Shown here: piece after piece, positions 1 through 64,000 of the stretch | Position numbering within the stretch: the stretch's first letter is position 1 | Layout: every line of letters starts with the position of its first letter | Source of the DNA: Mycobacterium uberis | GTDB taxonomy: Bacteria > Actinomycetota > Actinomycetes > Mycobacteriales > Mycobacteriaceae | Length of the DNA stretch: 64,000 nucleotides | Reading direction: 5' to 3' | NCBI RefSeq assembly: GCF_003408705.1 | Contig: NZ_QAYL01000003.1 | Coordinates: 1-64,000 of the forward strand | Position numbers and translations under genes: made by a program | Notes under the pieces: generated by a model | The model's input: the letters and a program-made list of their open reading frames with translations, nothing else | Databases searched by the model: none | Told to the model about the DNA's origin: nothing

Positions 1-88
1 TTGCATCACGACATCACCATGGTCACACTGGCTAGACTCTCCCCAGATAAGAACAGACCAAAACCTCGCTTCAACACCACCAACCAAC
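1..88. repeat. 88-bp direct repeat, copy 1
   Basis: Bases 1-88 are identical to 15697-15784, and the two copies diverge directly after the shared CAACCAAC. The window begins inside or at the edge of this copy, so its true left end is unknown. No transposase or known mycobacterial element is recognisable in the 88 bases. The copies lie in the same orientation on either side of a 15.6-kb block whose gene order belongs to another part of the M. tuberculosis map. Confidence 0.95.
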
Positions 89-210
89 AACACATAGGTT
101 TACAACGAGATTCGAAATTACCAACGAACTGGCCTGCACGAGGACTTTCCAGGCGTTGTGTCGGCTTGAGTCCCACGGCTTGTTGGATTGTCTAAATTTT
201 GGGTGTGGCC

Positions 211-1483
211 AGTATAGGTATGTCAATTGAGCAGTTGATCGTGCGCTCGAGAGGTGATCAGTGAGTCTGGTGGGATGCTCGACAGACCAGCGGGTCAATT
301 GGACTACCTGCGCGGCGACGTTATCGATAGTAAACTCTGCTGATTTGTAGTCTGAGCTTATCGGGTTGGATTACCGACCGCTGTACTACTTTGAAATGCC
401 GCCGGCCTTGTTAGCGCCGATTGTAAAGAACCTCGCGAACGTAGGATTGCTGCGGCGAGTACACGTCGCGGTGGAAAAGCCATTTGGCCGCGACCTGGAT
501 TCGGCGCGGGAACTCAATGTTCGACTACACGCGGTGCTTGACGAAGAGCAGATCCGGCGGGTGGACCACTTTTTAGACAAACGGCATGTTGTTGAGGTGG
601 AATACCTGTGATTCATCAACCAGATGTTTGCACAATTGTGGGACCGGCACATTATTTCCGATATCCACCTCACCATGGCCCAAGGCTTCAGTGTGCAGAC
701 CTGCGGCAGGTTCTATGATGTGGTCGGGGCTGTATGTGGCATCATACGAAGCCATCCACTGCAGGTGTTAGCACTGATTGCGATGGAGCCGACGATGGGC
801 CCGAGTGTCGATGGTTTGAACGACAAAAGGCCAAGGTGTTTCGCGCGATGTCGGCTCTGAATCCACAGTGTTAAGTACGTGGTACGTACCGCGACTCTAC
901 CGACGTCACTGAGGTGGACAAGATTCGCAAGCCGAACATTTACGTTGCACTGGCGGGAGGCCGAGATTAACAACTGGCGGTGGTTCGGAGGGCCGATCTT
1001 CTTGCGCGCGGGAAAGGCCTTGCTGGCGAAGGTTATCGATGTGCTGCTGTTTTTGCGGAATGTTCCCGGGTTGGCTTTCTGGTCTAACCGCCGACAAGCT
1101 GAACTCAACCAGATCGTGCTGCGCATCGATTCCGATTCGAGTTATGCGCCTGCAGCTAGCCGCCTAACTGGGCGACTTGTGGCACGATGTTCACCTAAGA
1201 ATTTTTCCTTCGCGGTGGGACTCGGTGAACCGGTGCGGCCTTATGAACGACTTCTCTACGCCGGGTTGACCGATGATCGGCAACTTTTCGCTCGAGAAGA
1301 TGGCATCGAAGAGATGTGGAGCATTGTTACGCTGCTGCTAGCCATGTAGGGCAAATCGATCTGTACGACCGTGGGTCCCTTAGGGGCTCTAGGCTGCGCA
1401 GTCGCTGCTGTGGGGCCATCGCAGTTGGCAAGAACTTGGTTCTCTGCGGGCACTCCCGCAACACGGCAAGGAGACCGAAGAAG
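211..1483 (+). pseudogene. zwf1: glucose-6-phosphate dehydrogenase Zwf1 (Rv1121-like), decayed
   Basis: Pieces in different frames follow the order of G6PDH, the NADP-dependent first enzyme of the oxidative pentose phosphate pathway. They are an N-terminal stretch near 213-345, the substrate-binding VEKPFGRDL plus RVDHFL region at about 470-575, a middle part near 620-850, a stretch containing NRRQAELNQIVLRID near 1085-1130, and the C-terminal RPYERLLYAGL at about 1235-1265. Stops and frameshifts separate every piece and the NAD(P)-binding start is missing. It runs directly into a gnd2 remnant, as in M. tuberculosis. It cannot encode a working enzyme; a zwf2 elsewhere would be needed for G6PDH activity. 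Confidence 0.9.
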
Positions 1484-2525
1484 ATGCAGATGGGAATGAT
1501 TGGCCCGGGTTGCATGGGTGCCAACATCGTGCACCGCTTAGTCTAAGGACGAACATGAGTGCGTGGTGTACGACCACAACCTTGATGTGGTCAAGGCGCT
1601 GGTCAGTGAGCGAAAAACGATCGAGGTGGCGTCGCTGGCCGAGCTACGCGGCAAACTTCGCGCTCCACGAGTGGTCTGGGTGATGGTGCCCGCGGATGAT
1701 ATCATCACTTCGGTGATCATAGATCTGGTCGACACACTCGAGTCTGATGACATCGTGATTGATGGTGGAAACTCCTACTACCGTGATGACATCGAATACG
1801 TAAAGATCTTTTCCGAGAAAGGGATTCATCTACTTGATTGTGGTATCAGTGGTGGTGTGTGGAGCCGGGAACGTGGCTATTGCCTGACGGTCGGTGGTGA
1901 CGACTGCGCTTTGCGTACGCAGAGCCACTGTTCGTTACCATCGCGCCGGGTGTCGAAACAGCACCGCGTACGCCGGACCGACACGGTGATCTCGCGCAAG
2001 CTGAGAAGGGCTATTTGCACTATGTCCCTTGTGGGGCAAGCTATTTCTTCAGGATAGTGCACAAAGGGATTGAGTACGGGATGATGGCATCGCTAGCCGA
2101 GTGAGGAAACCCTGCTATAAATGCTGATATCGGTACTTGCGTGCAGAAAGACCTCGAAGCCAGCGATGTCGAAACCATACTGTTGGAAAACCCGGAATTC
2201 TACCAATACGATATCGATCTCCCAGCAGTCGCCGAGGTATGGCGACGGGGAAGTGTGGTCAGTTCGTGACGCCTGGATTTGACTGCGTCAGCGCTGCACC
2301 AATCGCCCGCGCTGAACGAGTTCACCGGACGGGTGTCCGACAGTGGGGAAGGTCGGTGGACCGTTTAGCACGGCGGTCGATGAGGGGGTACCGATGCCAG
2401 TGCTGACGACCGTCCTGTATGCGTGCTTCGCCTCGCGTCAGATCTTTGAGTTCGGTGCCAAGGTGTTGTCGGCGATGCGCAAGCAGTTCGGCGAGCATGA
2501 CGAGAAGCCCTCTGGTGAAGAGGGT
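1484..2525 (+). pseudogene. gnd2: 6-phosphogluconate dehydrogenase Gnd2 (Rv1122-like), decayed
   Basis: The start at 1484 reads MQMGMIGPGCMGANIV, the dinucleotide-binding loop of 6-phosphogluconate dehydrogenase. A 164-aa open stretch at about 1563-2057 carries VWVMVPADD, DIVIDGGNSYYRDD and LLDCGISGGVWSRERGYCL, all typical of the short Gnd2 type. The frame breaks after residue 20 and again several times after 1900; the end reads LSAMRKQFGEHDEKP near 2470-2510. An intact paralogue, gnd1, lies at 45896-47347, so the reaction itself is retained. Confidence 0.92.
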
Positions 2526-2529
2526 GAGT

Positions 2530-3460
2530 TGTGTCGGACGAAGTCCACGATGGCTTCGGTGAACGCGTTACTGTCATCACCAGCTGTGGTATGCTTCGCG
2601 TTGGCCGATTCGACGAACTCCGCCTGCGATGCCTTGGTGAGAAAATCCTGAACGTCCTCGGAGCTGACCATGTTGGAGAGTTTGTCGTGAATCAACAGGA
2701 TTGGGATCTTCAGATCGACGGTAGTGTGCTCGATTTTCTCGATGCACAGCTCCGGGTCGTCTCCGGGTTTGGTCATCATTACCGAATTCCAGTGCCAGTA
2801 TCAGCGTTTGCCGTGCAGTCGTAGGTTTTTTCAATCCTTCGGGATTACGTGGTTTCCTGCGGTACGGCAGGTAGGCCACGACAGCGACGGCCTCGTCAGG
2901 GGAAGCAAAACCCTGGAGGTGGATGAACATGAAATCGCGGATGCGGGCGTTGCTACCCTTCATTGTAATGCGGCACCGCGTCGACCAAACATCAGCCCGA
3001 TCGCCCTTTGGTCAACGGTACTTTCGGCGACAAGGGATGCTGGTGAGTCGGCTCACACTGGTCCCAATCACCACCGGGCTGCCGGTCGAATCAAACACGC
3101 GTAGGACGTCTTCGGTCAAACTTTCGAGGGTGTAGTCGGCGTCCGGCGTACGGTTGTTATCACCGTGTCTACGTGTGTCGATCGTGATGACGTGGTATTT
3201 TTAAATTTATGAAGGTCTGGCCGGCGGCTTTTCAGGAGAGCCAGTTTTGATCTCTGCCGTGCAACATTAGGACGATTAGTGCTGCCTTGGAGCCAGGGCT
3301 CCATTCGTCGGCATCCAGGGGTCTTATCTGCGTTGACAAAGCTAACCGTTTGGGGGCTGTGTATGGTGCTACGCTGTGTTCAGGGCTTGTTTCCAGACGT
3401 CGAATCGGGCAGTATGTTCGGCGCTTCCCATGGTGGGCAGCAATACCGCTCAACCTGACG
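2530..3460 (-). pseudogene. bpoB: alpha/beta hydrolase / peroxidase BpoB (Rv1123c-like), decayed
   Basis: On the minus strand an N-terminal fragment (about 3240-3450) reads EWSPGSKAALIVLMLHGRDQN, a damaged oxyanion-hole motif of alpha/beta hydrolases. A C-terminal fragment (2530-2779) reads LKIPILLIHDKLSNMV through to FTEAIVDFVRHNSP, the usual end of these proteins including the region of the catalytic His. The middle is spread over other frames with stops. It is convergent with gnd2, the order seen in M. tuberculosis. BpoB is annotated as a non-haem peroxidase, but the substrate of the family is uncertain. Confidence 0.75.
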
Positions 3461-3759
3461 ACAACGATTCTTTGATTCTGTTCAAACGCCCGACCTCAGA
3501 ATTGGTGGTATTAGTCGCCGTGTCGGTGGAGGTTTTGTCGAACTAGTCTGCTACGCACTCACCATGGTTTGGCGGCTGTGATTCATCGGTAAATAGCTCG
3601 GCGAAGCTGCCGCATAAAACTCGATTCCTAACCGTCGTATCCATGTCGTCGAACAGCTAGTGCAGCGTTTTCTGAGTGTGGCCGAAGGTGTCATCCAGGT
3701 GTGGACAGTCGCTATCCTAGAGTACATTGTTGAAAACCATTGCGGTCATCGCCACGATC

Positions 3760-4735
3760 GCCGATCAGTCGTGCTGGAACGACGCGTACATATGTGCGTA
3801 GATTATCTCGTGCACACCACGATTGATCTTGTTTTCCAACACTATTGAGTGCTGGCGATATCCCTCTTCCGTTCGGTCGATGATGAACGGCACCCACGTC
3901 GCTTTACCCTCCGACACCAGAACTTTGAGTTTTGGGGGCCGATCCAATGCCCGTGAGGCGACGAGCTTGACCACCGCACGCTGGCCACCGAATGACGTCT
4001 CTGTGTAGTGGAGAACCGCACCTTCTGGGCTGTTATAGGTCATCCCGATCGAGCCGCTGACGGTGAAATCGCTTGTTGCAGAGCCGATGCGGAATGCGAC
4101 CGCCATACCGATTGCTTCAGCGATGGTCCAGAACGGTTACCATTGCTCGCGGTGGAAATTGCGTTGCGTTGAGTGCGGCGTGATGGTAGGAAAGATTTCC
4201 TTGAAAATATTGCGCCACAATGAATAACTCTGCTTACTGCATCGTCGAAATCTGGTGTCGACACTTGTACAGTAGGAGTCAGTAGCGGAAAGTAGTACAT
4301 AATTATTTATGTTGCACAATCATCGGACGCCTGCATCGCTTCACACAAACAGCTTTAGCATATGAAACGAGCCGGAACATATTCCTAATGATGGAAACAC
4401 CAATTACGACAAAATGCTTTCGTCATCGAGATCGGTAAGTCACTTTCCGGTGTCCCAGGTGTCCAGTGCTGCCGCCGTGTCTTGTAGAAATTGTTCTTGA
4501 GCAGCGGTGAAAAACCGGCAGCGGAAGTGCCTGGCTTGCACGTTGCATGGCACTAAGTCGACCAGCTGCTTGGGTAGCCGTGAACGCCACAGGTTGGCGG
4601 GTTCGATGAAATGTAGAGCCGTCCGAGTTAGCCGCATAGTTCGAGGGGTACTGTCATGAATCCAAGTATTAGAATTACTTTTTAGTACTATCAATACTGT
4701 CGACATCTGGTCGGCCGCTGCGGTCAGCACTGAGA
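3760..4735 (-). pseudogene. unrecognised minus-strand gene remnants
   Basis: Two open stretches on the minus strand, 3765-4106 (113 aa) and 4440-4730 (96 aa), read like real protein. The first contains GMTYNSPEGAVLHYTETSFGG followed by basic and hydrophobic alternation; the second contains DLVPCNVQARHFRCRFFTAA and ends with ALDTWDTGK. They are separated by about 330 bases full of stops. I do not recognise a family and they could be one or two former genes. They lie between the bpoB and TetR remnants, where I recall no gene in M. tuberculosis. Confidence 0.4.
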
Positions 4736-4779
4736 TAGTCTGGCCTGCACTGATGAAGCAGCCTCTCTGACGTTGGCGT

Positions 4780-5565
4780 TAACCGACGGTGGTGAGGAAT
4801 CGCAATGTGGCCGGTGTAAAGACCACTTCGGCCTGAGTGAGCAGATCATCCTGGACCGGCTCTATGAGCTGATCAGCTAAGCGAATCTGACCCGTGCGAT
4901 GACAGCCACCAAGGCGATGTTCGATATGCGCAAGGTTATCGTAGCCAAGCTGGAACGAATGGTTGCCCATATTGTATCGAACAGTGAGCCAGTCGATCCA
5001 GTTAATTGTGGTGTTGATGATCGTCGGTACATTGTCCGGGTTGTCGCATACAGCCACCATCAGTGTTGCTTTCGCCATGGTCGCCATCAGCACGTGGCTC
5101 AGCAGTTGCCTGCGTAGCGACGTGTCCAGCTCCAGACTCGTCCATCCAACTGCAGAAGGCGGCCATCATGCAGCCGCGATGAGCGATCTCGAAGCCGGCT
5201 GGCGTGTTTCCGGACGACAGTATCCTGACTAGGCGCCGGTTCTTCCACATCGCCTCGAGGTAGGCTCGCACATGGACCTCGAATACCCATCCTCCGGGTC
5301 GATCCCCGCTGGGACGGACTGGGCCTTTTACCGCGTCGTGGCGTCGACAGTGTCGGCCATGTACTCCAACATTGTCAGAAACAGCTTGTGTTTGCCCCCC
5401 GAAGTGGTAGGAGATGCTGGCGCCAGAGCCGGCCATCACGTTGGCCATCGTCGCCGCAGTGAAGTCCTGGTCGCTAATACTGCGATCGTTGCGTCGAGGA
5501 TTTGCCGTTGAGTGGCGCTGATCTTGGATCTTGGCCCAGCGGTGGGTCCGTGCGGAGGTCGTCAT
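4780..5565 (-). pseudogene. TetR-family regulator, decayed
   Basis: The 5' part (5400-5560, minus) reads DFTAATMANVMAGSGASISYHF, the helix-turn-helix of a TetR repressor. Later pieces near 5100-5290 and 4779-5093 read like a TetR ligand-binding domain (ATMAKATLMVAVCDNPDNV and further on). The frame changes at least twice between them. The partner genes are probably the unrecognised remnants just downstream at 3760-4735. The protein cannot be made as one chain. Confidence 0.6.
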
Positions 5566-5859
5566 ACCTAGACGCTAACGGGTACGTCGGACCGTCAGTC
5601 GTGCCTTGCATTGGCCAGTCGATACCACATAAGTCTCAGGTCGATGACCCCGCGTTAAGTTGTTTGGGTGCATGTCCTGTTAGGCAAGCTAGCAGGACAT
5701 GCTGCACAAGAGTAAACGTAGCGGCGATGCTGCTGATTTCAGGACAGAGACTATAGCGCGGCGGTGACGAGTGGCGTTTACCGTGAGATGCGCCGGATGT
5801 CCCGCGATGATTGAGCCCACACTGGATCGACGTGCGAAAGCCCGCTGGGTACCTTAAGA

Positions 5860-6575
5860 CTCTGACCTGGTGCCACACAGATCGCCTTGTGTCTGCACGG
5901 TTTCCCTGACACCGCCTACGGTTGGCGTAAGATCATTCCCCGCCGGATAGATGAGCTATCATGCCCTATTATTTGAGCATTTGAGGGCACGTTTTATACG
6001 TCGCTACCCACCGATGGGAGTTATCACGGTGTCGTGTTGATGGATGACGCCTTGCGCGTGCTTCTAGCTGTAGATAGTACCGAACGCGATGTGGTGATCG
6101 GTCACGACTGGGGTTGACATGGCCGCTATTGGCCCTGGACACGATGTCCGACAGTCCGTTCCCAAGACGGTGATCATGTCGGTGCCGCTTTCGGCAGCGT
6201 TTCGATCGTCGGGCCGGCTGACCGACCGTGGCCGGCTGGTGCTGACGTTACCGTATTAGCTGCTGCGCAGTTAATCCTTCCATCTACTTTCAATTATCAT
6301 TGTGTTGAGCTTTGCTGTGCGACATTTAGTCGCCGGCGCAGCATGCCGAATTGGAGCGGCTGTGGACCGAGCCGCCTGTATTGCCGAGTTTGTACCTGTA
6401 CGGTGGTGACACCGGTTGCTTAGCTACGGTTTTCATGCGCTGGACGGAACGGTGCTGTAATCGGGCAGTGAAGTAACAATCGTGGAGTATGCTGGGCTTT
6501 TCTTGCCGCTTGAGCAATCAGACAAGGTTGGCGAATTTATTCTGGCGTTCATCGTCTTGCTCGGCTGAGGCCACG
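5860..6575 (+). pseudogene. ephC: epoxide hydrolase EphC (Rv1124-like), decayed
   Basis: Near 5880 the plus strand reads LCLHGFPDTAYGWRKIIP, the HGxP oxyanion motif of alpha/beta-fold epoxide hydrolases. Near 6091 it reads VVIGHDWG, the nucleophile elbow with Asp in place of Ser. Near 6170-6240 MSVPLSAAFRSSGRLTDRGR continues in another frame, and the end near 6480-6560 (VEYAGLFLPLEQSDKVGEFI) corresponds to the catalytic His region, where His has become Leu. Many stops interrupt it. The motifs identify the fold firmly; the label ephC rests on position before Rv1125. Confidence 0.75.
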
Positions 6576-6599
6576 GTGATGCATTGAATGACGACCGTC

Positions 6600-8460
6600 G
6601 AAGCACCATTCTATATTGATGTCAGCCAAAGTCTCCAACGACCAATTTCTGCCCTATGCATTCGACGGCCAACTCGTCCGGCTCGATGGCGTCATCAACG
6701 ATATCCGCCGCCATCGAGCCTGTCCTGATTTGACGATTCGCCTCGACGGCGGGTCTGCACTGACCTATCCACGGCGGGTCCTGGCGACCGCCGAGCCCGC
6801 GCAGTTGGTTGAGCATGAGCTCGCTGATCACACTTGGTGTGGTTGCCTAGCCGCAGTGGTTGATCTTGCCGGCAAGCAGTTAGTGAGCAGTTAGATATTC
6901 GCTAGATGCTTTGGCGAATAAACATTTTCATGTTTTGTTATCGGAATTCCGGGGCTCATCGGCCCGAATGCCGTTGCGGTTATGCAGGTTGCAAATGTGC
7001 TAGCTGACGGAGCCTGTATTTTGGCGACGGCTTCTCGGTCGGCCGGTGTCGGTGTTCAAGGTGGCGCGGTTACCGGCAGATTTTTACCGTGGCGAACGAT
7101 TGATGCGGCCCGCACGCACCGCCGGGTAATACACTATACCCGCACCGGGTTGCTGGTACCGTCGTTAGATTCCGTCGCTATCGAGCTATGCCCGCTCGTA
7201 GGGCACCCACGTCGTGCACACGTTGGTATGGCACTGTACGCAACTGCCTAGTCCCACGGTTACCGTCGCCGTGCTAGCCGCGGTATCCAGGGCGACGTCG
7301 TAGATGTTGGGTGAGGCGGGAAGGCGCTCTGAGCGCTGAGGTGCTGATAATTTAGGTTTGTTGTGGCACAAGCTCATAACTATTTCAGCAATGTCGTTGT
7401 GGGGCTGTACCCGGAGCTTGGCCAGGATGTCCGGGTGCAGCGGATCACGACAGACCTAGTCAACGGGTGTCGCCGCTTCCAGCATCCGGTTGTGGTACTC
7501 AACCGGCCGAGCTTTTGTCGCGATCCTGGCTGCTCTGAGCAGGTTAGGACGCCTCGCTATTCGCCTCGGATGTCCGGCCAGAACTGACGGCCGGACATCT
7601 AGTACTGAGACCTGCGAAGGGTCTGACCTATGACGTGTACAGCATAGGCGACACTATAGTAATAATTAGTGTGCATGCGGCCGAGTTGACGATGGCAGGT
7701 ATCGACGTCTGTCTGCAGCTGCTGTATCCTGGCCTTTAACGTAGGGTTTTCCTGTAGAAAATCGTAATGTAATGTGCTGCGATTGGGTGTGGCTAGAGCA
7801 ATTCCTCAGCGTGATTTGTGCAATGAGAATACGAAGATGGTCCATGTTGTCACCGCAGGTGGGACATTCGTTATTACGCGCAATGGCGATCTGGTAGCTG
7901 AGCTTAGTCCTATATGAAATCGGTCGCCGTATCCTAAACGTTACGCACGAAGAAGTTGCTACACTGACCGGTGTCCGCGTGTGCATTGATCATTGACAGT
8001 TCTACGCAGTCTTCGACCAGTTGATCGACCAAAAATCTCTAGCATGACGTCCGGTATTCTGGATACGTCGGTTGTGATCGACTGACACGGTTCTGCGGTG
8101 GTCGCTGCACCGCCCAACGAGATAGCAATATCAGCCATTATGGCTGTTGATTTGGCTTCCGGTCCGTTGTCGACCACAACACCGGTGGAAGAGGCCAAGC
8201 AGCCGAACCGGTTATAGGATATCGAATCGACTTTGGAGCCAATCTCTTTCGACGGAGCCATGGTACGTGGTTACGTGCTAATCGTCGCAGTTGTGGTGCG
8301 CGAAGGAAAAGAACCGCGAAGCAGGTTCGCCGATCTGTTGGTCGTCGCGACGGCGCACGTCAACCACTGTGGACTTCTACAGTCGCAATGCGGACGACTT
8401 CGCCGGCCTTGAGAAACTGATCCGTGTCGCCGTTATCTGATTCTGGTAATGCATCTGAGC
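6600..8460 (+). pseudogene. Rv1125-like conserved protein, decayed
   Basis: Open stretches in changing frames run from MSAKVSNDQFLPYAFDGQL (6616) through a piece near 6982-7251 and a piece at 7363-7500 reading FSNVVVGLYPELGQDVRVQ. From about 7600 to 8460 no clear frame can be followed. The position between ephC and Rv1126c matches Rv1125, a conserved mycobacterial protein of unknown function. I infer the identity mainly from gene order. Confidence 0.5.
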
Positions 8461-8584
8461 TCGCCCAGCGGTCCTGTTGTGTTAGAGTAGCGCACTTTGA
8501 CACCGATGTCCGGTGTTGTCGTGTCGATGGGTGTGAAGCAGCGGGCTAACCCTTCAAGCGGTGTTGGATAGATTGCTACAGAAC

Positions 8585-9190
8585 TTACTGCGCATCAATG
8601 GATCTCGAGTCTTCCTCTCGGGTGATGCCAATAGCGAGGATCAGCTCCTCGTGTAGTTCGAACCACACTGTGTGGTAGGAGTCAATGAGTGGCTTAGTGA
8701 ACCATGCGATCTGTCCAGCCTTGACTTTCTCTAACGCGGTATGCAATTTCCCCAGGTAAGTACTCAACCGTGGCAGCTGCTTCGCCACTACCTCGATGAT
8801 TGGTACCATCCGTTCGTGCACTGCATCGAGGCGCGCCAAAATCGCAGCATCGTATTCGGGATTCTCGTGGGTATTAGGACTATCATTTTTTATTTGCCAG
8901 TCCGTCGCCAGGGCCTTGAAATCAAGGTTAACGGGACAGAATTCGTGATAGGAAGCTGCCAGTGCGGTCGTGTCGATGTCTTTGCGCTCATCGGCGAGTA
9001 AGGCGTTTAGCTGCGTGCGGCCGGTGGGGCTGATCCTCAGTGTCTTTCCCTCGACTAGTAGGCCGGCTGCGGTTAGTTGTTTGACGGTTTTAGTGACCTC
9101 GGTAAGATCGTCTCCCAAAGTTGCAGCCAAGTCGGAAGAACTTACCCGACCCTTCAGCCGAACTGCCTGCAGTACTGTCAATTCGGTCAC
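8585..9190 (-). CDS. winged-helix-like partner of PPDK-like protein (Rv1126c homologue)
   Basis: This 201-aa protein starts GTG-ACC-GAA at 9190. The GTG overlaps the TGA of the upstream PPDK-like gene by four bases (GTGA), so the pair is almost certainly translated in a coupled way. Residues 1-60 look like a winged helix-turn-helix (LQAVRLKGRVSSSDLAATLG, then a TKTVKQLTAAGLLVE recognition-helix region and a GKTLRISPTGR wing). The rest is alpha-helical without a known motif; YHEFCPVNLDFKALATDWQ and LHTALEKVKAGQIAWFTKPL stand out. The family function is unknown. Its survival beside a truncated PPDK in a decaying region suggests the two act together, perhaps as a regulator or a scaffold. Next to it, 7600-8580 is gene-free apart from remnants. 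Confidence 0.9.
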   Translation of the reverse strand: MTELTVLQAVRLKGRVSSSDLAATLGDDLTEVTKTVKQLTAAGLLVEGKTLRISPTGRTQLNALLADERKDIDTTALAASYHEFCPVNLDFKALATDWQIKNDSPNTHENPEYDAAILARLDAVHERMVPIIEVVAKQLPRLSTYLGKLHTALEKVKAGQIAWFTKPLIDSYHTVWFELHEELILAIGITREEDSRSIDAQ

Positions 9191-10833
9191 GGTTTGGCCT
9201 GGCTTCGCAGCCGTAGCGCGGTCATCATGACGATGAGCGGGGTAGTTGACACCACGTCGGTGTGCCCGGTGTCCATTGCTGCGCGTATCGCGGCATCGGA
9301 CGAGTCATCCAGCCTCGGATGGTCCCCGGTCGCGTGTGCACGTAGCGGGCTGATGCGTCGCGCGATGTCAGCCAGCTCGCGTAGCTCTGGTGTGTCATTC
9401 TCCGACCACGCGGACAGTGTCAGATTGCCGTGGCGAACCTCGCCTTCGTCGCCGTCGACGGTGATCTGTTTGCCAGCCAACGATGCGACGGTTCCCTGGC
9501 CGCAGCCCACCACGGCCACTCGGCCGAGTTCGCGGCTGACCACTGCCGCATGGCTGGCGACACCACCGACCTCGGTGACAACACCCTGTGCGGCCAACAT
9601 GCCGAGGACGTCTTCGGGCCTGGTGTGGTTGCGCACCAGGATGACCTGCTCGCCCGCTTCGGCGGCGTCTAGAGCCTTATCGACTTCGGTGTACGCTTTG
9701 CCCGATACCACGCCCGGGCAAGCTGGCATGCCTTTAGCTAAAAGTGGTGCAGCTAAACGTATCTCCTGCCGTAGTGGGGGTAGGAGCACGGTCTCGACGT
9801 GTGCCGGGGTCACTCGGCGCAGTGCCTCGGCATCGTCGATGAGCCCCTCGTACCGCAGTTGTAGCGCCAGGCGCACCGCCGCCTGTGCCGAGCGCTCTGC
9901 GGTTCGGGTCTGTAGTAGCCACAACTTGCCGTCCTCAACGGTGAACTCGATCTCTTGAACGTCAGATCCGAGCCGCTCCAAGTGGCTAGCTGCGTCCATC
10001 AACTCGTCGTAGACAGCCGGTTTATCGTCGCGCAGGGCTGTAATCGGCTGGACGTCCACCAATCCCGACATCACGTCGTCGCCTTGGCCGCCGGGAAGCC
10101 ACTCACCGAACGGTTCACTGCCGCCGGTTATCGGATTGCGGGAAAATAACACTCCGGCTCCGGAGTTGGCGCCTTGGTTGCCAAACACCATCGCTTGCAC
10201 AATCACAGCTGTACCACCCTGGTCATCCAGACCGTAGTGGGTGCGGTAAGCAACCGCGCGAGGAGAATTCCATGAGGAGAAAACGGATTCGATGCCCGCG
10301 CGCAACTGAGTGTAGGGATCGGTGGACAGAGGATCTGATTCACCTACGATGCGCCGATACGTGCGAGTGAACCGTAGGCGGGTGTCGCGGGCGAAAGTGT
10401 GGGCGATCAACGAGGTGTCGGCCGCAGCCAGCGCCTGCTCGACGGGAGTATTTATGCCCAAGTCCAGAATTGTGTCCATCATGCCGGGCATTGACTGTGC
10501 GGCCCCGGAGCGAACGCTGACCAGCAATGGCCGTGGCCCCCGCCCAAACGTGCGTGAAGTTTCGGCTTCCAGCCACCGCATCCTGTCCAGCACGTCGTCC
10601 CAGATAGCCTCCATCGTAGGTTCGGGAGCGGTCAAATACCGGCCGCCGACCTCGGTGGTAATGCAGAACGCTGGGGGAACCGGCAATTGGTGTCGGCGCA
10701 TCGCGTTGATGCTATGGCCCTTGCCACCCAGGATTTCTCGCGATTGATGCGCGTCGCCGTTCAGCAACACTACAGAGTGCTCGGTGGACGTGGCCGCATG
10801 TTGGTTTGACGTCGTGATCCATTCCTGCGTCAT
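9187..10833 (-). CDS. ppdK: pyruvate, phosphate dikinase-like protein without the C-terminal barrel (Rv1127c homologue)
   Basis: The 548-aa reading starts at the ATG at 10833 (MTQEW); 44 further codons upstream are open but lack family similarity. The N-terminal ATP-grasp half shows GGKGHSINAM, PLLVSVRSGAAQSMPGMMD, the FSRNPITGG loop, QGDDVMSG and the IEFTVEDGKLWLLQTR end. The swivelling domain shows CPGVVSGKA and GGVASHAAVVSRELG, whose His is the phosphocarrier residue of PPDK/PEP synthase. Full PPDK is about 870 aa; the PEP/pyruvate-binding TIM barrel is nearly all absent, as in Rv1127c. It should be able to take phosphate from ATP onto His, but the acceptor is not encoded here. It overlaps the next gene by 4 bases. 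Confidence 0.9.
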   Translation of the reverse strand: MTQEWITTSNQHAATSTEHSVVLLNGDAHQSREILGGKGHSINAMRRHQLPVPPAFCITTEVGGRYLTAPEPTMEAIWDDVLDRMRWLEAETSRTFGRGPRPLLVSVRSGAAQSMPGMMDTILDLGINTPVEQALAAADTSLIAHTFARDTRLRFTRTYRRIVGESDPLSTDPYTQLRAGIESVFSSWNSPRAVAYRTHYGLDDQGGTAVIVQAMVFGNQGANSGAGVLFSRNPITGGSEPFGEWLPGGQGDDVMSGLVDVQPITALRDDKPAVYDELMDAASHLERLGSDVQEIEFTVEDGKLWLLQTRTAERSAQAAVRLALQLRYEGLIDDAEALRRVTPAHVETVLLPPLRQEIRLAAPLLAKGMPACPGVVSGKAYTEVDKALDAAEAGEQVILVRNHTRPEDVLGMLAAQGVVTEVGGVASHAAVVSRELGRVAVVGCGQGTVASLAGKQITVDGDEGEVRHGNLTLSAWSENDTPELRELADIARRISPLRAHATGDHPRLDDSSDAAIRAAMDTGHTDVVSTTPLIVMMTALRLRSQAKP

Positions 10834-11024
10834 GCGCTTTTCCCAGTAGGTATCGCATGAATGCCGGGGATTCCGGTGCTGTTGGGCCGAGTGTTCAACG
10901 CAATTCCGACACTGTCTGCTCCAATGATCGTGTTGTTGATGTCGAGCTCCTGTACGGTTCTTCATGGGTTTGCCCGGGCAACGCTACCTGCCGAGGATTT
11001 GTCTCATCAGCTAGGTTTGAGTCT

Positions 11025-11534
11025 ATGACTTCCTACGACGTCGGGTTACTGGTCCTGCGGATGGTGCTGGGATTGACACTCGCCGCGCATGGCTACAATA
11101 AGTTCTTCGGCGGTGGTCGGATACCGGGAACGGCACGGTGGTTCGAGAACATCGGCATGAAGCCCGGGACGTTTCACGCCACCGTGGCCGCGACTACCGA
11201 GATGTCCGCCGGATTGGGTCTGGTCGCTGGCCTACTGACACCGATCCCGGCGACGGGCTTCGTCGCGCTGATGCTGGTCGCCGCTTGGACGGTGCACCGA
11301 ACCAACGGCTTTTTCATCGTTAAAGAGGGCTGGGAATACAACCTGGTGTTGGCTACTAGCGCAGTCGCGGTTGCCATGTTGGGCGCCGGCCACCTCAGTT
11401 TGGATTGGCTGATCTTTGGTGAGAACTGGTTCGACGGTTGGAACGGATTACTGATCTCGATGTTACTGGGTTTCGCTGGGGCACTCGGCCAGTTGCTGAT
11501 CTTCTATCGGCCGTCGGCCAATCAGACTTCATAA
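11025..11534 (+). CDS. DoxX-family membrane protein
   Basis: A 169-aa integral membrane protein is read from ATG 11025 (MTSYDVGLLVLRMVLG); the frame is open further upstream to 10857 but that part is not membrane-like. It has four predicted membrane segments at about residues 5-22, 50-72, 78-95 and 105-130, plus a final hydrophobic stretch near 140-160. HGYNKFFGGG after helix 1 and the glycine-rich helix 2 are typical of DoxX/DoxD proteins, which are linked to quinone-dependent redox chemistry and oxidative stress complexes in mycobacteria. It is divergent from ppdK across about 190 bases. No strong ribosome-binding site is visible. I recall no DoxX gene at this place in M. tuberculosis. Confidence 0.85.
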   Translation: MTSYDVGLLVLRMVLGLTLAAHGYNKFFGGGRIPGTARWFENIGMKPGTFHATVAATTEMSAGLGLVAGLLTPIPATGFVALMLVAAWTVHRTNGFFIVKEGWEYNLVLATSAVAVAMLGAGHLSLDWLIFGENWFDGWNGLLISMLLGFAGALGQLLIFYRPSANQTS

Positions 11535-11785
11535 TTGGCAATACCTTGTGTTCCCCTCGGCCTGGGGTGATCATCGTAAGATGTGTTTGCTTTATAATAT
11601 TTTGCGATCCATTAATGTGCATATTATTAACGTAATATTTTGTTGAAAGTATATTCGCTATATGATGCCTTTAGTGAGTTAAGGAAGACTCGCTATTAAT
11701 TGAAGCCGGTCTTTATGGGTCCGTACTAGGTGCGCCGTAGGTGGCTGGCCTTGCGGTGGTTAATGTACTAGTGATCATCTGTGGG

Positions 11786-12028
11786 TTACTGGCGGGGTGG
11801 ACCACCACAGATTTCGTGCGCGAATATTCGACTGACTAGGTCGAGGGCGGTTTGACGAAGCAGGTCACTTACGCTTGCTTCTTGCTCCTCGGCAAACTGG
11901 CGTAATTCCTTGAGGAGTTGCGTCTCCAGGCGAACTGAAACCATCTGCTTGATCGACTGACTTGCAGTCTCATAGTTGCCTTCCTCTGCTTTAGCGGTAC
12001 CGGGTTGCACTGCGCTTCTCATCCTCAC
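11786..12028 (-). CDS. ribbon-helix-helix DNA-binding protein, start region frameshifted
   Basis: The 80-aa reading starts with GTG at 12028. Residues about 25-65 (SIKQMVSVRLETQLLKELRQ, then FAEEQEASVSDLLRQTALDL) match the beta-strand/two-helix fold of CopG/Arc-type antitoxins and repressors. The only good ribosome-binding site (GGAGGAGGGG near 12050-12060) instead serves an ATG at 12044 in another frame, which gives an 18-codon peptide MANKHREDEKRSATRYR ending in TAA at 11991-11993. The two frames overlap, so one base change has probably split an ancestral gene starting at 12044. Expression would need reinitiation at the internal GTG or ATG (12028/12022). No toxin gene is seen beside it. It may be a young pseudogene. 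Confidence 0.5.
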   Translation of the reverse strand: MRMRSAVQPGTAKAEEGNYETASQSIKQMVSVRLETQLLKELRQFAEEQEASVSDLLRQTALDLVSRIFAHEICGGPPRQ

Positions 12029-12044
12029 GGTGTTTGTTAGCCAT

Positions 12045-12569
12045 CACGACCCCTCCTCCAAGTTTTATGGGTGATCTTTTCCCACTGTAGGACCTCGGCA
12101 GTTTTGGCAATTTATCCCTGTCACAGGCCGTAGCCAATCGCCGTGTTTCCAGGAATCTATCGAAGGGGGGCATAGCGTGTCCTACGTGGCGGTTAGTGCC
12201 TGCAATGACGAAACTCTGTCCAGACGGGACTCAGCTTGATCGCTACTAGATGTTTTTGCAATACTGCGCTGACTACCACTGCATCCACGTTGTGGAGCAG
12301 GAAGTCAACATAATTGCCTTCCTCATCCTCGTTCACAACGAGCAATTAACCATCATGATACACATAGTGCTGCTACTTTTGCATTCAGCGAGGTGCGAAT
12401 CGCACTACTCGACACATAGCCAACCCACAAACAAATCTAAACGGGACGCAGCGGCAGGCGAATCTGGGCGCGGCGTGGTCACAGTGGCCGACATGGTGAC
12501 CTGACAGCCCTGGGCCGACGATGTGTCGGTCCAGGTGCTATCCGAGCCAGCCGACGAATCCGAGGTGAC
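12045..12569. other. gene-free stretch upstream of the ribbon-helix-helix gene
   Basis: About 525 bases between the ribbon-helix-helix gene and the metE stop. Short open stretches here (for example 12250-12504 on the plus strand) have no recognisable motif, odd composition and no ribosome-binding site. I see no RNA gene or clear terminator. Confidence 0.5.
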
Positions 12570-14852
12570 TTAAGTCCCTGCCCGCACCTCGTGCGCTGCT
12601 GCGACCATGTTCTGCAGTGACGCGCTAACTTCGTCGACCGAACGGGTCTTCAGCCCGCAGTCCGGGTTAACCCAAAGCCTTTGTACCGGTATGGATTTTA
12701 AAGCTGAACGCAGCGACTTGGCCATCTCATCGATGCGCGGTACCCGCGGTGAGTGAATGTCGTAAACGCCCGGGCCTACGCTGTTGGCGAAGCCGACCGC
12801 GTTAAGGTCGTCCAATACTTCCATATGTGAGCGTGCCGCCTCGATGGATGTGACGTCGGCGTCCAGGTCGGCGATAGCTCCAATCACCTCGCCGAACTCT
12901 GAGTAGCACAGATGAGTGTGAATCTGCGTCGAGTCGGCTACCCCCGAGGTCGCTAGTCGAAAAGCCCTTACAGCCCAACGCAAATACTCTTCTTGATCGG
13001 CGCGACGCAGTGGTAGCAGCTCGCGTAGCGCGGGCTCGTCAACCTGGATGATCGCGATACCGGCGGACTGTAGATCCACAGTCTCATCGCGAATCGCCAG
13101 TGCCACTTGGTTCGCGGTGTCGGCCAACGGTTGGTCGTCACGAACGAATGACCAGGCCAAGATCGTGACTGGTCCGGTCAACATGCCCTTCACCGGCTTG
13201 TCGGTTAGGGACTGTGCATAGGTGATCCACTCAATTGTCATCGGGTGAGGCCGGGACACGTCACCGTAGAGGATCGGCGGGCGTACGCAACGGCTGCCGT
13301 AGGACTGCACCCAACCGTTCTGCGTGGCGAAGAAGCCTTCCAATTGCTCAGCAAAATACTGCACCATATCATTACGTTCCGGTTCGCCATGGACTAGTAC
13401 ATCTAGTCCGAGTTGCTCTTGCAATTTGATAACGTCGGCGATTTCCTTTTTCATTCTGCTGATGTACTCGGCCTCGTCGATCTCAGCGGCCCGCAATGCT
13501 GCGCGTGCTTTGCGGATCGTTGAGTTCTGCGGGTAGGAGCCGATCGTTGTGGTTGGCAACACCGGCAGGTGTAGGCGTGCGTCCTGGCTGGCGCGACGCT
13601 TTGCCACGTCGCCGCGGTGCGCACCGGACGCGATGATCGAGTCTATACGCGCGCGGACCTGCTCGTTGTGTAGTCGCGGATCGTTGCGCCGCGAGGCAAC
13701 AGTGGCATTGGACGCGGCGATCTCATTGGCGACCGTGTCGCGCCCGTTGCGAAGTGCGCGTGCCAGCACGACGACTTCGGCCACCTTTTCCGCGCCAAAT
13801 GCCAGCCAACTGCGCAAGTTGTCGTCCAGGTCGGTTTCTTGCTCCAGCGAATACGGCACGTGCAGTGTGGAGCACGATGTCGAAACAGCAACGGTGGCTG
13901 CCAAACCCCGCAGCGTCTCCAACTTGCTCAACGCCGACTCCAAGTCGGTGCGCCAGATGTTGCGTCCGTCGACGATGCCGGCCACCAGAGTCTTGTCGGC
14001 CAGTTCGGGTACCGCCGCGATCGCCGTGTCGGCACCATAGACGAGATCAACACCGATCGCCTCAATGGGAGTGCGGGCCAGTCCCGCCAAGGAAGCGGCA
14101 GGGTCGCCAAAATAGGTTGCCACATAAATAGCGGGTCGGTTGCTCACTGAGCCGAGCGTAGTATACACTGCCTCTGCTAAGGCTGGCGCATCGGGGGACA
14201 GATCAGTAACCAGCGCTGGTTCGTCGAACTGCACCCATCGCGCGCCATTCTTGGCGAGCAGCGACAGCAGCTCAGAATAGACCTTCACCAACTCCTCAAG
14301 TCGTTGTATCGGTGCACCCCCGCTATTGATGCCTTTGCTCAGTAACAGGAAGGTTATTGGCCCGATAACAACCGGGCGGGCCGGAATCCCTTGCTCAAGT
14401 GCTTCCTTCAGCTCACTGAGCACCTTGTCTGGGTTCAGTGAGAATGTGGTCGCGGGCTCGATCTCGGGAACCAGGTAGTGGTAGTTGGTGTCGAACCACT
14501 TTGTCATCTCTAATGGCTCGATGTCGTCGTTACCGCGCGCTAGGGCGAAGTACTGGTCTAGGTTGTCAGGCACTCGTGAGACCCAAGCCGGCAGTGCGCC
14601 GAGCATGAATGCCGTATCGAGCATCTGGTCGTAGTAGGAAAAGGTGTTCACCGGTACCGAGTCCAGGCCGGCGGCGACCAAAAACGACCACATGTCGCGG
14701 CGCAAGGTCGCAGCAACGGATTCCAGTTCTGATCGGCTGGTACGTTGGGTCCAATAGCCTTCGGTTGCCCGTTTAAGTTCGCGGCGCGGGCCTATACGTG
14801 GGGAGCCGGTAACGGTTGCGGTGAATGGTGGAGCGGTCACAGGTTTGTCCAT
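12570..14852 (-). CDS. metE: cobalamin-independent methionine synthase MetE (Rv1133c homologue)
   Basis: MetE transfers the methyl group of 5-methyltetrahydropteroyltri-glutamate to homocysteine without vitamin B12. The 760-aa protein is full length. The N-terminal barrel contains GFPRIG-like [12 protein letters not shown] and the [11 protein letters not shown] motif. The C-terminal barrel carries [11 protein letters not shown], the substrate-binding [14 protein letters not shown], a zinc-site His and Cys in THLCYSEF, and [11 protein letters not shown] with the last zinc-binding Cys. The start at 14852 ([10 protein letters not shown]) has only a modest site, AAGGATG, upstream. A cobalamin riboswitch lies about 150 bases upstream, so expression should fall when B12 is plentiful. 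It is the last intact gene before the 88-bp repeat. Confidence 0.97.
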
Positions 14853-15004
14853 TTGATCGACTTCATCCTTAAATCGACGGGGTGGTCACCACCAGCGGAC
14901 GCACAGCCGATCCGATTGCGGCAGCACCTCAGGTACTACAGCCGCAACAGCTACGGTCAAACGCCCATTCCACGAGGCGATGAGCCGTCGGACGCGGGCG
15001 CGCC

Positions 15005-15190
15005 CGACACAGCCGGCAGGTCTTCGGACTCGCAGGCGTGCACTGCTAGGTGTTCCTAATGGCCGTCGCGTCCTAAATCTCAGATTTTCTAAGACCAGTG
15101 CTTTCAGACGGTGGTTATTCCTGCATACCGCTGCGGGACAGTTCCGGATTCTCACCAGGTTCCCTTTCGCAATGCTTCGCTAGCATCACT
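15005..15190 (-). promoter_or_regulatory. cobalamin (B12) riboswitch upstream of metE
   Basis: The minus strand shows the conserved core of the cobalamin aptamer. AAAGGGAACCTGGTGAGAAT is followed by CCGGAACTGTCCCGCAGCGGT (about 15130-15165). The B12-box variant AAGCACTGG lies near 15090-15100, and GAGTCCGAAGACCTGCCGGC (about 15010-15033) closes the aptamer. It lies in the metE leader on the same strand. In M. tuberculosis the metE riboswitch turns the gene down when B12 is available; the same is expected here. The expression platform would lie between about 15000 and 14853. Confidence 0.93.
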
Positions 15191-15194
15191 CGAT

Positions 15195-15221
15195 GTTGGC
15201 GCCGCGTGGTGCGGCGCCAAC
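15195..15221. repeat. perfect 11-bp inverted repeat next to the metE riboswitch
   Basis: GTTGGCGCCGC (15195-15205) and GCGGCGCCAAC (15211-15221) pair perfectly around a 5-base loop. It is just 5' of the riboswitch on the metE strand, without a T-run on either side. It could be a U-less mycobacterial terminator protecting metE from upstream transcription, or an extra stem of the leader. Confidence 0.7.
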
Positions 15222-15452
15222 AGACCAGCTGCGTCATCCAGGTTACTCTGCGTGCTGCGGATGCGATGGATTAGCCCGCCAGGGCTTCTGCCCACCCTGG
15301 TCTGGTGTTGTGTGGTTTTGTTTTATGTGGGGTGTGGTGGTGTGGGTCGATGGGTTGTGTGAGTTGATCTACTGTGTGGATGTTCTGGTAGCCGTGAGTC
15401 CGTCGGTAAAGCGGGTGGTGTTGTGAGTTGTTTGTAGAAGGAGCTTGCCGCT

Positions 15453-15605
15453 ATGGCTGGTGTGTCGTGCTTGGCGGTGGGTTTGTGGTTGTTGCGGTAC
15501 GCGGCTGAGGAGATTGTGGGCCTGTTGGAATCTACATGTAAATGTAGATTGGGATACTGGCCGGGACTAGGTGTCTGGGATGTATCTGTGCGGGGGTTGG
15601 GGTAG
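15453..15605 (+). CDS. possible small ORF with good ribosome-binding site
   Basis: A 50-codon frame begins with ATG at 15453, nine bases after AAGGAG (15438-15443), reading MAGVSCLAVGLWLLRYAAEE and onward. I do not recognise it. It lies in a GT-rich stretch (about 15300-15440) between the metE leader and the second 88-bp repeat. The strong palindrome at 15529-15550 falls inside the frame, so it may equally be noncoding or a fragment of a lost gene or element. Confidence 0.25.
   Translation: MAGVSCLAVGLWLLRYAAEEIVGLLESTCKCRLGYWPGLGVWDVSVRGLG
15529..15550. repeat. perfect 9-bp palindrome, operator-like
   Basis: AATCTACAT (15529-15537) and ATGTAGATT (15542-15550) are perfect inverted arms around GTAA. 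The size and spacing suit a dimeric repressor operator or a short stem. The nearest known gene starts are far away (erg3 remnant downstream, metE upstream on the other strand), so its target is unknown. Confidence 0.6.
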
Positions 15606-15696
15606 CGACTCGCAGCACACTGTCTGGCGGGGGGTTGCGCTGGTCTTCATCAAAATGAGGTGAAGGCTAGCGCATGTACCGTAAGGGGCGACGGTC

Positions 15697-15784
15697 TTGC
15701 ATCACGACATCACCATGGTCACACTGGCTAGACTCTCCCCAGATAAGAACAGACCAAAACCTCGCTTCAACACCACCAACCAAC
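15697..15784. repeat. 88-bp direct repeat, copy 2
   Basis: Identical to bases 1-88 in the same orientation. It sits exactly where gene order changes from the metE (Rv1133c) neighbourhood to the Rv1814-Rv1868 neighbourhood. This makes it a likely site of past recombination. Sequence shared further left cannot be judged because copy 1 is cut by the window start. Confidence 0.95.
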
Positions 15785-15839
15785 CAACGGTTATGTCGAT
15801 TGTGTCCGCTGACATCCCGAGACCGAGCAGATCGATAGA

Positions 15840-16096
15840 CTCTCGTAGTCCTTATGAATTTATTTTTAACATGTCATTATACCATCGGGTGGATCAATTG
15901 GGTGTATCATGGGGCGAGTAAGATTTACTTCGACAAGAATTACGGTAGTATTTTCATTATCTGGGACCGGCTGTTCGGTAGTTTTCAGCCGGAGCTGTTC
16001 CCCCTGTACTACGGCCTAATTAAACAAGTCGACACATTCAACGTGTGGGCTTTGCAAACTCGCGAGTACGTGGCGATTGGCGACGTGTCTGCGTGA
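15840..16096 (+). pseudogene. erg3: sterol desaturase Erg3 (Rv1814-like), C-terminal remnant
   Basis: Only the last quarter of a fatty acid hydroxylase/sterol desaturase survives. The reading FDKNYGSIFIIWDRLFGSFQ is the highly conserved region after the last His box, followed by PLYYGLIKQVDTFN. The His box itself is reduced to VYHGAS. No upstream part of the gene remains before the 88-bp repeat, so the gene was cut at or near the rearrangement point. It is non-functional. Confidence 0.85.
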
Positions 16097-16303
16097 TCGG
16101 CTAGGTTACGTCCTCGGACCGTCCGATCGGGCGCTATGCAGGCTGATGACTTCATCTCGCTGGCTATATCCCGGTAGTGTTACCCCCGCAGTCAGAAGTG
16201 ACAACTGAACAGGGGACAATGTCAACGTGCTCGTTAGGGGAGGGTTACGCCGTAACCTCAACTTGCGGTCGGCAGTCGTGCCGGCCCCGATGGATCGGAG
16301 TCC

Positions 16304-16981
16304 ATGGTGCGTCGTCTGGCTGTGCGCGCATTCGCTGTGTCGGTTGCCGTCATGGCATTCGGACCCAGTCTGTCGCCGGCAGCGGCCAGTGCGGACTCCG
16401 CCTTGGTTTTCCCAGGCATGGAAATCCACCAGGCCAACCGCATCTGTACCTTGGGTTATGTCGATCCAGATCTAAAAATCGCGTTTACTGCCGGTCACTG
16501 CCGCGGTGGGGAAGCTGTCACCGACCGGGAGGCCAATTTTATCGGTCGTCTTGCGACATACCGGGACAGCACGCCAAGCGGCATGGCAGTGGCCACCGAT
16601 CAGTTAATTGCCGACTACGAGGCGATTGTGCTCGATGACCATGTGATAGTGAGCAATATTCTGCCCGGCGGGCGTCGACTGGAATCAAACCCAACGGTGG
16701 TAGTGCAGCCTGGACAAGCGATCTGCCATTTCGGTGTTATCACCGGTGAAACTTGCGGGACCGTGGTGAGCGTCAACAACGGATGGTTTACCATGTCCCA
16801 CAGTATTCAGAGCCAGAAAGGTGACTCGGGTGGACCCGTATACCTGGCTCCCACTGGAGGCAAGGGGCAAATCGTCGGGATTTTCAACAGTGTCTGGGGG
16901 GGGTTGCCCGCGGCAGTGTCATGGCGGTCTACCTCCGAACAGGTCCGTCAGGATCTCGGAGTGATCCCCAACCGCCGTTAG
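16304..16981 (+). CDS. secreted trypsin-like serine protease-like protein (Rv1815 homologue)
   Basis: This is a 225-aa protein, like Rv1815. Residues 1-30 form a signal peptide ([10 protein letters not shown], a hydrophobic core, then AAASA), so it is exported. The chymotrypsin-fold landmarks are present: FTAGHCRGG with the catalytic His, DYEAIVL near residue 105 as the likely Asp, and [10 protein letters not shown] with the nucleophile Ser, followed by [10 protein letters not shown]. Cys pairs (CTLGY/GHC and CHFG/ETCG) could form disulfides. The triad is complete, so activity is plausible, but no substrate is known to me. It lies alone between the erg3 remnant and a TetR regulator. Confidence 0.9.
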
Positions 16982-17482
16982 TGCTGATCAGCGGGAAGGG
17001 TAGAGTGTGAACACCGGAACCAAAGACGCGGCAGCACGCAGTTGCTCGTCGGTTGATTCCGGTGCTAATCCTTGCGACATAGCTTTTGACCTGCCAGTAC
17101 CACCTGGTTATATGGCATTTCAATAGTTCAGGTTCGGTGGCCTCGGCCACTTCGCTGATCCCGGCGTGTTGTCGGCGTCAGCACGGCCCAATCTTGATGC
17201 TGTCCGCCGCTCTGACATTGTGTGTCCCCTGGGTGTTACCGTGCGGAGAAACGACATAGTCGACACCGTCAGCTGATCGTCACAGCACGCTGTTTGCCCG
17301 TCTTGCGATCACGCTACCCGCAGTATCCGGATCCCGGCGATACTGATATCCCCTGTTCGGCCAACCAACGGGCTACTGCGTTAGTGGCTCGCGCGGTGCA
17401 GTTCGCGCTCTAAAAATATTGTGTAGGCATTGCGTATCTCCTCCAGTGGACTAAATCAATAATGCAAGAGCGGTGATCTCGG
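16982..17482. other. gene-free stretch with a possible decayed minus-strand gene start
   Basis: About 500 bases. On the minus strand GGAGGAGAT (17436-17444) precedes an ATG at 17430, but the frame ends after six codons. Short open pieces continue towards 16930 in other frames. This looks like the start of a decayed gene that I cannot name. Confidence 0.35.
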
Positions 17483-18184
17483 TTGTGTCAGACTGGCTGG
17501 GTGGGCAAACGGCAGAACTCGCGGGAGCACATCGAAGCGCAAATTGTCGAACTGGGCCGTCGCCAGCTGGTTGATTATGGCGTAGCCGGATTATCGCTGC
17601 GTGCAATAGCTCGTGACTTGGGCATGGTTTCCTCGGCGGTTTACCGTTACGTGTCAAGCCGTGATGAGTTGCTGACCTTGTTGCTTGTTGATGCCTATTC
17701 CGAGCTGGTCGACACGGTGGAGCGAGCTCGCGACGTCGTAACCGATCAATGGACCGACGACGTGATTGCTATCGCGCGGGCGGTGCGACAATGGGCCGTC
17801 GCGCACCCCGCCCGTTGGGCTCTGCTCTATGGTAGCCCGGCATCAGGATATCACGCCCCCGCGGAGCACCCCGTTGGAGTCAGCACTCGGGTGGTGGGAG
17901 CTTTTTTCGACGCAATCTCCGCTGGGATTGCCACCGGAGATATCCGGTTAACCAATGACGTTGTCCCGCAACCGATGTCATCGGACTTCGAACGGATTCG
18001 CAAGGAATTTGGTTTTCCCGGTGATGATACCGTCGTCGTCAAATGCTTTTTGCTGTGGTCAGGGGTGGTAGGTGCGACCAGCCTGGAGGTCTTTGGGCAG
18101 TACGGCGCCGGCACTCTGACCGATCCGGAGGCAACGTTCGACATCCAAATACGGCTGTTGGTGGGTGTGCTGACGCGGTATTGA
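17483..18184 (+). CDS. TetR-family transcriptional regulator (Rv1816 homologue)
   Basis: A 233-aa reading starts with TTG at 17483 (MCQTGWVGKRQ, matching the annotated Rv1816 start); GTG at 17501 is an equally good alternative. Residues 15-70 form the TetR helix-turn-helix (REHIEAQIVELGRRQL, then GLSLRAIARDLGMVSSAVYRYVSSRDELL). The remainder is the all-helical ligand-binding and dimer domain, ending in a well-conserved EFGFPGDDTVVVKCFLLWSG segment. The gene is complete while its neighbour Rv1817 is destroyed. The ligand and the target genes are unknown. Confidence 0.93.
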   Translation: MCQTGWVGKRQNSREHIEAQIVELGRRQLVDYGVAGLSLRAIARDLGMVSSAVYRYVSSRDELLTLLLVDAYSELVDTVERARDVVTDQWTDDVIAIARAVRQWAVAHPARWALLYGSPASGYHAPAEHPVGVSTRVVGAFFDAISAGIATGDIRLTNDVVPQPMSSDFERIRKEFGFPGDDTVVVKCFLLWSGVVGATSLEVFGQYGAGTLTDPEATFDIQIRLLVGVLTRY

Positions 18185-18744
18185 CGGGCAGACCGAAATT
18201 AGAACATGTTCATTTGACGGTCTCCGACTCTGCACGGCACAGCCTACTGCGGCAAAGTTTTTCTCGAGTCTGCCGATCCCTTCTGCTGACCGGTAGGCTG
18301 GGCTATCCCGCGAGACGATGCGCCTTCCTGTTCAGTCGTTGATGTTGATACAGATCGCGTAGGTTACCTCGGACCTGAACGCCACGGAAACGGCTCTCAC
18401 CGGTCTGTTAGGCGTTCGCAAGTATGTGTACATTTCCAATGTACATTATTGCTCAGGATTCCTGCAGCTACGGTGGCAGACTCACAGATTTGGTGGCGAA
18501 CATCTCGCTGAGTGATCTCGGGGACGTGCAGTTGGATCTGATCACGTCGGTTTGCGGTGAGAACGTTTACAGTTAATTTTTACTTAATCGTGGATCCGTT
18601 TTGCATCACATCTGCATCGAAGCCGAAAGCTCCGAACGATTTGACGCAGCACAGAAATGGTACAGTGAGGCGTGATGCCTGGTGAAATTCAGTTCGCCTA
18701 TGTGTTAAAGTCTTAGGTGGGAGTGTCGTTTATCGATTATCGCC
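18185..18744. other. gene-free stretch between the TetR gene and the Rv1817 remnant
   Basis: About 560 bases, AT-rich in places (18425-18450 and 18560-18620). No frame with recognisable protein similarity and no RNA signature was found. Confidence 0.5.
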
Positions 18745-20220
18745 TATGTCCCATCCACGATCAGAGTTTTCTACGATTACATTAAGCAAAGTAGTGGCGA
18801 GCTCCGGATTGCCAGCTATCATCATGGTGTCCTGGTCAGATGACGTTGATGTGATGGTTATCGGCTTCGGTATTGGCGGGGGATATGAGGCTGTCAGCGC
18901 CGCGGCTTCCGGCGTGCGGGTGCTGATGCTCGAGCCATCCGCCGCGGCGGATGATATCGCTTTTTGTCGCCGGGCGTTTCTCCCTGGGTGGAGGAATCGT
19001 GGTCCAGCAGGCGACCGGTCACCCTGATTCGCCCGAGGAGATGTATTAAGTACTTTGTCGCGGTGTCAGGCAATCTGACCATGTCAAGATTCGTGTCTAC
19101 TGTGGTGGCGGTGTTTAGCACTTTAATTGGCTAGGAAACTTGAGTTTCCAGTTCGAGCGCGGCTACTTCCTGGGGAAGGTGATGATTCAGCCTATAGTAC
19201 CGGGGGCTTGATTTAAACCGGCAATGATAAGGGCTGGCTGTTTTGCGAGATAACAGTGCCGGCGTTGCGGGAGCACAAGATGCTCATATCTGATCACATC
19301 TCTGCGACGTCAGCAAGGTGATCGACCTATTGTTTAAACGGGCCGCACACCTAAGTGTACAAGTGCGTTACGAAACAGTGCCACCGAGCTCATCATCGAT
19401 AGTGCGAGCCCAGAGGCCGGCCGTGATGTGGAAGCGGTTCTCGGAATCCGGTGCGGTAAAGGCGAAGGTCGTTGTCGTCGTCGCTGAGAGATTGGTGATG
19501 AACCCGGAGATGGGAGCCAAATACGCCCCAGAATTGGCCGAGAAGCCATTTGTGCTCGGCAGCATCTAACGACGACGGCCTGAGCATCCAGTTAGGCATA
19601 TCGGTCGGGAGGCGCTACTCGGCACATGGATCGGATGTTTATTACGGCTCCGCCCTATCCGCCGTCGCTCCTGCCTCATAGAGATCATCGTCAGCAAGCT
19701 CAGCCAGCGGTTCGTCGCCGAAGACTCCATAATTATGCTAAAACTGTCGTACTTATCATGGAGCGGCTAGAAGGCGCCGCGTTTTTGATCGTCGACAAGG
19801 CGTGCTTGGAGTGAGTTAAGATGCTGTTGGCCGTACCGATCGACGGCTGAGAGAGCATCGCGGGCATGGAGGCCGCGCTCGCCATCCAGTAGGATAACTT
19901 GGCCGCGGTACTGAATCGCTATAATGCTTATACCGCACTTGGTGAGGATTTCGATTTCCGAAAGTAGCCGGAATTCTTTGCGCCACAAGATAAAGGGCCG
20001 TGGAGTATGCTCGGCCTGTTGTTGGGCAAGACGTTCTATGCTGGATTCACCACTGGTGGGCTAGTCACATCGGTGCACGGTCAGGTGCTGCGTGCAGACA
20101 ATGCAGTGGTCGACCGGCTTATACGCTGTCGAGTCGGGGCGTGTGCCGCCAACATTGTTCGCTCAGGATGGCAAGGGTTATGCTAGCGGTGTGAGGGATC
20201 GCTCTCCAACCGCCGTGTTG
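18745..20220 (+). pseudogene. FAD flavoprotein of the fumarate reductase/KsdD type (Rv1817-like), decayed
   Basis: Near 18840 the frame reads DVDVMVIGFGIGGGYEAVSA, the dinucleotide-binding fold for FAD. It shifts frame after about residue 70, and the continuation near 18985-19055 (LGGGIVVQQATG, then HPDSPEEMY) is in another frame. The C-terminal part near 20030-20160 contains TTGGLVTSVHGQVLRADNAV, the conserved second FAD-contact region of this family. At least several frameshifts and stops lie between. It follows the TetR gene as in M. tuberculosis. Confidence 0.82.
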
Positions 20221-20687
20221 GAGCTTACGTGGCAGTGGTAGTGTAGGCTTGATGGGATTGCAGCTGCGGCAATCCCGGCTATAACATGCAAACGCAGTGG
20301 GAGGCGAACTCGGCGTCGCCGCGGTTTACTGAGGACAATCTTTTGCGGTTACTGAGGTGCTTTACCTGCGTACCGTGAAGACGGCTTTGAAGACGATCGT
20401 GGATGGGATCGTTAATCGCAAGGTTTTTGAAACGTGTAATCAATGACTGATTCTGAGAGAGTCCTCTTCCTCCAAACTATCGGAAAGGGAAATGCCCCTG
20501 GATGAGCGTGGGACGGAAGATACGGCTCTTTACCCTTGAGGGCATTTTCCCTAAGTCGGATGTTCCTAGACCGTCTGACGTGGCTTGATCGTCCCACGTC
20601 CACCAGTTGTCGGCGGTTTCTCTGGAAGGTTAGTCGAAATCCGGTCAGTAAGTGCGCTACCTGGGACTACTGAAAGCATTGTGCCAG
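20221..20687. other. gene-free stretch with a long imperfect hairpin
   Basis: About 470 bases. GGGAAATGCCC (20487-20497) and GGGCATTTTCCC (20540-20551) are inverted repeats with one extra base, 42 bases apart, about 140 bases beyond the stop of the ABC transporter gene. This could be a read-through terminator, a structured RNA or a short MITE-like element. The PE_PGRS gene expected here (Rv1818c) is not detectable. Confidence 0.45.
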
Positions 20688-22604
20688 CTAGACTTGCAGC
20701 GGCTCCTTTTTCACCGGGCCCAGCCGCCACTGACCGCCGCCAAGTAATTCCAGCTGTTGTTCATGGAGCAGCTCGACCGCGCGTCGATGGCTGACGCTGA
20801 CGACAACGCAGTTCGGCAGTTCGCTTCGCAGCATCTGATAGAGCGCGAATTCCAACCCTTCGTCAAGCGCAGACGTACTTTCGTCGAGGAATATCGCCTT
20901 CGGTTTGGTAAGCAGGATGCGAGCAAAGGCAACGCGTTGCTGCTCACCGGGGGATAGCACCTTAGCCCAGTCTCGTTCTTCGTTTAGCCGGTCACACAGT
21001 GGGGCGAGGGCTACCTTCGTCAGCGTGTCCCGCACTCTGTCTTCAGGGATGTCGGCTGGCGGATTTGGATAGCACACCACGCCGTGTAGATTGCCTAGCG
21101 GCACATAAGGCAACTGCGATAAGAACATTGTTTCGTTCTCACCGTCGGGGCGGCTTAGCCTCCCGGACGCGTATGGCCACAATTCGGCTAGACTGCGTAG
21201 CAGCGTGGTCTTGCCGACCCCGGAATGCCCGGTTATTACCAGCGAGTCACCGCGGTTAAGTTGCAGGTCTAGCAGGTCAATCAACTGTTCGCCTGCTGGC
21301 GTGCGCACCTCGACAGCGGCAACACGAACCGTACCGTCGTCGGTCGACTTAGTTGCGACGTGGGGCAGCTCCCGGCTGCGGGCATTTGCCTCGACGAGTC
21401 CGTGCAACCGGATGATAGCGGCCCGGAAAGCCGCAAATGCGGCGTAATTGTTGCGGAAGAACGATAACGAGTCGTGAATATTACTGAAGGCGGTCGCGGT
21501 TTGGCCGACGTCCCCCAAGTTAATTTTCCCGGCGAATAGCCGCGGCGCTTGAAGGATCCACGGCAGCGGAACAATGGTCTGACTGACCGAGGCGTTCCAA
21601 CCTAGGAACCCTATGGTGCGGCTGACGTACCTGCGGTAATTATCGATGATCGGGGTGAAGCGTCGCCTCAATTGTTTCCTTTCAGCCCGCTCACCGCGAT
21701 AGAACGCCACTGCCTCGGCGGTGTCGCGCAACCGCACCAAGGCATAGCGGAAGGCGGCATTTAGCTTTTCGTTGGCAAAACTCAGCCTGATGAGCGGGCG
21801 GCCTATCCAGAACGTGATGATCGTCGCTACCAGTACGTACACAGTGACGATCCAGAACATGGCGCGCGGGATTTCGAGCCCAAACACGTCGAGCCGGCCG
21901 GAAAGGTTCCACAAAATCGTGGTGAACGATATCATCGATATCACCGACTCGACAGCACCAAACAGCAAGGTGCTCCCCGTTCCGTTGGAGGGAACGTTGG
22001 GGGTGCTGCCGGCGCCGGCGGTGAAGATATCGATGTCTTGCTGGATACGCTGATCGGGATTGTCGATCGTGCTGTCAATGAATTGTTCCCGGTAATAGGC
22101 GCGTTGGTCCAGCCAGTCAGCCGTGAGGTGGTCGGTAAGCCACACTCGCCAGGCGATGATGAATCGCTGAGTCAGGTAAATGTCGGCCATCACGCGGGCT
22201 ATGAATATGACTGCCAAAATAGAGAAAATTCCGAGTGACATCCAAAAGCCATGAACGCCTGACTGTTTGACCAGTTCATTTTGTGCGCCAGTGCCTTCGA
22301 AGGCCGCCTGCAGCGCATTATATAAGTCTTTGCTTTGGTAGCTGAACAAAACGTTCAACCGCACGCTGGTGACGACCGAGAGCAGCAGTACAGCTAACAT
22401 CAACCACGCGCCGACCGACTGCGGGCCTACGAAGTAGCCGCTGGTAATACGCCAATATTGGCGGCCCCAGCGGGTGGTGAGGCTGAGTACCACTAAGACG
22501 ATGACACAAACGGCACTGACCGCCCACGCCTTGGCGATCCACCCCAGCGAGTCTGGCAGCGCGTGGCCCCAGTTGACCGATGGATGGAATGGTCTTAACT
22601 CCAC
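20688..22604 (-). CDS. bacA: BacA/SbmA-like ABC transporter, vitamin B12 importer (Rv1819c homologue)
   Basis: A membrane domain fused to an ATPase gives 638 aa from GTG 22604, which has GGGAGGAG eight bases upstream; the frame stays open to 22640 but that start lacks a site. Six membrane helices span roughly residues 20-325, with the SbmA/BacA signature [14 protein letters not shown] near residue 150. The ATPase has Walker [12 protein letters not shown], the ABC signature [10 protein letters not shown], Walker [14 protein letters not shown] and the switch His SVSHR. In M. tuberculosis this transporter takes up cobalamin and bleomycin-like compounds. It is divergent from ilvG over about 90 bases. 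The start of the open frame covers an inverted repeat at 22629-22662. Confidence 0.95.
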
Positions 22605-22628
22605 GTTGATGTCTCCTCCCGGCCGAGG

Positions 22629-22662
22629 CACCGAAAGCACCGGATCAGAAATTCTTTCGGTG
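22629..22662. promoter_or_regulatory. inverted repeat in the divergent Rv1819c/ilvG control region
   Basis: CACCGAAAG (22629-22637) and CTTTCGGTG (22654-22662) are perfect 9-base arms 16 bases apart. They lie 25 bases before the transporter start and 34 before ilvG. Their placement between divergent genes suits an operator that could affect both. The binding protein is unknown. Confidence 0.6.
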
Positions 22663-22695
22663 AAGGTATCTTAAAATCTTGGATAGGCTGCCGAT

Positions 22696-24342
22696 ATGAG
22701 CACTGACCCCGTCCTGACCAACAGCATTCACGCCGGCCAGCTCATCGCACGTCGACTAAAAGCCAGCGGTGTCAACACCGTTTTCACGTTGTCAGGCGGG
22801 CATCTATTTTCCATTTATGATGGTTGTCGTAGCGAGGGTATCCGGCTCATCGACACTCGCCATGAGCAGACGGCGGCTTTCGCTGCCGAGGGTTGGTCGA
22901 AGGTGACCAGGACGCCAGGTGTGGCTGTGCTAACTGCAGGTCCGGGCGTCACCAACGGAATGAGCGCGATGGCGGCGGCACAGCAGAACCAGTCGCCGCT
23001 GGTTGTACTCGGTGGCCGGGCACCCGCACTGCGATGGGGTATGGGTTCATTACAGGAGATCGACCATGTGTCATTCTTGGCTCCGCTAGTTCGTTTCGCG
23101 GCCACTGCGCAGTCGGCGGACGACGCCGGCCGGCTTGTCGACGAGGCCTTGCAGGCCGCGGTGGGTGTCCCGTCCGGAGTAGGTTTCGTCGACATTCCGA
23201 TGGATCACGTGTTTTCCATGGCTAACGACGTTGGCGGTGGCCTCGGCGCTGTGGCCAGCCTGCCCGCGGTTCCCGCTGCCGACCCTGACGCCCTGGATCG
23301 GGCTGCTGGCTTGTTAGCCACAGCGCACCGGCCGGTGATCATGGCCGGGACCAACGTTTGGTGGGGGCACGCCGAGGTCGCTTTACTACGTCTGACCGAA
23401 GAACGCCAGGTCCCGGTGCTAATGAACGGGATGGCTCGCGGCGTGGTGCCCGCCGACCACCCGTTGGCCTTCTCGCGCGTACGGGGAAAAGCACTGGGTG
23501 AGGCAGATGTGGCGTTGGTTGTCGGGGTACCGATGGATTTCCGGCTGGGCTTCGGCACGGCGTTCGGGTCGCAAACACAGCTTATAGTGGTGGACCGCGC
23601 TGAACCCGATCGCGACTACCCACGGCCCGTCGCGGCCGAGCTTTACGGGGATTTGTCGGCTATCCTTTCGGCACTGGCTGGCGTTGGTGGGACCGACCAT
23701 CAGGATTGGATTCGCACGCTGCGGACGGCCGAGACCACCGCGCGTGACCTCGAGAACGCTGAGCTAGGCGACGACCGGATCCCACTGCATCCGATGCGGG
23801 TGTACGCTGAACTAGCGTCACGGCTGGATCGCGACGCTATTATTGTGATCGACGCCGGTGACTTCGGGTCTTATGCCGGTCGGGTGATCGACAGCTATCT
23901 GCCGGGTTGCTGGTTGGACAGCGGGCCGTTCGGCTGTCTGGGGTCGGGCCCTGGCTACGCCCTGGCCGCCAAACTTGCCCAGCCCGACCGTCAAGTCATT
24001 CTGTTGCAAGGTGATGGCGCGTTTGGCTTCAGTGGCATGGAATGGGACACCCTGGTCCGGCATCGTGTGCCGGTTGTGTCGGTGATCGGCAACAATGGAA
24101 TCTGGGGCTTAGAGAAACACCCGATGGAAGCGTTGTATGGCTATTCGGTGGTAGCGGAGCTCCGCCCGGGTACTCGCTATGATGAGGTGGTCCGTGCTCT
24201 CGGCGGTCACGGCGAGCTCGTGTCGGCGCCCGGTGAGCTTCGGCCCGCACTAGAGCGTGCCTTCATTAGCGGTCTACCGTCGGTCGTGAACGTGCTGACC
24301 GATCCGAGCATCGCCTATCCTCGCCGATCCAACCTGATCTGA
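22696..24342 (+). CDS. ilvG: thiamine diphosphate enzyme, acetolactate synthase-like IlvG (Rv1820 homologue)
   Basis: The 548-aa protein has the three domains of thiamine diphosphate-dependent acetolactate synthases. The N-terminal pyrimidine-binding domain has the catalytic Glu in [15 protein letters not shown] central domain follows (residues about 190-320). The C-terminal domain has the cofactor motif [12 protein letters not shown] ending in IGNN. Acetolactate synthases join two pyruvates, or pyruvate and 2-oxobutyrate, at the start of branched-chain amino acid synthesis. The substrate of this paralogue is not certain because IlvG resembles oxalyl-CoA decarboxylases as well. It is complete. 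The start ATG at 22696 fits the family. Confidence 0.93.
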
Positions 24343-24449
24343 TCAGGCTGGCCTGGGCCGCAAACGTTCGCAGATTGCCAGGGTTTGTGCCGTGTCAGTG
24401 TATATACGCGCACGCTCGCGACGGTTGATGGCTCGCGTACCGTTGATCT

Positions 24450-26786
24450 GTGTCTAAGGCCACCCGCACTCGTCCTGGCCGGTTGAGCAGCCGACTTTGG
24501 CAGCTACTCGGCGCCAGCATGGAAAAGAATCTACGCCGCTCTCTTGCCGAGGTCACCGCCGCAGCGGCGTACCACAAGGAAGCTGCCGATTTGAGCGATG
24601 AGCAGCTACGCAAAGCGTGCGGGCTGCTCAACCTCAACGATCTCGCCGATTCCGACGATATTCCGCAGTTCCTTGCCGTCGCTCGGGAAGCTTCTGAGCG
24701 GTCAACGGGGTTGCGACCCTTTGATGTGCAGTTGCTGGGTGCGCTCCGCATGCTTGCCGGCGACGTGATCGAGATGGCCACTGGTGAGGGCAAAACCCTC
24801 GCCGGAGCGATTGCGGCGGCTGGATACTCCCTTGCTGGCCGGCACGTGCACGTCGTCACGATCAACGATTATCTGGCCCGCCGTGATGCGGAGTGGATGG
24901 GTCCGCTGCTCGAGGCGATGGGCCTAACGGTGGGCTGGATCACTGCGGAATCAACAAGCGAGGATCGCAAGGCGGCTTACGGCTGCGACGTTACTTACGC
25001 CTCGGTCAACGAGATCGGCTTTGATGTGCTGCGCGATCAGCTGGTGACTGACGTCGACGACCTGGTATCGCCCAATCCTGATGTGGCTCTTATCGACGAA
25101 GCTGACTCTGTGCTAGTCGATGAAGCGCTGGTGCCGCTCGTATTGGCCGGTACCACGCACCGGAAGACGCCGAGGCTTGAAATCATTAAGCTGGTCGGTG
25201 AGCTGTCCGCCGAATCCGATTACGAAACCGACTCCGACAGCCGCAACGTCCACCTGACCGATGTCGGGGCGCGCAAGGTCGAAAAGGCGCTTGGCGACAT
25301 CGATCTGTACTCCGAGGAACATGTTGGTACTACGCTGACCGAGGTCAACGTCGCATTGCACGCGCATGTGCTGCTGCAGCGTGACGTGCACTACATCGTT
25401 CGAGACGACGCCGTGTACCTAATTAACGCCTCCCGGGGACGCATCGCCCAGCTACAGCGCTGGCCGGATGGCCTGCAAGCCGCGGTCGAGGCCAAAGAGG
25501 GCATTGAGACTACCGAGACCGGCGAGGTGCTCGACACCATTACGGTGCAGGCGCTGATCAATAATTATACCACCGTGTGCGGCATGACCGGCACCGCGCT
25601 GGCCGCCGGTGAGCAGTTACGGCAGTTCTACAAGCTCGGTGTGTCACCGATACCGCCGAATACTCCCAATATTCGCGAGGATGAATCGGACCGGGTCTAC
25701 ATCACCACTGCCGCCAAGAACGAAGCGATTGTGGCCCACCTCGTTGAGATACACGAGACTGGGCAGCCGGTGCTGGTCGGGACCCGTGACGTTGCCGAAT
25801 CCGAGGAGCTGCACGAGCGGCTGTTGCGCCGCGGCGTGCCCGCAGTGGTGCTCAACGCCAAAAACGATGCCGAAGAAGCGCAGGTGATCGCGGAGGCTGG
25901 CAAATTCGGCGCAGTCACTGTATCCACCCAGATGGCCGGGCGCGGCACTGATATCCGCCTTGGCGGATCTGATGAAGCCGATCACGACCGAGTCGCCGAG
26001 TTAGGTGGTTTGCACGTGGTTGGCACCGGGCGGCACCATACTGCGCGGTTGGATAACCAATTGCGCGGCCGGGCCGGGCGTCAGGGTGATCCTGGGTCGT
26101 CGGTGTTCTTCTTCAGTTGGGAAGACGATGTTGTTGCGGCCAATCTCGAGCGCAACAAGTTGCCTATGCAGACCGATGCGGACGGCCGTATCATCAGCCC
26201 CAAAACCGCCGGTTTACTTGACCACGCTCAGCGCGTCGCGGAGGGTCGGCTGCTGGACGTGCACGCGAATACGTGGCGCTACAACCAGTTGATTGCCCAG
26301 CAGCGTACTATCATCGTCGAACGGCGAAATACGCTGCTGCGTACCGCAACCGCGCGGGAAGAGCTCGCAGAACTAGCCCCTCAGCGTTATGAGGAGCTGG
26401 CTCAGGTACTGCCTAAACAGGAGGGCGAAAAACGCCTCGAGGTGATTTGCCGAGTGATAATGCTATACCATCTCGACCGTGGCTGGGCCGATCATCTGGC
26501 GTATCTGGCCGACATCCGCGAAAGTATCCATTTGCGCGCGCTTGGCCGGCAGAACCCGCTGGACGAGTTCCACCGGTTGGCGGTCGACGCGTTTGCTTCG
26601 CTGGCTGCCGACGCGATCGAGGCGGCCCAGCAGACATTCGAAACCGCTAGTATTTTCGAAGAGGAGCCAGGACTGGATATGTCCAAACTGGCCCGGCCGA
26701 CGTCAACGTGGACCTACATGGTCAACGACAACCCATTGTCTGATGACACACTTTCCACCTTAAATCTGCCTGGGGTTTTCCGCTGA
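24450..26786 (+). CDS. secA2: accessory preprotein translocase ATPase SecA2 (Rv1821 homologue)
   Basis: SecA2 powers export of a limited protein set, including virulence-related ones, at the mycobacterial membrane. The protein is 778 aa from GTG 24450. Walker A is MATGEGKT with its Lys at residue 115, the position described for the M. tuberculosis enzyme. [11 protein letters not shown] is the DEAD box region, [10 protein letters not shown] and [14 protein letters not shown] are later helicase motifs, and FFSWEDDVV begins the scaffold part. It lacks the zinc-binding C-terminal tail of SecA1, as expected for SecA2. The next gene, pgsA2, follows after 61 bases in the same direction. Confidence 0.97.
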
Positions 26787-26847
26787 GGTCCGATCGCCCT
26801 CGGCTCGTTACCCGTACTGTAATGTCGCTGGGCTAAGGTCACGGTTC

Positions 26848-27477
26848 GTGGACTTAGTGTGTCTGCCTAATCGGGTGCTAACAGTGCCCAACCTGCTCAG
26901 CGTCGTCCGTCTGGCGCTGATCCCGGTGTTTGTCTATGTTCTGTTAGTCAGGCACGCCGACGGTTGGGCGGTGGCGATTCTGGCGTTCGGCGGCGCCTCT
27001 GACTGGGCCGACGGCAAGATTGCCCGGCTGCTGGATCAGTCTTCGCAATTGGGTGTGCTGCTCGACCCCGCTGTCGATCGGCTGTATATGGTGACGATCC
27101 CCGTCGTGTTGGGGTTGAGCGGGATCGTGCCGTGGTGGTTTGTCGTGACTCTGTTGACACGCGACGCGCTACTGGTTGCGATGCTGCCGTTGCTGTGGAG
27201 TCGCGGACTGTCGTCTTTACCGGTAACCTACATCGGTAAGGCGGCGACATTCAGCTTGATGGTCGGCTTTCCCTTCGTGCTGCTAGGAACCTGGGACATG
27301 TTGTGGAGTCGTGTCTTGAGGGCTTGCGGTTGGGCCTTTCTGCTTTGGGGTATCTATATGTACCTGTGGGCATTCGTCTTGTATGCGGTGCAGATGACGA
27401 TGGTCATGCGGCGGATGCCCAAGAGCAAACACCAAGCCCGTTGGCAGCTTGCACGAAAAACCAGTGAACATGGCTGA
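26848..27477 (+). CDS. pgsA2: CDP-alcohol phosphatidyltransferase PgsA2 (Rv1822 homologue)
   Basis: A 209-aa membrane enzyme starts at GTG 26848. The full family signature D-G-x2-A-R-x8-G-x3-D-x3-D is present at about residues 54-76 (DGKIARLL, then GVLLDPAVD). It has several hydrophobic segments (residues 15-35, 75-95, 100-120, 140-165 and 170-190). The family transfers a phosphatidyl group from CDP-diacylglycerol to an alcohol such as glycerol phosphate; the exact acceptor here is inferred from annotation only. Its 3' end overlaps the next gene by 8 bases, suggesting a shared transcript and coupled translation. Confidence 0.93.
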
Positions 27478-28384
27478 ATGTGAGCGACAGCTCGGCGGTT
27501 ATGACCCGAACGCGGGTTACAGTCTCCACGCGGCAGCGCGGCCCAAGAAGGTTCCGGTGCCCTCGCTGCTGCGTGCTTTGCTGTCCGAGCATCTTGACCC
27601 TGGCTATGCCGTGGCCGCTGCCAAATGTGGCTGCTCAATTATGCCGCGAGCTCGTGCTTTTAGCTGGGTCTGGCAAGGCTTGGCGGCAGCTCTGGTCACC
27701 ATGGTCTTTGCCGCTGCGGTCACACAGGCCCGCTTGGTTGCACCTGGTGTGCGCGCGGCTCAGCAACTTTTGGTGACAAGCGTGCGTTCTACCCAGGCCG
27801 CGGCGGCCAAGTTGGCCCAACAGCGTAGTGTGCTCTCGGCTCAAGTCGATGACGTGCAGCGGCTCGCGCTTGCACACAACGCTGAAGGGCAGCAGTTGCT
27901 GAACCGCCTTGACGTGCTCAGCCTAGCGGCAGCCAGCACACCAGTCATCGGTTCTGGTTTGACGGTGACCATAACTGACCCCGGTGCAGGCCCTAATCTT
28001 TCCGATGTGTTCAAGCAACGCAAGAAGGGCGGCGGGCAAATCGTTCTAGACCGTGATCTGCAGCTCGTCGTGAACTCGTTGTGGGCGAGCGGCGCTGAGG
28101 CAATCTCAGTTGATGGCGCGCGGATTGGGCCGAATGCGACTATTCGGCAGGCCGGTGAGGCGATTTTAGTTGACAACAATCCCACCAGCAACCCGTACAC
28201 CGTCCTTGCGGTGGGGCCGTCGCACACTATGCGGGACGTGTTCAACGACAGCCTTGGTCTGCAGCGTCTCAGGCTGCTGGAAGCCTCTTACGGCGTCGGC
28301 GTCAGCGTGAACATCGCCGACGGTCTCACGTTGCCCGCTGGAACGGCCCGAGATGTCAAGTTCGCTAAACAGATTGGGGCTTAG
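27470..28384 (+). CDS. DUF881 membrane-anchored protein (Rv1823 homologue)
   Basis: Start chosen at ATG 27470 ([18 protein letters not shown]), matching Rv1823; an upstream TTG at 27449 is in frame but improbable. The protein is 304 aa. A short N-terminal cytosolic part is followed by one membrane helix (about residues 65-85), then a coiled-coil region ([16 protein letters not shown]) and the extracytoplasmic DUF881 domain with [17 protein letters not shown] and [20 protein letters not shown]881 proteins occur with Sbp near cell-division genes in actinobacteria; their biochemistry is not known. It is followed by the Sbp gene and a second DUF881 gene. Confidence 0.92.
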
Positions 28385-28445
28385 TGAGAGAAATCCTCGT
28401 GAGAATGATCCCTCTCGAGGTAGCGTGGAGGGGAGTCCGGCTAGT

Positions 28446-28778
28446 ATGAGTGGTCTCGTAGCGATTGCGATTGGCATCGCGCTGGGCCTGGTTTTTCACC
28501 CTAGCGTGCCTGAGGTTATTCAACCGTATTTACCGATTGCGGTGATCGCTGCGCTCGACGCGGTGTTCGGTGGGCTGCGTGCCTATCTTGAGCGGATCTT
28601 TGACCCGAAGGTCTTTGTGGTTTCGTTCGTGTTCAACGTCTTGATGGCTGCCCTGATCGTTTATGTCGGCGACCAGCTGGGCGTTGGTACGCAACTCTCC
28701 ACGGCGATCATCGTGGTGTTGGGTATTCGTATCTTCGGCAATGCCGCCGCGCTGCGGCGCAGGTTGTTCGGGGTTTGA
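28446..28778 (+). CDS. sbp: small basic membrane protein Sbp (Rv1824 homologue)
   Basis: A 110-aa protein from ATG 28446 (MSGLVAIAIGIALGLVF), preceded by GGAGGGGAG. It has three to four hydrophobic segments (about residues 3-20, 27-45, 57-77 and 82-98) and the family-typical ALDAVFGGLRAYLE and NVLMAALIVYVGDQLGVG. It ends with a basic tail (RRRLF). Small basic proteins of this type sit between two DUF881 genes in many actinobacteria, as here, and are thought to act in envelope or division functions. The annotated frame can be extended upstream to 28353, but similarity begins at 28446. Confidence 0.9.
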   Translation: MSGLVAIAIGIALGLVFHPSVPEVIQPYLPIAVIAALDAVFGGLRAYLERIFDPKVFVVSFVFNVLMAALIVYVGDQLGVGTQLSTAIIVVLGIRIFGNAAALRRRLFGV

Positions 28779-28780
28779 CG

Positions 28781-28822
28781 CGCCGGCGACGATGCAGAGC
28801 GAAGCGATAAGGAGGAGCGCCC
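28781..28822. repeat. MIRU-like interspersed repeat remnant
   Basis: The sequence GGCGACGATGCAGAGCGAAG and the following GCGATAAGGAGGAGCGC lie directly after the Sbp stop, between two genes of one operon. It closely resembles the core of mycobacterial interspersed repetitive units as I remember them, which favour exactly such intra-operon gaps. Only part of a unit is present. Confidence 0.6.
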
Positions 28823-28858
28823 CCACAAATGGAAGGTACCCCCACCCACTTGTGGGGG
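28820..28858. repeat. 9-bp inverted repeat in the Rv1824-Rv1825 gap
   Basis: CCCCCACAA (28820-28828) pairs with TTGTGGGGG (28850-28858) around a 21-base loop. It immediately follows the MIRU-like core and could attenuate transcription inside the operon or simply be the element's second half. Confidence 0.6.
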
Positions 28859-28898
28859 AGAAGAGTGGCACCATGGCTGGGGTTGAGGTGGGGTTATC

Positions 28899-29789
28899 AT
28901 GAGCCAGGACCCCCCAACACCCGCCGGCCCTCCAGGACGGGAACGTCGTGCTGCGCCAAACCAGCACGACCCACCCAACGCTGACTCTGAAGCGCATGAA
29001 GCAGCGCGTCATGGTCGCCACGAACTACCAGCCGACTATCCGCGACAACTTAGCGGGTCGTTACGCCGGGCAAGACGGTCCGGGTCGCTGGAGAGCGATA
29101 GCTCACGTCTGGCTTTTGGAACGCTGGCGATCCTGTTGTGCTTGCTTTTAGGGATCACCATTGTTATTCAGATCCGCCAGACCGAGTCCGGTGATTCCTT
29201 GGAAACCGCGCGTCCCACCGACTTGTTGGTGCTGCTGGATTCGTTGCGGCAACGCGAGGCCACGCTGAGCACCGAAGTGACCGAACTGCAGAACACCTTG
29301 AACGTGCTGCAAGCATCAGGCAACACCGATCAGGCCGCTATTCAAAGTTCTAAGGCCCGATTGGTCGCGTTGTCTATCTTGGTCGGCGCAATCGGTGTTA
29401 CTGGGCCGGGTGTCACGTTGACGATCGATGATCCCGGACCCGGGGTCGCACCCGAAGCAATGCTTGACGTGATCAACGAGTTGCGTGCTGCCGGCGCCGA
29501 GGCGATCGAGATCGATGATGCACACCAATCGGTGCGGGTCGGTGTCGATACTTGGGTGGTCGGTGTTCCCGGGTCACTGACTATCGACAGCAAGGCACTC
29601 TCCCCTCCCTATTCTATTTTGGCGATTGGCGATCCACCGACGCTCGCCGCGGCGATGCGCATCTCCGGTGGCGCTGAGGACAGCGTCAAACGCGTTGGCG
29701 CGCGCATGTCTGTACAACTAGCCGACCGACTAGACGTGACCACCTTGCGGCAACCAAAACCGCACCAATACGCTCAGCCCGTTAAGTGA
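28899..29789 (+). CDS. DUF881 membrane-anchored protein (Rv1825 homologue)
   Basis: This 296-aa protein starts at ATG 28899. Residues 1-70 are a polar, Pro- and Arg-rich cytosolic tail. One membrane helix follows (about residues 72-92, FGTLAILLCLLLGITIVIQI), then a coiled coil (SLRQREATLSTEVTELQNTL, residues about 112-150) and a DUF881 domain with GPGVTLTIDDPGPG and INELRAAGAEAIEIDD. It is the second DUF881 paralogue around Sbp. Single-span topology with a coiled coil suggests dimer formation. It is followed after 24 bases by gcvH. Confidence 0.92.
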   Translation: MSQDPPTPAGPPGRERRAAPNQHDPPNADSEAHEAARHGRHELPADYPRQLSGSLRRARRSGSLESDSSRLAFGTLAILLCLLLGITIVIQIRQTESGDSLETARPTDLLVLLDSLRQREATLSTEVTELQNTLNVLQASGNTDQAAIQSSKARLVALSILVGAIGVTGPGVTLTIDDPGPGVAPEAMLDVINELRAAGAEAIEIDDAHQSVRVGVDTWVVGVPGSLTIDSKALSPPYSILAIGDPPTLAAAMRISGGAEDSVKRVGARMSVQLADRLDVTTLRQPKPHQYAQPVK

Positions 29790-29813
29790 GCACCGACCAG
29801 GAACAGGATTACT

Positions 29814-30212
29814 GTGAGCAATATCCCGTCCGATCTGCACTACACCGCCGAACATGAGTGGATTCGGCGAAGTAGCGAAGACACCGTCCGGATTGGGATC
29901 ACCGACTTCGCACAGTCGGCACTGGGTGATGTGGTTTTCGTACAGCTCCCAGAAGTGGGCGTTGAGCTAATAGCGGGTGAGTCCTTCGGAGAAGTGGAAT
30001 CGACGAAATCGGTGTCGGAGCTGTACGCCCCAGTGTCGGGAACAGTGTCTACGGTCAACACCAACCTGGAAGGCAGTCCGCAGCTTGTGAACTCTGACCC
30101 ATACGGCACTGGCTGGCTTTTGGATGTCAACGTCGCCGACGTCGCTGCCTTGGAGTCAGCTATCGCGGCACTGCTGGACGCCGAGGCCTACCGAGGCACA
30201 TTAACCGAATGA
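29814..30212 (+). CDS. gcvH: glycine cleavage system H protein
   Basis: GcvH carries the lipoyl arm that shuttles the aminomethyl group among the P, T and L proteins of the glycine cleavage complex. The 132-aa protein starts at GTG 29814. The lipoylated lysine is K65 in FGEVESTKSVSELYAP, and HEWIR plus the VFVQLPEVG region complete the family fold. The length is normal. The P protein gcvB lies 3.4 kb downstream behind a glycine riboswitch, with garA and regulators between. No separate promoter is obvious. Confidence 0.97.
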   Translation: MSNIPSDLHYTAEHEWIRRSSEDTVRIGITDFAQSALGDVVFVQLPEVGVELIAGESFGEVESTKSVSELYAPVSGTVSTVNTNLEGSPQLVNSDPYGTGWLLDVNVADVAALESAIAALLDAEAYRGTLTE

Positions 30213-30403
30213 CGATTGCTAAAGTGCCTGGGAATTTCGCGCGACGACGATGTGGACGTCATGCGGCTCGAGGAGGAGCCGGGCAATGGGGGCTGATTCT
30301 GTAGGTGGATAGCGTATTGCAGACCACCGCGCGGTACGGTCGACACATGATCCCTAGACGACTGTAATCGGGCAGTACTAGGCGGAGAATCTAGTGGGAA
30401 AGC

Positions 30404-30420
30404 CGGGCGAGTAGCCCGGG
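30404..30420. terminator. short GC hairpin upstream of garA
   Basis: CCGGGC and GCCCGG pair around GAGTA in the 244-base gcvH-garA gap. There is no T-run. It may be a weak terminator or a leader stem for garA. Confidence 0.35.
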
Positions 30421-30456
30421 TCAGACAACGCCACAGCGGCCAGTAAGGAGCAGCGG

Positions 30457-30945
30457 GTGACGGACATGGACTCAGGAAGACAGGAAGGTCAGACTTCTGA
30501 CGAAGTCACCGTGGAGACGACCTCGGTCTTCCGTGCCGACTTCCTCAACGAACTGGACGCTCCAGCACAGGCAGGTGCTGAGAGCGCGGTATCCGGGGTT
30601 GAAGGACTCCCGGCGGGCTCAGCGTTGCTGGTTGTCAAGCGGGGGCCGAACGCGGGATCGCGTTTTTTGCTCGATCAGGCTATAACCTCCGCCGGTCGAC
30701 ACCCCGACAGCGACATCTTCCTCGATGACGTTACGGTAAGCCGCCGTCACGCGGAATTCCGGTTGGAAGGCAACGAGTTCCACGTCGTTGACGTCGGCAG
30801 TCTCAACGGTACCTACGTTAACCGCGAGCCGGTGGATTCGGCGGCATTGGCAAATGGTGACGAGGTGCAAATCGGCAAATTCCGCTTAGTGTTCCTGACC
30901 GGGCCCAAGCCGGGTGGCAACGACGGGGGAACCGGAGGCAAGTGA
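30457..30945 (+). CDS. garA: FHA-domain regulator GarA (Rv1827 homologue)
   Basis: GarA binds and controls 2-oxoglutarate-using enzymes (2-oxoglutarate decarboxylase and glutamate dehydrogenase) and is switched by PknB/PknG phosphorylation. The 162-aa protein starts at GTG 30457, six bases after AGGAG. The N-terminal phosphorylation motif [11 protein letters not shown] is intact with both Thr residues. The FHA domain spans about residues 50-150 with [16 protein letters not shown] and GSLNGTYVN, the phosphothreonine-binding loops. Its TGA overlaps the GTG of the following MerR gene by four bases, so the two are co-translated. Confidence 0.97.
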
Positions 30946-31700
30946 GCGCACCCGATAGCCCGGCGCTGGCCGGGATGTCGATTGGGGCAGTCCTGGATCT
31001 ACTGAGGCCGGATTTCCCCGATGTCACAATCTCTAAGATTCGTTTCCTGGAAGTTGAGGGGTTGGTGACCCCTCGGCGTTCTGCATCGGGGTACCGGCGG
31101 TTCACCGCATATGATTGTGCACGGCTGCGTTTCATCCTCACCGCACAGCGCGATCACTACCTACCACTGAAGGTCATCAGGGCGCAGCTGGACGCCCAGC
31201 CTGATGGTGAACTGCCGTCATTCGGGCCGCCGCCTTACACCGCGCCGCGATTGGTTTCGGTGACGGATAGCCCGGGTATCGATGTCGGATCGGGGGTCGG
31301 ATCCGACATGGCGGTGGTATCGTCAGCTCACATCCGGTTGAGTCGAGAAGACCTCCTGGACCGCTCGGGAGTGGAAGATGACCTGCTGATGGCACTGCTC
31401 AAGGCCGGAGTGATCGCCACCGGGCCGGGCGGTTTTTTCGATGAGCATGCGGTCGTGATTCTCCAATGCGCGCGAGCCCTGTCCAAATATGGTGTTGAGC
31501 CGCGGCATCTGAGAGCTTTCCGGTCAGCGGCCGACCGCCAATCTGACCTGATCGCTCAAATTGCTGGGCCGATAGTCAAAGCTGGTAAGGCCGGCGCCCG
31601 TGACCGTGCCGATGATTTGGCGCGTGAGGTTGCTGCGCTCGCCATCACTCTGCACACTTCGTTGATCAAGTCCGCGGTTCGCGGCGTTCTGCACCGCTGA
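30942..31700 (+). CDS. MerR-family regulator (Rv1828 homologue)
   Basis: A 252-aa protein begins with GTG at 30942, overlapping the garA stop (GTGA). The MerR winged helix lies at residues about 12-80 ([20 protein letters not shown], then [21 protein letters not shown]). A long C-terminal half (residues 120-245) is helical and unlike the short coiled coil of metal-sensing MerR proteins; no Cys metal site is visible. Rv1828-type proteins are dimeric DNA binders of unknown signal. Co-translation with garA suggests a link with the same metabolic control. Confidence 0.92.
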
Positions 31701-31816
31701 GGATTAAACTTCGTTCGACAGCTTGGTGTTCGGCGGCGTGGCAAGGCACGTTGTCCACCGCGTCGTCGCGCCGAGCGTGAATCGGACACAGCGGCATGTG
31801 CGGAGGGCGGACACAG

Positions 31817-32311
31817 ATGGGTGAAGTTCGTGTTGTCGGCATACGTGTCGAGCAGCCGCAGAACCAGCCGGTGCTGCTGCTGCGCGAAGCCAATGGTGAC
31901 CGGTATCTACCGATCTGGATTGGCCAATCGGAGGCCGCCGCCATTGCGCTCGAGCAGCAAGGCGTCGAACCGCCCCGTCCGCTTACACACGATCTAATCA
32001 GAGACGTCATTGCCGCACTTGGGCATTCGCTCCAAGAGGTGCGGATCGTCGATCTACAGGAAGGCACTTTCTATGCTGACTTGATCTTTGATCGCAATAT
32101 CAAGGTGTCGGCGCGCCCTTCGGACTCGGTGGCGATCGCCCTACGGGTTGGTGTTCCGATCTACGTTGAGGAGGCCGTGCTCGCACAAGCCGGTTTGCTG
32201 ATTCCCGACGAGAATGACGAAGAGACTGGCAGCGCTGTTCGCGAGGACGAGGTAGAGAAGTTCAAGGAGTTTCTCGACAGCGTGTCTCCTGACGATTTCA
32301 AAGCGACCTAG
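31817..32311 (+). CDS. bifunctional nuclease (BFN/DUF151) family protein (Rv1829 homologue)
   Basis: The start is ATG 31817 (MGEVRVVGIRVEQPQNQPVL), with GGAGGG ten bases upstream; an ATG at 31796 is less likely. The 164-aa protein has the DUF151 core at about residues 20-125: LPIWIGQSEAAAIAL, RPLTHDLI, DLQEGTFYADLIF and SARPSDSVAIALRVGVPIY, then an acidic tail. Members have nuclease activity in some plants and bacteria; the role in mycobacteria is not established. It sits between two MerR regulators. Confidence 0.92.
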   Translation: MGEVRVVGIRVEQPQNQPVLLLREANGDRYLPIWIGQSEAAAIALEQQGVEPPRPLTHDLIRDVIAALGHSLQEVRIVDLQEGTFYADLIFDRNIKVSARPSDSVAIALRVGVPIYVEEAVLAQAGLLIPDENDEETGSAVREDEVEKFKEFLDSVSPDDFKAT

Positions 32312-32602
32312 CCTGTACAACGATGTGTGATGATACGGCCTGAGGCGGGTACGTCGCTTCCACTAAACATCATGGAAGCATCTGAATATGGCATGGTATA
32401 GCTATGATATAGCACTGCGATACGACACGCCTGGCAGATAGTGCCGACAGACACTAGTGATGGCCATACTTTGATGACGACTTCAGGCAAGGCTGCTACC
32501 GAACAACGTATACTCTCTAGCACTCAGGCCTGATCAGACATAGCTGCCGGGGCAGCCATGATGCAGCTAGTAACCAGAGCGCGATCGGCGAGAGGAACCA
32601 CC

Positions 32603-33253
32603 GTGAGCGAGCAGTCACGTCAAGGTCAGCTGGACCTTGCAGACCACCGGGACACCCCGACTGCTACAACCAGTGGCGACACTAGCCTTCATGGTCCCAC
32701 CGCAGTGAGCAGACCCTTGCAACCTGGACTATTCCCTGACGACTCCGTGCCTGACGAGTTGGTCGGCTATCGCGGACCTAGCGCCTGCCAGATCGCCGGG
32801 ATCACGTACCGCCAGCTGGACTACTGGGCACGGACATCGTTAGTGGTTCCCTCAATCCGGGGTGCGGCCGGCTCCGGCAGCCAGCGCCTGTACTCGTTCA
32901 AGGACATCCTGGTTCTCAAGATCGTCAAGCGATTACTCGACACTGGTATCTCGCTGCACAATATTCGGGTTGCCGTTGACCATTTGCGCCAGCGCGGCGT
33001 CCAGGATCTAGCCAACATAACTTTGTTCTCCGACGGCACCACGGTGTACGAGTGCACATCGGCCGAAGAGGTCGTCGACCTGTTACAAGGCGGGCAAGGT
33101 GTGTTCGGTATCGCCGTGTCCGGCGCTATGCGTGAGTTGACCGGCGTGATCGCTGACTTCCGTGGTGAGCGCGCTGATGGTGGCGAGTCAATTGCCGCGC
33201 CGGAAGACGAGCTGGCTTCTCGGCGCAAGCATCGCGACCGTAAAATCGGCTAA
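32603..33253 (+). CDS. MerR-family regulator (Rv1830 homologue)
   Basis: Start chosen at GTG 32603 ([15 protein letters not shown]), seven bases after GAGAGGA; the frame is open from 32558. The protein is 216 aa. After a polar N-terminus of about 60 residues comes the MerR-type helix-turn-helix ([20 protein letters not shown] to [20 protein letters not shown]), then [15 protein letters not shown] and a C-terminal domain with [14 protein letters not shown]. It ends basic ([10 protein letters not shown]). Homologues are linked to growth and division control. It lies directly upstream of the glycine riboswitch and gcvB. Confidence 0.92.
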
Positions 33254-33329
33254 GTGTAGCGCAGCCGGCAGCACCCTCTCGTTTACCCTTGCGTGTGAGG
33301 CGGGGGTAAAGTTGTCTCTGCATCGTCCT

Positions 33330-33550
33330 CACGCGGGAGAGTTCTGTAACTGCCAGTTACGGACGCCGAAGGAGCAATACCTCTCCGTCAACCTCTCAGG
33401 CACCCGGACCGCGCGTGGCCCCGATGCCTCTGGAAAGCGGTGATCCGTCTATTCGGTTTACCCGCCCATGGGGAAAGTCAACCTCACCACACGGTGATCA
33501 GGTTGTCGAATCTCTCAGGCGCCCGGCTCGGGTAGACGACAGAGGGAGAG
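33330..33550 (+). promoter_or_regulatory. tandem glycine riboswitch upstream of gcvB
   Basis: Two glycine aptamers follow each other. The first has GCGGGAGAG (33333-33341), CGCCGAAGGAGCAA and CCTCTCCGTCAACCTCTCAG, then GCACCCGGACCGCG. The second has CTGGAAAGCGGTGATCC, CCCATGGGGAAAGTC and GAATCTCTCAGGCGCCCGG, ending with GACAGAGGGAGAGG. It lies 65 bases before the gcvB start. Glycine binding should switch on expression of the P protein. An inverted repeat TTTACCC/GGGTAAA (33282-33310) just upstream may end the preceding transcript or mark the promoter. Confidence 0.95.
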
Positions 33551-33614
33551 GACCGCAACGCGACGATGATGACATCGCTGCGTTGCGTTGCAGCCCTACA
33601 TCAGGAGTCTTCGA

Positions 33615-36473
33615 GTGTCGGTACTGAACACATCGAGTAGGCAGATCAGCTTTGCAGCCCGGCACCTCGGCCCGAACAGTCAGGCCGTCGCGGCCATGCT
33701 TGCAGTCATCGGTGTCGACTCTCTTGACGATCTGGCAGCTAAGGCAGTCCCTAGCAGCATCCTTGATCACGTTACCGACACTGGCATCGCACCGGGCCTG
33801 GACCGGTTGCCGCCGCCGGTCACCGAAGCTGAGGCGTTGGCCGAGTTAGGCGTGCTAGCTCGTGCTAACACCGTTGCCGTATCGATGATCGGGCAGGGCT
33901 ATTACGACACCCACATGCCCTCGGTGCTGTCACGCAACATCTTGGAGAACCCGGCCTGGTACACTTCCTACACGCCATATCAACCCGAAATCAGTCAGGG
34001 TAGGCTGGAAGCATTGCTGAATTTCCAGACTCTGGTCAGTGATCTGACTGGTTTGGAGGTCGCGAATGCATCGATGCTCGACGAGGGGACCGCGGCAGCC
34101 GAGGCCATGACATTATTGCGTCGTGCTGCGAGCAGTACGGCAAACCGGCTGGCCGTTGACGTCGACATGTTCGCCCAGACTGCCGCGGTGCTTGCCACGC
34201 GGGCTAAACCGTTAGGCATCAACATCGTTATCGCCGACCTACGCGACGGACTACCAGACGGCGAGTTCTTCGGCGTCATCACCCAACTGCCCGGTGCCAG
34301 CGGCAGGATTACTGACTGGACCGCTTTGATCACCCAGGCCCACGACCGCGGTGCATTGGTCGCCGTCGGTGCCGATCTGTTGGCGCTGACATTGATCACA
34401 CCGCCGGGCGAGATCGGCGCCGACGTCGCATTCGGTACCACTCAAAGATTCGGGGTGCCAATGGGATTCGGTGGACCGCATGCCGGATACCTCGCCCTAC
34501 ACACTAGGCATGCCCGTCAGTTGCCGGGTCGGCTGGTCGGCGTTTCCGTCGACCGCGACGGCACACTGGCCTACCGGCTGGCGCTGCAGACCCGTGAGCA
34601 ACATATCCGCCGCGACAAGGCGACGAGCAACATCTGCACCGCACAAGTATTGCCGGCGGTGATGGTTGCGATGTACGCCAGCTACCATGGCGCTGAGGGG
34701 TTGACCGGTATAGCACGTCGGGTGCATGCGCAGGCACGTGACCTAGCGGCCGGTCTGTCTGCCGCCGGTGTTGAGGTAGTGCACCAAGCGTTCTTTGATA
34801 CTGTGCTGGCTCGGGTACCTGGCCGGGCGGTGCAGATCCAGAGTGCCACCAAGGAGCGCGGGATCAATGTGTGGCTCATGGATGCCGACCATGTTTCGGT
34901 GGCTTGCGACGAGCTCACCACCGATGAGCACATTGCAGCTGTGTTGGCGGCGTTCGCAGCGACGCCAGTGCGGGCGAGCTTTACCGGCCCGGACATCGGG
35001 ACCCGCACCTCGGAGTTTTTAACGCATCCCGCCTTTACTCAATACCGCACCGAAACGTCAATGATGCGGTATTTGCGTGCCCTGGCGGACAAGGATATCG
35101 CATTGGACCGCAGCATGATTCCGCTCGGTTCGTGCACGATGAAACTCAACGCCGCCACCGAGATGGAGTCGATCACCTGGCCGGAATTCGCGCGTCAGCA
35201 TCCGTTCGCGCCAGCATCTGACACCCCTGGGCTGCGTCGTCTGATCAGCGACTTGGAGAACTGGCTGGTGCAGATCACCGGTTACGATGCGGTCTCCCTG
35301 CAGCCTAATGCGGGCTCTCAGGGGGAATACGCAGGTCTGTTGGCCATCCATGCCTACCATGCCAGTCGAGGAGAATCGCATCGTGACATCTGTCTGATTC
35401 CGTCCAGCGCGCACGGCACCAACGCCGCATCGGCGGCGTTGGCCGGCATGCGGGTGGTCGTGGTGGGCTGTCACGATAACGGTGACGTTGATCTCGACGA
35501 TTTACGCGTCAAGATCAGTGAGCATGCCAACCGGTTGTCGGCGTTGATGATCACCTACCCGTCCACACACGGCGTTTATGAGAACGACATTGCCAAGCTC
35601 TGCGCGGCGGTGCACGACGCCGGTGGTCAAGTTTACGTCGATGGTGCCAACCTCAACGCGCTGGTCGGCCTGGCCCGGCCGGGCAAGTTCGGCGGCGACG
35701 TCAGCCACTTGAACCTGCACAAGACGTTCTGCATACCGCACGGCGGCGGCGGACCGGGAGTCGGGCCGGTGGCAGTTCGTTCGCATTTGGCCTCGTTCCT
35801 CCCGGGTCATCCCTTTGTCCCGGAACTGCCCCAAGGTCAGCCGGTGTCGTCGGCGCCATATGGGTCCGCCTCGATCCTGCCCATCACTTGGGCTTATATT
35901 AGAATGATGGGCGCCGACGGTCTGCGAGCGGCATCACTGACCGCGATCGCCTCGGCCAACTACATAGCCCGTCGGCTCGACGAGTACTTCCCGGTGCTGT
36001 ACACCGGCGAGAATGGCATGGTTGCCCATGAGTGCATCCTGGACCTGCGGCCGATCACTAAGTCGACTGGTGTGACTGTCGACGACGTTGCGAAACGCTT
36101 GGCAGACTACGGCTTTCACGCGCCTACGATGAGTTTCCCGGTGGCTGGGACGTTGATGGTGGAACCCACCGAGAGTGAGAGCTTGGCAGAAGTCGATGCG
36201 TTCTGCCAAGCTATGATTGCTATCCATGGCGAGATCGCTCGTGTCGGTGCAGGGGAGTGGTCTGTTGAGGACAACCCACTACGATGCGCTCCGCACACCG
36301 CTGAGTGCCTGTTGACCTCCGACTGGCATCATCTGTATACCCGAGAAGAGGCAGCTTATCCGCTCGGCAAAGCGTTCCGGCCGAAGGTGTGGCCGCCTGT
36401 GCGTCGCATCGACGACGTCTACGGTGACCGCAATTTGGTGTGTTCGTGCCCTCCAGTGGAGGTGTTCGTCTGA
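33615..36473 (+). CDS. gcvB: glycine dehydrogenase (decarboxylating), P protein
   Basis: The P protein decarboxylates glycine with pyridoxal phosphate and passes the aminomethyl group to GcvH. The start is GTG 33615 ([19 protein letters not shown]), seven bases after AGGAG; this gives 952 aa, a normal length for the single-chain type. The N-terminal half contains [10 protein letters not shown] and [16 protein letters not shown]; the C-terminal half contains [26 protein letters not shown] and [17 protein letters not shown] with the cofactor Lys at residue 703. All domains are intact. Control by the upstream glycine riboswitch links it to glycine supply. Confidence 0.97.
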
Positions 36474-36489
36474 GCCGGGCCCGCACCCT

Positions 36490-37280
36490 CCCTCAGCCGA
36501 AGCGTTGGGTGATAGCCGCAGAGACCGCCTCGGGTGTATCCCCGTAATGAAATGTTTGGCGGTGGGTAGTGCAACCAGAACGCGCCTCAGGAACGTGCAT
36601 CCACGGTAGCATAAGGATCGGGCCGTAAGGCAAAGTTTTTCATGCCTTACACAAACAGGGGGGTTTCTGTACCGAGTTTGGCTGGCACTTCTTGTGCTAG
36701 CCGTGCCAGCAGCGGACCGGCGGCTAGCATCTGGTTGGGCATTTCGGCTACATCCAACCTTGCTGCGGCGTTGAGTTGCATGGCCAGGTAGCGTGCCACC
36801 ACCAGCGGTGCTGGGCTGGTGTTCTGTTCTGGCAGGGATCAGGTCTCTGCTCGACAAAGAAATTTCGCCACAGAATTGTGTGCTGCATCGGCGGGCTAGC
36901 CACCACCCTACTAAAATGCCTTCGTCGTCCACACATCGGCCGGCCAGAACCAGGTTATTGCCCAGAATGACACTGCACATTCGTCCGGCCCATCCTAGTC
37001 TTGGCTTATCGTCAGGTAGTCGTTCACGTCTCGGTGATCGACTAACTCGCTTACCAGCCGGGCGTGTTCATCGATTGCTTAGCTGAATCTAGCGGGATGC
37101 GCAGAGAGCCTGAAGCCGAGATAGTCGGGAGCGATACAGCGAAGCCTGTCACAAATGCAGCCATAGTATCACGGTACAAGAAGCTCCAGGTGGGATTTCT
37201 ATGGCACAGCAAAAATCGGTGAACCATCTCCCCTGTCGACGTCGTGGATCTCCCCTCGGGAGCTGTCAAACTAGCGTGAC
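36490..37280 (-). pseudogene. haloalkane dehalogenase (Rv1833c-like), decayed
   Basis: Minus-strand fragments match a haloalkane dehalogenase in order. CHRNPTWSFLYRD near 37165-37205 corresponds to the HGNPTWSFLYRD oxyanion motif with Gly changed to Arg. QHTILWRNFFVEQ lies near 36840-36890, and LNAAARLDVAEMPNQMLAAG with LLARLAQEVPAKLGTETPL lies near 36660-36780. VALPTAKHFI, from the His region, lies near 36550-36575. Frame changes and stops separate them. The genes expected next in M. tuberculosis (Rv1834, Rv1835c) are missing altogether. Confidence 0.85.
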
Positions 37281-37349
37281 ATGAATGGGTGCAGCTGGCG
37301 AGCCGGAATGAATTCAACGTTCATCGTGCTCCTAACCGCGTCAGTGAGC

Positions 37350-39530
37350 TCAGCTCAAGAATGTATTGATCGCTGTAGCTAGGTCAGGAGAGGCCGACGT
37401 CGATAAGTTCTGGTAACTTCCGCCGCTGAGCTGGGCGACAGCTTCCCAGGTTGCCCGGTCAAGGTCGGTCCCGAAGTCGATGACGTTGACCGCGATCGGT
37501 TTGGTTGGGTCGGTGCTGGTACGGATAAAATCCTGCAGCCCTGCCCCGTCCAGGGTTTGGTCGGTGTGTGGCCCAGTAGTGATCACTAGCACCGAATTCA
37601 TTTGGCCAGCATGGTAATTGGCCAGCATGTCTTGGTAGACCATGCGCAGCGTGGTAAACGACACGGCACCACCGTTGGATGCATATTGCTTGTCCAGCGC
37701 AGCCATCAGCGCTGCTGAGCGGGGCTGGCCGTTGACCGGGTCGGCCAGCGGACCGGTTGTCACTTCCGTTCGACCCTCCTGGCCGTCAAATGTCCATAGG
37801 CCCATGACTGAAGTGGGCGGCATCGTTGTGATTGTGGCATCGAGTGTCGCCACGACGTTAGCCAACCTGGTCTTACCACCCTCATTGGTGGGCATCGACT
37901 GGTCGAGCATGATGGTCGTTGCCACTCCGCTAGACGGCTGGATCATCGCTTCGGCCAGCGTGGCGCGCATCCCGTCATCACCCACTGAGAGGGTGGACGG
38001 CGCCGCCGCGAAACTAGTAATGGGGCTGCTCGGTGGTGTGACGCCGTTAACGCGGAAACCAGCTTTAGCCAGCTTGGCCAGTTGGTCGGGCTTTTGTACG
38101 AACCGGGCGAACTCGTTAGCCGCCGCAGTCTGCTCGTGCGTCAGCCACGAGCCGCTGAGCAGCACCGCAGGATAGTCAGCAACCGGCGCCGGCCCCTGCG
38201 GTAGCCAGGATCCCAAAGTGCTCTTAGCGTCTGGCAATGACTGACCGTGCTGGAATAGTTGTTGTTCGGTGGTGATCACAGCGTGCACCGGAGCAGTTGC
38301 CACGTCACCGGGTTTAAGCAGTGCGCTCATCGCTTCTACCCAGGTACCGTCGGTGAGCTTGGGTTGGGCGCTCATCAGGGTGCGCACTGCTCCCACGCCC
38401 TGAGTGGGTGGTGCACCAGCAGGTACCGACGCAGCCGCCACCGCCTCACCGGCCAAAAGCGTGGCGTCGCTGTTGCCATTTATTGGTAAGGACAGCCGGA
38501 GTGATCCCCAGGCTGGCAGATTCAAATCAGCCAAGGAGTACGGATTGGTTTGTAGGCCGGGCAGTGCTGCCCAGCTCTGGTCGGTGAGGGCCTGCTCCAA
38601 TTCGGGCCGAACCGCTAGCAGCACCAGCGACGTCACCAGTGAATGGCTTTCGCTGATCGTTTTCTGACCTGCGGTGACGGCAAGCCGTGCCGCGGATATC
38701 GAGCTGCCCGGTATCCACAGCGCCGGTTTGGCTCCTAAGTCAGCCGGCCAGTTGCCGTTGAGACCGGTGAGGGCTGCCTCCGAGCCGACGGGTTTGACAG
38801 TCACCGCCATGCAGTGGTCGCCCACCGGCCGGGCGGCTGCGTTGTAGCTGTGGGCGAACTCCTTTAGGTAATCGGCGATCGACGGATCGGCGATTACAGC
38901 GACCGTCTGTTGACCACCTACGCAGCGTGCGGCTGCCTGATGCTTGCGCTTGTCCAAGATGTGGCCGAGGAAAGTCCACAGAATCACTGTGCCTACTACT
39001 ACCATGACCGCGACAAGGGCCACGATCACGCTGATGCTTACCCCACGTCGTCCGCCGTCACTGCGGTGTCCGCCCTGCCACTCGCCGCCGCTCCGGTGGC
39101 TAGCGTTGAATAGCCGCGACAGGGCGGTTGGCGCTTGCAAGCGAGTCGACGAGCTAACAGGCCGGGGTGGAAAGTCTGAGTAGTCGTCGGCTGCACTGGC
39201 GGTAAAAGAACTTTTGTCGCGGTTGGGGTGCTGACCACCGAGGTAGTGGTCCTCATGGTCTTCGGCGCAGTAGCGCTGGTAGCCGGCGGGTTGGTCGGGG
39301 ATCTGGGGTGTGGAGTCAGCCGGATACTCTGCTTTGTGTGGATAGCCGTGGTCGCTCGGCGAGTCGGTAGTCGCGGGTTCAGAAACAGGCTCTGGGTACC
39401 CAATCTCGCCCGGGTAACCACGATCCGAGCTGCGATCTATCTCGTTGTCTTGGCCCGGCCTGAATGCAGCGACTTGGTTAGATGGCTGATCGATGGAATC
39501 CTCGGGGTCGGGCATGCTGTGCCTACCCAT
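37350..39530 (-). CDS. membrane-anchored protein with binding-protein-like and VWA domains (Rv1836c homologue)
   Basis: This 726-aa protein starts at ATG 39530. Residues 1-165 are a polar, proline-rich cytosolic region with repeated short Gly/Tyr/Pro units (RGYPGEIGYPEP, DHGYPHKAEYP). One membrane helix follows (about residues 168-192). The extracytoplasmic part begins with a region like a periplasmic substrate-binding fold (VAVIADPSIADYLKEFAHSY, then AKPALWIPGSS). It ends with a von Willebrand factor A domain (about residues 530-726), where TIMLDQSMPTNEGG replaces the usual DxSxS metal site and VLVITTGPH and VNVIDFG form later strands. The function is unknown. It is upstream of glcB in the opposite sense of transcription order (glcB first). 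Confidence 0.9.
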   Translation of the reverse strand: MGRHSMPDPEDSIDQPSNQVAAFRPGQDNEIDRSSDRGYPGEIGYPEPVSEPATTDSPSDHGYPHKAEYPADSTPQIPDQPAGYQRYCAEDHEDHYLGGQHPNRDKSSFTASAADDYSDFPPRPVSSSTRLQAPTALSRLFNASHRSGGEWQGGHRSDGGRRGVSISVIVALVAVMVVVGTVILWTFLGHILDKRKHQAAARCVGGQQTVAVIADPSIADYLKEFAHSYNAAARPVGDHCMAVTVKPVGSEAALTGLNGNWPADLGAKPALWIPGSSISAARLAVTAGQKTISESHSLVTSLVLLAVRPELEQALTDQSWAALPGLQTNPYSLADLNLPAWGSLRLSLPINGNSDATLLAGEAVAAASVPAGAPPTQGVGAVRTLMSAQPKLTDGTWVEAMSALLKPGDVATAPVHAVITTEQQLFQHGQSLPDAKSTLGSWLPQGPAPVADYPAVLLSGSWLTHEQTAAANEFARFVQKPDQLAKLAKAGFRVNGVTPPSSPITSFAAAPSTLSVGDDGMRATLAEAMIQPSSGVATTIMLDQSMPTNEGGKTRLANVVATLDATITTMPPTSVMGLWTFDGQEGRTEVTTGPLADPVNGQPRSAALMAALDKQYASNGGAVSFTTLRMVYQDMLANYHAGQMNSVLVITTGPHTDQTLDGAGLQDFIRTSTDPTKPIAVNVIDFGTDLDRATWEAVAQLSGGSYQNLSTSASPDLATAINTFLS

Positions 39531-39631
39531 AGCGACACCTGCCGCCTTTCCGTTGACCCATTACCTGACCTGGTTTGAACTCGGCGCCGAGTCTAGTCAT
39601 CGACCACATCACTGCATGTTGAGCCGTATCG

Positions 39632-41827
39632 TCACCGGCTCTGTGCCTTAAATTCGCGACGACGACGATGTAAGATTGGCTCGGTATAGCCGTTGGGCTG
39701 CTGCGTGCCGGACAGTATTAGCTCCTGCGCAGCTAGGAATGCAATGCTGTCGTCGAAGTTGGGAGCCATCGGGCTGTATGTCGGGTCGTTCGCGTTTTGC
39801 TGATCGACCAACGGCGCCATTTGTTCCAGGCTGGCTCGCACGTCCTCGCTGGTGATTACGCCGTGGCGCAGCCAGTTGGCCAGCAACTGGCTCGAGATCC
39901 GAAGGGTGGCACGGTCCTCCATAAGTGCCACGTTGTGGATGTCGGGTACCTTCGAACAACCGATACCCTGGCTCACCCAGCGCACCACATAGCCGAGGAT
40001 GGACTGACAGTTGTTGTCGACCTCCTCGCGGACCTCCTCGGGAGCCCATGCCAGTTCCTTGGCTAACGGAATCGTCAACAGCTGGTCCACGGTGGCGCGT
40101 CTCTTGCCAGCCAGTTCTCGTTGCACGGCAGCCACGTCGACCTGATGGTAGTGCATCGCATGCAGCGTGGCCGCGGTGGGCGAAGGCACCCACGCGGTGG
40201 TGGCGCCCGCCTTTGGTTGGCCGATCTTCTGCTCGATCATGTCAGCCATCAGCTCGGTCATCGCCCACATGCCCTTGCCGATCTGTGCCTTGCCCGTGAA
40301 GCCCGCGGCTAGCCCGATGTCGACGTTGGCGTCCTCATAGGCCTGGATCCAGGTACTGTTTTTCATTGCACCTTTACGGATCATCGGGCCAGCCTCCATC
40401 GAGGTGTGGATCTCGTCACCGGTGCGGTCCAAGAACCCGGTGTTGATGAACACAACTCGGTCGGCGGCCGCCTTGATGCACGCCTTAAGGTTGACGGTGG
40501 TACGACGTTCCTCATCCATGATGCCGACCTTCAAGGTGCCCTGCGGCAACCCCAGCACATCTTCGACGCGGCTGAACAGCTCGCAAGTGAACGTGACTTC
40601 CGCGGGGCCGTGCATTTTCGGCTTTACGATGTAAATGGAACCGGTACGGCTATTGGTTAGTGGGCCGTTGGCTTCGCCGGTTTTGAGCCCGTGGATTGCG
40701 GCCAGACCAGTGAATAGTGCATCCATAATGCCTTCGAACATCTCTTTTTCTTCGCCGGCGTCTCCGCCCACAAGGATTGCGTCATTGGTCGTCAGATGGC
40801 CAACGTTACGGACAAACAGCAGGCTGCGCCCGGGCAGGATCAGCTCACCGCCGTCAGGTGTGGTGTAGCTGCGGTCGGGGTTGAGCACACGGGTGAAGGT
40901 CTTGCCGTCCTTGTTTACCTCCTCGGCCAAGTCACCCTTGTTCAGGCCGAGCCAGTTGCGGTAGCCGAGCACTTTGTCGTCGGCGTCGACGGCGGTGACT
41001 GAGTCCTCGAAGTCCATGATCGTAGTTATGGCCGATTCCAGGATCACGTCCTTGATGCCAGCGGGGTCGGTTTTGCCGATCGGCGACTTCGGGTCGATCA
41101 GGATTTCGATGTGCAGGCCGTGATTGGCCAGTAACACTGACCAGTTGGGGGACCCCAACTCGCCGCTGTAGCCGACAAACTTCTCGGGACTCGCCAACCT
41201 GGTGGAATCCGCACCAATGGCGATCTGAAGGTGGCCGTCGACGACGCTCACCCCCGTCGCGTTAGTCCATGAGTCAGATGCCAGCGGGACGGCTTGATCC
41301 ATAAACTTGCGCGCATAGGCGAGCACCTTTTCGCCGCGTACCTTGTTGTAGTAAGCGCCCTTTTCGGCTCCGTCGGTTTCCGGTATGACGTCGGTGCCAT
41401 ACAGGGCATCGTAGAGGGAGCCCCAGCGGGCGTTGGCGGCGTTGAGCGCGAACCGCGCGTTAAGCACCGGCACTACTAGCTGCGGGCCGGCGGTCGTGGT
41501 GATCTCGTCGTCCACCCCTGAGGTGGTAATGGTGAAGTCATCGGGCTCAGGCAGTAGATAGCCGATATCGGTGAGGAATTGCCGATAAGCGTCCAGGTCG
41601 AGTGGCTCGATCACCCGATGGCGGTGCCATTTGTCGATTTGGGCCTGCAGTTCATCGCGGGAGTTCAGCAAACTCTGGTTTTGCGAGGTGAAGTCGGCGA
41701 CCACCTTGTCGACGCCCGACCAGAAGCTGTCCGGGTCAATGTCGGTGCCAGGCAGGGCTTCGTTGTTGACGAAATCGTAGAGCACACGGGCGACGCGCAA
41801 ATTCCCCGCCGACACACGATCAGTCAT
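39632..41827 (-). CDS. glcB: malate synthase G
   Basis: GlcB joins glyoxylate and acetyl-CoA to malate, the second step of the glyoxylate shunt. The start is ATG 41827 ([13 protein letters not shown]), five bases after GAGGAGA; it gives 731 aa, the standard length. The TIM-barrel core shows [28 protein letters not shown] with the catalytic Arg, and [18 protein letters not shown] with the Mg-binding Glu. The C-terminal cap contains the catalytic base region ([15 protein letters not shown]). The gene is complete. Rv1836c follows it on the same strand after about 100 bases. Confidence 0.97.
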
Positions 41828-42074
41828 GGTTCTCCTCACACATTAGGCTTACTGCCCCGCTGGTACCCGATCTGGCTCTCACTGGCTATGCGCATCAGCC
41901 TACCGGCCAACAGCCTGGCGAGCGTATTCTGCAGACCCGCAACAGCAGGTCAACAGCTTCATCGGCGGCAAGGCGCCCAGTTTGCGAAACGTGTGCTGGA
42001 AACGCATCTATCGACCAGTAGGCGTAGCCGCCGAGGACCATACGGGCTGCCGACGGCGCTGCTCGATGTTGAAT

Positions 42075-42900
42075 TTCAATGTGTCCCGTCGCGCATGGCG
42101 CCGACTAGATCGTCCACCAGGTCCTCCATCGCCACCACCTTGCCACCCCGGCAGTAAGTTACCAGCGCCAGATCAATCACGGTCTGCGGATTGTCGCCGG
42201 GCGACAGGATATCCTTAGATGTGCAGGTAGTCTACGAACTCGCCGCCTAGACCAGCAACTGAAAATCGGGAATAGCCCGGCTTGGGCTAGAGTGCGTTCG
42301 ACCGCGTCAGCAGTTGGGCCATATCCGGCCACCGCCACTGGCGCCGCCCGGATATCGGCAAGCGGCCGGGCCAACAGCGTTGACTACCCTCGTGCGAACC
42401 TGCAGCGCTCGCGTCAGTTGCTTGTGCTCTTACTAATCCAGCAGAGCAGATCCTCTGATGCCGCTTCGGTGATCAGCTCGCTAAGCTCAGCCGTGGAAAC
42501 AGTGATGTTGAGTTCGTCTTTCGGTTCCACGCCCAGCCTGCGCAATACTACGTTGGCAGATGCAGTGTAGAACACGATGACCGGTCGGGCAGCACGTACG
42601 TAGATCAAGTTTAGAGTGGGGCCAAACCACATTGCTGTCCGTTCTAGGCCGGCTAGGGCAATATTCTTGGGTGCTATCTTGCCAGGCAGCACATGCAGGG
42701 CTATCATCAGCGTAAACGCAGTCACCAGCGACAGCGTGTTCAGAGGTGATGGCACACCGGTGAGCTGAAACGACATCCGTAACAGATTGGTCACCGCCAC
42801 CTCGCCAATTCGGCTGAGCAGGATCGAGGCCACGGTTGCACCTAGTTGAGCGCCTGCCAGCATTGACGAATGAGGGCTGACCATTATCCCTGATAGCGGT
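42075..42900 (-). pseudogene. CNNM/CBS membrane protein (Rv1841c-like), decayed
   Basis: The open part at 42414-42884 (minus) reads as a CNNM transmembrane domain (LLRMSFQLTGV, TAFTLMIALHVLPGKIAPKN, VYTASANVVLRRLGVEP, SELSELITEA). Towards 42075 the CBS region is found in other frames: SRFPVVG-like sequence near 42250 and VVAMEDLVDDLVGAMRDGTH ending at 42078. The N-terminus is missing. CNNM proteins are linked to magnesium or ion efflux. A second remnant of the same type lies just upstream. Confidence 0.82.
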
Positions 42901-43164
42901 GACCGCGCTCACTCTGCCCTGCTCAGCCAACGCTTCAAGGCGGTCGCGGCGGGCCGAGAGATCAGCGAGAATTCCGCGCCGACAAAAATGTGTTGGTGCT
43001 GGGTCGTTTGCCAACGCGCCGAGGCATCCGAGAGGTTCTCTACGTCCATAGCGGCCAGCTCCACTGTTTCCCAATTGCCGGAATGTGACCGAACTCCCGG
43101 AGCATAAGTCCGCCAATCGCCTCCTATGGACCCTCGAGGCTCGATATTCGGTGGCGCTGGCTAC

Positions 43165-43194
43165 TTAAATTAATGCGCGTTAAATTAATGCGCG
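43165..43194. repeat. perfect 15-bp tandem repeat, two copies
   Basis: TTAAATTAATGCGCG occurs at 43165-43179 and again at 43180-43194 without mismatch. It lies in decayed sequence between two CNNM pseudogenes. The AT-rich unit stands out from the surrounding GC-rich DNA. Copy number could vary among isolates. Confidence 0.95.
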
Positions 43195-43239
43195 GTAAAC
43201 TTTACCCCCGCCAGCCGTTGCCGGCTTGCTCCCACGTCT

Positions 43240-44260
43240 GGAGTGGCGTTGTCATGTTAGTCACGGACGTCGCCCACGATCTCTTCGATTAAATCCTCGA
43301 CAGCCGCCATGCTCACTGTGCCGCTATCATTTTTACTCATAGATCAACAGCGTGGTCTGCAGGCCAACAGTGCGTCCGCGCGATCGGCGTGTGGAACGTC
43401 GAAAGCCTGTTTGATGTACACGATGCTGAGGGTGGCGTCGAGGTCACGGTCGATAATTGAAAACAGAAGAACCCGGACTTGGCGGCGACCGCAACTAGGT
43501 TAAGTGACGGTGTAGCCGGTTTGCAGCGCCACAATCTTGGAGCGGGGCGCCATCAGTTCCTCGGTGGTCAGGGCGCCAAACTGCAGCGACTGTCTCACCA
43601 ACAATGCCGCCATGCGCTGAGGTCCGCACCAGTGATAGCAGTTGTTCCTATGGTGATTGGCTCGACCGCAGCTCCTCGGCCGGCTCAATGCCCAGGCTTT
43701 GCGCATAATGCCGTTCGCCGCTCAGTGGGTTAATCGGATGGCAGGGTAGAACGGCAACAAAAACAGCGGCTGCACGCCCACGACGGCGCGGGTGATGCTC
43801 GGTGGGCGCGCCACGGCGATATACTTCGGCAACTAGTTCACTGAATCCTATCGACATCGACGTGACGATCAGCAGCGCCGGGGTAGTGTATTGGTCCAGT
43901 CGACCACTCGGTCAGGTATCCCGATCGCATCCAACGTCGGGTGCGGTAGACTAACCTGTGTTGGTTCGGTCAGGTAGCCTGTTGTAAAAGTGGTGGTCGA
44001 GATACCCAACTAGGCCCTCCGAAAGCTGGAACGGCAACTTGCGATGGGCGCGCCGAATACAACCATCCTGTCTGATACCGCCACGGGCACTAGCCTCGAC
44101 TGTGCTGCGGGCCAGGGTTGTTAACGAGAAATTCGGCTGCCACGAACACCACGTTGCCGAAGATTAGCAACCTGATGGACAACAAGCTGCCCACGGTGAC
44201 AGCGACGTTAATGACAGGACCGGTCTTCGCGATGCCGGAGGAGCTGGCGATGGTGCAGGT
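43240..44260 (-). pseudogene. CNNM/CBS membrane protein (Rv1842c-like), decayed
   Basis: On the minus strand the first part, near 44120-44220, reads [24 protein letters not shown], the first helix of a CNNM protein. Near 43390-43500 VAAKSGF and SRFP-like CBS sequence with IVYIKQAFDV (in a shifted frame) follow. AAVEDLIEEIVGDVRD lies at 43262-43310. Stops and shifts break it throughout. It and the Rv1841c remnant were a tandem pair, as in M. tuberculosis. Confidence 0.82.
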
Positions 44261-44395
44261 GGCCGCTCGTCCCGGAATCCTGCGGTCTCAACGGGTGCCT
44301 GGGCACGTCGTCTTCTATATTATTTTGTATTGCTTAGAGGTTTGGGCTACGCGATAGCGGACTGCTGCACGGCCTGACTTAGTCGAGGTCAGGCG

Positions 44396-45886
<1,491 letters not shown>

Positions 45887-45895
45887 TTAGCCCAA

Positions 45896-47347
45896 CTAGA
45901 TTGCGACTTCGCTGCGGTCTCGACTCCACAGTGTGTGGAATTTGCCCCGCGCGTCGATGCGTCCGTAGCTGTGCGCGCCGAAAAAGTCGCGCTGGGCCTG
46001 GGTCAGCGCGGCTGGCAGGCGCTCGGTACGCAACGCGTCGTAGTACGACAACGCAGACGAGAATCCGGGATGTGGGATACCTAGCTGGGCTGCTGTGGAC
46101 ACCACGTGCCGCCAACTGTCAATCGCCGATTCGACAGCACTGCGGAAATACGGCGCAACGATCAGGCTGGCAAGGTTCGGGTCGGCGTCGAAGGCATCCT
46201 TGATACGGTTGAGAAACTTCGCCCGGATGATGCAGCCGCCGCGCCAGATGGTAGCCAAGTCACCCGGTTTGATGTTCCAGCCGAACTGGACGCTACCGGC
46301 TTGGATGTGATTGAAACCTTGTGCATAGGCCACGATCTTGGAGGCATACAGGGCCTGGCGAACGTCTTCGGTGAATGTCTCGTGGTCCGTGGGCTTGTTG
46401 CCCAACTTGCCGGACGCCAGCCCGATGGCAGCCTTGCGTTGTGGCACGGAGCCCGACAATGCGCGCGCGAACACTGCCTCGGCTATTCCGGTTATCGGTA
46501 CCCCCAATTCCAGGGCGGACTGGATGGTCCAGCGGCCAGTGCCTTTTTGTTCGGCTTCATCAAGGATGACGTCGACGAGCGGTTTGCTGGTCTTAATATC
46601 GGTCTGGCGCAGCACTTCGGCGGTGATCTCCACCAGGTAGCTGTTCAGATCGCCCTTGTTCCACTCGGTGAACACGTCGGCGATTTCCGGTGCACTCATG
46701 CCCAGCCCGTCGCGCAGTAGCTGGTAGGCCTCGCCGATGAGCTGCATGTCGGAGTACTCGATGCCGTTGTGGACCATCTTGACGAAGTGTCCGGACCCAT
46801 CCGGCCCAATGTGGGTGCAGCACGGCACACCGTCTACGTGCGCGGAGATCTCCTCCAACAGCGGGCCCAGCGAGGTATATGACTCGGCGGGTCCGCCGGG
46901 CATGATCGAGGGCCCGTTCAGCGCGCCCTCTTCACCGCCTGAGATCCCGGCGCCGACGAAGTACAGACCACGCTCGTGCATTGCTTTCTCGCGGCGGATG
47001 GTGTCGGTGAACAGCGAATTGCCGCCGTCGATGATGATGTCGCCGGGCTCCATGGTATCGGCGAGCTCGTTGATGACGGCATCGGTGGCGTCACCGGCTT
47101 TGACCATGATCAGCACCCGTCGCGGGGTCTGTAGTGCGGCAAGGAACTCGGGGATCGTTTCGGTGCGTACGAAATTCCCCTCGGATCCGTGCTCTTTGAG
47201 CAGTGTGTCAGTCTTGGCGATTGATCGATTGTGCAACGCCACTGTGTAGCCATGCCGGGCGAAATTCCGGGCGACGTTGGAACCCATCACGGCTAGCCCG
47301 GTGACACCGATTTGCGCAATGGCCGTATTTGATTCCGACGAACTCAT
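45896..47347 (-). CDS. gnd1: 6-phosphogluconate dehydrogenase Gnd1 (Rv1844c homologue)
   Basis: Gnd1 oxidises and decarboxylates 6-phosphogluconate to ribulose 5-phosphate, making NADPH. The start is ATG 47347 (MSSSESNTAIAQIGVTGLAV), six bases after AGGAGGTG; it gives 483 aa, the long dimeric type. Landmarks are GLAVMGSNVARN, NGPSIMPGG, PDGSGHFVKMVHNGIEYSDM with the catalytic Lys, and the C-terminal GAHSYGRIDARGKFHTLW. It is intact, whereas zwf1 and gnd2 at the window start are destroyed, so this is the remaining 6PGDH of the window. guaB1 follows after 63 bases. Confidence 0.97.
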   Translation of the reverse strand: MSSSESNTAIAQIGVTGLAVMGSNVARNFARHGYTVALHNRSIAKTDTLLKEHGSEGNFVRTETIPEFLAALQTPRRVLIMVKAGDATDAVINELADTMEPGDIIIDGGNSLFTDTIRREKAMHERGLYFVGAGISGGEEGALNGPSIMPGGPAESYTSLGPLLEEISAHVDGVPCCTHIGPDGSGHFVKMVHNGIEYSDMQLIGEAYQLLRDGLGMSAPEIADVFTEWNKGDLNSYLVEITAEVLRQTDIKTSKPLVDVILDEAEQKGTGRWTIQSALELGVPITGIAEAVFARALSGSVPQRKAAIGLASGKLGNKPTDHETFTEDVRQALYASKIVAYAQGFNHIQAGSVQFGWNIKPGDLATIWRGGCIIRAKFLNRIKDAFDADPNLASLIVAPYFRSAVESAIDSWRHVVSTAAQLGIPHPGFSSALSYYDALRTERLPAALTQAQRDFFGAHSYGRIDARGKFHTLWSRDRSEVAI

Positions 47348-47483
47348 GTTCTGCACCTCCTTGGGTCTCTTAGGTTGGAGAACTTGTGCGACAAGTTTTT
47401 CGCCAACGCTATTCCGACACACTGTGGCATAGCGGACTGGTGGTCATACAAAAATGTTTTGGTCACCGTTTGCGTTGACCGGG

Positions 47484-48329
47484 TTAGGCATTGAACAGCC
47501 GTTTTAGCTCCGTCAGCCACGGTATGGCTAGCGCGATGGTGGGGCCGCCCGCAGCCAGCGCACCTGACGGCGCCTGCCCGGACAAGCAAGTAACTAACGT
47601 CCGGGCCAGGGGTGTGTGCCCTGCAGCATGCACCGCGATGTCATCGGCTGGCAGCTCGACGAGCAGCCGCACCGCACTCAGCGTGGCGGAGCTACGGACC
47701 GGCCGCAGAAAGGCCGTATGTACCGCGGTGACTGCCTCCAGCACTAAGTAGTGCCAGGCACGCAGATGGGCTCGCTCGTGGGTGGGGATGGTTGTGACTT
47801 CTGTATCGTTGAGCGTAGTCAACGTCCCTTCGCTGACCACCACCTTACTTCGCGCGCCTGGTAGACAGTAGGTGAGTGGTTGCGCTACCTCCAAGACCCG
47901 AAGGGTGCGCGGCTGCGTGTGGGCAGCATCGTGTCTGACCCCCATTAGGTCAACCACCATGCGGTGGTGGGCCCGCCGTCGCCGTGTGGCGATGGCCATC
48001 TGCGCGATCGTAACGATCAGTCGCACACCGACCAGCACTGCCAGCGCAAAGGCGGCGACGTATGCCCCCCAAAGTGGCCAACCGAGCCAACCGGCAGCGC
48101 CGACAATGCTGACGGTGGGCTTCCTGTCAGGGCCGGGCATGAGTATCCGACTGGCGATCGCGATGCCGGTGTTAAACGCCAAAATCCTAGCAGCCAGCAC
48201 AATAGGCGGCCATAATGCCATCGCGGCATGCGGTGCGCGCAACGGCCACGTAGAGCGTGCTACTAGAGCCGATACGGGGGCCAACCAGCGGCATGGTGAA
48301 GGCCAGCGCAGACACGCTGCTAGTTTCAC
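47484..48329 (-). CDS. M56/BlaR-like membrane metallopeptidase, altered at both ends (Rv1845c homologue)
   Basis: The open frame is 281 aa from GTG 48329, which has GGAGGG just upstream. The HExxH zinc motif is intact in PTHERAHLRAWH, and RRRRAHHRMVVDL plus CLPGARSKVVVSEGTL are family-typical. Two changes stand out against Rv1845c as I remember it (316 aa). About 35 residues, including the last membrane helix, are missing between ALAAGGPT and IPWLTEL near 47510-47530. The expected N-terminus (VSALAF from GTG 48315) is in another frame, joined only if one C of the five-C tract (48276-48280) is removed. It overlaps the blaI end. It may be a fading gene. Confidence 0.65.
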   Translation of the reverse strand: MKLAACLRWPSPCRWLAPVSALVARSTWPLRAPHAAMALWPPIVLAARILAFNTGIAIASRILMPGPDRKPTVSIVGAAGWLGWPLWGAYVAAFALAVLVGVRLIVTIAQMAIATRRRRAHHRMVVDLMGVRHDAAHTQPRTLRVLEVAQPLTYCLPGARSKVVVSEGTLTTLNDTEVTTIPTHERAHLRAWHYLVLEAVTAVHTAFLRPVRSSATLSAVRLLVELPADDIAVHAAGHTPLARTLVTCLSGQAPSGALAAGGPTIALAIPWLTELKRLFNA

Positions 48330-48746
48330 CTAGCCCTCCGCTAAAACGCCAGCAGGTAACGCATTGCGTTGATTTGCTTCCAGTTCGGCAAGTGCGCGTC
48401 GCAGCGCGTCCGCCTCGTCCGCTCCGACCCGTTCGACGAAGTGCGCCAGCGCGGCTTGCCTACTGTTGGAATCCTCGGCCTGGGCCAGCGCATCGACCAT
48501 TAAGCCAGCTACCAGTTCGTCATGGCCATGCACAGGCGCGTACCGGTAGGCCCGATTATCGCGGATCTGTGAGACCATATTCTTTTTAGCTAATCGTTGC
48601 AGTACGGTCATCACGGTCGTGTAGGCGAGGTCGCGTCGCGCCGACAACGCTTCGTGGACCTGACGAACTGTTTGTGGTTCCTGTGTGGCCCACAAATGAC
48701 CCATCACGGCGCGTTCTAGACCGCCCAGCCGCGTCAGTTTGGCCAT
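48330..48746 (-). CDS. blaI: BlaI/MecI-type repressor (Rv1846c homologue)
   Basis: BlaI represses the beta-lactamase gene and the membrane sensor operon until a beta-lactam signal leads to its removal. The 138-aa protein starts at ATG 48746 (MAKLTRLGGLERAVMGHLWA). The winged helix covers residues 5-75 (VRQVHEALSARRDLAYTTVM, TVLQRLAKKNMVSQIRDNRAYRY); the C-terminal helices dimerise. The neighbouring M56 protease gene overlaps or abuts its stop, giving the usual blaI-blaR order. A palindromic operator-like site lies 43-59 bases upstream. Confidence 0.96.
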   Translation of the reverse strand: MAKLTRLGGLERAVMGHLWATQEPQTVRQVHEALSARRDLAYTTVMTVLQRLAKKNMVSQIRDNRAYRYAPVHGHDELVAGLMVDALAQAEDSNSRQAALAHFVERVGADEADALRRALAELEANQRNALPAGVLAEG

Positions 48747-48788
48747 AGTCGTTTATCTCCTGAGCATTAGAATCAGCGTACTCCGGAT

Positions 48789-48805
48789 TACTACCGACAG
48801 TCGTA
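48789..48805. promoter_or_regulatory. probable BlaI operator
   Basis: TACTACCGACAGTCGTA has twofold symmetry (12 of 17 positions match its own reverse complement). It lies 43-59 bases before the blaI start codon, suiting autoregulation. BlaI-type repressors bind TAC/GTA-flanked palindromes of this size. Confidence 0.6.
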
Positions 48806-49043
48806 TTCAGAGTTGGCGTCCGGCCGTGTCGGGTCGTCGCCGAGCGGGCGGCCGATAGACATAGTTGGTAGATCAGCTGCCTAGGATTTGATACAATATT
48901 TATTGAGAGCAGCTGTTGATAGACGTGACTTGCAGTCTAGTCTTTGTGAAATTCGAGCAGGTGTGTCTATCCTTAGTTTGTTGATGCGACAGCGACCGCT
49001 CCGGTGTCCTGATGGCTGTCAGTGACTCCCGGTCTATTCGATT

Positions 49044-49077
49044 GATGAGCCCTGTGCATTACGGCACGGGGCTCATC
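49044..49077. terminator. strong 14-bp hairpin in the blaI-Rv1847 gap
   Basis: GATGAGCCCTGTGC (49044-49057) pairs with GCACGGGGCTCATC (49064-49077), 14 pairs including one G-T, around a 6-base loop. No T-run follows on either strand, as is common for mycobacterial terminators. No intact gene ends here, so it could close a small RNA whose promoter would lie near 48885-48905 (TACAAT). Confidence 0.6.
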
Positions 49078-49120
49078 CGTTGTCTGCCTGGAAAACCTCT
49101 TAATGTCTGTAGCCCTCATA

Positions 49121-49166
49121 TTTGTTAAAATGAGAGCTGACAGTTTGTTAAAATAGAAGCTGGCAG
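49121..49166. repeat. imperfect 23-bp tandem repeat
   Basis: The 23-base units at 49121-49143 and 49144-49166 both begin TTTGTTAAAAT and end in a GCTGRCAG form; they differ at four positions. They lie between the strong hairpin and the thioesterase remnant. Confidence 0.85.
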
Positions 49167-49254
49167 GCATCGGCAGATCTGGTGATGGCGCAGACACGAG
49201 AACGTGCAACTACAAGACGCGGTCAATACCCCGAAAAGCCCGAGTATCACCGCA

Positions 49255-49650
49255 CCATATGGACAGCGAGTTGGGACTGCAGTTCACTGAACTTGGCCCC
49301 GATAGTGTCCAAGCCCAGCTTGGGGTAAAGCCCAAACGATTGCAGCCGATGGGCCTTGTACATAGCAGTGTCTACTGTTCGGTCATGCGCAAGCATGGGC
49401 CGACATGGCGGCTTACGCCTGGTTCAATAGTTGCAGCGGCAGCGGAAATGTTATTGGGTGTCAACAACTACTGATTTCCTTCACTCCATCAGTTCCGAGA
49501 TGGTGTACGGCACCTCTGCACCGATCCCCCGTGGCCGGCGTCAGCGGCTATGGCTGGTTACGATCATCGGGCAACACCGAACGTTAGGTAGCCCCGGGCC
49601 AGGTGCAGTTGCGGAACCTGCCCAGCGATAGCTGAGTCCGGCTGTCACAG
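49255..49650 (+). pseudogene. PaaI-type thioesterase (Rv1847-like), decayed
   Basis: At 49259 the frame reads MDSELGLQFTELGPDSVQAQ and GLVHSSVYCSVM, the hot-dog-fold start of a PaaI thioesterase with the catalytic-loop HGG changed to HSS. The continuation is in other frames: AAYAWFNS near 49405, VSTTTDFLHSISSEMVYGT near 49455-49515 and RGRRQRLWLVTI near 49530-49560. It ends shortly before ndh. The urease operon that lies after Rv1847 in M. tuberculosis is absent, leaving a direct junction to ndh. Confidence 0.85.
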
Positions 49651-49677
49651 CGAATCAGGGGGAACCAGGGTAACTGG

Positions 49678-51078
49678 CTAGCTCGCCCACATGGCGGCTT
49701 CGTTAGCTACCGCTGTACCTTGGGCTTCGGCGGCCAGCTCCGCCAGCTGTTCGAGCCGTGTTCGGGCGAAGGCTTGCTGGTCGGTAATGGTTAGCTGCCC
49801 TCGCCGAGTGCTCAAAAAGGTCACCGTCCACGACAACAACGTAGTGATCTTGGTCTTGAAGCCGATCAGGTACACCAGGTGCAGTACTAACCACATCAGC
49901 CAGGCAATAAAGCCGCTGAACTCCAGCGGACCGATCTTGGCGACCGCGGAAAACCGCGACACTGTGGCCATGGAGCCCTTGTCGAAGTACTGGAACGGCT
50001 CGCGCTCGGCGGGGTCGGCGCCACCGAGTTCGGCCTTGATGTTGTTTGCTACGTACTTAGCGCCCTGGATAGCGCCTTGCGCGACTCCCGGCACGCCGTT
50101 GACGGCGGCCATGTCACCGACCACAAACACGTTCGGATACCCAGGGATGGACAGATCGGGCAGCACTTTGACCCGGCCAGCCCGATCGAGTTCGACCAAA
50201 GATTGGTCGGCCAGGTCTCTGCCCAGCCGGCTTGCCGAGACCCCTGCGGACCACACCTTGCAGGCCGATTCAATGTGCCGGACCGTGCCGTCAGAGTTTT
50301 TGATCGTAATGCCGTTGTGGTCCACATCTGTGACCATCGCACCCAGTTGGATCTCCACGCCCATCTTCTGCAACCGTGCGGCGGCGCGCTGACCTAGCTT
50401 TTCGCCCATCAGCGGCAACACCGCGGGGGCGGCATCGAGCAGAACCACTCGCGCCTTGGTCGAGTCGATATGACGGAAGGCGCCTTTCAACGTGTGGTCG
50501 GCCAACTCGGCGATTTGCCCGGCCATCTCGACACCGGTGGGGCCGGCTCCGACTACGGTGAATGTCAGTAGCTTCGCTCGCCGTTCCGGATCGTTTGACC
50601 GTTCAGCCTGTTCGAAGGCGCCCAAAATCCGCCCACGTAACTCCAGCGCGTCATCGATTGATTTCATACCAGGTGCGAATTCAGCGAATTGGTCATTCCC
50701 GAAGTACGACTGGCCAGCTCCGGCAGCCACGATCAGGCTGTCGTAGGGGGTTTCATAGGTATGACCGAGTAACTCCGATATGATGCACTGGTTAGCCAGG
50801 TCAATGTGGGTGACATTGCCGAGCAACACTTGGACGTTGCGCTGCTTACGCAAGACCACCCGAGTCGGCGGCGCGATTTCCCCCTCGGAGATGATTCCGG
50901 TAGCCACCTGGTACAGCAATGGCTGGAACAGGTGATGGGTGGTGCGAGCGATCAACTTGATGTCCACATTGGCCCGCTTGAGCTTCTTTGCCGCGTTCAG
51001 ACCACCAAACCCTGATCCGATGATCACGACTCGATGCCGACGGTCTTGAGCAGCTGTGGCTACTGGCTGGACACTCAA
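49678..51078 (-). CDS. ndh: type II NADH dehydrogenase (Rv1854c homologue)
   Basis: NDH-2 passes electrons from NADH to menaquinone without pumping protons. The 466-aa protein starts at 51078 (MSVQPVATAAQDRRHRVVII). The FAD fold is VVIIGSGFGGLNAAKKL, the NADH fold is VVGAGPTGVEMAGQIAEL, FVVGDMAAV is the second FAD contact, and AQGAIQGAKYVA the quinone-site region. A C-terminal membrane-associating helix (FIAWLMWLVLHLVYLIGF) is present. It is complete. Relatives in this clade have lost the multi-subunit complex I, which would make this gene central; that part is from general knowledge. Confidence 0.97.
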   Translation of the reverse strand: MSVQPVATAAQDRRHRVVIIGSGFGGLNAAKKLKRANVDIKLIARTTHHLFQPLLYQVATGIISEGEIAPPTRVVLRKQRNVQVLLGNVTHIDLANQCIISELLGHTYETPYDSLIVAAGAGQSYFGNDQFAEFAPGMKSIDDALELRGRILGAFEQAERSNDPERRAKLLTFTVVGAGPTGVEMAGQIAELADHTLKGAFRHIDSTKARVVLLDAAPAVLPLMGEKLGQRAAARLQKMGVEIQLGAMVTDVDHNGITIKNSDGTVRHIESACKVWSAGVSASRLGRDLADQSLVELDRAGRVKVLPDLSIPGYPNVFVVGDMAAVNGVPGVAQGAIQGAKYVANNIKAELGGADPAEREPFQYFDKGSMATVSRFSAVAKIGPLEFSGFIAWLMWLVLHLVYLIGFKTKITTLLSWTVTFLSTRRGQLTITDQQAFARTRLEQLAELAAEAQGTAVANEAAMWAS

Positions 51079-51234
51079 TGTTCCGCTGCTCCTGACGGGG
51101 CTCCGTGATGGCGACTGCAGTTAATCACCACGGTAGTCAAGCCGCCCTCCAGAGTCTTAGGTGCGAGTGTGTGTAATTAGCCACACCCGCGGAAGTAACG
51201 GCGATGTGACAAGTTTCGTGGCTGCGCCGACAGC

Positions 51235-52045
51235 GCTTCCGCTACAGACCTACTAGCAAACGTAGCGCTTCGCCAGCTTCGCTGATGACGCCCGGTATGT
51301 AGATGGGCATGTTGATGATGAGGCTATCAATTCCTGCGTCGAGCGTCTTGAGCTGGATCTGATCTACGATAGACTTAGCGTTACCGACCACTATGCGCTG
51401 AGTCATCTTGGCGGGGAGCGGGGATTTGGTCCGGTTTCATGTTTTCGTCAGTAACGGCCGTGATCAGCGTGCTGGTTTTCAACGTCACCGGATCGTGGCC
51501 GGTCTTTTTGCATCGTTGCCGCACCGCTTGCACTTTGCCTGGTAGCTTATCGAACCCGGCGATAACATTGAGCGTGGTCGAAATATCTTGCGGCAAGCGG
51601 GATTGTCTTTTTCTCGCCGCTGCCGCCAATCATGAATGGAATGTGGTCACGGAAGTAGGGATTGGCCAGCGTCTCGTTGGTGTGGTAGCATCCGCGTGAA
51701 GAATTTTCGGTTGCTCGCTCTTGATCCTCGGCAGGTTGATTTGTATCGTCTCGTCGATCGAGTTCAGCTTATCGGTGAAGGTGTCGAACTTAAAGCCGAG
51801 TTGGCCATACTCGAGCTTGAGCCAACTGGTGCTGCTGCCTAGAACTACTCGGTTATGGCTGACCATGTTCAGCGTGGTGATGACCTTGGCCGGCAGGGTT
51901 GGATTGAAGTGGCCCATGATGAAAACCGGGCTGAATCCAGCCAACTTGGCCTCGCGAGCTTGGGCGATGGCCGTCGGAAAAAGCTTCCCTGTTCCGGTGC
52001 TGTAAAGTCTAAGGATTTGTAGATCAAGCTGAATAACCACGGTGT
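51235..52045 (-). pseudogene. luciferase-like F420-dependent oxidoreductase (Rv1855c-like), decayed
   Basis: The first 130 residues remain open at 51630-52040 (minus) with FPTAIAQAREAKLAGFSPVF, LNMVSHNRVVLGSSTSWLKL and FDTFTDKLNSIDETI, typical of bacterial luciferase-like monooxygenases. After 51630 pieces continue in other frames: SGEKKTIPLAA near 51595-51620 and AGIDSLIINMPIYIPGVISE near 51280-51335. It precedes ndh on the same strand's far side as in M. tuberculosis. No functional enzyme is expected. Confidence 0.82.
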
Positions 52046-52093
52046 CTACCGTAGCGATGGGGTCGCCGTTACCAGCTAAGTTTCCAGCTTTTT

Positions 52094-52765
52094 TCAGCTA
52101 AAATGGGCTAGTGCGCCTTGGCTGACGTGCAGAGTCTGGCCGGTGATGTGTCGAGAAGCCGGGGTAGTGAGGAACAACGCCAACCGGGTAATTTCCGCTG
52201 CGACAGGCGGAGGCGTGCGTGAAAGACCTTCATATCCGGCTTGGACGCTACGTCCACAGGCGATGGCATTGACTGTGATGCCACGAGTGCCGAAAACGCC
52301 CGCCTGGCCGGCCACCCAATTCGACAGTGCGGCTTTGATGGCGGCCTCGGCGCTACCCGCTGGCGGGTTCTTCGCCAGCACGCCGATGATTGATCCGCCG
52401 GAGCGCAGATGATCACCTACGGACTGTACCGTCAGCACCGCCGAGAGCACCGTCGCGTCCAGCGCAGTGCGCCAAGCATTGGCGGTATCAGACAGCGAGA
52501 AGGTGCGTGGGTCGCTGGCGTCAAAGTCCGGCGTTGGTACATTGATGATGGTGTCTAGATGATGAGGGAACAATCCGCGGGTTTCACTCAGGCTGGCTGG
52601 GTCATTGGTGTCGCAGGTAATCGCGTTCACGTCTAGCTCCTTGGCGACGACTTCGAGGTCGTCTCGACGTGCACCCACGAGGGTTACCTTGTGGCCGCCG
52701 TCGCGAAAGCCCTCGGCGATTGTGCGCGCCAGATCGGTGTCGCCCCCAGTGACCAGCACTTCCAC
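52094..52765 (-). CDS. short-chain dehydrogenase/reductase (Rv1856c homologue)
   Basis: The start is GTG 52765 (MEVLVTGGDTDLARTIAEGF), seven bases after GAGGAGG; the open frame extends upstream to 52873 without similarity. The 223-aa protein has a Rossmann start, TGGDTDLARTIAEGF, in place of the usual TGxxxGIG. SGGSIIGVLAKNP takes the place of the Ser motif, and the catalytic YxxxK is not present in standard form (SAEAAIKAALSNWVAGQAGV has Lys but Ala where Tyr is expected). The end, RHITGQTLHVSQGAL, is typical of the family. It may therefore be a binding or inactive SDR. The gene is complete. Confidence 0.9.
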   Translation of the reverse strand: MEVLVTGGDTDLARTIAEGFRDGGHKVTLVGARRDDLEVVAKELDVNAITCDTNDPASLSETRGLFPHHLDTIINVPTPDFDASDPRTFSLSDTANAWRTALDATVLSAVLTVQSVGDHLRSGGSIIGVLAKNPPAGSAEAAIKAALSNWVAGQAGVFGTRGITVNAIACGRSVQAGYEGLSRTPPPVAAEITRLALFLTTPASRHITGQTLHVSQGALAHFS

Positions 52766-53088
52766 TGCCGTGACCTCCTCGTGTTCGCCGTTGAACGCAG
52801 ACCCTGGTCGCTCACCAGCACTTAATTGCTTTGCATTCGGCGCAGCAAGCTCGGCTCTGGTCGTGACCAGCATCGGGCCATTGCCCGGGATCTCAGCGTG
52901 TTGTGGCGCCGATCTCGCCTAGATGTTACTGGACAGTAGCCACTGGGCGAAATTGCGAATAGCCGTAAGTCGGACACAAGTTACGTGACTATACAACCGC
53001 TTCGCCACCTCGCCGCTGCGCGGCTGGGCGGTACCCTCACCTTGCGTCATCGTACGGTACGCGTCGGCGCCAAGCTAGAGTTGCACCC

Positions 53089-53895
53089 ATGCGTATCATC
53101 GGAGTGCTCGCAGGTTTGGTATCGATGATGCTAGTGGGCAGCTTGCTAGCCGAAACAGCGGAGTGCAGTTCGAACTCGCACTCGTCATCACCATCTCAAT
53201 CATTCCAAACCTCCGGATCGCTTGTGGTACTTTGCCGCGGCTTCACTCACAGTCTGCGCTTACTCAGATCAGCAGCCAGTTCAAAACGGACAACCCGGGC
53301 GTCAGCGTTGACGTCGAGTTCGCGGGTTCCCCGGAGCTTGCGACCCAGTTGACCCAAGGCGCGAACGCCGAATGTTTTCGCATCGGCGGATATCGTGCGG
53401 ATAGACACTGTCGTCGGGGCCGGATTACTGGTTGGCACACGGATAAACTTTCGCCTCCAACACACTGGTCATCGTGACCGCGGTGGGCAAGCTGAAGAAG
53501 ATCGGATCTTTCGCTGACCTCGCCGACCGGGGTTCAACGTGGTGGTGTGCCAGCGGCTGGTGCCATGCGGGTTGGTGACCTAGCGCATCGAAGATGCCAC
53601 CGGCGTGCACCCAATCCCCGTCAGTTGCAGAATTCAACGTGACCGATGTCCTGAACAAGGTCTTCACAGGACAGGCCGACGCTGCACTGGTCTATGTCAC
53701 CGACGCGTGCAGCATCGCGGATAATGATGACCATCATCAACTTTCCTGAGGCCGTCGGGGCGGTGAATTTCTATATCCAAATTACGCTGCTCAAGAAGGC
53801 GCCGCTACACACGCTGGTGTAGAAGTTTCAAGCGACGGTCACGGGCGAGGCAGGCCACCAGGCCCTGGCTCAGTTGGGTTTCATCAAGCCCTGAC
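53089..53895 (+). pseudogene. modA: molybdate-binding protein ModA (Rv1857-like), decayed
   Basis: The start at 53089 gives a lipoprotein-like signal (MRIIGVLAGLVSMMLVGSLL, later Cys), then the frame shifts. ALTQISSQFKTDNPGVSVDV and FAGSPELATQLTQGA follow near 53255-53365, the conserved N-terminal part of ModA. Later fragments near 53370-53890 (VTDVLNKVFTGQADAALVYV, and ALAQLGFIKP at the end) are in other frames. Molybdate capture is lost. The order modA-modB-modC-apa is preserved. Confidence 0.88.
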
Positions 53896-53929
53896 GACCA
53901 ACGTGTACCAGCTTACCGATTGGCCCCGC

Positions 53930-54700
53930 TGAGTGTATATCACCGCAGCAATGGGGACCATCTTTGTAGCATTGCCCTTGTTAGCAATCGCGATCAAGGT
54001 AGATTAGCCGAATTTCTGGCCGTTGATCACCAGCTCTTCATCGACGATGAGACTGTTACTGATCCTGAAGACCGCCACCACGAGCACTGTGCTCTGTGTG
54101 TTGTTCGGGGTCCCCATGGCGCTGGTATTGACCTGCTGCACGGTACAGCTTGTGCGATTGCTGTGACCGCTGATCTTGCTGCCGCTGGTAGCTGCTGCCC
54201 GTGGTTGGTAGCATCGCGTTGCTTTATCCATTCGGCCGACTTGGATTGATCGGGGGTATCTGGAAGCCGCCGGCATCACCATCGCGTTCAGTAACTGTGG
54301 TGATGGCGTGACCTTCGTCTTGTTGCCGTTTCTGGTGATCTCCCTCGAAGGTGTCGACCGTATCGCGAACGCCAAGTGTAGAAGACTACAGAAGGAGCGG
54401 CGACATTCGGGGTGCGGCCAGCATCGTGTGGTGGCGGGTCACGCTGTCGATACTGCTGCCCGGGATGGTGTCGGAGGCGGTGCTGGCATTCGTTCGTTCG
54501 CTGGGGAGTGCGGTGCGACACTGACCTTTGCTGGCGCCTAGCAAGGAATTACCTGGATTCTGTCGCTGGAGATCTACCTACAGCAGGTTAATGATGCGAA
54601 CGCAGCTGTAGCACTGTCTATCCTGCTCGTGGCAGCGGCAGCGTTGGTACTGTTGAACTTGAATGCTCACGGGATGACCAGGGCCGATACGAGGTAGCCG
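53930..54700 (+). pseudogene. modB: molybdate permease ModB (Rv1858-like), decayed
   Basis: Fragments show a permease: AAMGTIFVALPLLAIAIK near 53945-54000, [13 protein letters not shown] near 54090-54130, a piece with GYLEAAGITIAFSNC near 54257-54300, and ITWILSLEIYLQQVNDANAA near 54549-54610 with a final helix. In-frame stops and shifts occur throughout. It lies between the modA and modC remnants. Confidence 0.83.
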
Positions 54701-54702
54701 TC

Positions 54703-55896
54703 ATGAGCGAATTAGAGTTTTATGCGGTCGTGACAGACCGTCATCGGTTCTCGGTAGCTCCGGGTGAGGTGCTGACCCTACTAGGACCCAATGGCATGGG
54801 CAAGTCTACTGCCCTTGACGTCATCGCCGGCCTGACTTGCTCTGACGAGGATTTGGTGCGCTTGGGGACCGGGTGTTGACCGATACTGCGGCCGGGATGG
54901 ACGTGGCAACGCACGATCGTCGGGTCGAGTTGCTCTTGCAGGATCTGTTGCTGTTGCTGCACGTGACTGTTGCGGCCAACGCGGTCTTCGAACCGCACAG
55001 CCGTCACAAGGTGTTCGGCATGTTTTGAATCGCCGACACCCAGGACAAGGTCCATGCTCGCGATAAGGTGCTGGATTGGCTGCGCCTGGTGAACGCTGAG
55101 CAGTTCGCCGACCGCAAACCACGGTAACTGTCGGGTGGTCAAGCGCAGCGGATCGCGATCGCACGCGCGTTGGCGGCCCAATCCGAGGTGCTGCTCCTCG
55201 ACGAGCCGTTGACCTGGTTTGGTGTGGCCGTGGCTGCGGCTATTCGCAGCGGTGCTGCGCAGCCTGGTTACCCGGAATAGCTGTGCCATCATCCTGGTAA
55301 CCCACTAGCTGCTGGGACGTGTTCACCCTGGCCGATCGAGTGCTAGTACTTGAGTCCAGCAGGATTTCCGAGATCGGCACGGTAGGCAAGGTAGTTGATG
55401 TGCTTAGCGTGCCGTGCAGTCATTTTGGCGTCCGGATATTGTTAGGCGCCAACCTAGTCAACGGGAGCATCGGCACCGACAGTTCCTTGCTAACCCGATC
55501 CGATGCGGGTTGGCACGAGACGCCAGCCCAAGACCTCGGAGATGAGCTCGCCGCTGGCCAAGACGCAGTCGCCGTATTCGTGTGATGTATTAGCGTCTAT
55601 CGCGGTCTCAGTCTATTGCGATCCGCCGCATGGCGGCCTACACAACACTGTTGAACTAACCGTGATGGAACTGGATGCCTGTGGAGGCGCTTCCTTCGGG
55701 TGCGGCCCGCAGCAACCTAACGGCGTTCTTGGCCTGGCCGCGGAAATCACCTTTGATGCCTGTCACGGAGCTACGGCTGACACCCGGAGATCGCGTGTGG
55801 CTCGTCGTCAAAGCTCATGAAGTGGCACTTTTACACCTGGTGCTTGCAGCGACACGCCCGACCGTGAACCAGTACGTCTCGAACCGGGCAAACTGA
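54703..55896 (+). pseudogene. modC: molybdate ABC ATPase ModC (Rv1859-like), decayed
   Basis: It starts at ATG 54703 and still shows Walker A LLGPNGMGKSTALD near 54775-54815, the signature LSGGQAQRIAIARALAAQSE near 55128-55190 and Walker B VLLLDEPLTWF near 55190-55222. The start of the C-terminal domain lies near 55321-55400, and the TOBE domain reads ELRLTPGDRVWLVVKAHEVA near 55773-55835. Frame changes and stops (near 54877, 55027, 55125 and 55580) make it inactive. A molybdate importer is thus fully lost in this window. Confidence 0.9.
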
Positions 55897-55961
55897 AAAA
55901 CCCTACCGTTTTTCAGCAAGTCGTACTTGTGTCGCAGCCATAACACGGTAGGTTCGTCGCC

Positions 55962-56867
55962 ATGAATCAGGCAGACCCAAATTCGACACATCGCAACAGA
56001 CTGTGGGCGATGCTGGTGATTGCTGCGGTGGCCAGCACCAGTGCCGTCACAATTATGTTGCCGGTGGTCGCCAACGCCGATCCCGAGCCCGCGCCGTCAT
56101 CAACGGCTGCCGCGGCACCCGAACCTGTGCCGGAGGCCACCGTGCCCCTTTCAGGTGCTCTTGATGCATCCGAAGCTCAGCCGGGCGATCCGAATGCATC
56201 GCCTCCACCTGCAGTCGACCCCAATGTCGGCCGAACCGCCAACCCCGTCGGTGGCTTTAGCTTCGTCCTTCCTGTCGGCTGGGTTGAGTCAGACGCTTCG
56301 CACCTCGACTACGGTTCCGCGCTGCTCAGCAAAACCACCGGACAGCCGCCCATGCCTGGCCAGCCGCCGCCGGTTGCTAACGACACCCGTGCCGTGCTTG
56401 GCCGACTGGACCAAAAGCTTTACGCCAGTGCCGAACCTGATAACCTCAAGGCTGCGGTCCGCCTCGGCTCGGATATGGGTGAATTCTATTTGCCATACCC
56501 CGGTACGCGGATCAATCAAGAAACCATTTCGCTCAATGACAATGGGGCAACTGGAAGTGCGTCCTATTATGAGGTCAAATTCAGCGATCCCACCAAGCCG
56601 ATTGGCCAAATCTGGACAGGCGTAGTTGGCTCGCCAGCGGCTAACACACCTGACGCGGGGCCCCCGCAGCGCTGGTTTGCGGTATGGCTTGGGACCTCGG
56701 ACGACCCGGTGGACAAGGGCGCAGCTAAAGCGTTGGCCGAGTCGATTCAGTCAGGGACAGCCCCGATCCCGGCGCCAGCACCGGGAGAGCCGGCACTCGT
56801 CCAGACGCCTGCGGGACAAGTCGGTCCGGTTTCCACTTCACTGCCACCGCAGGCCTTGCCCGCCTGA
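55962..56867 (+). CDS. apa: secreted Ala/Pro-rich glycoprotein Apa (fibronectin attachment protein, Rv1860 homologue)
   Basis: Apa (ModD, 45-kDa antigen) is a secreted, O-mannosylated protein that binds fibronectin. The 301-aa protein starts at ATG 55962. Residues 1-39 are a signal peptide ending in VVANA. Ala/Pro-rich parts flank the globular core (about residues 85-265), which contains [30 protein letters not shown] and [14 protein letters not shown]. The fibronectin-contact region reads QRWFAVWLG, so the RWFV motif described for this family is RWFA here. The gene stands intact behind three decayed mod genes and needs its own promoter. Confidence 0.96.
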
Positions 56868-56983
56868 TTCGCCGCTCACACGGCAAACCGTTGTTACCAA
56901 ATAGGCACTCAAATCGGGGTATACCGAAATCACAGCCCCACATCTGGGTTGGGCTATAACTATCGAGTGTAAGGAGATCCCTA

Positions 56984-57283
56984 ATGGATGTCATGGCAGC
57001 TACCGAATATCTTGCCCGTTCAACGACGCTGACCAGCGTCGGCTGGATTGGCTACATCATCATCGGTGGTATCGCTGGCTGGATCGCCGGTAAGATCGTG
57101 AAAGGCGGCGGGTCAGGCATCTTGATGAACATCGTGATTGGTGTCGCGGGCGCGTTAATCGGCGGCTTTCTACTGAGCTTCTTTGTCGACACCGCCGCCG
57201 GTGGTTGGTGGTTCACTTTGCTCACTGCGATCCTGGGTTCGGTTATCCTGATCTGGGCTGTCGGCAAGGTGCGAAAGACCTAA
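56984..57283 (+). CDS. small membrane protein, transglycosylase-associated/YeaQ-like (Rv1861 homologue)
   Basis: A 99-aa protein from ATG 56984, six bases after AAGGAGA. After a short polar start there are three hydrophobic helices (about residues 18-37, 45-66 and 72-93). The glycine-rich IIIGGIAGWIAGKIVKGGGSG followed by MNIVIGVAGALIGGFLL matches the GlsB/YeaQ/YmgE family of stress-associated membrane proteins, whose exact role is unknown. It lies between apa and adhA on the same strand. Confidence 0.9.
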   Translation: MDVMAATEYLARSTTLTSVGWIGYIIIGGIAGWIAGKIVKGGGSGILMNIVIGVAGALIGGFLLSFFVDTAAGGWWFTLLTAILGSVILIWAVGKVRKT

Positions 57284-57351
57284 ATAATAATCAAAGACCT
57301 AATAATTCGGTGGTCTAACCCGGTCTCGACGGATCACGGCATCATAGCGGG

Positions 57352-58383
57352 ATGGGGCCGAAAGCGAAAATGACGATGCGTGCGTGGCGGGTGCGTCGGC
57401 CCGGCCCGATCCAAGTCGGCTCGCTCGAGCAAGTCATCACCGAGGTGCCGCGTCCCAAACCGTCCGAGTTGCTGGTTGCCGTGCATGCATGTGGGGTATG
57501 CCGCACTGACTTACACGTTACAGAGGGCGATCTCCCTGTGCACCGCGAACACGTGACTCCTGGCCACGAGGTGGTGGGGGAGGTTCTTGAGGTAGGCTCG
57601 GAAGTAGGTATAGTCGCTGGGTTCGATGTGGGAGACCGGGTAGGCATCGCTTGGCTACGTCACGCCTGTGGCGTGTGCCAGTATTGCCGTCGCGGCAACG
57701 AGAACCTGTGTCCACAGTCCCGCTACACCGGCTGGGATGCTGACGGTGGATATGCCGAATTCGCCACTGTCCCTGCGACTTTTGCGCACCATCTACCGAG
57801 CGGCTATAGCGACTGCGAGCTTGCCCCGTTGTTGTGTGCTGGCATCATCGGGTACCGGTCGTTGTTGCGCGCCGAGCTACCGCCGGGTGGCCGGTTAGGT
57901 ATCTACGGCTTTGGTGGCAGTGCTCACATCACGGCACAGGTTGCTTTGGCGCAAGGAGCGGAGGTTCATGTCATGACCCGCGAAGCCCGGGCGCAGGAGC
58001 TGGCGTTAGAACTTGGCGCCGCGTCGGTTCAAGGCGTCGCTACTCCTCCGCCGGTACCGCTGGATGCCGCAATCCTGTTTGCGCCGGTCGGTGATCTAGT
58101 GTTGCCCGCATGTGAGGCTCTGGACCGCGGCGGCACCCTGACGATCGCAGGGATTCATCTTTCCGATATCCCGCAACTAAACTACCAGCGGCACTTGTTT
58201 CAGGAGCGCCAGATCCGGTCGGTGACATCAAACACTCGTGCTGATGCGCGTGCGCTCCTCGACTTCGCGGCCCAACATCACATTGTGGTCACCGCATCGG
58301 AATACCCACTTGAGCAAGCCGATCAGGCGCTTACTGACCTCAGTGCCGGCCGCATCACAGGGGCCGCTGTGCTGCTAGTGTAG
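57352..58383 (+). CDS. adhA: zinc-dependent alcohol dehydrogenase AdhA (Rv1862 homologue)
   Basis: A 343-aa medium-chain dehydrogenase. The catalytic zinc ligands are Cys in [11 protein letters not shown], His in [10 protein letters not shown] and a later Cys in the substrate domain. The structural zinc loop [17 protein letters not shown] has four Cys. The cofactor fold reads [18 protein letters not shown]. These features predict oxidation of alcohols or reduction of aldehydes with NAD(P). ATG 57352 gives the open frame; ATG 57370 (MRAWRV two codons later) matches the usual start better. It is intact while the following genes Rv1863c-Rv1865c are missing. Confidence 0.93.
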
Positions 58384-58629
58384 TCAAGGCGAGGAAGACA
58401 GGTACCAGGCCAGTGTAGCCGCCAGTGTACTCAACTCGCTTACGATACCGATGTAACGTTATTGGCATAAGTGAGAATGCCCACCGGATATTTCGTCGTC
58501 CACGGACAACACTGCGGTTTCCGGCTTCCAGCATAAGCATCAGAGAAGCACAAACTTTGCTGACAACACAGCATAAAGGCTGTCACATCCCCGGGTGCCT
58601 ACCCCGTTGGGGGCCTACAAAGCCTAGAT

Positions 58630-59870
58630 TTGGGCGTCATCGTGGCGGGCACTAGCCCGGTCTACAACAAGCGCATGCAGCGGGCGCTGGACTTTGAAGG
58701 CGATGATGTGCCGGTCCTCCCCAAGGTCAAAAATGTGGACTACCCGGACAAACTGAGGCAGGCTCGTATTAGCAACGCCATTAGTGAATTCTTCGCCCGA
58801 AGCTACCACAATCACCTCGGACTTGGTGTGAATCTGCGCAGCGCGCAGGGCAAGGAGAGTGCCGGTCTCCTAGTGGTGTAGGTCGACGCAGTATTAGCTG
58901 ACTTGAAACCGGGAACCCTTACGTTACTTGGGTTCTCCTACGACAGGCTATGTACCCCTCAAGCCGTGTATCGTGCTCATTGGGAGCAGCGTCTATGGCA
59001 AAATGGGACTGTTGCCGCACCCCGATGGGTTACGGCTCGCTGGTCTGCACTGCCATCGACGTCACCCGGCTCTGGACATCCGACGAAGCTGGTACGGATA
59101 CTGGCGTCGACACTTCGCGGTGTGCTTTCTACGACGTGACCACCATTTTCTCTGATCACGTGGTCGTCGGATGACCGCCATTTCGGCCTCGGTCGCGCTG
59201 ATCCACCACAATCGAACCGGTAGCAGCGTCCATCTCCACACCGCCTAGGCCGAAGTTGGCGTCAACCAGCTGGACAGGCTGTTTGTCACCCAGGCCGCGT
59301 TGGGAGTCAGTGTAGCCGAGATCCACGATGACACTGCAATTCACGGGGTCTATACATGTGCCGGCGACGACGAGTGGTGTGTAGCCTCAATCCACTCGGA
59401 TAACGAATGGCATTGTGTTGCATCTTTTTTAGAGCAACACGAGTTGGTTGACGACCCGCGCTTCGCGACCGGCCAGTCGCGCGTGGCCAACTATGCAGAG
59501 TTGGTGGGCAGTGTTGTCACCCTGGACCTGTACCCGCACCTCAGTGCAGGCTGTCCAAGACGTGCAGCTAGCCGGAGTTCCAGTCGGCCCGGTGATTCGT
59601 CCACCAGACATACTCAAGGGCCTACAATATGGTCGCGCGTAAATTGTTTGCTGACATGGTGTATTTTTTATCGACAGTGCGCTACCGATTGAGGCGGGTC
59701 CGGCTCCATTTCGTCACATCCCACCCGGCAATGTAATGTCTGGCGCTACTGCCTGGCCAAGACACCCGTGAGATCTGCCGGAAGCTGCTCGGGATGAGGT
59801 AGCCAGGAGACTGAGCGGCTGATCGCCGACCGTGTACTGTTCGCGCCCGCCGACGGCGCCTAAGCAGTTT
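58630..59870 (+). pseudogene. CoA-transferase family III protein (Rv1866-like), decayed
   Basis: The first 80 residues are open from 58630 (MGVIVAGTSPVYNKRMQRAL, then FARSYHNHLGLGVNLRSAQG), the N-terminal CoA-binding part of the family. Later pieces in other frames include VVNQLDTLFVTQ-like sequence near 59240-59300, VAEIHDDTAIHGVYTCAGDD and DDPRFATGQSRVAN at 59310-59490, and a tail near 59600-59870. Rv1866 is about 778 aa with two CoA-transferase halves; only parts of the second half and the start remain. It is non-functional. Confidence 0.85.
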
Positions 59871-59879
59871 GTGTGTAGT

Positions 59880-60160
59880 TCGTGGTTCTGACTATAAGCA
59901 TCGGCTTCGTTACCACTGCGTGGCTGGGAATCATCGCTGACCTACTAGTGATCACAGCCGTCTCAGTATCTGCCGTAAAAGACAACATTTTGTTCAGGTT
60001 GATGGCCGCGTTCGGCTTGACTTATAATGGCGCACAGTTGACCTTGCTGAGCGCTATGGGTGTCGTGCAGTCCTCCGAAGAAGAACCTGGGGCACTTTCT
60101 GGTGTCATCAATTTTTGCTTAGGAATCGGTGTGTCCGTCGGACTGGCATGAGCCGGAGTG
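59880..60160 (+). pseudogene. possible MFS transporter fragment
   Basis: An 89-codon stretch from 59882 contains two hydrophobic segments and the reading FRLMAAFGLTYNGAQLTLLS, GVVQSSEEEPGALSGVINFC and LGIGVSVGLA, similar to the later half of drug-proton major facilitator transporters. It ends by a stop at 60149. I recall no transporter between Rv1866 and Rv1867 in M. tuberculosis, so it may be a stray fragment or a lineage-specific gene that decayed. Confidence 0.45.
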
Positions 60161-60269
60161 GTCGTCAGTTGAGGTACGGAGGCGAGGTATCTGTTGGCGC
60201 TGTGGATGTGTGTTGCCATGAAAGTGGTTGCGTTGCTGTCCAACCTGATCTTGTATCCCAAGCCGTTCG

Positions 60270-61740
60270 AGAGGTCGTAGGCCGATGCCTGTCGGACTCC
60301 AGAACGCCGGTGCTGATCGGTTATGGCCAGGTCGATCACCACGACGAAATCAACTCGGATAAGTGATCTGTCGAACTGATGGCTGCTACGGCCCGACACG
60401 CAGCGGATTTCCGGATGTTGGAAACCGTGTATCCCATTCGCGTGATGAACGTGCTGTCGGCACACTATCGGGATCCCAGGCTAATGTTCGGGATGTGGAT
60501 AGGCGCCACTGACTTCGCAACGTTGTACAGCTCAATTGGCGGTAATGTGTTGCAGTCTCTGGTCAATCAGGTGTGCCTGGACATCTAGCAGGATCGGTGT
60601 GGTGCTGGTTGCCGATGCGGAAATCTTAGTGTACCAGGATGGGGTTGCGTCCCAAGGCCAGCGCAACTCACATAGACGGTCCAGGACGAATGCGTGCCGA
60701 TGGCCGAGGTTGCCGGCGACGACGTGCCGATGCACGGTGATACCGAGGTCAGGATCCAGCTGAATTGGCCAGCGTATGTGTATCCGCTGTTTCAAGCAGC
60801 AAGCACTTCGAATCGCCAACAGCGAGTCAATCGAGGATCACGGCCGCCGCGTGGGGGAATTGTAGGCACATTTCAACGCCGTCGCGGTCGACAATCCTTA
60901 CGCGTGCCGCTAACCGCCGCGGAGATCACGCGTTTCAGCCCACAGAATCGGATGATCAGCTGGCTTTATACCAAGTTGATGAACTCCAACAATATGGCCG
61001 ACCAGGGTGCCATGCTGATCCTCACATCGGTTGAGTTGGCGACACGCTTGCAGATCCCTGCCAAACGCTTGGGTGTACCCGCATGCTGGCACTGCTGAGT
61101 GCAACATATATGCTATCGTTGAGCATGTTGTGTTAAATCTAACCGGCGGCCATCCGGATCGTCGGGGCGTGGGTGCTAGGGCGGGCGGAAATTGGCGATG
61201 TAGAGCCTGTACTCATGCTTTCCCGCCGCGGTTCAGATCGCGGTAGCTGACCGTGGATTGAGCCTCGATGATCCCGGCTGTCCGCTCACAGTTACAGGCG
61301 GGCTTGTGTTTGTGAGTGGCCCGTGGAGCAATTACGTCGCGTATTTTATTTGCTGTCATGGCTGAGCTTTTACTGAGCAATCCAAGACGGCGCGGTCTGA
61401 TTATCGCCAACGGTAAAGTATCTAACCAGGCATAGCTTCGGTGCTTACAGTACCGAACCACCGGATGAGTTTCGTTGGGAAGATGCGTAGTTGGCAGTGG
61501 ATCGAGAGCTCATCCGAGGCCGGCTGCTTGAGTGGGAAGGCGTCGGTACTGTTGAAGCGTGGACGACGTCGTTCAACTGTGATGGGCAATTGGCGAAAGC
61601 CTACTCGGCTGTGTGTACGCCCGACGGTTTGCGTGCTTTGGCCTTGGTCGCTGATCCCACCGCGGCTGGAATGACGGTGTGTGAAGACATTTGGTTGCGC
61701 CAAGATTGTCGTCGCCACCGATGAAAGCGTGACGCTGAAG
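60270..61740 (+). pseudogene. thiolase-like acetyl-CoA acetyltransferase (Rv1867-like), decayed
   Basis: Readable pieces in order: RTPVLIGYGQVDHHDEINSD near 60300-60360, MAATARHAADFRMLETVYPI near 60379-60440, ISWLYTKLMNSNNMADQGAM at 60957-61016 with LILTSVELATRLQIPAKRL after it, then GVGTVEAWTTSFNCDGQLAK near 61538-61600 and the end near 61720. Stops and frame changes are frequent. Rv1867 is a thiolase-fold protein with an additional C-terminal domain. The order Rv1866-Rv1867-Rv1868 is kept. Confidence 0.87.
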
Positions 61741-61861
61741 TAGCCGGCCTAAAACATCACCGCACGTCATGGCCCAGTAATCGAGGAATGGTCGCGTACA
61801 CCCACCGACGTGCCTATTGTCGAAGGTGGATGTTGGGGGAGGTCGTGGGAGGTGATGCCTG

Positions 61862-63988
61862 GTGCAGATCCTGGTTACCGACGCCACAGGTACGGTCGGG
61901 CGGTTCGTCGCACGACAGCTGATCGCAGCCGGCCACACGGTCATAGGTATTGCTAAGCACCCGCACGCCTACCTGGACGTAGGCGTCAATTTTGTTTGTG
62001 CTTCGTTGGGTGACCCTGTCCTGCAAGAGTTAGCCGACGAAGCCGACGCAGTGATCCATCTCGCTCCAGTCGACGCCACCGCGCCTGGTGGCGTTGGCAT
62101 TAACGGTGTTGCGTTGGTTACCCATGCGGCCGCTCGCGCTGGTGCCCGGCTGCTGTTTGTGTCACAGGCTGCGGGCCGGCCCGAGCTGTACCGTCCGGCT
62201 GAGACGTTGGTGTCCACGAGTTGGGGGCCAAGCTTGGTAATCCGGATCGCGCCACCAGTTGGTCGCCAGCTCGATTGGATGGTATGCCGCACTGTCGCCA
62301 CGTTGCTACACACCAAGGTCTCGGCGCAACCAATGCGGGTGCTGCACCTGGACGATCTCGTCCGCTTTCTGTTGGTAGCGCTGCACTCTGACCGCACCGG
62401 CGTGGTGGATCTCGCCACCCCGGATACCACCAATGTAGTAACCGCGTGGCGACTTCTGCGATCCGTTGACCCTCATGCACGACTGCACCGGGTCCATAGC
62501 TGGGCCCAGTTGATTCCCGAATTAGATATTTCTGCAGTGCAAGAGGATTGGATGTTCGAGTTCGGTTGGCAGGCGATCGACGCGGTTGCCGACACCAAGC
62601 GTGGGCTGGTGGGTCGCAGACTCGATCTCGCAGGCGCGACCGACCATCCATCGGGTCAATTGGTGCTCCCGGTGGAGGTCCCACCGAGGTTCGGGGCATC
62701 CGACGAGTTACCGTCTGCGGCACCAGACGGGCTGGAGGGTGAGTTCGACGATCGGATCGACCCGCGGTTTCCGGTCTTCAGCGCCAGTAGTCTCACCGAG
62801 GCGTTGCCGGGGCCGTTGACCCCGATAACGCTGGACGTCCAGGTGAGCGGACTGCACCGGGCCAGTTGGGTGATGGGTCAGGCGTTAGCACTTGGCGGGG
62901 TAGTGGGTGATGAATGGGGGAGCAGGGCCATCGCGGTGTTCGGCCATCGTCCTTACGTCGGGGTATCGTCCAATGTCGTTGCTGCCGCGCAGTTGCCCGG
63001 CTGGGACCAGAAAGCCGTCGCTCAGCGGTCACTGGGCGAACAGCCGCCGGTCGTCCAGCTCTTGCCGTTCGGTCCACCACAATTGGCGGGAGGACCGCTC
63101 GGCTCGGTTGCCAAAACGGTCGTCGCGGCGCGGTTGGTGGCCCTATTACGTCATCTCAGGACTGACACGCGAGCCTATAGCGCCGCCGCTGTGTCGGAAC
63201 ACCTGAATGCTGAGCAGCTAGCCTTGTTATCGGACGCCAGCATTGAAGTTCGGATTCGGCTGTTGCGAGATCGGATTCACCAAGGCTGGATTCTCACGGC
63301 ACTATGGTTGATCGATACTGGCTTTGCAGCGGCGACATTGGAACACAGTCGCGCGGATGCCAGTGTGTCCGGGGTGGGCATGATCATGGAAAGTAGCCGT
63401 GTCGCGGCGGAAACCGCCCCGCTGGCAACAGTTCTGCGTGATGATGCGCTATTGCGCGCGCTAGCCCGCGATGGCAATCTCAGCAGCGTACGCGCGTTGT
63501 CTCCGACGGCCGCTGCGGCTGTCGATGCGGCCATCGCCCGGATTGGGCACCGCGGGCCGGGGGAAGCCGAACTGGCCAATCAGACGTTCAGTGACGACCC
63601 GGCGCTGTTGCTGTTCGTGGCCGCGGACGCCGCTGTCGCTGCTAGCGCACAAACCGAGCCCGCACCACCGGTCACGATGGCTCGACGGTTAGCCGCCAGC
63701 GCGCGCAAATCGCGCGAATTGGCCCACGACACCACCATCCGGTTTACCCATGAGCTTCGGATGACATTGCGCGAGTTGGGATCTCGACGAGTAGCGGCGG
63801 ACCTCGTCGACGTCGTCGACGATGTGTACTACCTGACCTGCGACGAACTAGTTTCCATGCCGGCCGATGCCAGGCTGCGGATTAAGCGGCGGCGTGCGGA
63901 GCGTGAACGTTTGCAAGCGCAACGTCCGCCCGATATCATCTACCGAAGTTGGATTCCTGTTGACTCGAGCCTCGATGATCCCGGATAG
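61862..63988 (+). CDS. NAD-epimerase-like / PEP-utiliser-like fusion protein (Rv1868 homologue)
   Basis: A 708-aa protein starts at GTG 61862, nine bases after GGGAGG. Residues 1-270 form an extended SDR/epimerase-like Rossmann domain (MQILVTDATGTVGRFVARQL, later VSQAAGRPELYRP and RVLHLDDLVRFLL). Residues about 310-708 are helical and resemble the region of PEP-utilising enzymes that precedes the swivelling domain, with RIRLLRDRIHQGWILTALWL, TLRELGSRRVAADLVDVVDD and VYYLTCDELVSMP. No phosphocarrier His motif is present. The function is unknown. It is intact and follows two destroyed genes, which suggests selection. Confidence 0.88.
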   Translation: MQILVTDATGTVGRFVARQLIAAGHTVIGIAKHPHAYLDVGVNFVCASLGDPVLQELADEADAVIHLAPVDATAPGGVGINGVALVTHAAARAGARLLFVSQAAGRPELYRPAETLVSTSWGPSLVIRIAPPVGRQLDWMVCRTVATLLHTKVSAQPMRVLHLDDLVRFLLVALHSDRTGVVDLATPDTTNVVTAWRLLRSVDPHARLHRVHSWAQLIPELDISAVQEDWMFEFGWQAIDAVADTKRGLVGRRLDLAGATDHPSGQLVLPVEVPPRFGASDELPSAAPDGLEGEFDDRIDPRFPVFSASSLTEALPGPLTPITLDVQVSGLHRASWVMGQALALGGVVGDEWGSRAIAVFGHRPYVGVSSNVVAAAQLPGWDQKAVAQRSLGEQPPVVQLLPFGPPQLAGGPLGSVAKTVVAARLVALLRHLRTDTRAYSAAAVSEHLNAEQLALLSDASIEVRIRLLRDRIHQGWILTALWLIDTGFAAATLEHSRADASVSGVGMIMESSRVAAETAPLATVLRDDALLRALARDGNLSSVRALSPTAAAAVDAAIARIGHRGPGEAELANQTFSDDPALLLFVAADAAVAASAQTEPAPPVTMARRLAASARKSRELAHDTTIRFTHELRMTLRELGSRRVAADLVDVVDDVYYLTCDELVSMPADARLRIKRRRAERERLQAQRPPDIIYRSWIPVDSSLDDPG

Positions 63989-64000
63989 CAGCCCGTCGGT

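Follow-up and report, generated by a model that had tools for sequence, protein, structure and literature searches.

A dispersed repeat family of Mycobacterium uberis with RLEP-like traits and captured flanks at breaks in gene order

Mycobacterium uberis is a cattle pathogen with a shrunken genome. Scattered at about 20 places in this genome are near-identical copies of a repeat that shows the traits of RLEP-type elements: many such copies, a non-coding core of about 0.5 kb with variable flanks, and copies located at breaks in gene order. We consider it an even call whether this is a dispersed repeat of the RLEP type, likely spreading by copying, with variable amounts of donor-flank DNA, into new sites. 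Imprecise self-copying is likely, and the repeat probably plays a part in rearranging the chromosome, because several copies carry short pieces of DNA from the neighbourhood of other copies and the four copies with two readable flanks sit at breaks. The source assembly comprises 3,122,721 bp in 54 contigs, and the window, i.e. the whole stretch of DNA that was analysed, corresponds to bases 1-64000 of contig C21.

An earlier note on the window had reported an exact 88-bp direct repeat, and bases 1-88 are indeed identical to bases 15697-15784 (both on the plus strand), with divergence at the very next base. This identity stands, but the 88 bp are not the unit of repetition. They form the right-hand part of an element of about 0.5 kb, whose first copy (1-88) is truncated where contig C21 begins. 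The second copy extends leftward to 15305, giving a non-coding core of 480 bp (15305-15784, plus strand), and with a subset of copies it extends to 15278. The resulting left module of 27 bases (15278-15304, plus strand) is common to the copies at C22 and C24, and its joint with the metE flank is a GCCAG(G/T)GCT match. The core of the second copy lacks the CA-rich right tail that most other copies have. Its GT-rich left end (15301-15343, plus strand) is 85% identical over about 41 bp to intact right tails of other copies, read as the reverse complement; this inverted repeat, with 35 of 41 bases identical, is significant in 3 of the 17 right ends and weaker or absent in the others. The longest ORF lying wholly within the core has 50 aa, and a protein-coding element was rejected on this ground. 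Identity with a known RNA was likewise rejected, the sole match in the region searched (14800-16200 of the window) being a cobalamin riboswitch beside the element, as was insertion at a tRNA site, since the window contains no tRNA.

Across the assembly the 88 bp gave 17 matches, of which 12 are complete, one covers 82 bases and four are cut off at contig ends; this rejects the case of two copies only that the note had allowed for. We counted at least 20 left ends and at least 17 right ends of the element in M. uberis; these are lower bounds, because several genome searches scored part of their candidates (40 of 51 in one search for the element). As many as 31 of the 37 ends coincide with contig ends, bearing out the suggestion of a multi-copy sequence inside which contigs are broken. 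Among the candidates scored, the element was not seen in M. leprae (13 of 20), M. lepromatosis (13 of 13) or M. haemophilum (13 of 40), and in another search absences hold at a depth of at most 10 scored candidates per relative. No match to the element was found in phages and plasmids, so that an origin from either was rejected, and a pattern scan of a genome-contig collection, which may omit the window's own genome, gave 0 matches. In the accessible parts of the literature, including PMC6170788 and PMC7692660, we found no description of a dispersed repeat family of M. uberis.

The synteny break in the window falls exactly at the second copy, in agreement with the recombination junction that had been proposed at the repeat. 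The block between the copies (107-15286, plus strand) retains the ancestral order of three relatives. It is collinear with M. haemophilum 3243157->3223959 (window 107-15256), M. leprae 1112774->1130492 (window 110-15286) and M. lepromatosis 1377943->1395392 (window 107-15282), and its bases 12570-14852 match metE, on the minus strand. Past the second copy, alignment picks up again at 15822 of the window, equivalent to M. haemophilum 2223737, which falls inside a gene for a 317-aa protein (2223152-2224105; Pfam FA_hydroxylase). Because the resumption point sits inside this gene, the erg3-like gene of M. uberis is cut, as had been stated from the window: its remnant (15822-16190, plus strand, with the end estimated from M. 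haemophilum) lacks the first 585 bp at the junction. The next gene matches the Rv1815-family serine proteinase. The adjacency of metE and erg3 is not general, as what comes after the metE flank in the three relatives examined (M. haemophilum, M. leprae and M. lepromatosis) is not erg3 but sequence that is now next to another copy, on contig C48. In M. leprae the erg3 side (1100938-1105455) and the zwf-metE block (1112774-1130492) lie close to each other and share one orientation, in swapped order with respect to the window; the same is true of M. lepromatosis, and in M. haemophilum the two blocks lie 1 Mb apart. The description of the block as displaced applies in part: its right-hand neighbour is new, but its inner order is ancestral, and contig C21 starts inside the first copy.

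Eight pairs of left and right flanks of the element lie within 300 bp of each other in M. haemophilum, at sites that are uninterrupted there, with gaps of 7-292 bp, where about 0.013 such pairs would be expected by chance; the element copies are therefore insertions. No target duplication was present at C41/C11, the sole site resolved to the base, and at the other seven exact pairs the flank alignments do not overlap, at a resolution that would miss short duplications. Among the matches listed, no 14-mer common to left and right flanks touches the element both at left and at right. For most copies the two flanks sit on separate contigs. Four copies could be read through both flanks, the complete ones of C21 (in the window) and C17 and the truncated ones at C18:221852 and C29:34360, and all four join sequences that lie 0.3-1.3 Mb apart in M. 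haemophilum. Two of the 34 flank pieces (C9 left and the end of C48) could not be placed in M. haemophilum; the flanks of C8 and C54 do not align to it near the element, and those of C24, the start of C31 and C52 do so only far from the element.

The flanks form nested ladders, in which copies carry tens of bases from another copy's neighbourhood, with outer boundaries that differ between copies and donor DNA at either end. In several cases the direction of capture is shown by orthologous sites: 36 bp of the C11 locus are found in C34, the end of the C41 flank in C47 and C3, 33 further bases native to C47 in C31b, and a piece of the C49 locus in C20. At five of the eight joints examined there is microhomology of 5-9 bases, with one mismatch or none; it is absent from those of C47, C3 and C34. 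Among the five, C38 and C20 right have donors of only candidate native status. Two further assignments were not upheld, that of the 20 bp on the inner side of the left module (C21, C22, C24 and others) as native to C22 (152 of 500 shuffles were as good) and that of the right module common to C27, C20 and C29 as native to C27 (490 of 500).

Several known repeats invite comparison. RLEP of M. leprae, presented in the accessible part of PMC8620619 as a repeat of unknown function with variable additional sequences, resembles the element in its non-coding core of about 0.5 kb, its dozens of near-identical copies, its GT-rich left and CA-rich right ends and its variable flanks in nested ladders (18 of 36 copies compared); one captured host piece of about 110 bp was found in it. 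Unlike these features, its sequence has no significant match in M. uberis (best E 0.28), where the RLEP primer is also absent. Identity with RLEP was rejected, and the note's statement to this effect holds by simple matching. A marginal alignment of RLEP to the M. uberis core was equalled by 0 of 300 and 5 of 500 shuffles, and by 12 of 500 in a reversed control. RLPM of M. lepromatosis is a species-specific repeat too; the accessible part of PMC9248898 gives it 38 copies and a 626-nt core and places synteny breaks at its copies. It shows nested left flanks in the nine copies compared, but no sequence relationship to the M. uberis core could be detected, 115 of 500 shuffled sequences aligning just as well.

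How might the element spread, and how did the window junction arise? We favour a mechanism in which templated insertion at a break would give rise to each new copy, a few matching bases serving to join its ends, with some loss of target DNA. No dedicated transposase would be involved, in a lineage whose Ku end-joining gene is decayed (it is intact in M. haemophilum and decayed in M. uberis, M. leprae and M. lepromatosis). Near-identical copies would then recombine and swap left and right flanks, and such a swap would have produced the metE-element-erg3 junction of the window. The three joints lacking microhomology, and the two positive ones with candidate donors, speak against templated insertion, as does the inverted repeat of about 41 bp in three right ends, which would suit a transposase; the link to Ku is weakened in that the gene may have been lost just once, in one clade. 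More tentatively, and with some doubt, one may extend templated insertion to the RLEP-type repeats of the leprosy clade as a whole, microhomology-joined, unlike known bacterial transposition, and freed by the loss of Ku end-joining. Since each copying step would then add a piece of the donor's neighbourhood, ladders of captured flanks would constitute both a copy genealogy and a fossil record of rearrangement, and would explain the variable flanks of RLEP.

The metE-element-erg3 junction is known from one short-read draft assembly, and it is conceivable, though on balance unlikely, that wrong flanks were joined there across a near-identical repeat of about 0.5 kb, the repeat family itself being real. 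The coincidence of 31 of 37 element ends with contig ends fits such a misjoin, as does the fact that both bridged complete copies (C21 and C17) join M. haemophilum non-neighbours while the exact ancestral pairs are all broken. However, the truncated copies at C18:221852 and C29:34360 are also at breaks with junctions inside contigs, and a random misjoin would rarely hit upon two blocks that lie close together in M. leprae and M. lepromatosis. We find it still less probable that the element is a MITE, a short non-autonomous element moved through terminal inverted repeats by a transposase now lost or elsewhere in the genome. Like MITEs, it is short, non-coding and present in many copies, with no long ORF and with inverted ends in some of them (35 of 41 bases in 3 of 17 right ends); unlike MITEs, its ends are not fixed, donor flanks are carried along on both sides, no target duplication was seen, with flank alignments free of overlap at the eight exact pairs, and many right ends have no inverted repeat. 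Very improbable, in our estimate, is a retro-element, in which RNA read through from upstream would be reverse-transcribed into new sites, for example by an enzyme like that of the group II intron behind the LEPREP pseudogene. Captured flanks on both sides and the variable CA-rich tail would fit this, and LEPREP of M. leprae and LPMREP of M. lepromatosis, which are likewise dispersed repeats in this clade, seem from the accessible part of PMC9248898 to be derived from a maturase pseudogene. They differ from the element in their 2.4-kb core, which PMC9248898 (accessible part) connects with a group II intron maturase, and a reverse transcriptase partner was rejected on the grounds that PF00078 (RVT_1) has no match in the M. 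uberis assembly, in a search with positive controls in 3 of 14 genomes and a threshold below which decayed remnants may fall.

Captured flanks give copying events a direction and can tell which stretches of the chromosome flanked a copy at the time of copying; they also suggest, in a form that can be tested, where the variable additional sequences of RLEP come from. The repeat family would serve as a multi-copy diagnostic target, as RLEP does for leprosy, and it accounts for 31 of the 108 contig ends of the M. uberis draft. The captured flanks had not been picked up in the earlier note, which was made from the window alone. One site in the window is itself a possible donor: the 26 bases that flank the first copy on the right (89-114, plus strand) also follow the right end at C48:30521, and from 107 on the window aligns to M. 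haemophilum 3243157.

The earlier note had claimed that bases 1-88 of the window are repeated exactly at 15697-15784, and we confirmed this, the two copies diverging from the very next base. It had also raised the possibility that the sequence is multi-copy: the 88 bp occur not just twice but 17 times in the Mycobacterium uberis assembly (3,122,721 bases in 54 contigs, figures also given in PMC6170788), of whose contig C21 the window forms bases 1-64000. They form the right-hand part of an element of about 0.5 kb. A 505-bp query from the window gave at least 38 matches in the assembly (among the best 40 of 51 candidates), and in the stretches around them 20 left and 17 right element ends were located by exact seeds. 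Of these, 16 left and 15 right ends are no more than 450 bp from a contig terminus, accounting for 31 of the 108 contig ends, in agreement with the idea that contigs were broken at a multi-copy sequence.

The core of the element spans 480 bp (15305-15784), with no ORF of more than 50 aa wholly within it and no Rfam match. Its left end is GT-rich, and its right tail, which the second copy in the window lacks, is CA-rich, its AACACAAAAC units differing in number from copy to copy. In three of the 17 right ends, the tail and the left end are inverted repeats of each other with 35/41 bases identical (equalled by 0/300 shuffles); in the remainder this match is weaker or absent. The copies at C18:221852 and C18:319361 (C plus number denotes a contig, and the copy on it) are both truncated after about 199 bp and continue with identical bases, as would be expected if an element already lacking its right end had been copied along with its flank. 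Next to the element at C49:28856, 76 bp of the left flank are repeated in tandem at a distance of 91 bases. No match to the element was found among 60 relatives, including 36 members of the genus (best 10 candidates or fewer per relative), nor in phages or plasmids. A 3.2-kb query of metE plus element matched M. leprae, M. lepromatosis and M. haemophilum in its metE part only (best 13 of 20, 13 of 13 and 13 of 40 candidates), and the literature searched contained no description of a repeat family in M. uberis.

To place the copies, pieces from 34 of the 37 flanks served as queries against M. haemophilum and M. leprae, and all flanks were afterwards aligned to fetched genome stretches. M. haemophilum accommodated 32 of the 34 pieces. 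Eight left/right pairs lie there in correct orientation less than 300 bp apart, where chance predicts about 0.013: C41/C11 (gap 7 bp), C22/C27s (120 bp), C20s/C29s (152 bp), C38/C2 (292 bp), C29e/C35e (115 bp), C18i/C39 (196 bp), C3/C27e (59 bp) and C9/C20e (277 bp), the suffixes s, e and i marking copies at the start, end or inside of a contig. The element copies are thus insertions at sites that are uninterrupted in a relative. The flank alignments overlap in none of the eight pairs, and at C41/C11, the one pair that could be resolved to single bases, about 7 bp were replaced and no duplication was seen. Five further pairs are wider, standing roughly 1.4 to 8.8 kb apart (C17/C18i, C49/C48e, C21i/C48s, C54/C34 and C29i/erg3 side). 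Six of 22 M. uberis flank positions (M. leprae 1870278 and 21 other sites), some of them belonging to one insertion, fall within 3 kb of a copy of RLEP, the dispersed repeat of M. leprae (1.6 expected, P 0.003), possibly because both genomes have the same weak spots or inherited the same old insertions.

When the flanks are ordered by the sequence adjoining the core, nested ladders emerge to its left and right, and in several cases the direction of capture could be judged against M. haemophilum and M. leprae. C34 carries 36 bp from the locus of C11, and alignment to the locus of C34 itself begins only at 103 bp. C47 and C3 contain the final ~14 bp of the flank of C41, 33 further bases common to C31b and C47 are native to C47, and of 88 bp common to C20s and C49 the outer 30 were shown to be native to C49. 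C22 shares 27 bp with C21i and 40 bp with C24; the 40 bp fit C22's own locus (0/500 shuffles as good), the inner 20 taken alone giving no such assignment (152/500). No native donor emerged for a right module common to C27s, C20e and C29s (490/500 shuffles as good). Within a copy, the left module and the right module follow different ladders, which would fit recombination of copies between copying steps.

Four copies are readable from flank to flank, and their flanks are separated in M. haemophilum by 1.0 (C21i, the second copy in the window), 1.3 (C17), 1.1 (C18i) and 0.3 Mb (C29i); C18i and C29i, although truncated, also stand at breaks. In the window, homology on the metE side reaches as far as 15286 and restarts at 15822 within the FA_hydroxylase-type gene that the earlier note labeled erg3, in agreement with the break in gene order at the second copy and the cut erg3 that it described. 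Adjacency of metE and erg3 is not general in mycobacteria: the metE flank is followed by the sequence at the start of C48 after 6.7 kb in M. haemophilum, 5.9 kb in M. leprae and 0.7 kb in M. lepromatosis, and C48 itself starts with the right end of an element. The stretch separating metE from the element contains a cobalamin riboswitch (14998-15238, minus strand; 58.1 bits, gathering score 31.5), and the element is inserted just past it.

The metE-element-erg3 junction comes from one draft and might be an assembly misjoin, especially since non-neighbours are joined at both complete copies bridged by the assembler (C21 and C17). We nevertheless consider this rather unlikely. The erg3 and zwf-metE blocks, 1 Mb apart in M. 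haemophilum, are near neighbours in M. leprae, where erg3 (1100938-1105455) lies 7.3 kb ahead of zwf-metE (1112774-1130492) in the same orientation, and in M. lepromatosis, with the same arrangement (1366890-1370796 and 1377943-1395392). This speaks for a real junction, at which the two blocks adjoin in M. uberis with their order swapped.

Eight joints with the target alignable nearby, chosen after the alignments had been seen, were compared with the continuation of the target in a relative. Five show microhomology over 5-9 bases, allowing one mismatch at most (C31b 9, C21i 9, C38 7, C20s 6, C20e 5; fraction of alternative offsets that did equally well, 0 to 0.012), the donors at C38 and C20e being putative. 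Such a run is missing at C47 (1), C3 (3) and C34 (1). The end-joining gene Ku is intact as a reading frame in M. haemophilum, whereas stop codons interrupt it in M. leprae, M. uberis and M. lepromatosis. A search of M. uberis for a reverse transcriptase domain found none. New copies may arise by templated insertion, joined through microhomology, and element copies would then recombine with one another. It is tempting to speculate that the GT/CA-rich ends promote breaks.

RLEP, which according to PMC8620619 has no known function and bears additional flanking sequence that varies, resembles the M. uberis element in having nested flanks on both sides (18 of 36 copies compared). RLPM, the dispersed repeat of M. 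lepromatosis, resembles it in its nested left flanks (9 copies, of 33 matched), and is placed at many synteny breaks by PMC9248898. Shuffles aligned as well as the cores of the M. uberis element and RLEP in 0/300 and 5/500 cases (reversed control 12/500), as the M. uberis element and RLPM in 115/500, and as RLEP and RLPM in 0/500. The literature searched, to which the primary RLEP papers did not belong, did not describe flank capture by RLEP. To the right of the M. leprae RLEP copy at 2152316, the first ~110 bp align to M. lepromatosis 1582352-1582463 and partly to M. haemophilum 1964055-1964115, the sequence beyond aligning to M. haemophilum 2650264. Within M. lepromatosis 1581767-1582463, judging by coordinates, an RLPM copy lies just ahead of the segment captured as flank by several RLEP copies, suggesting that this insertion predates the split of M. 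leprae and M. lepromatosis.
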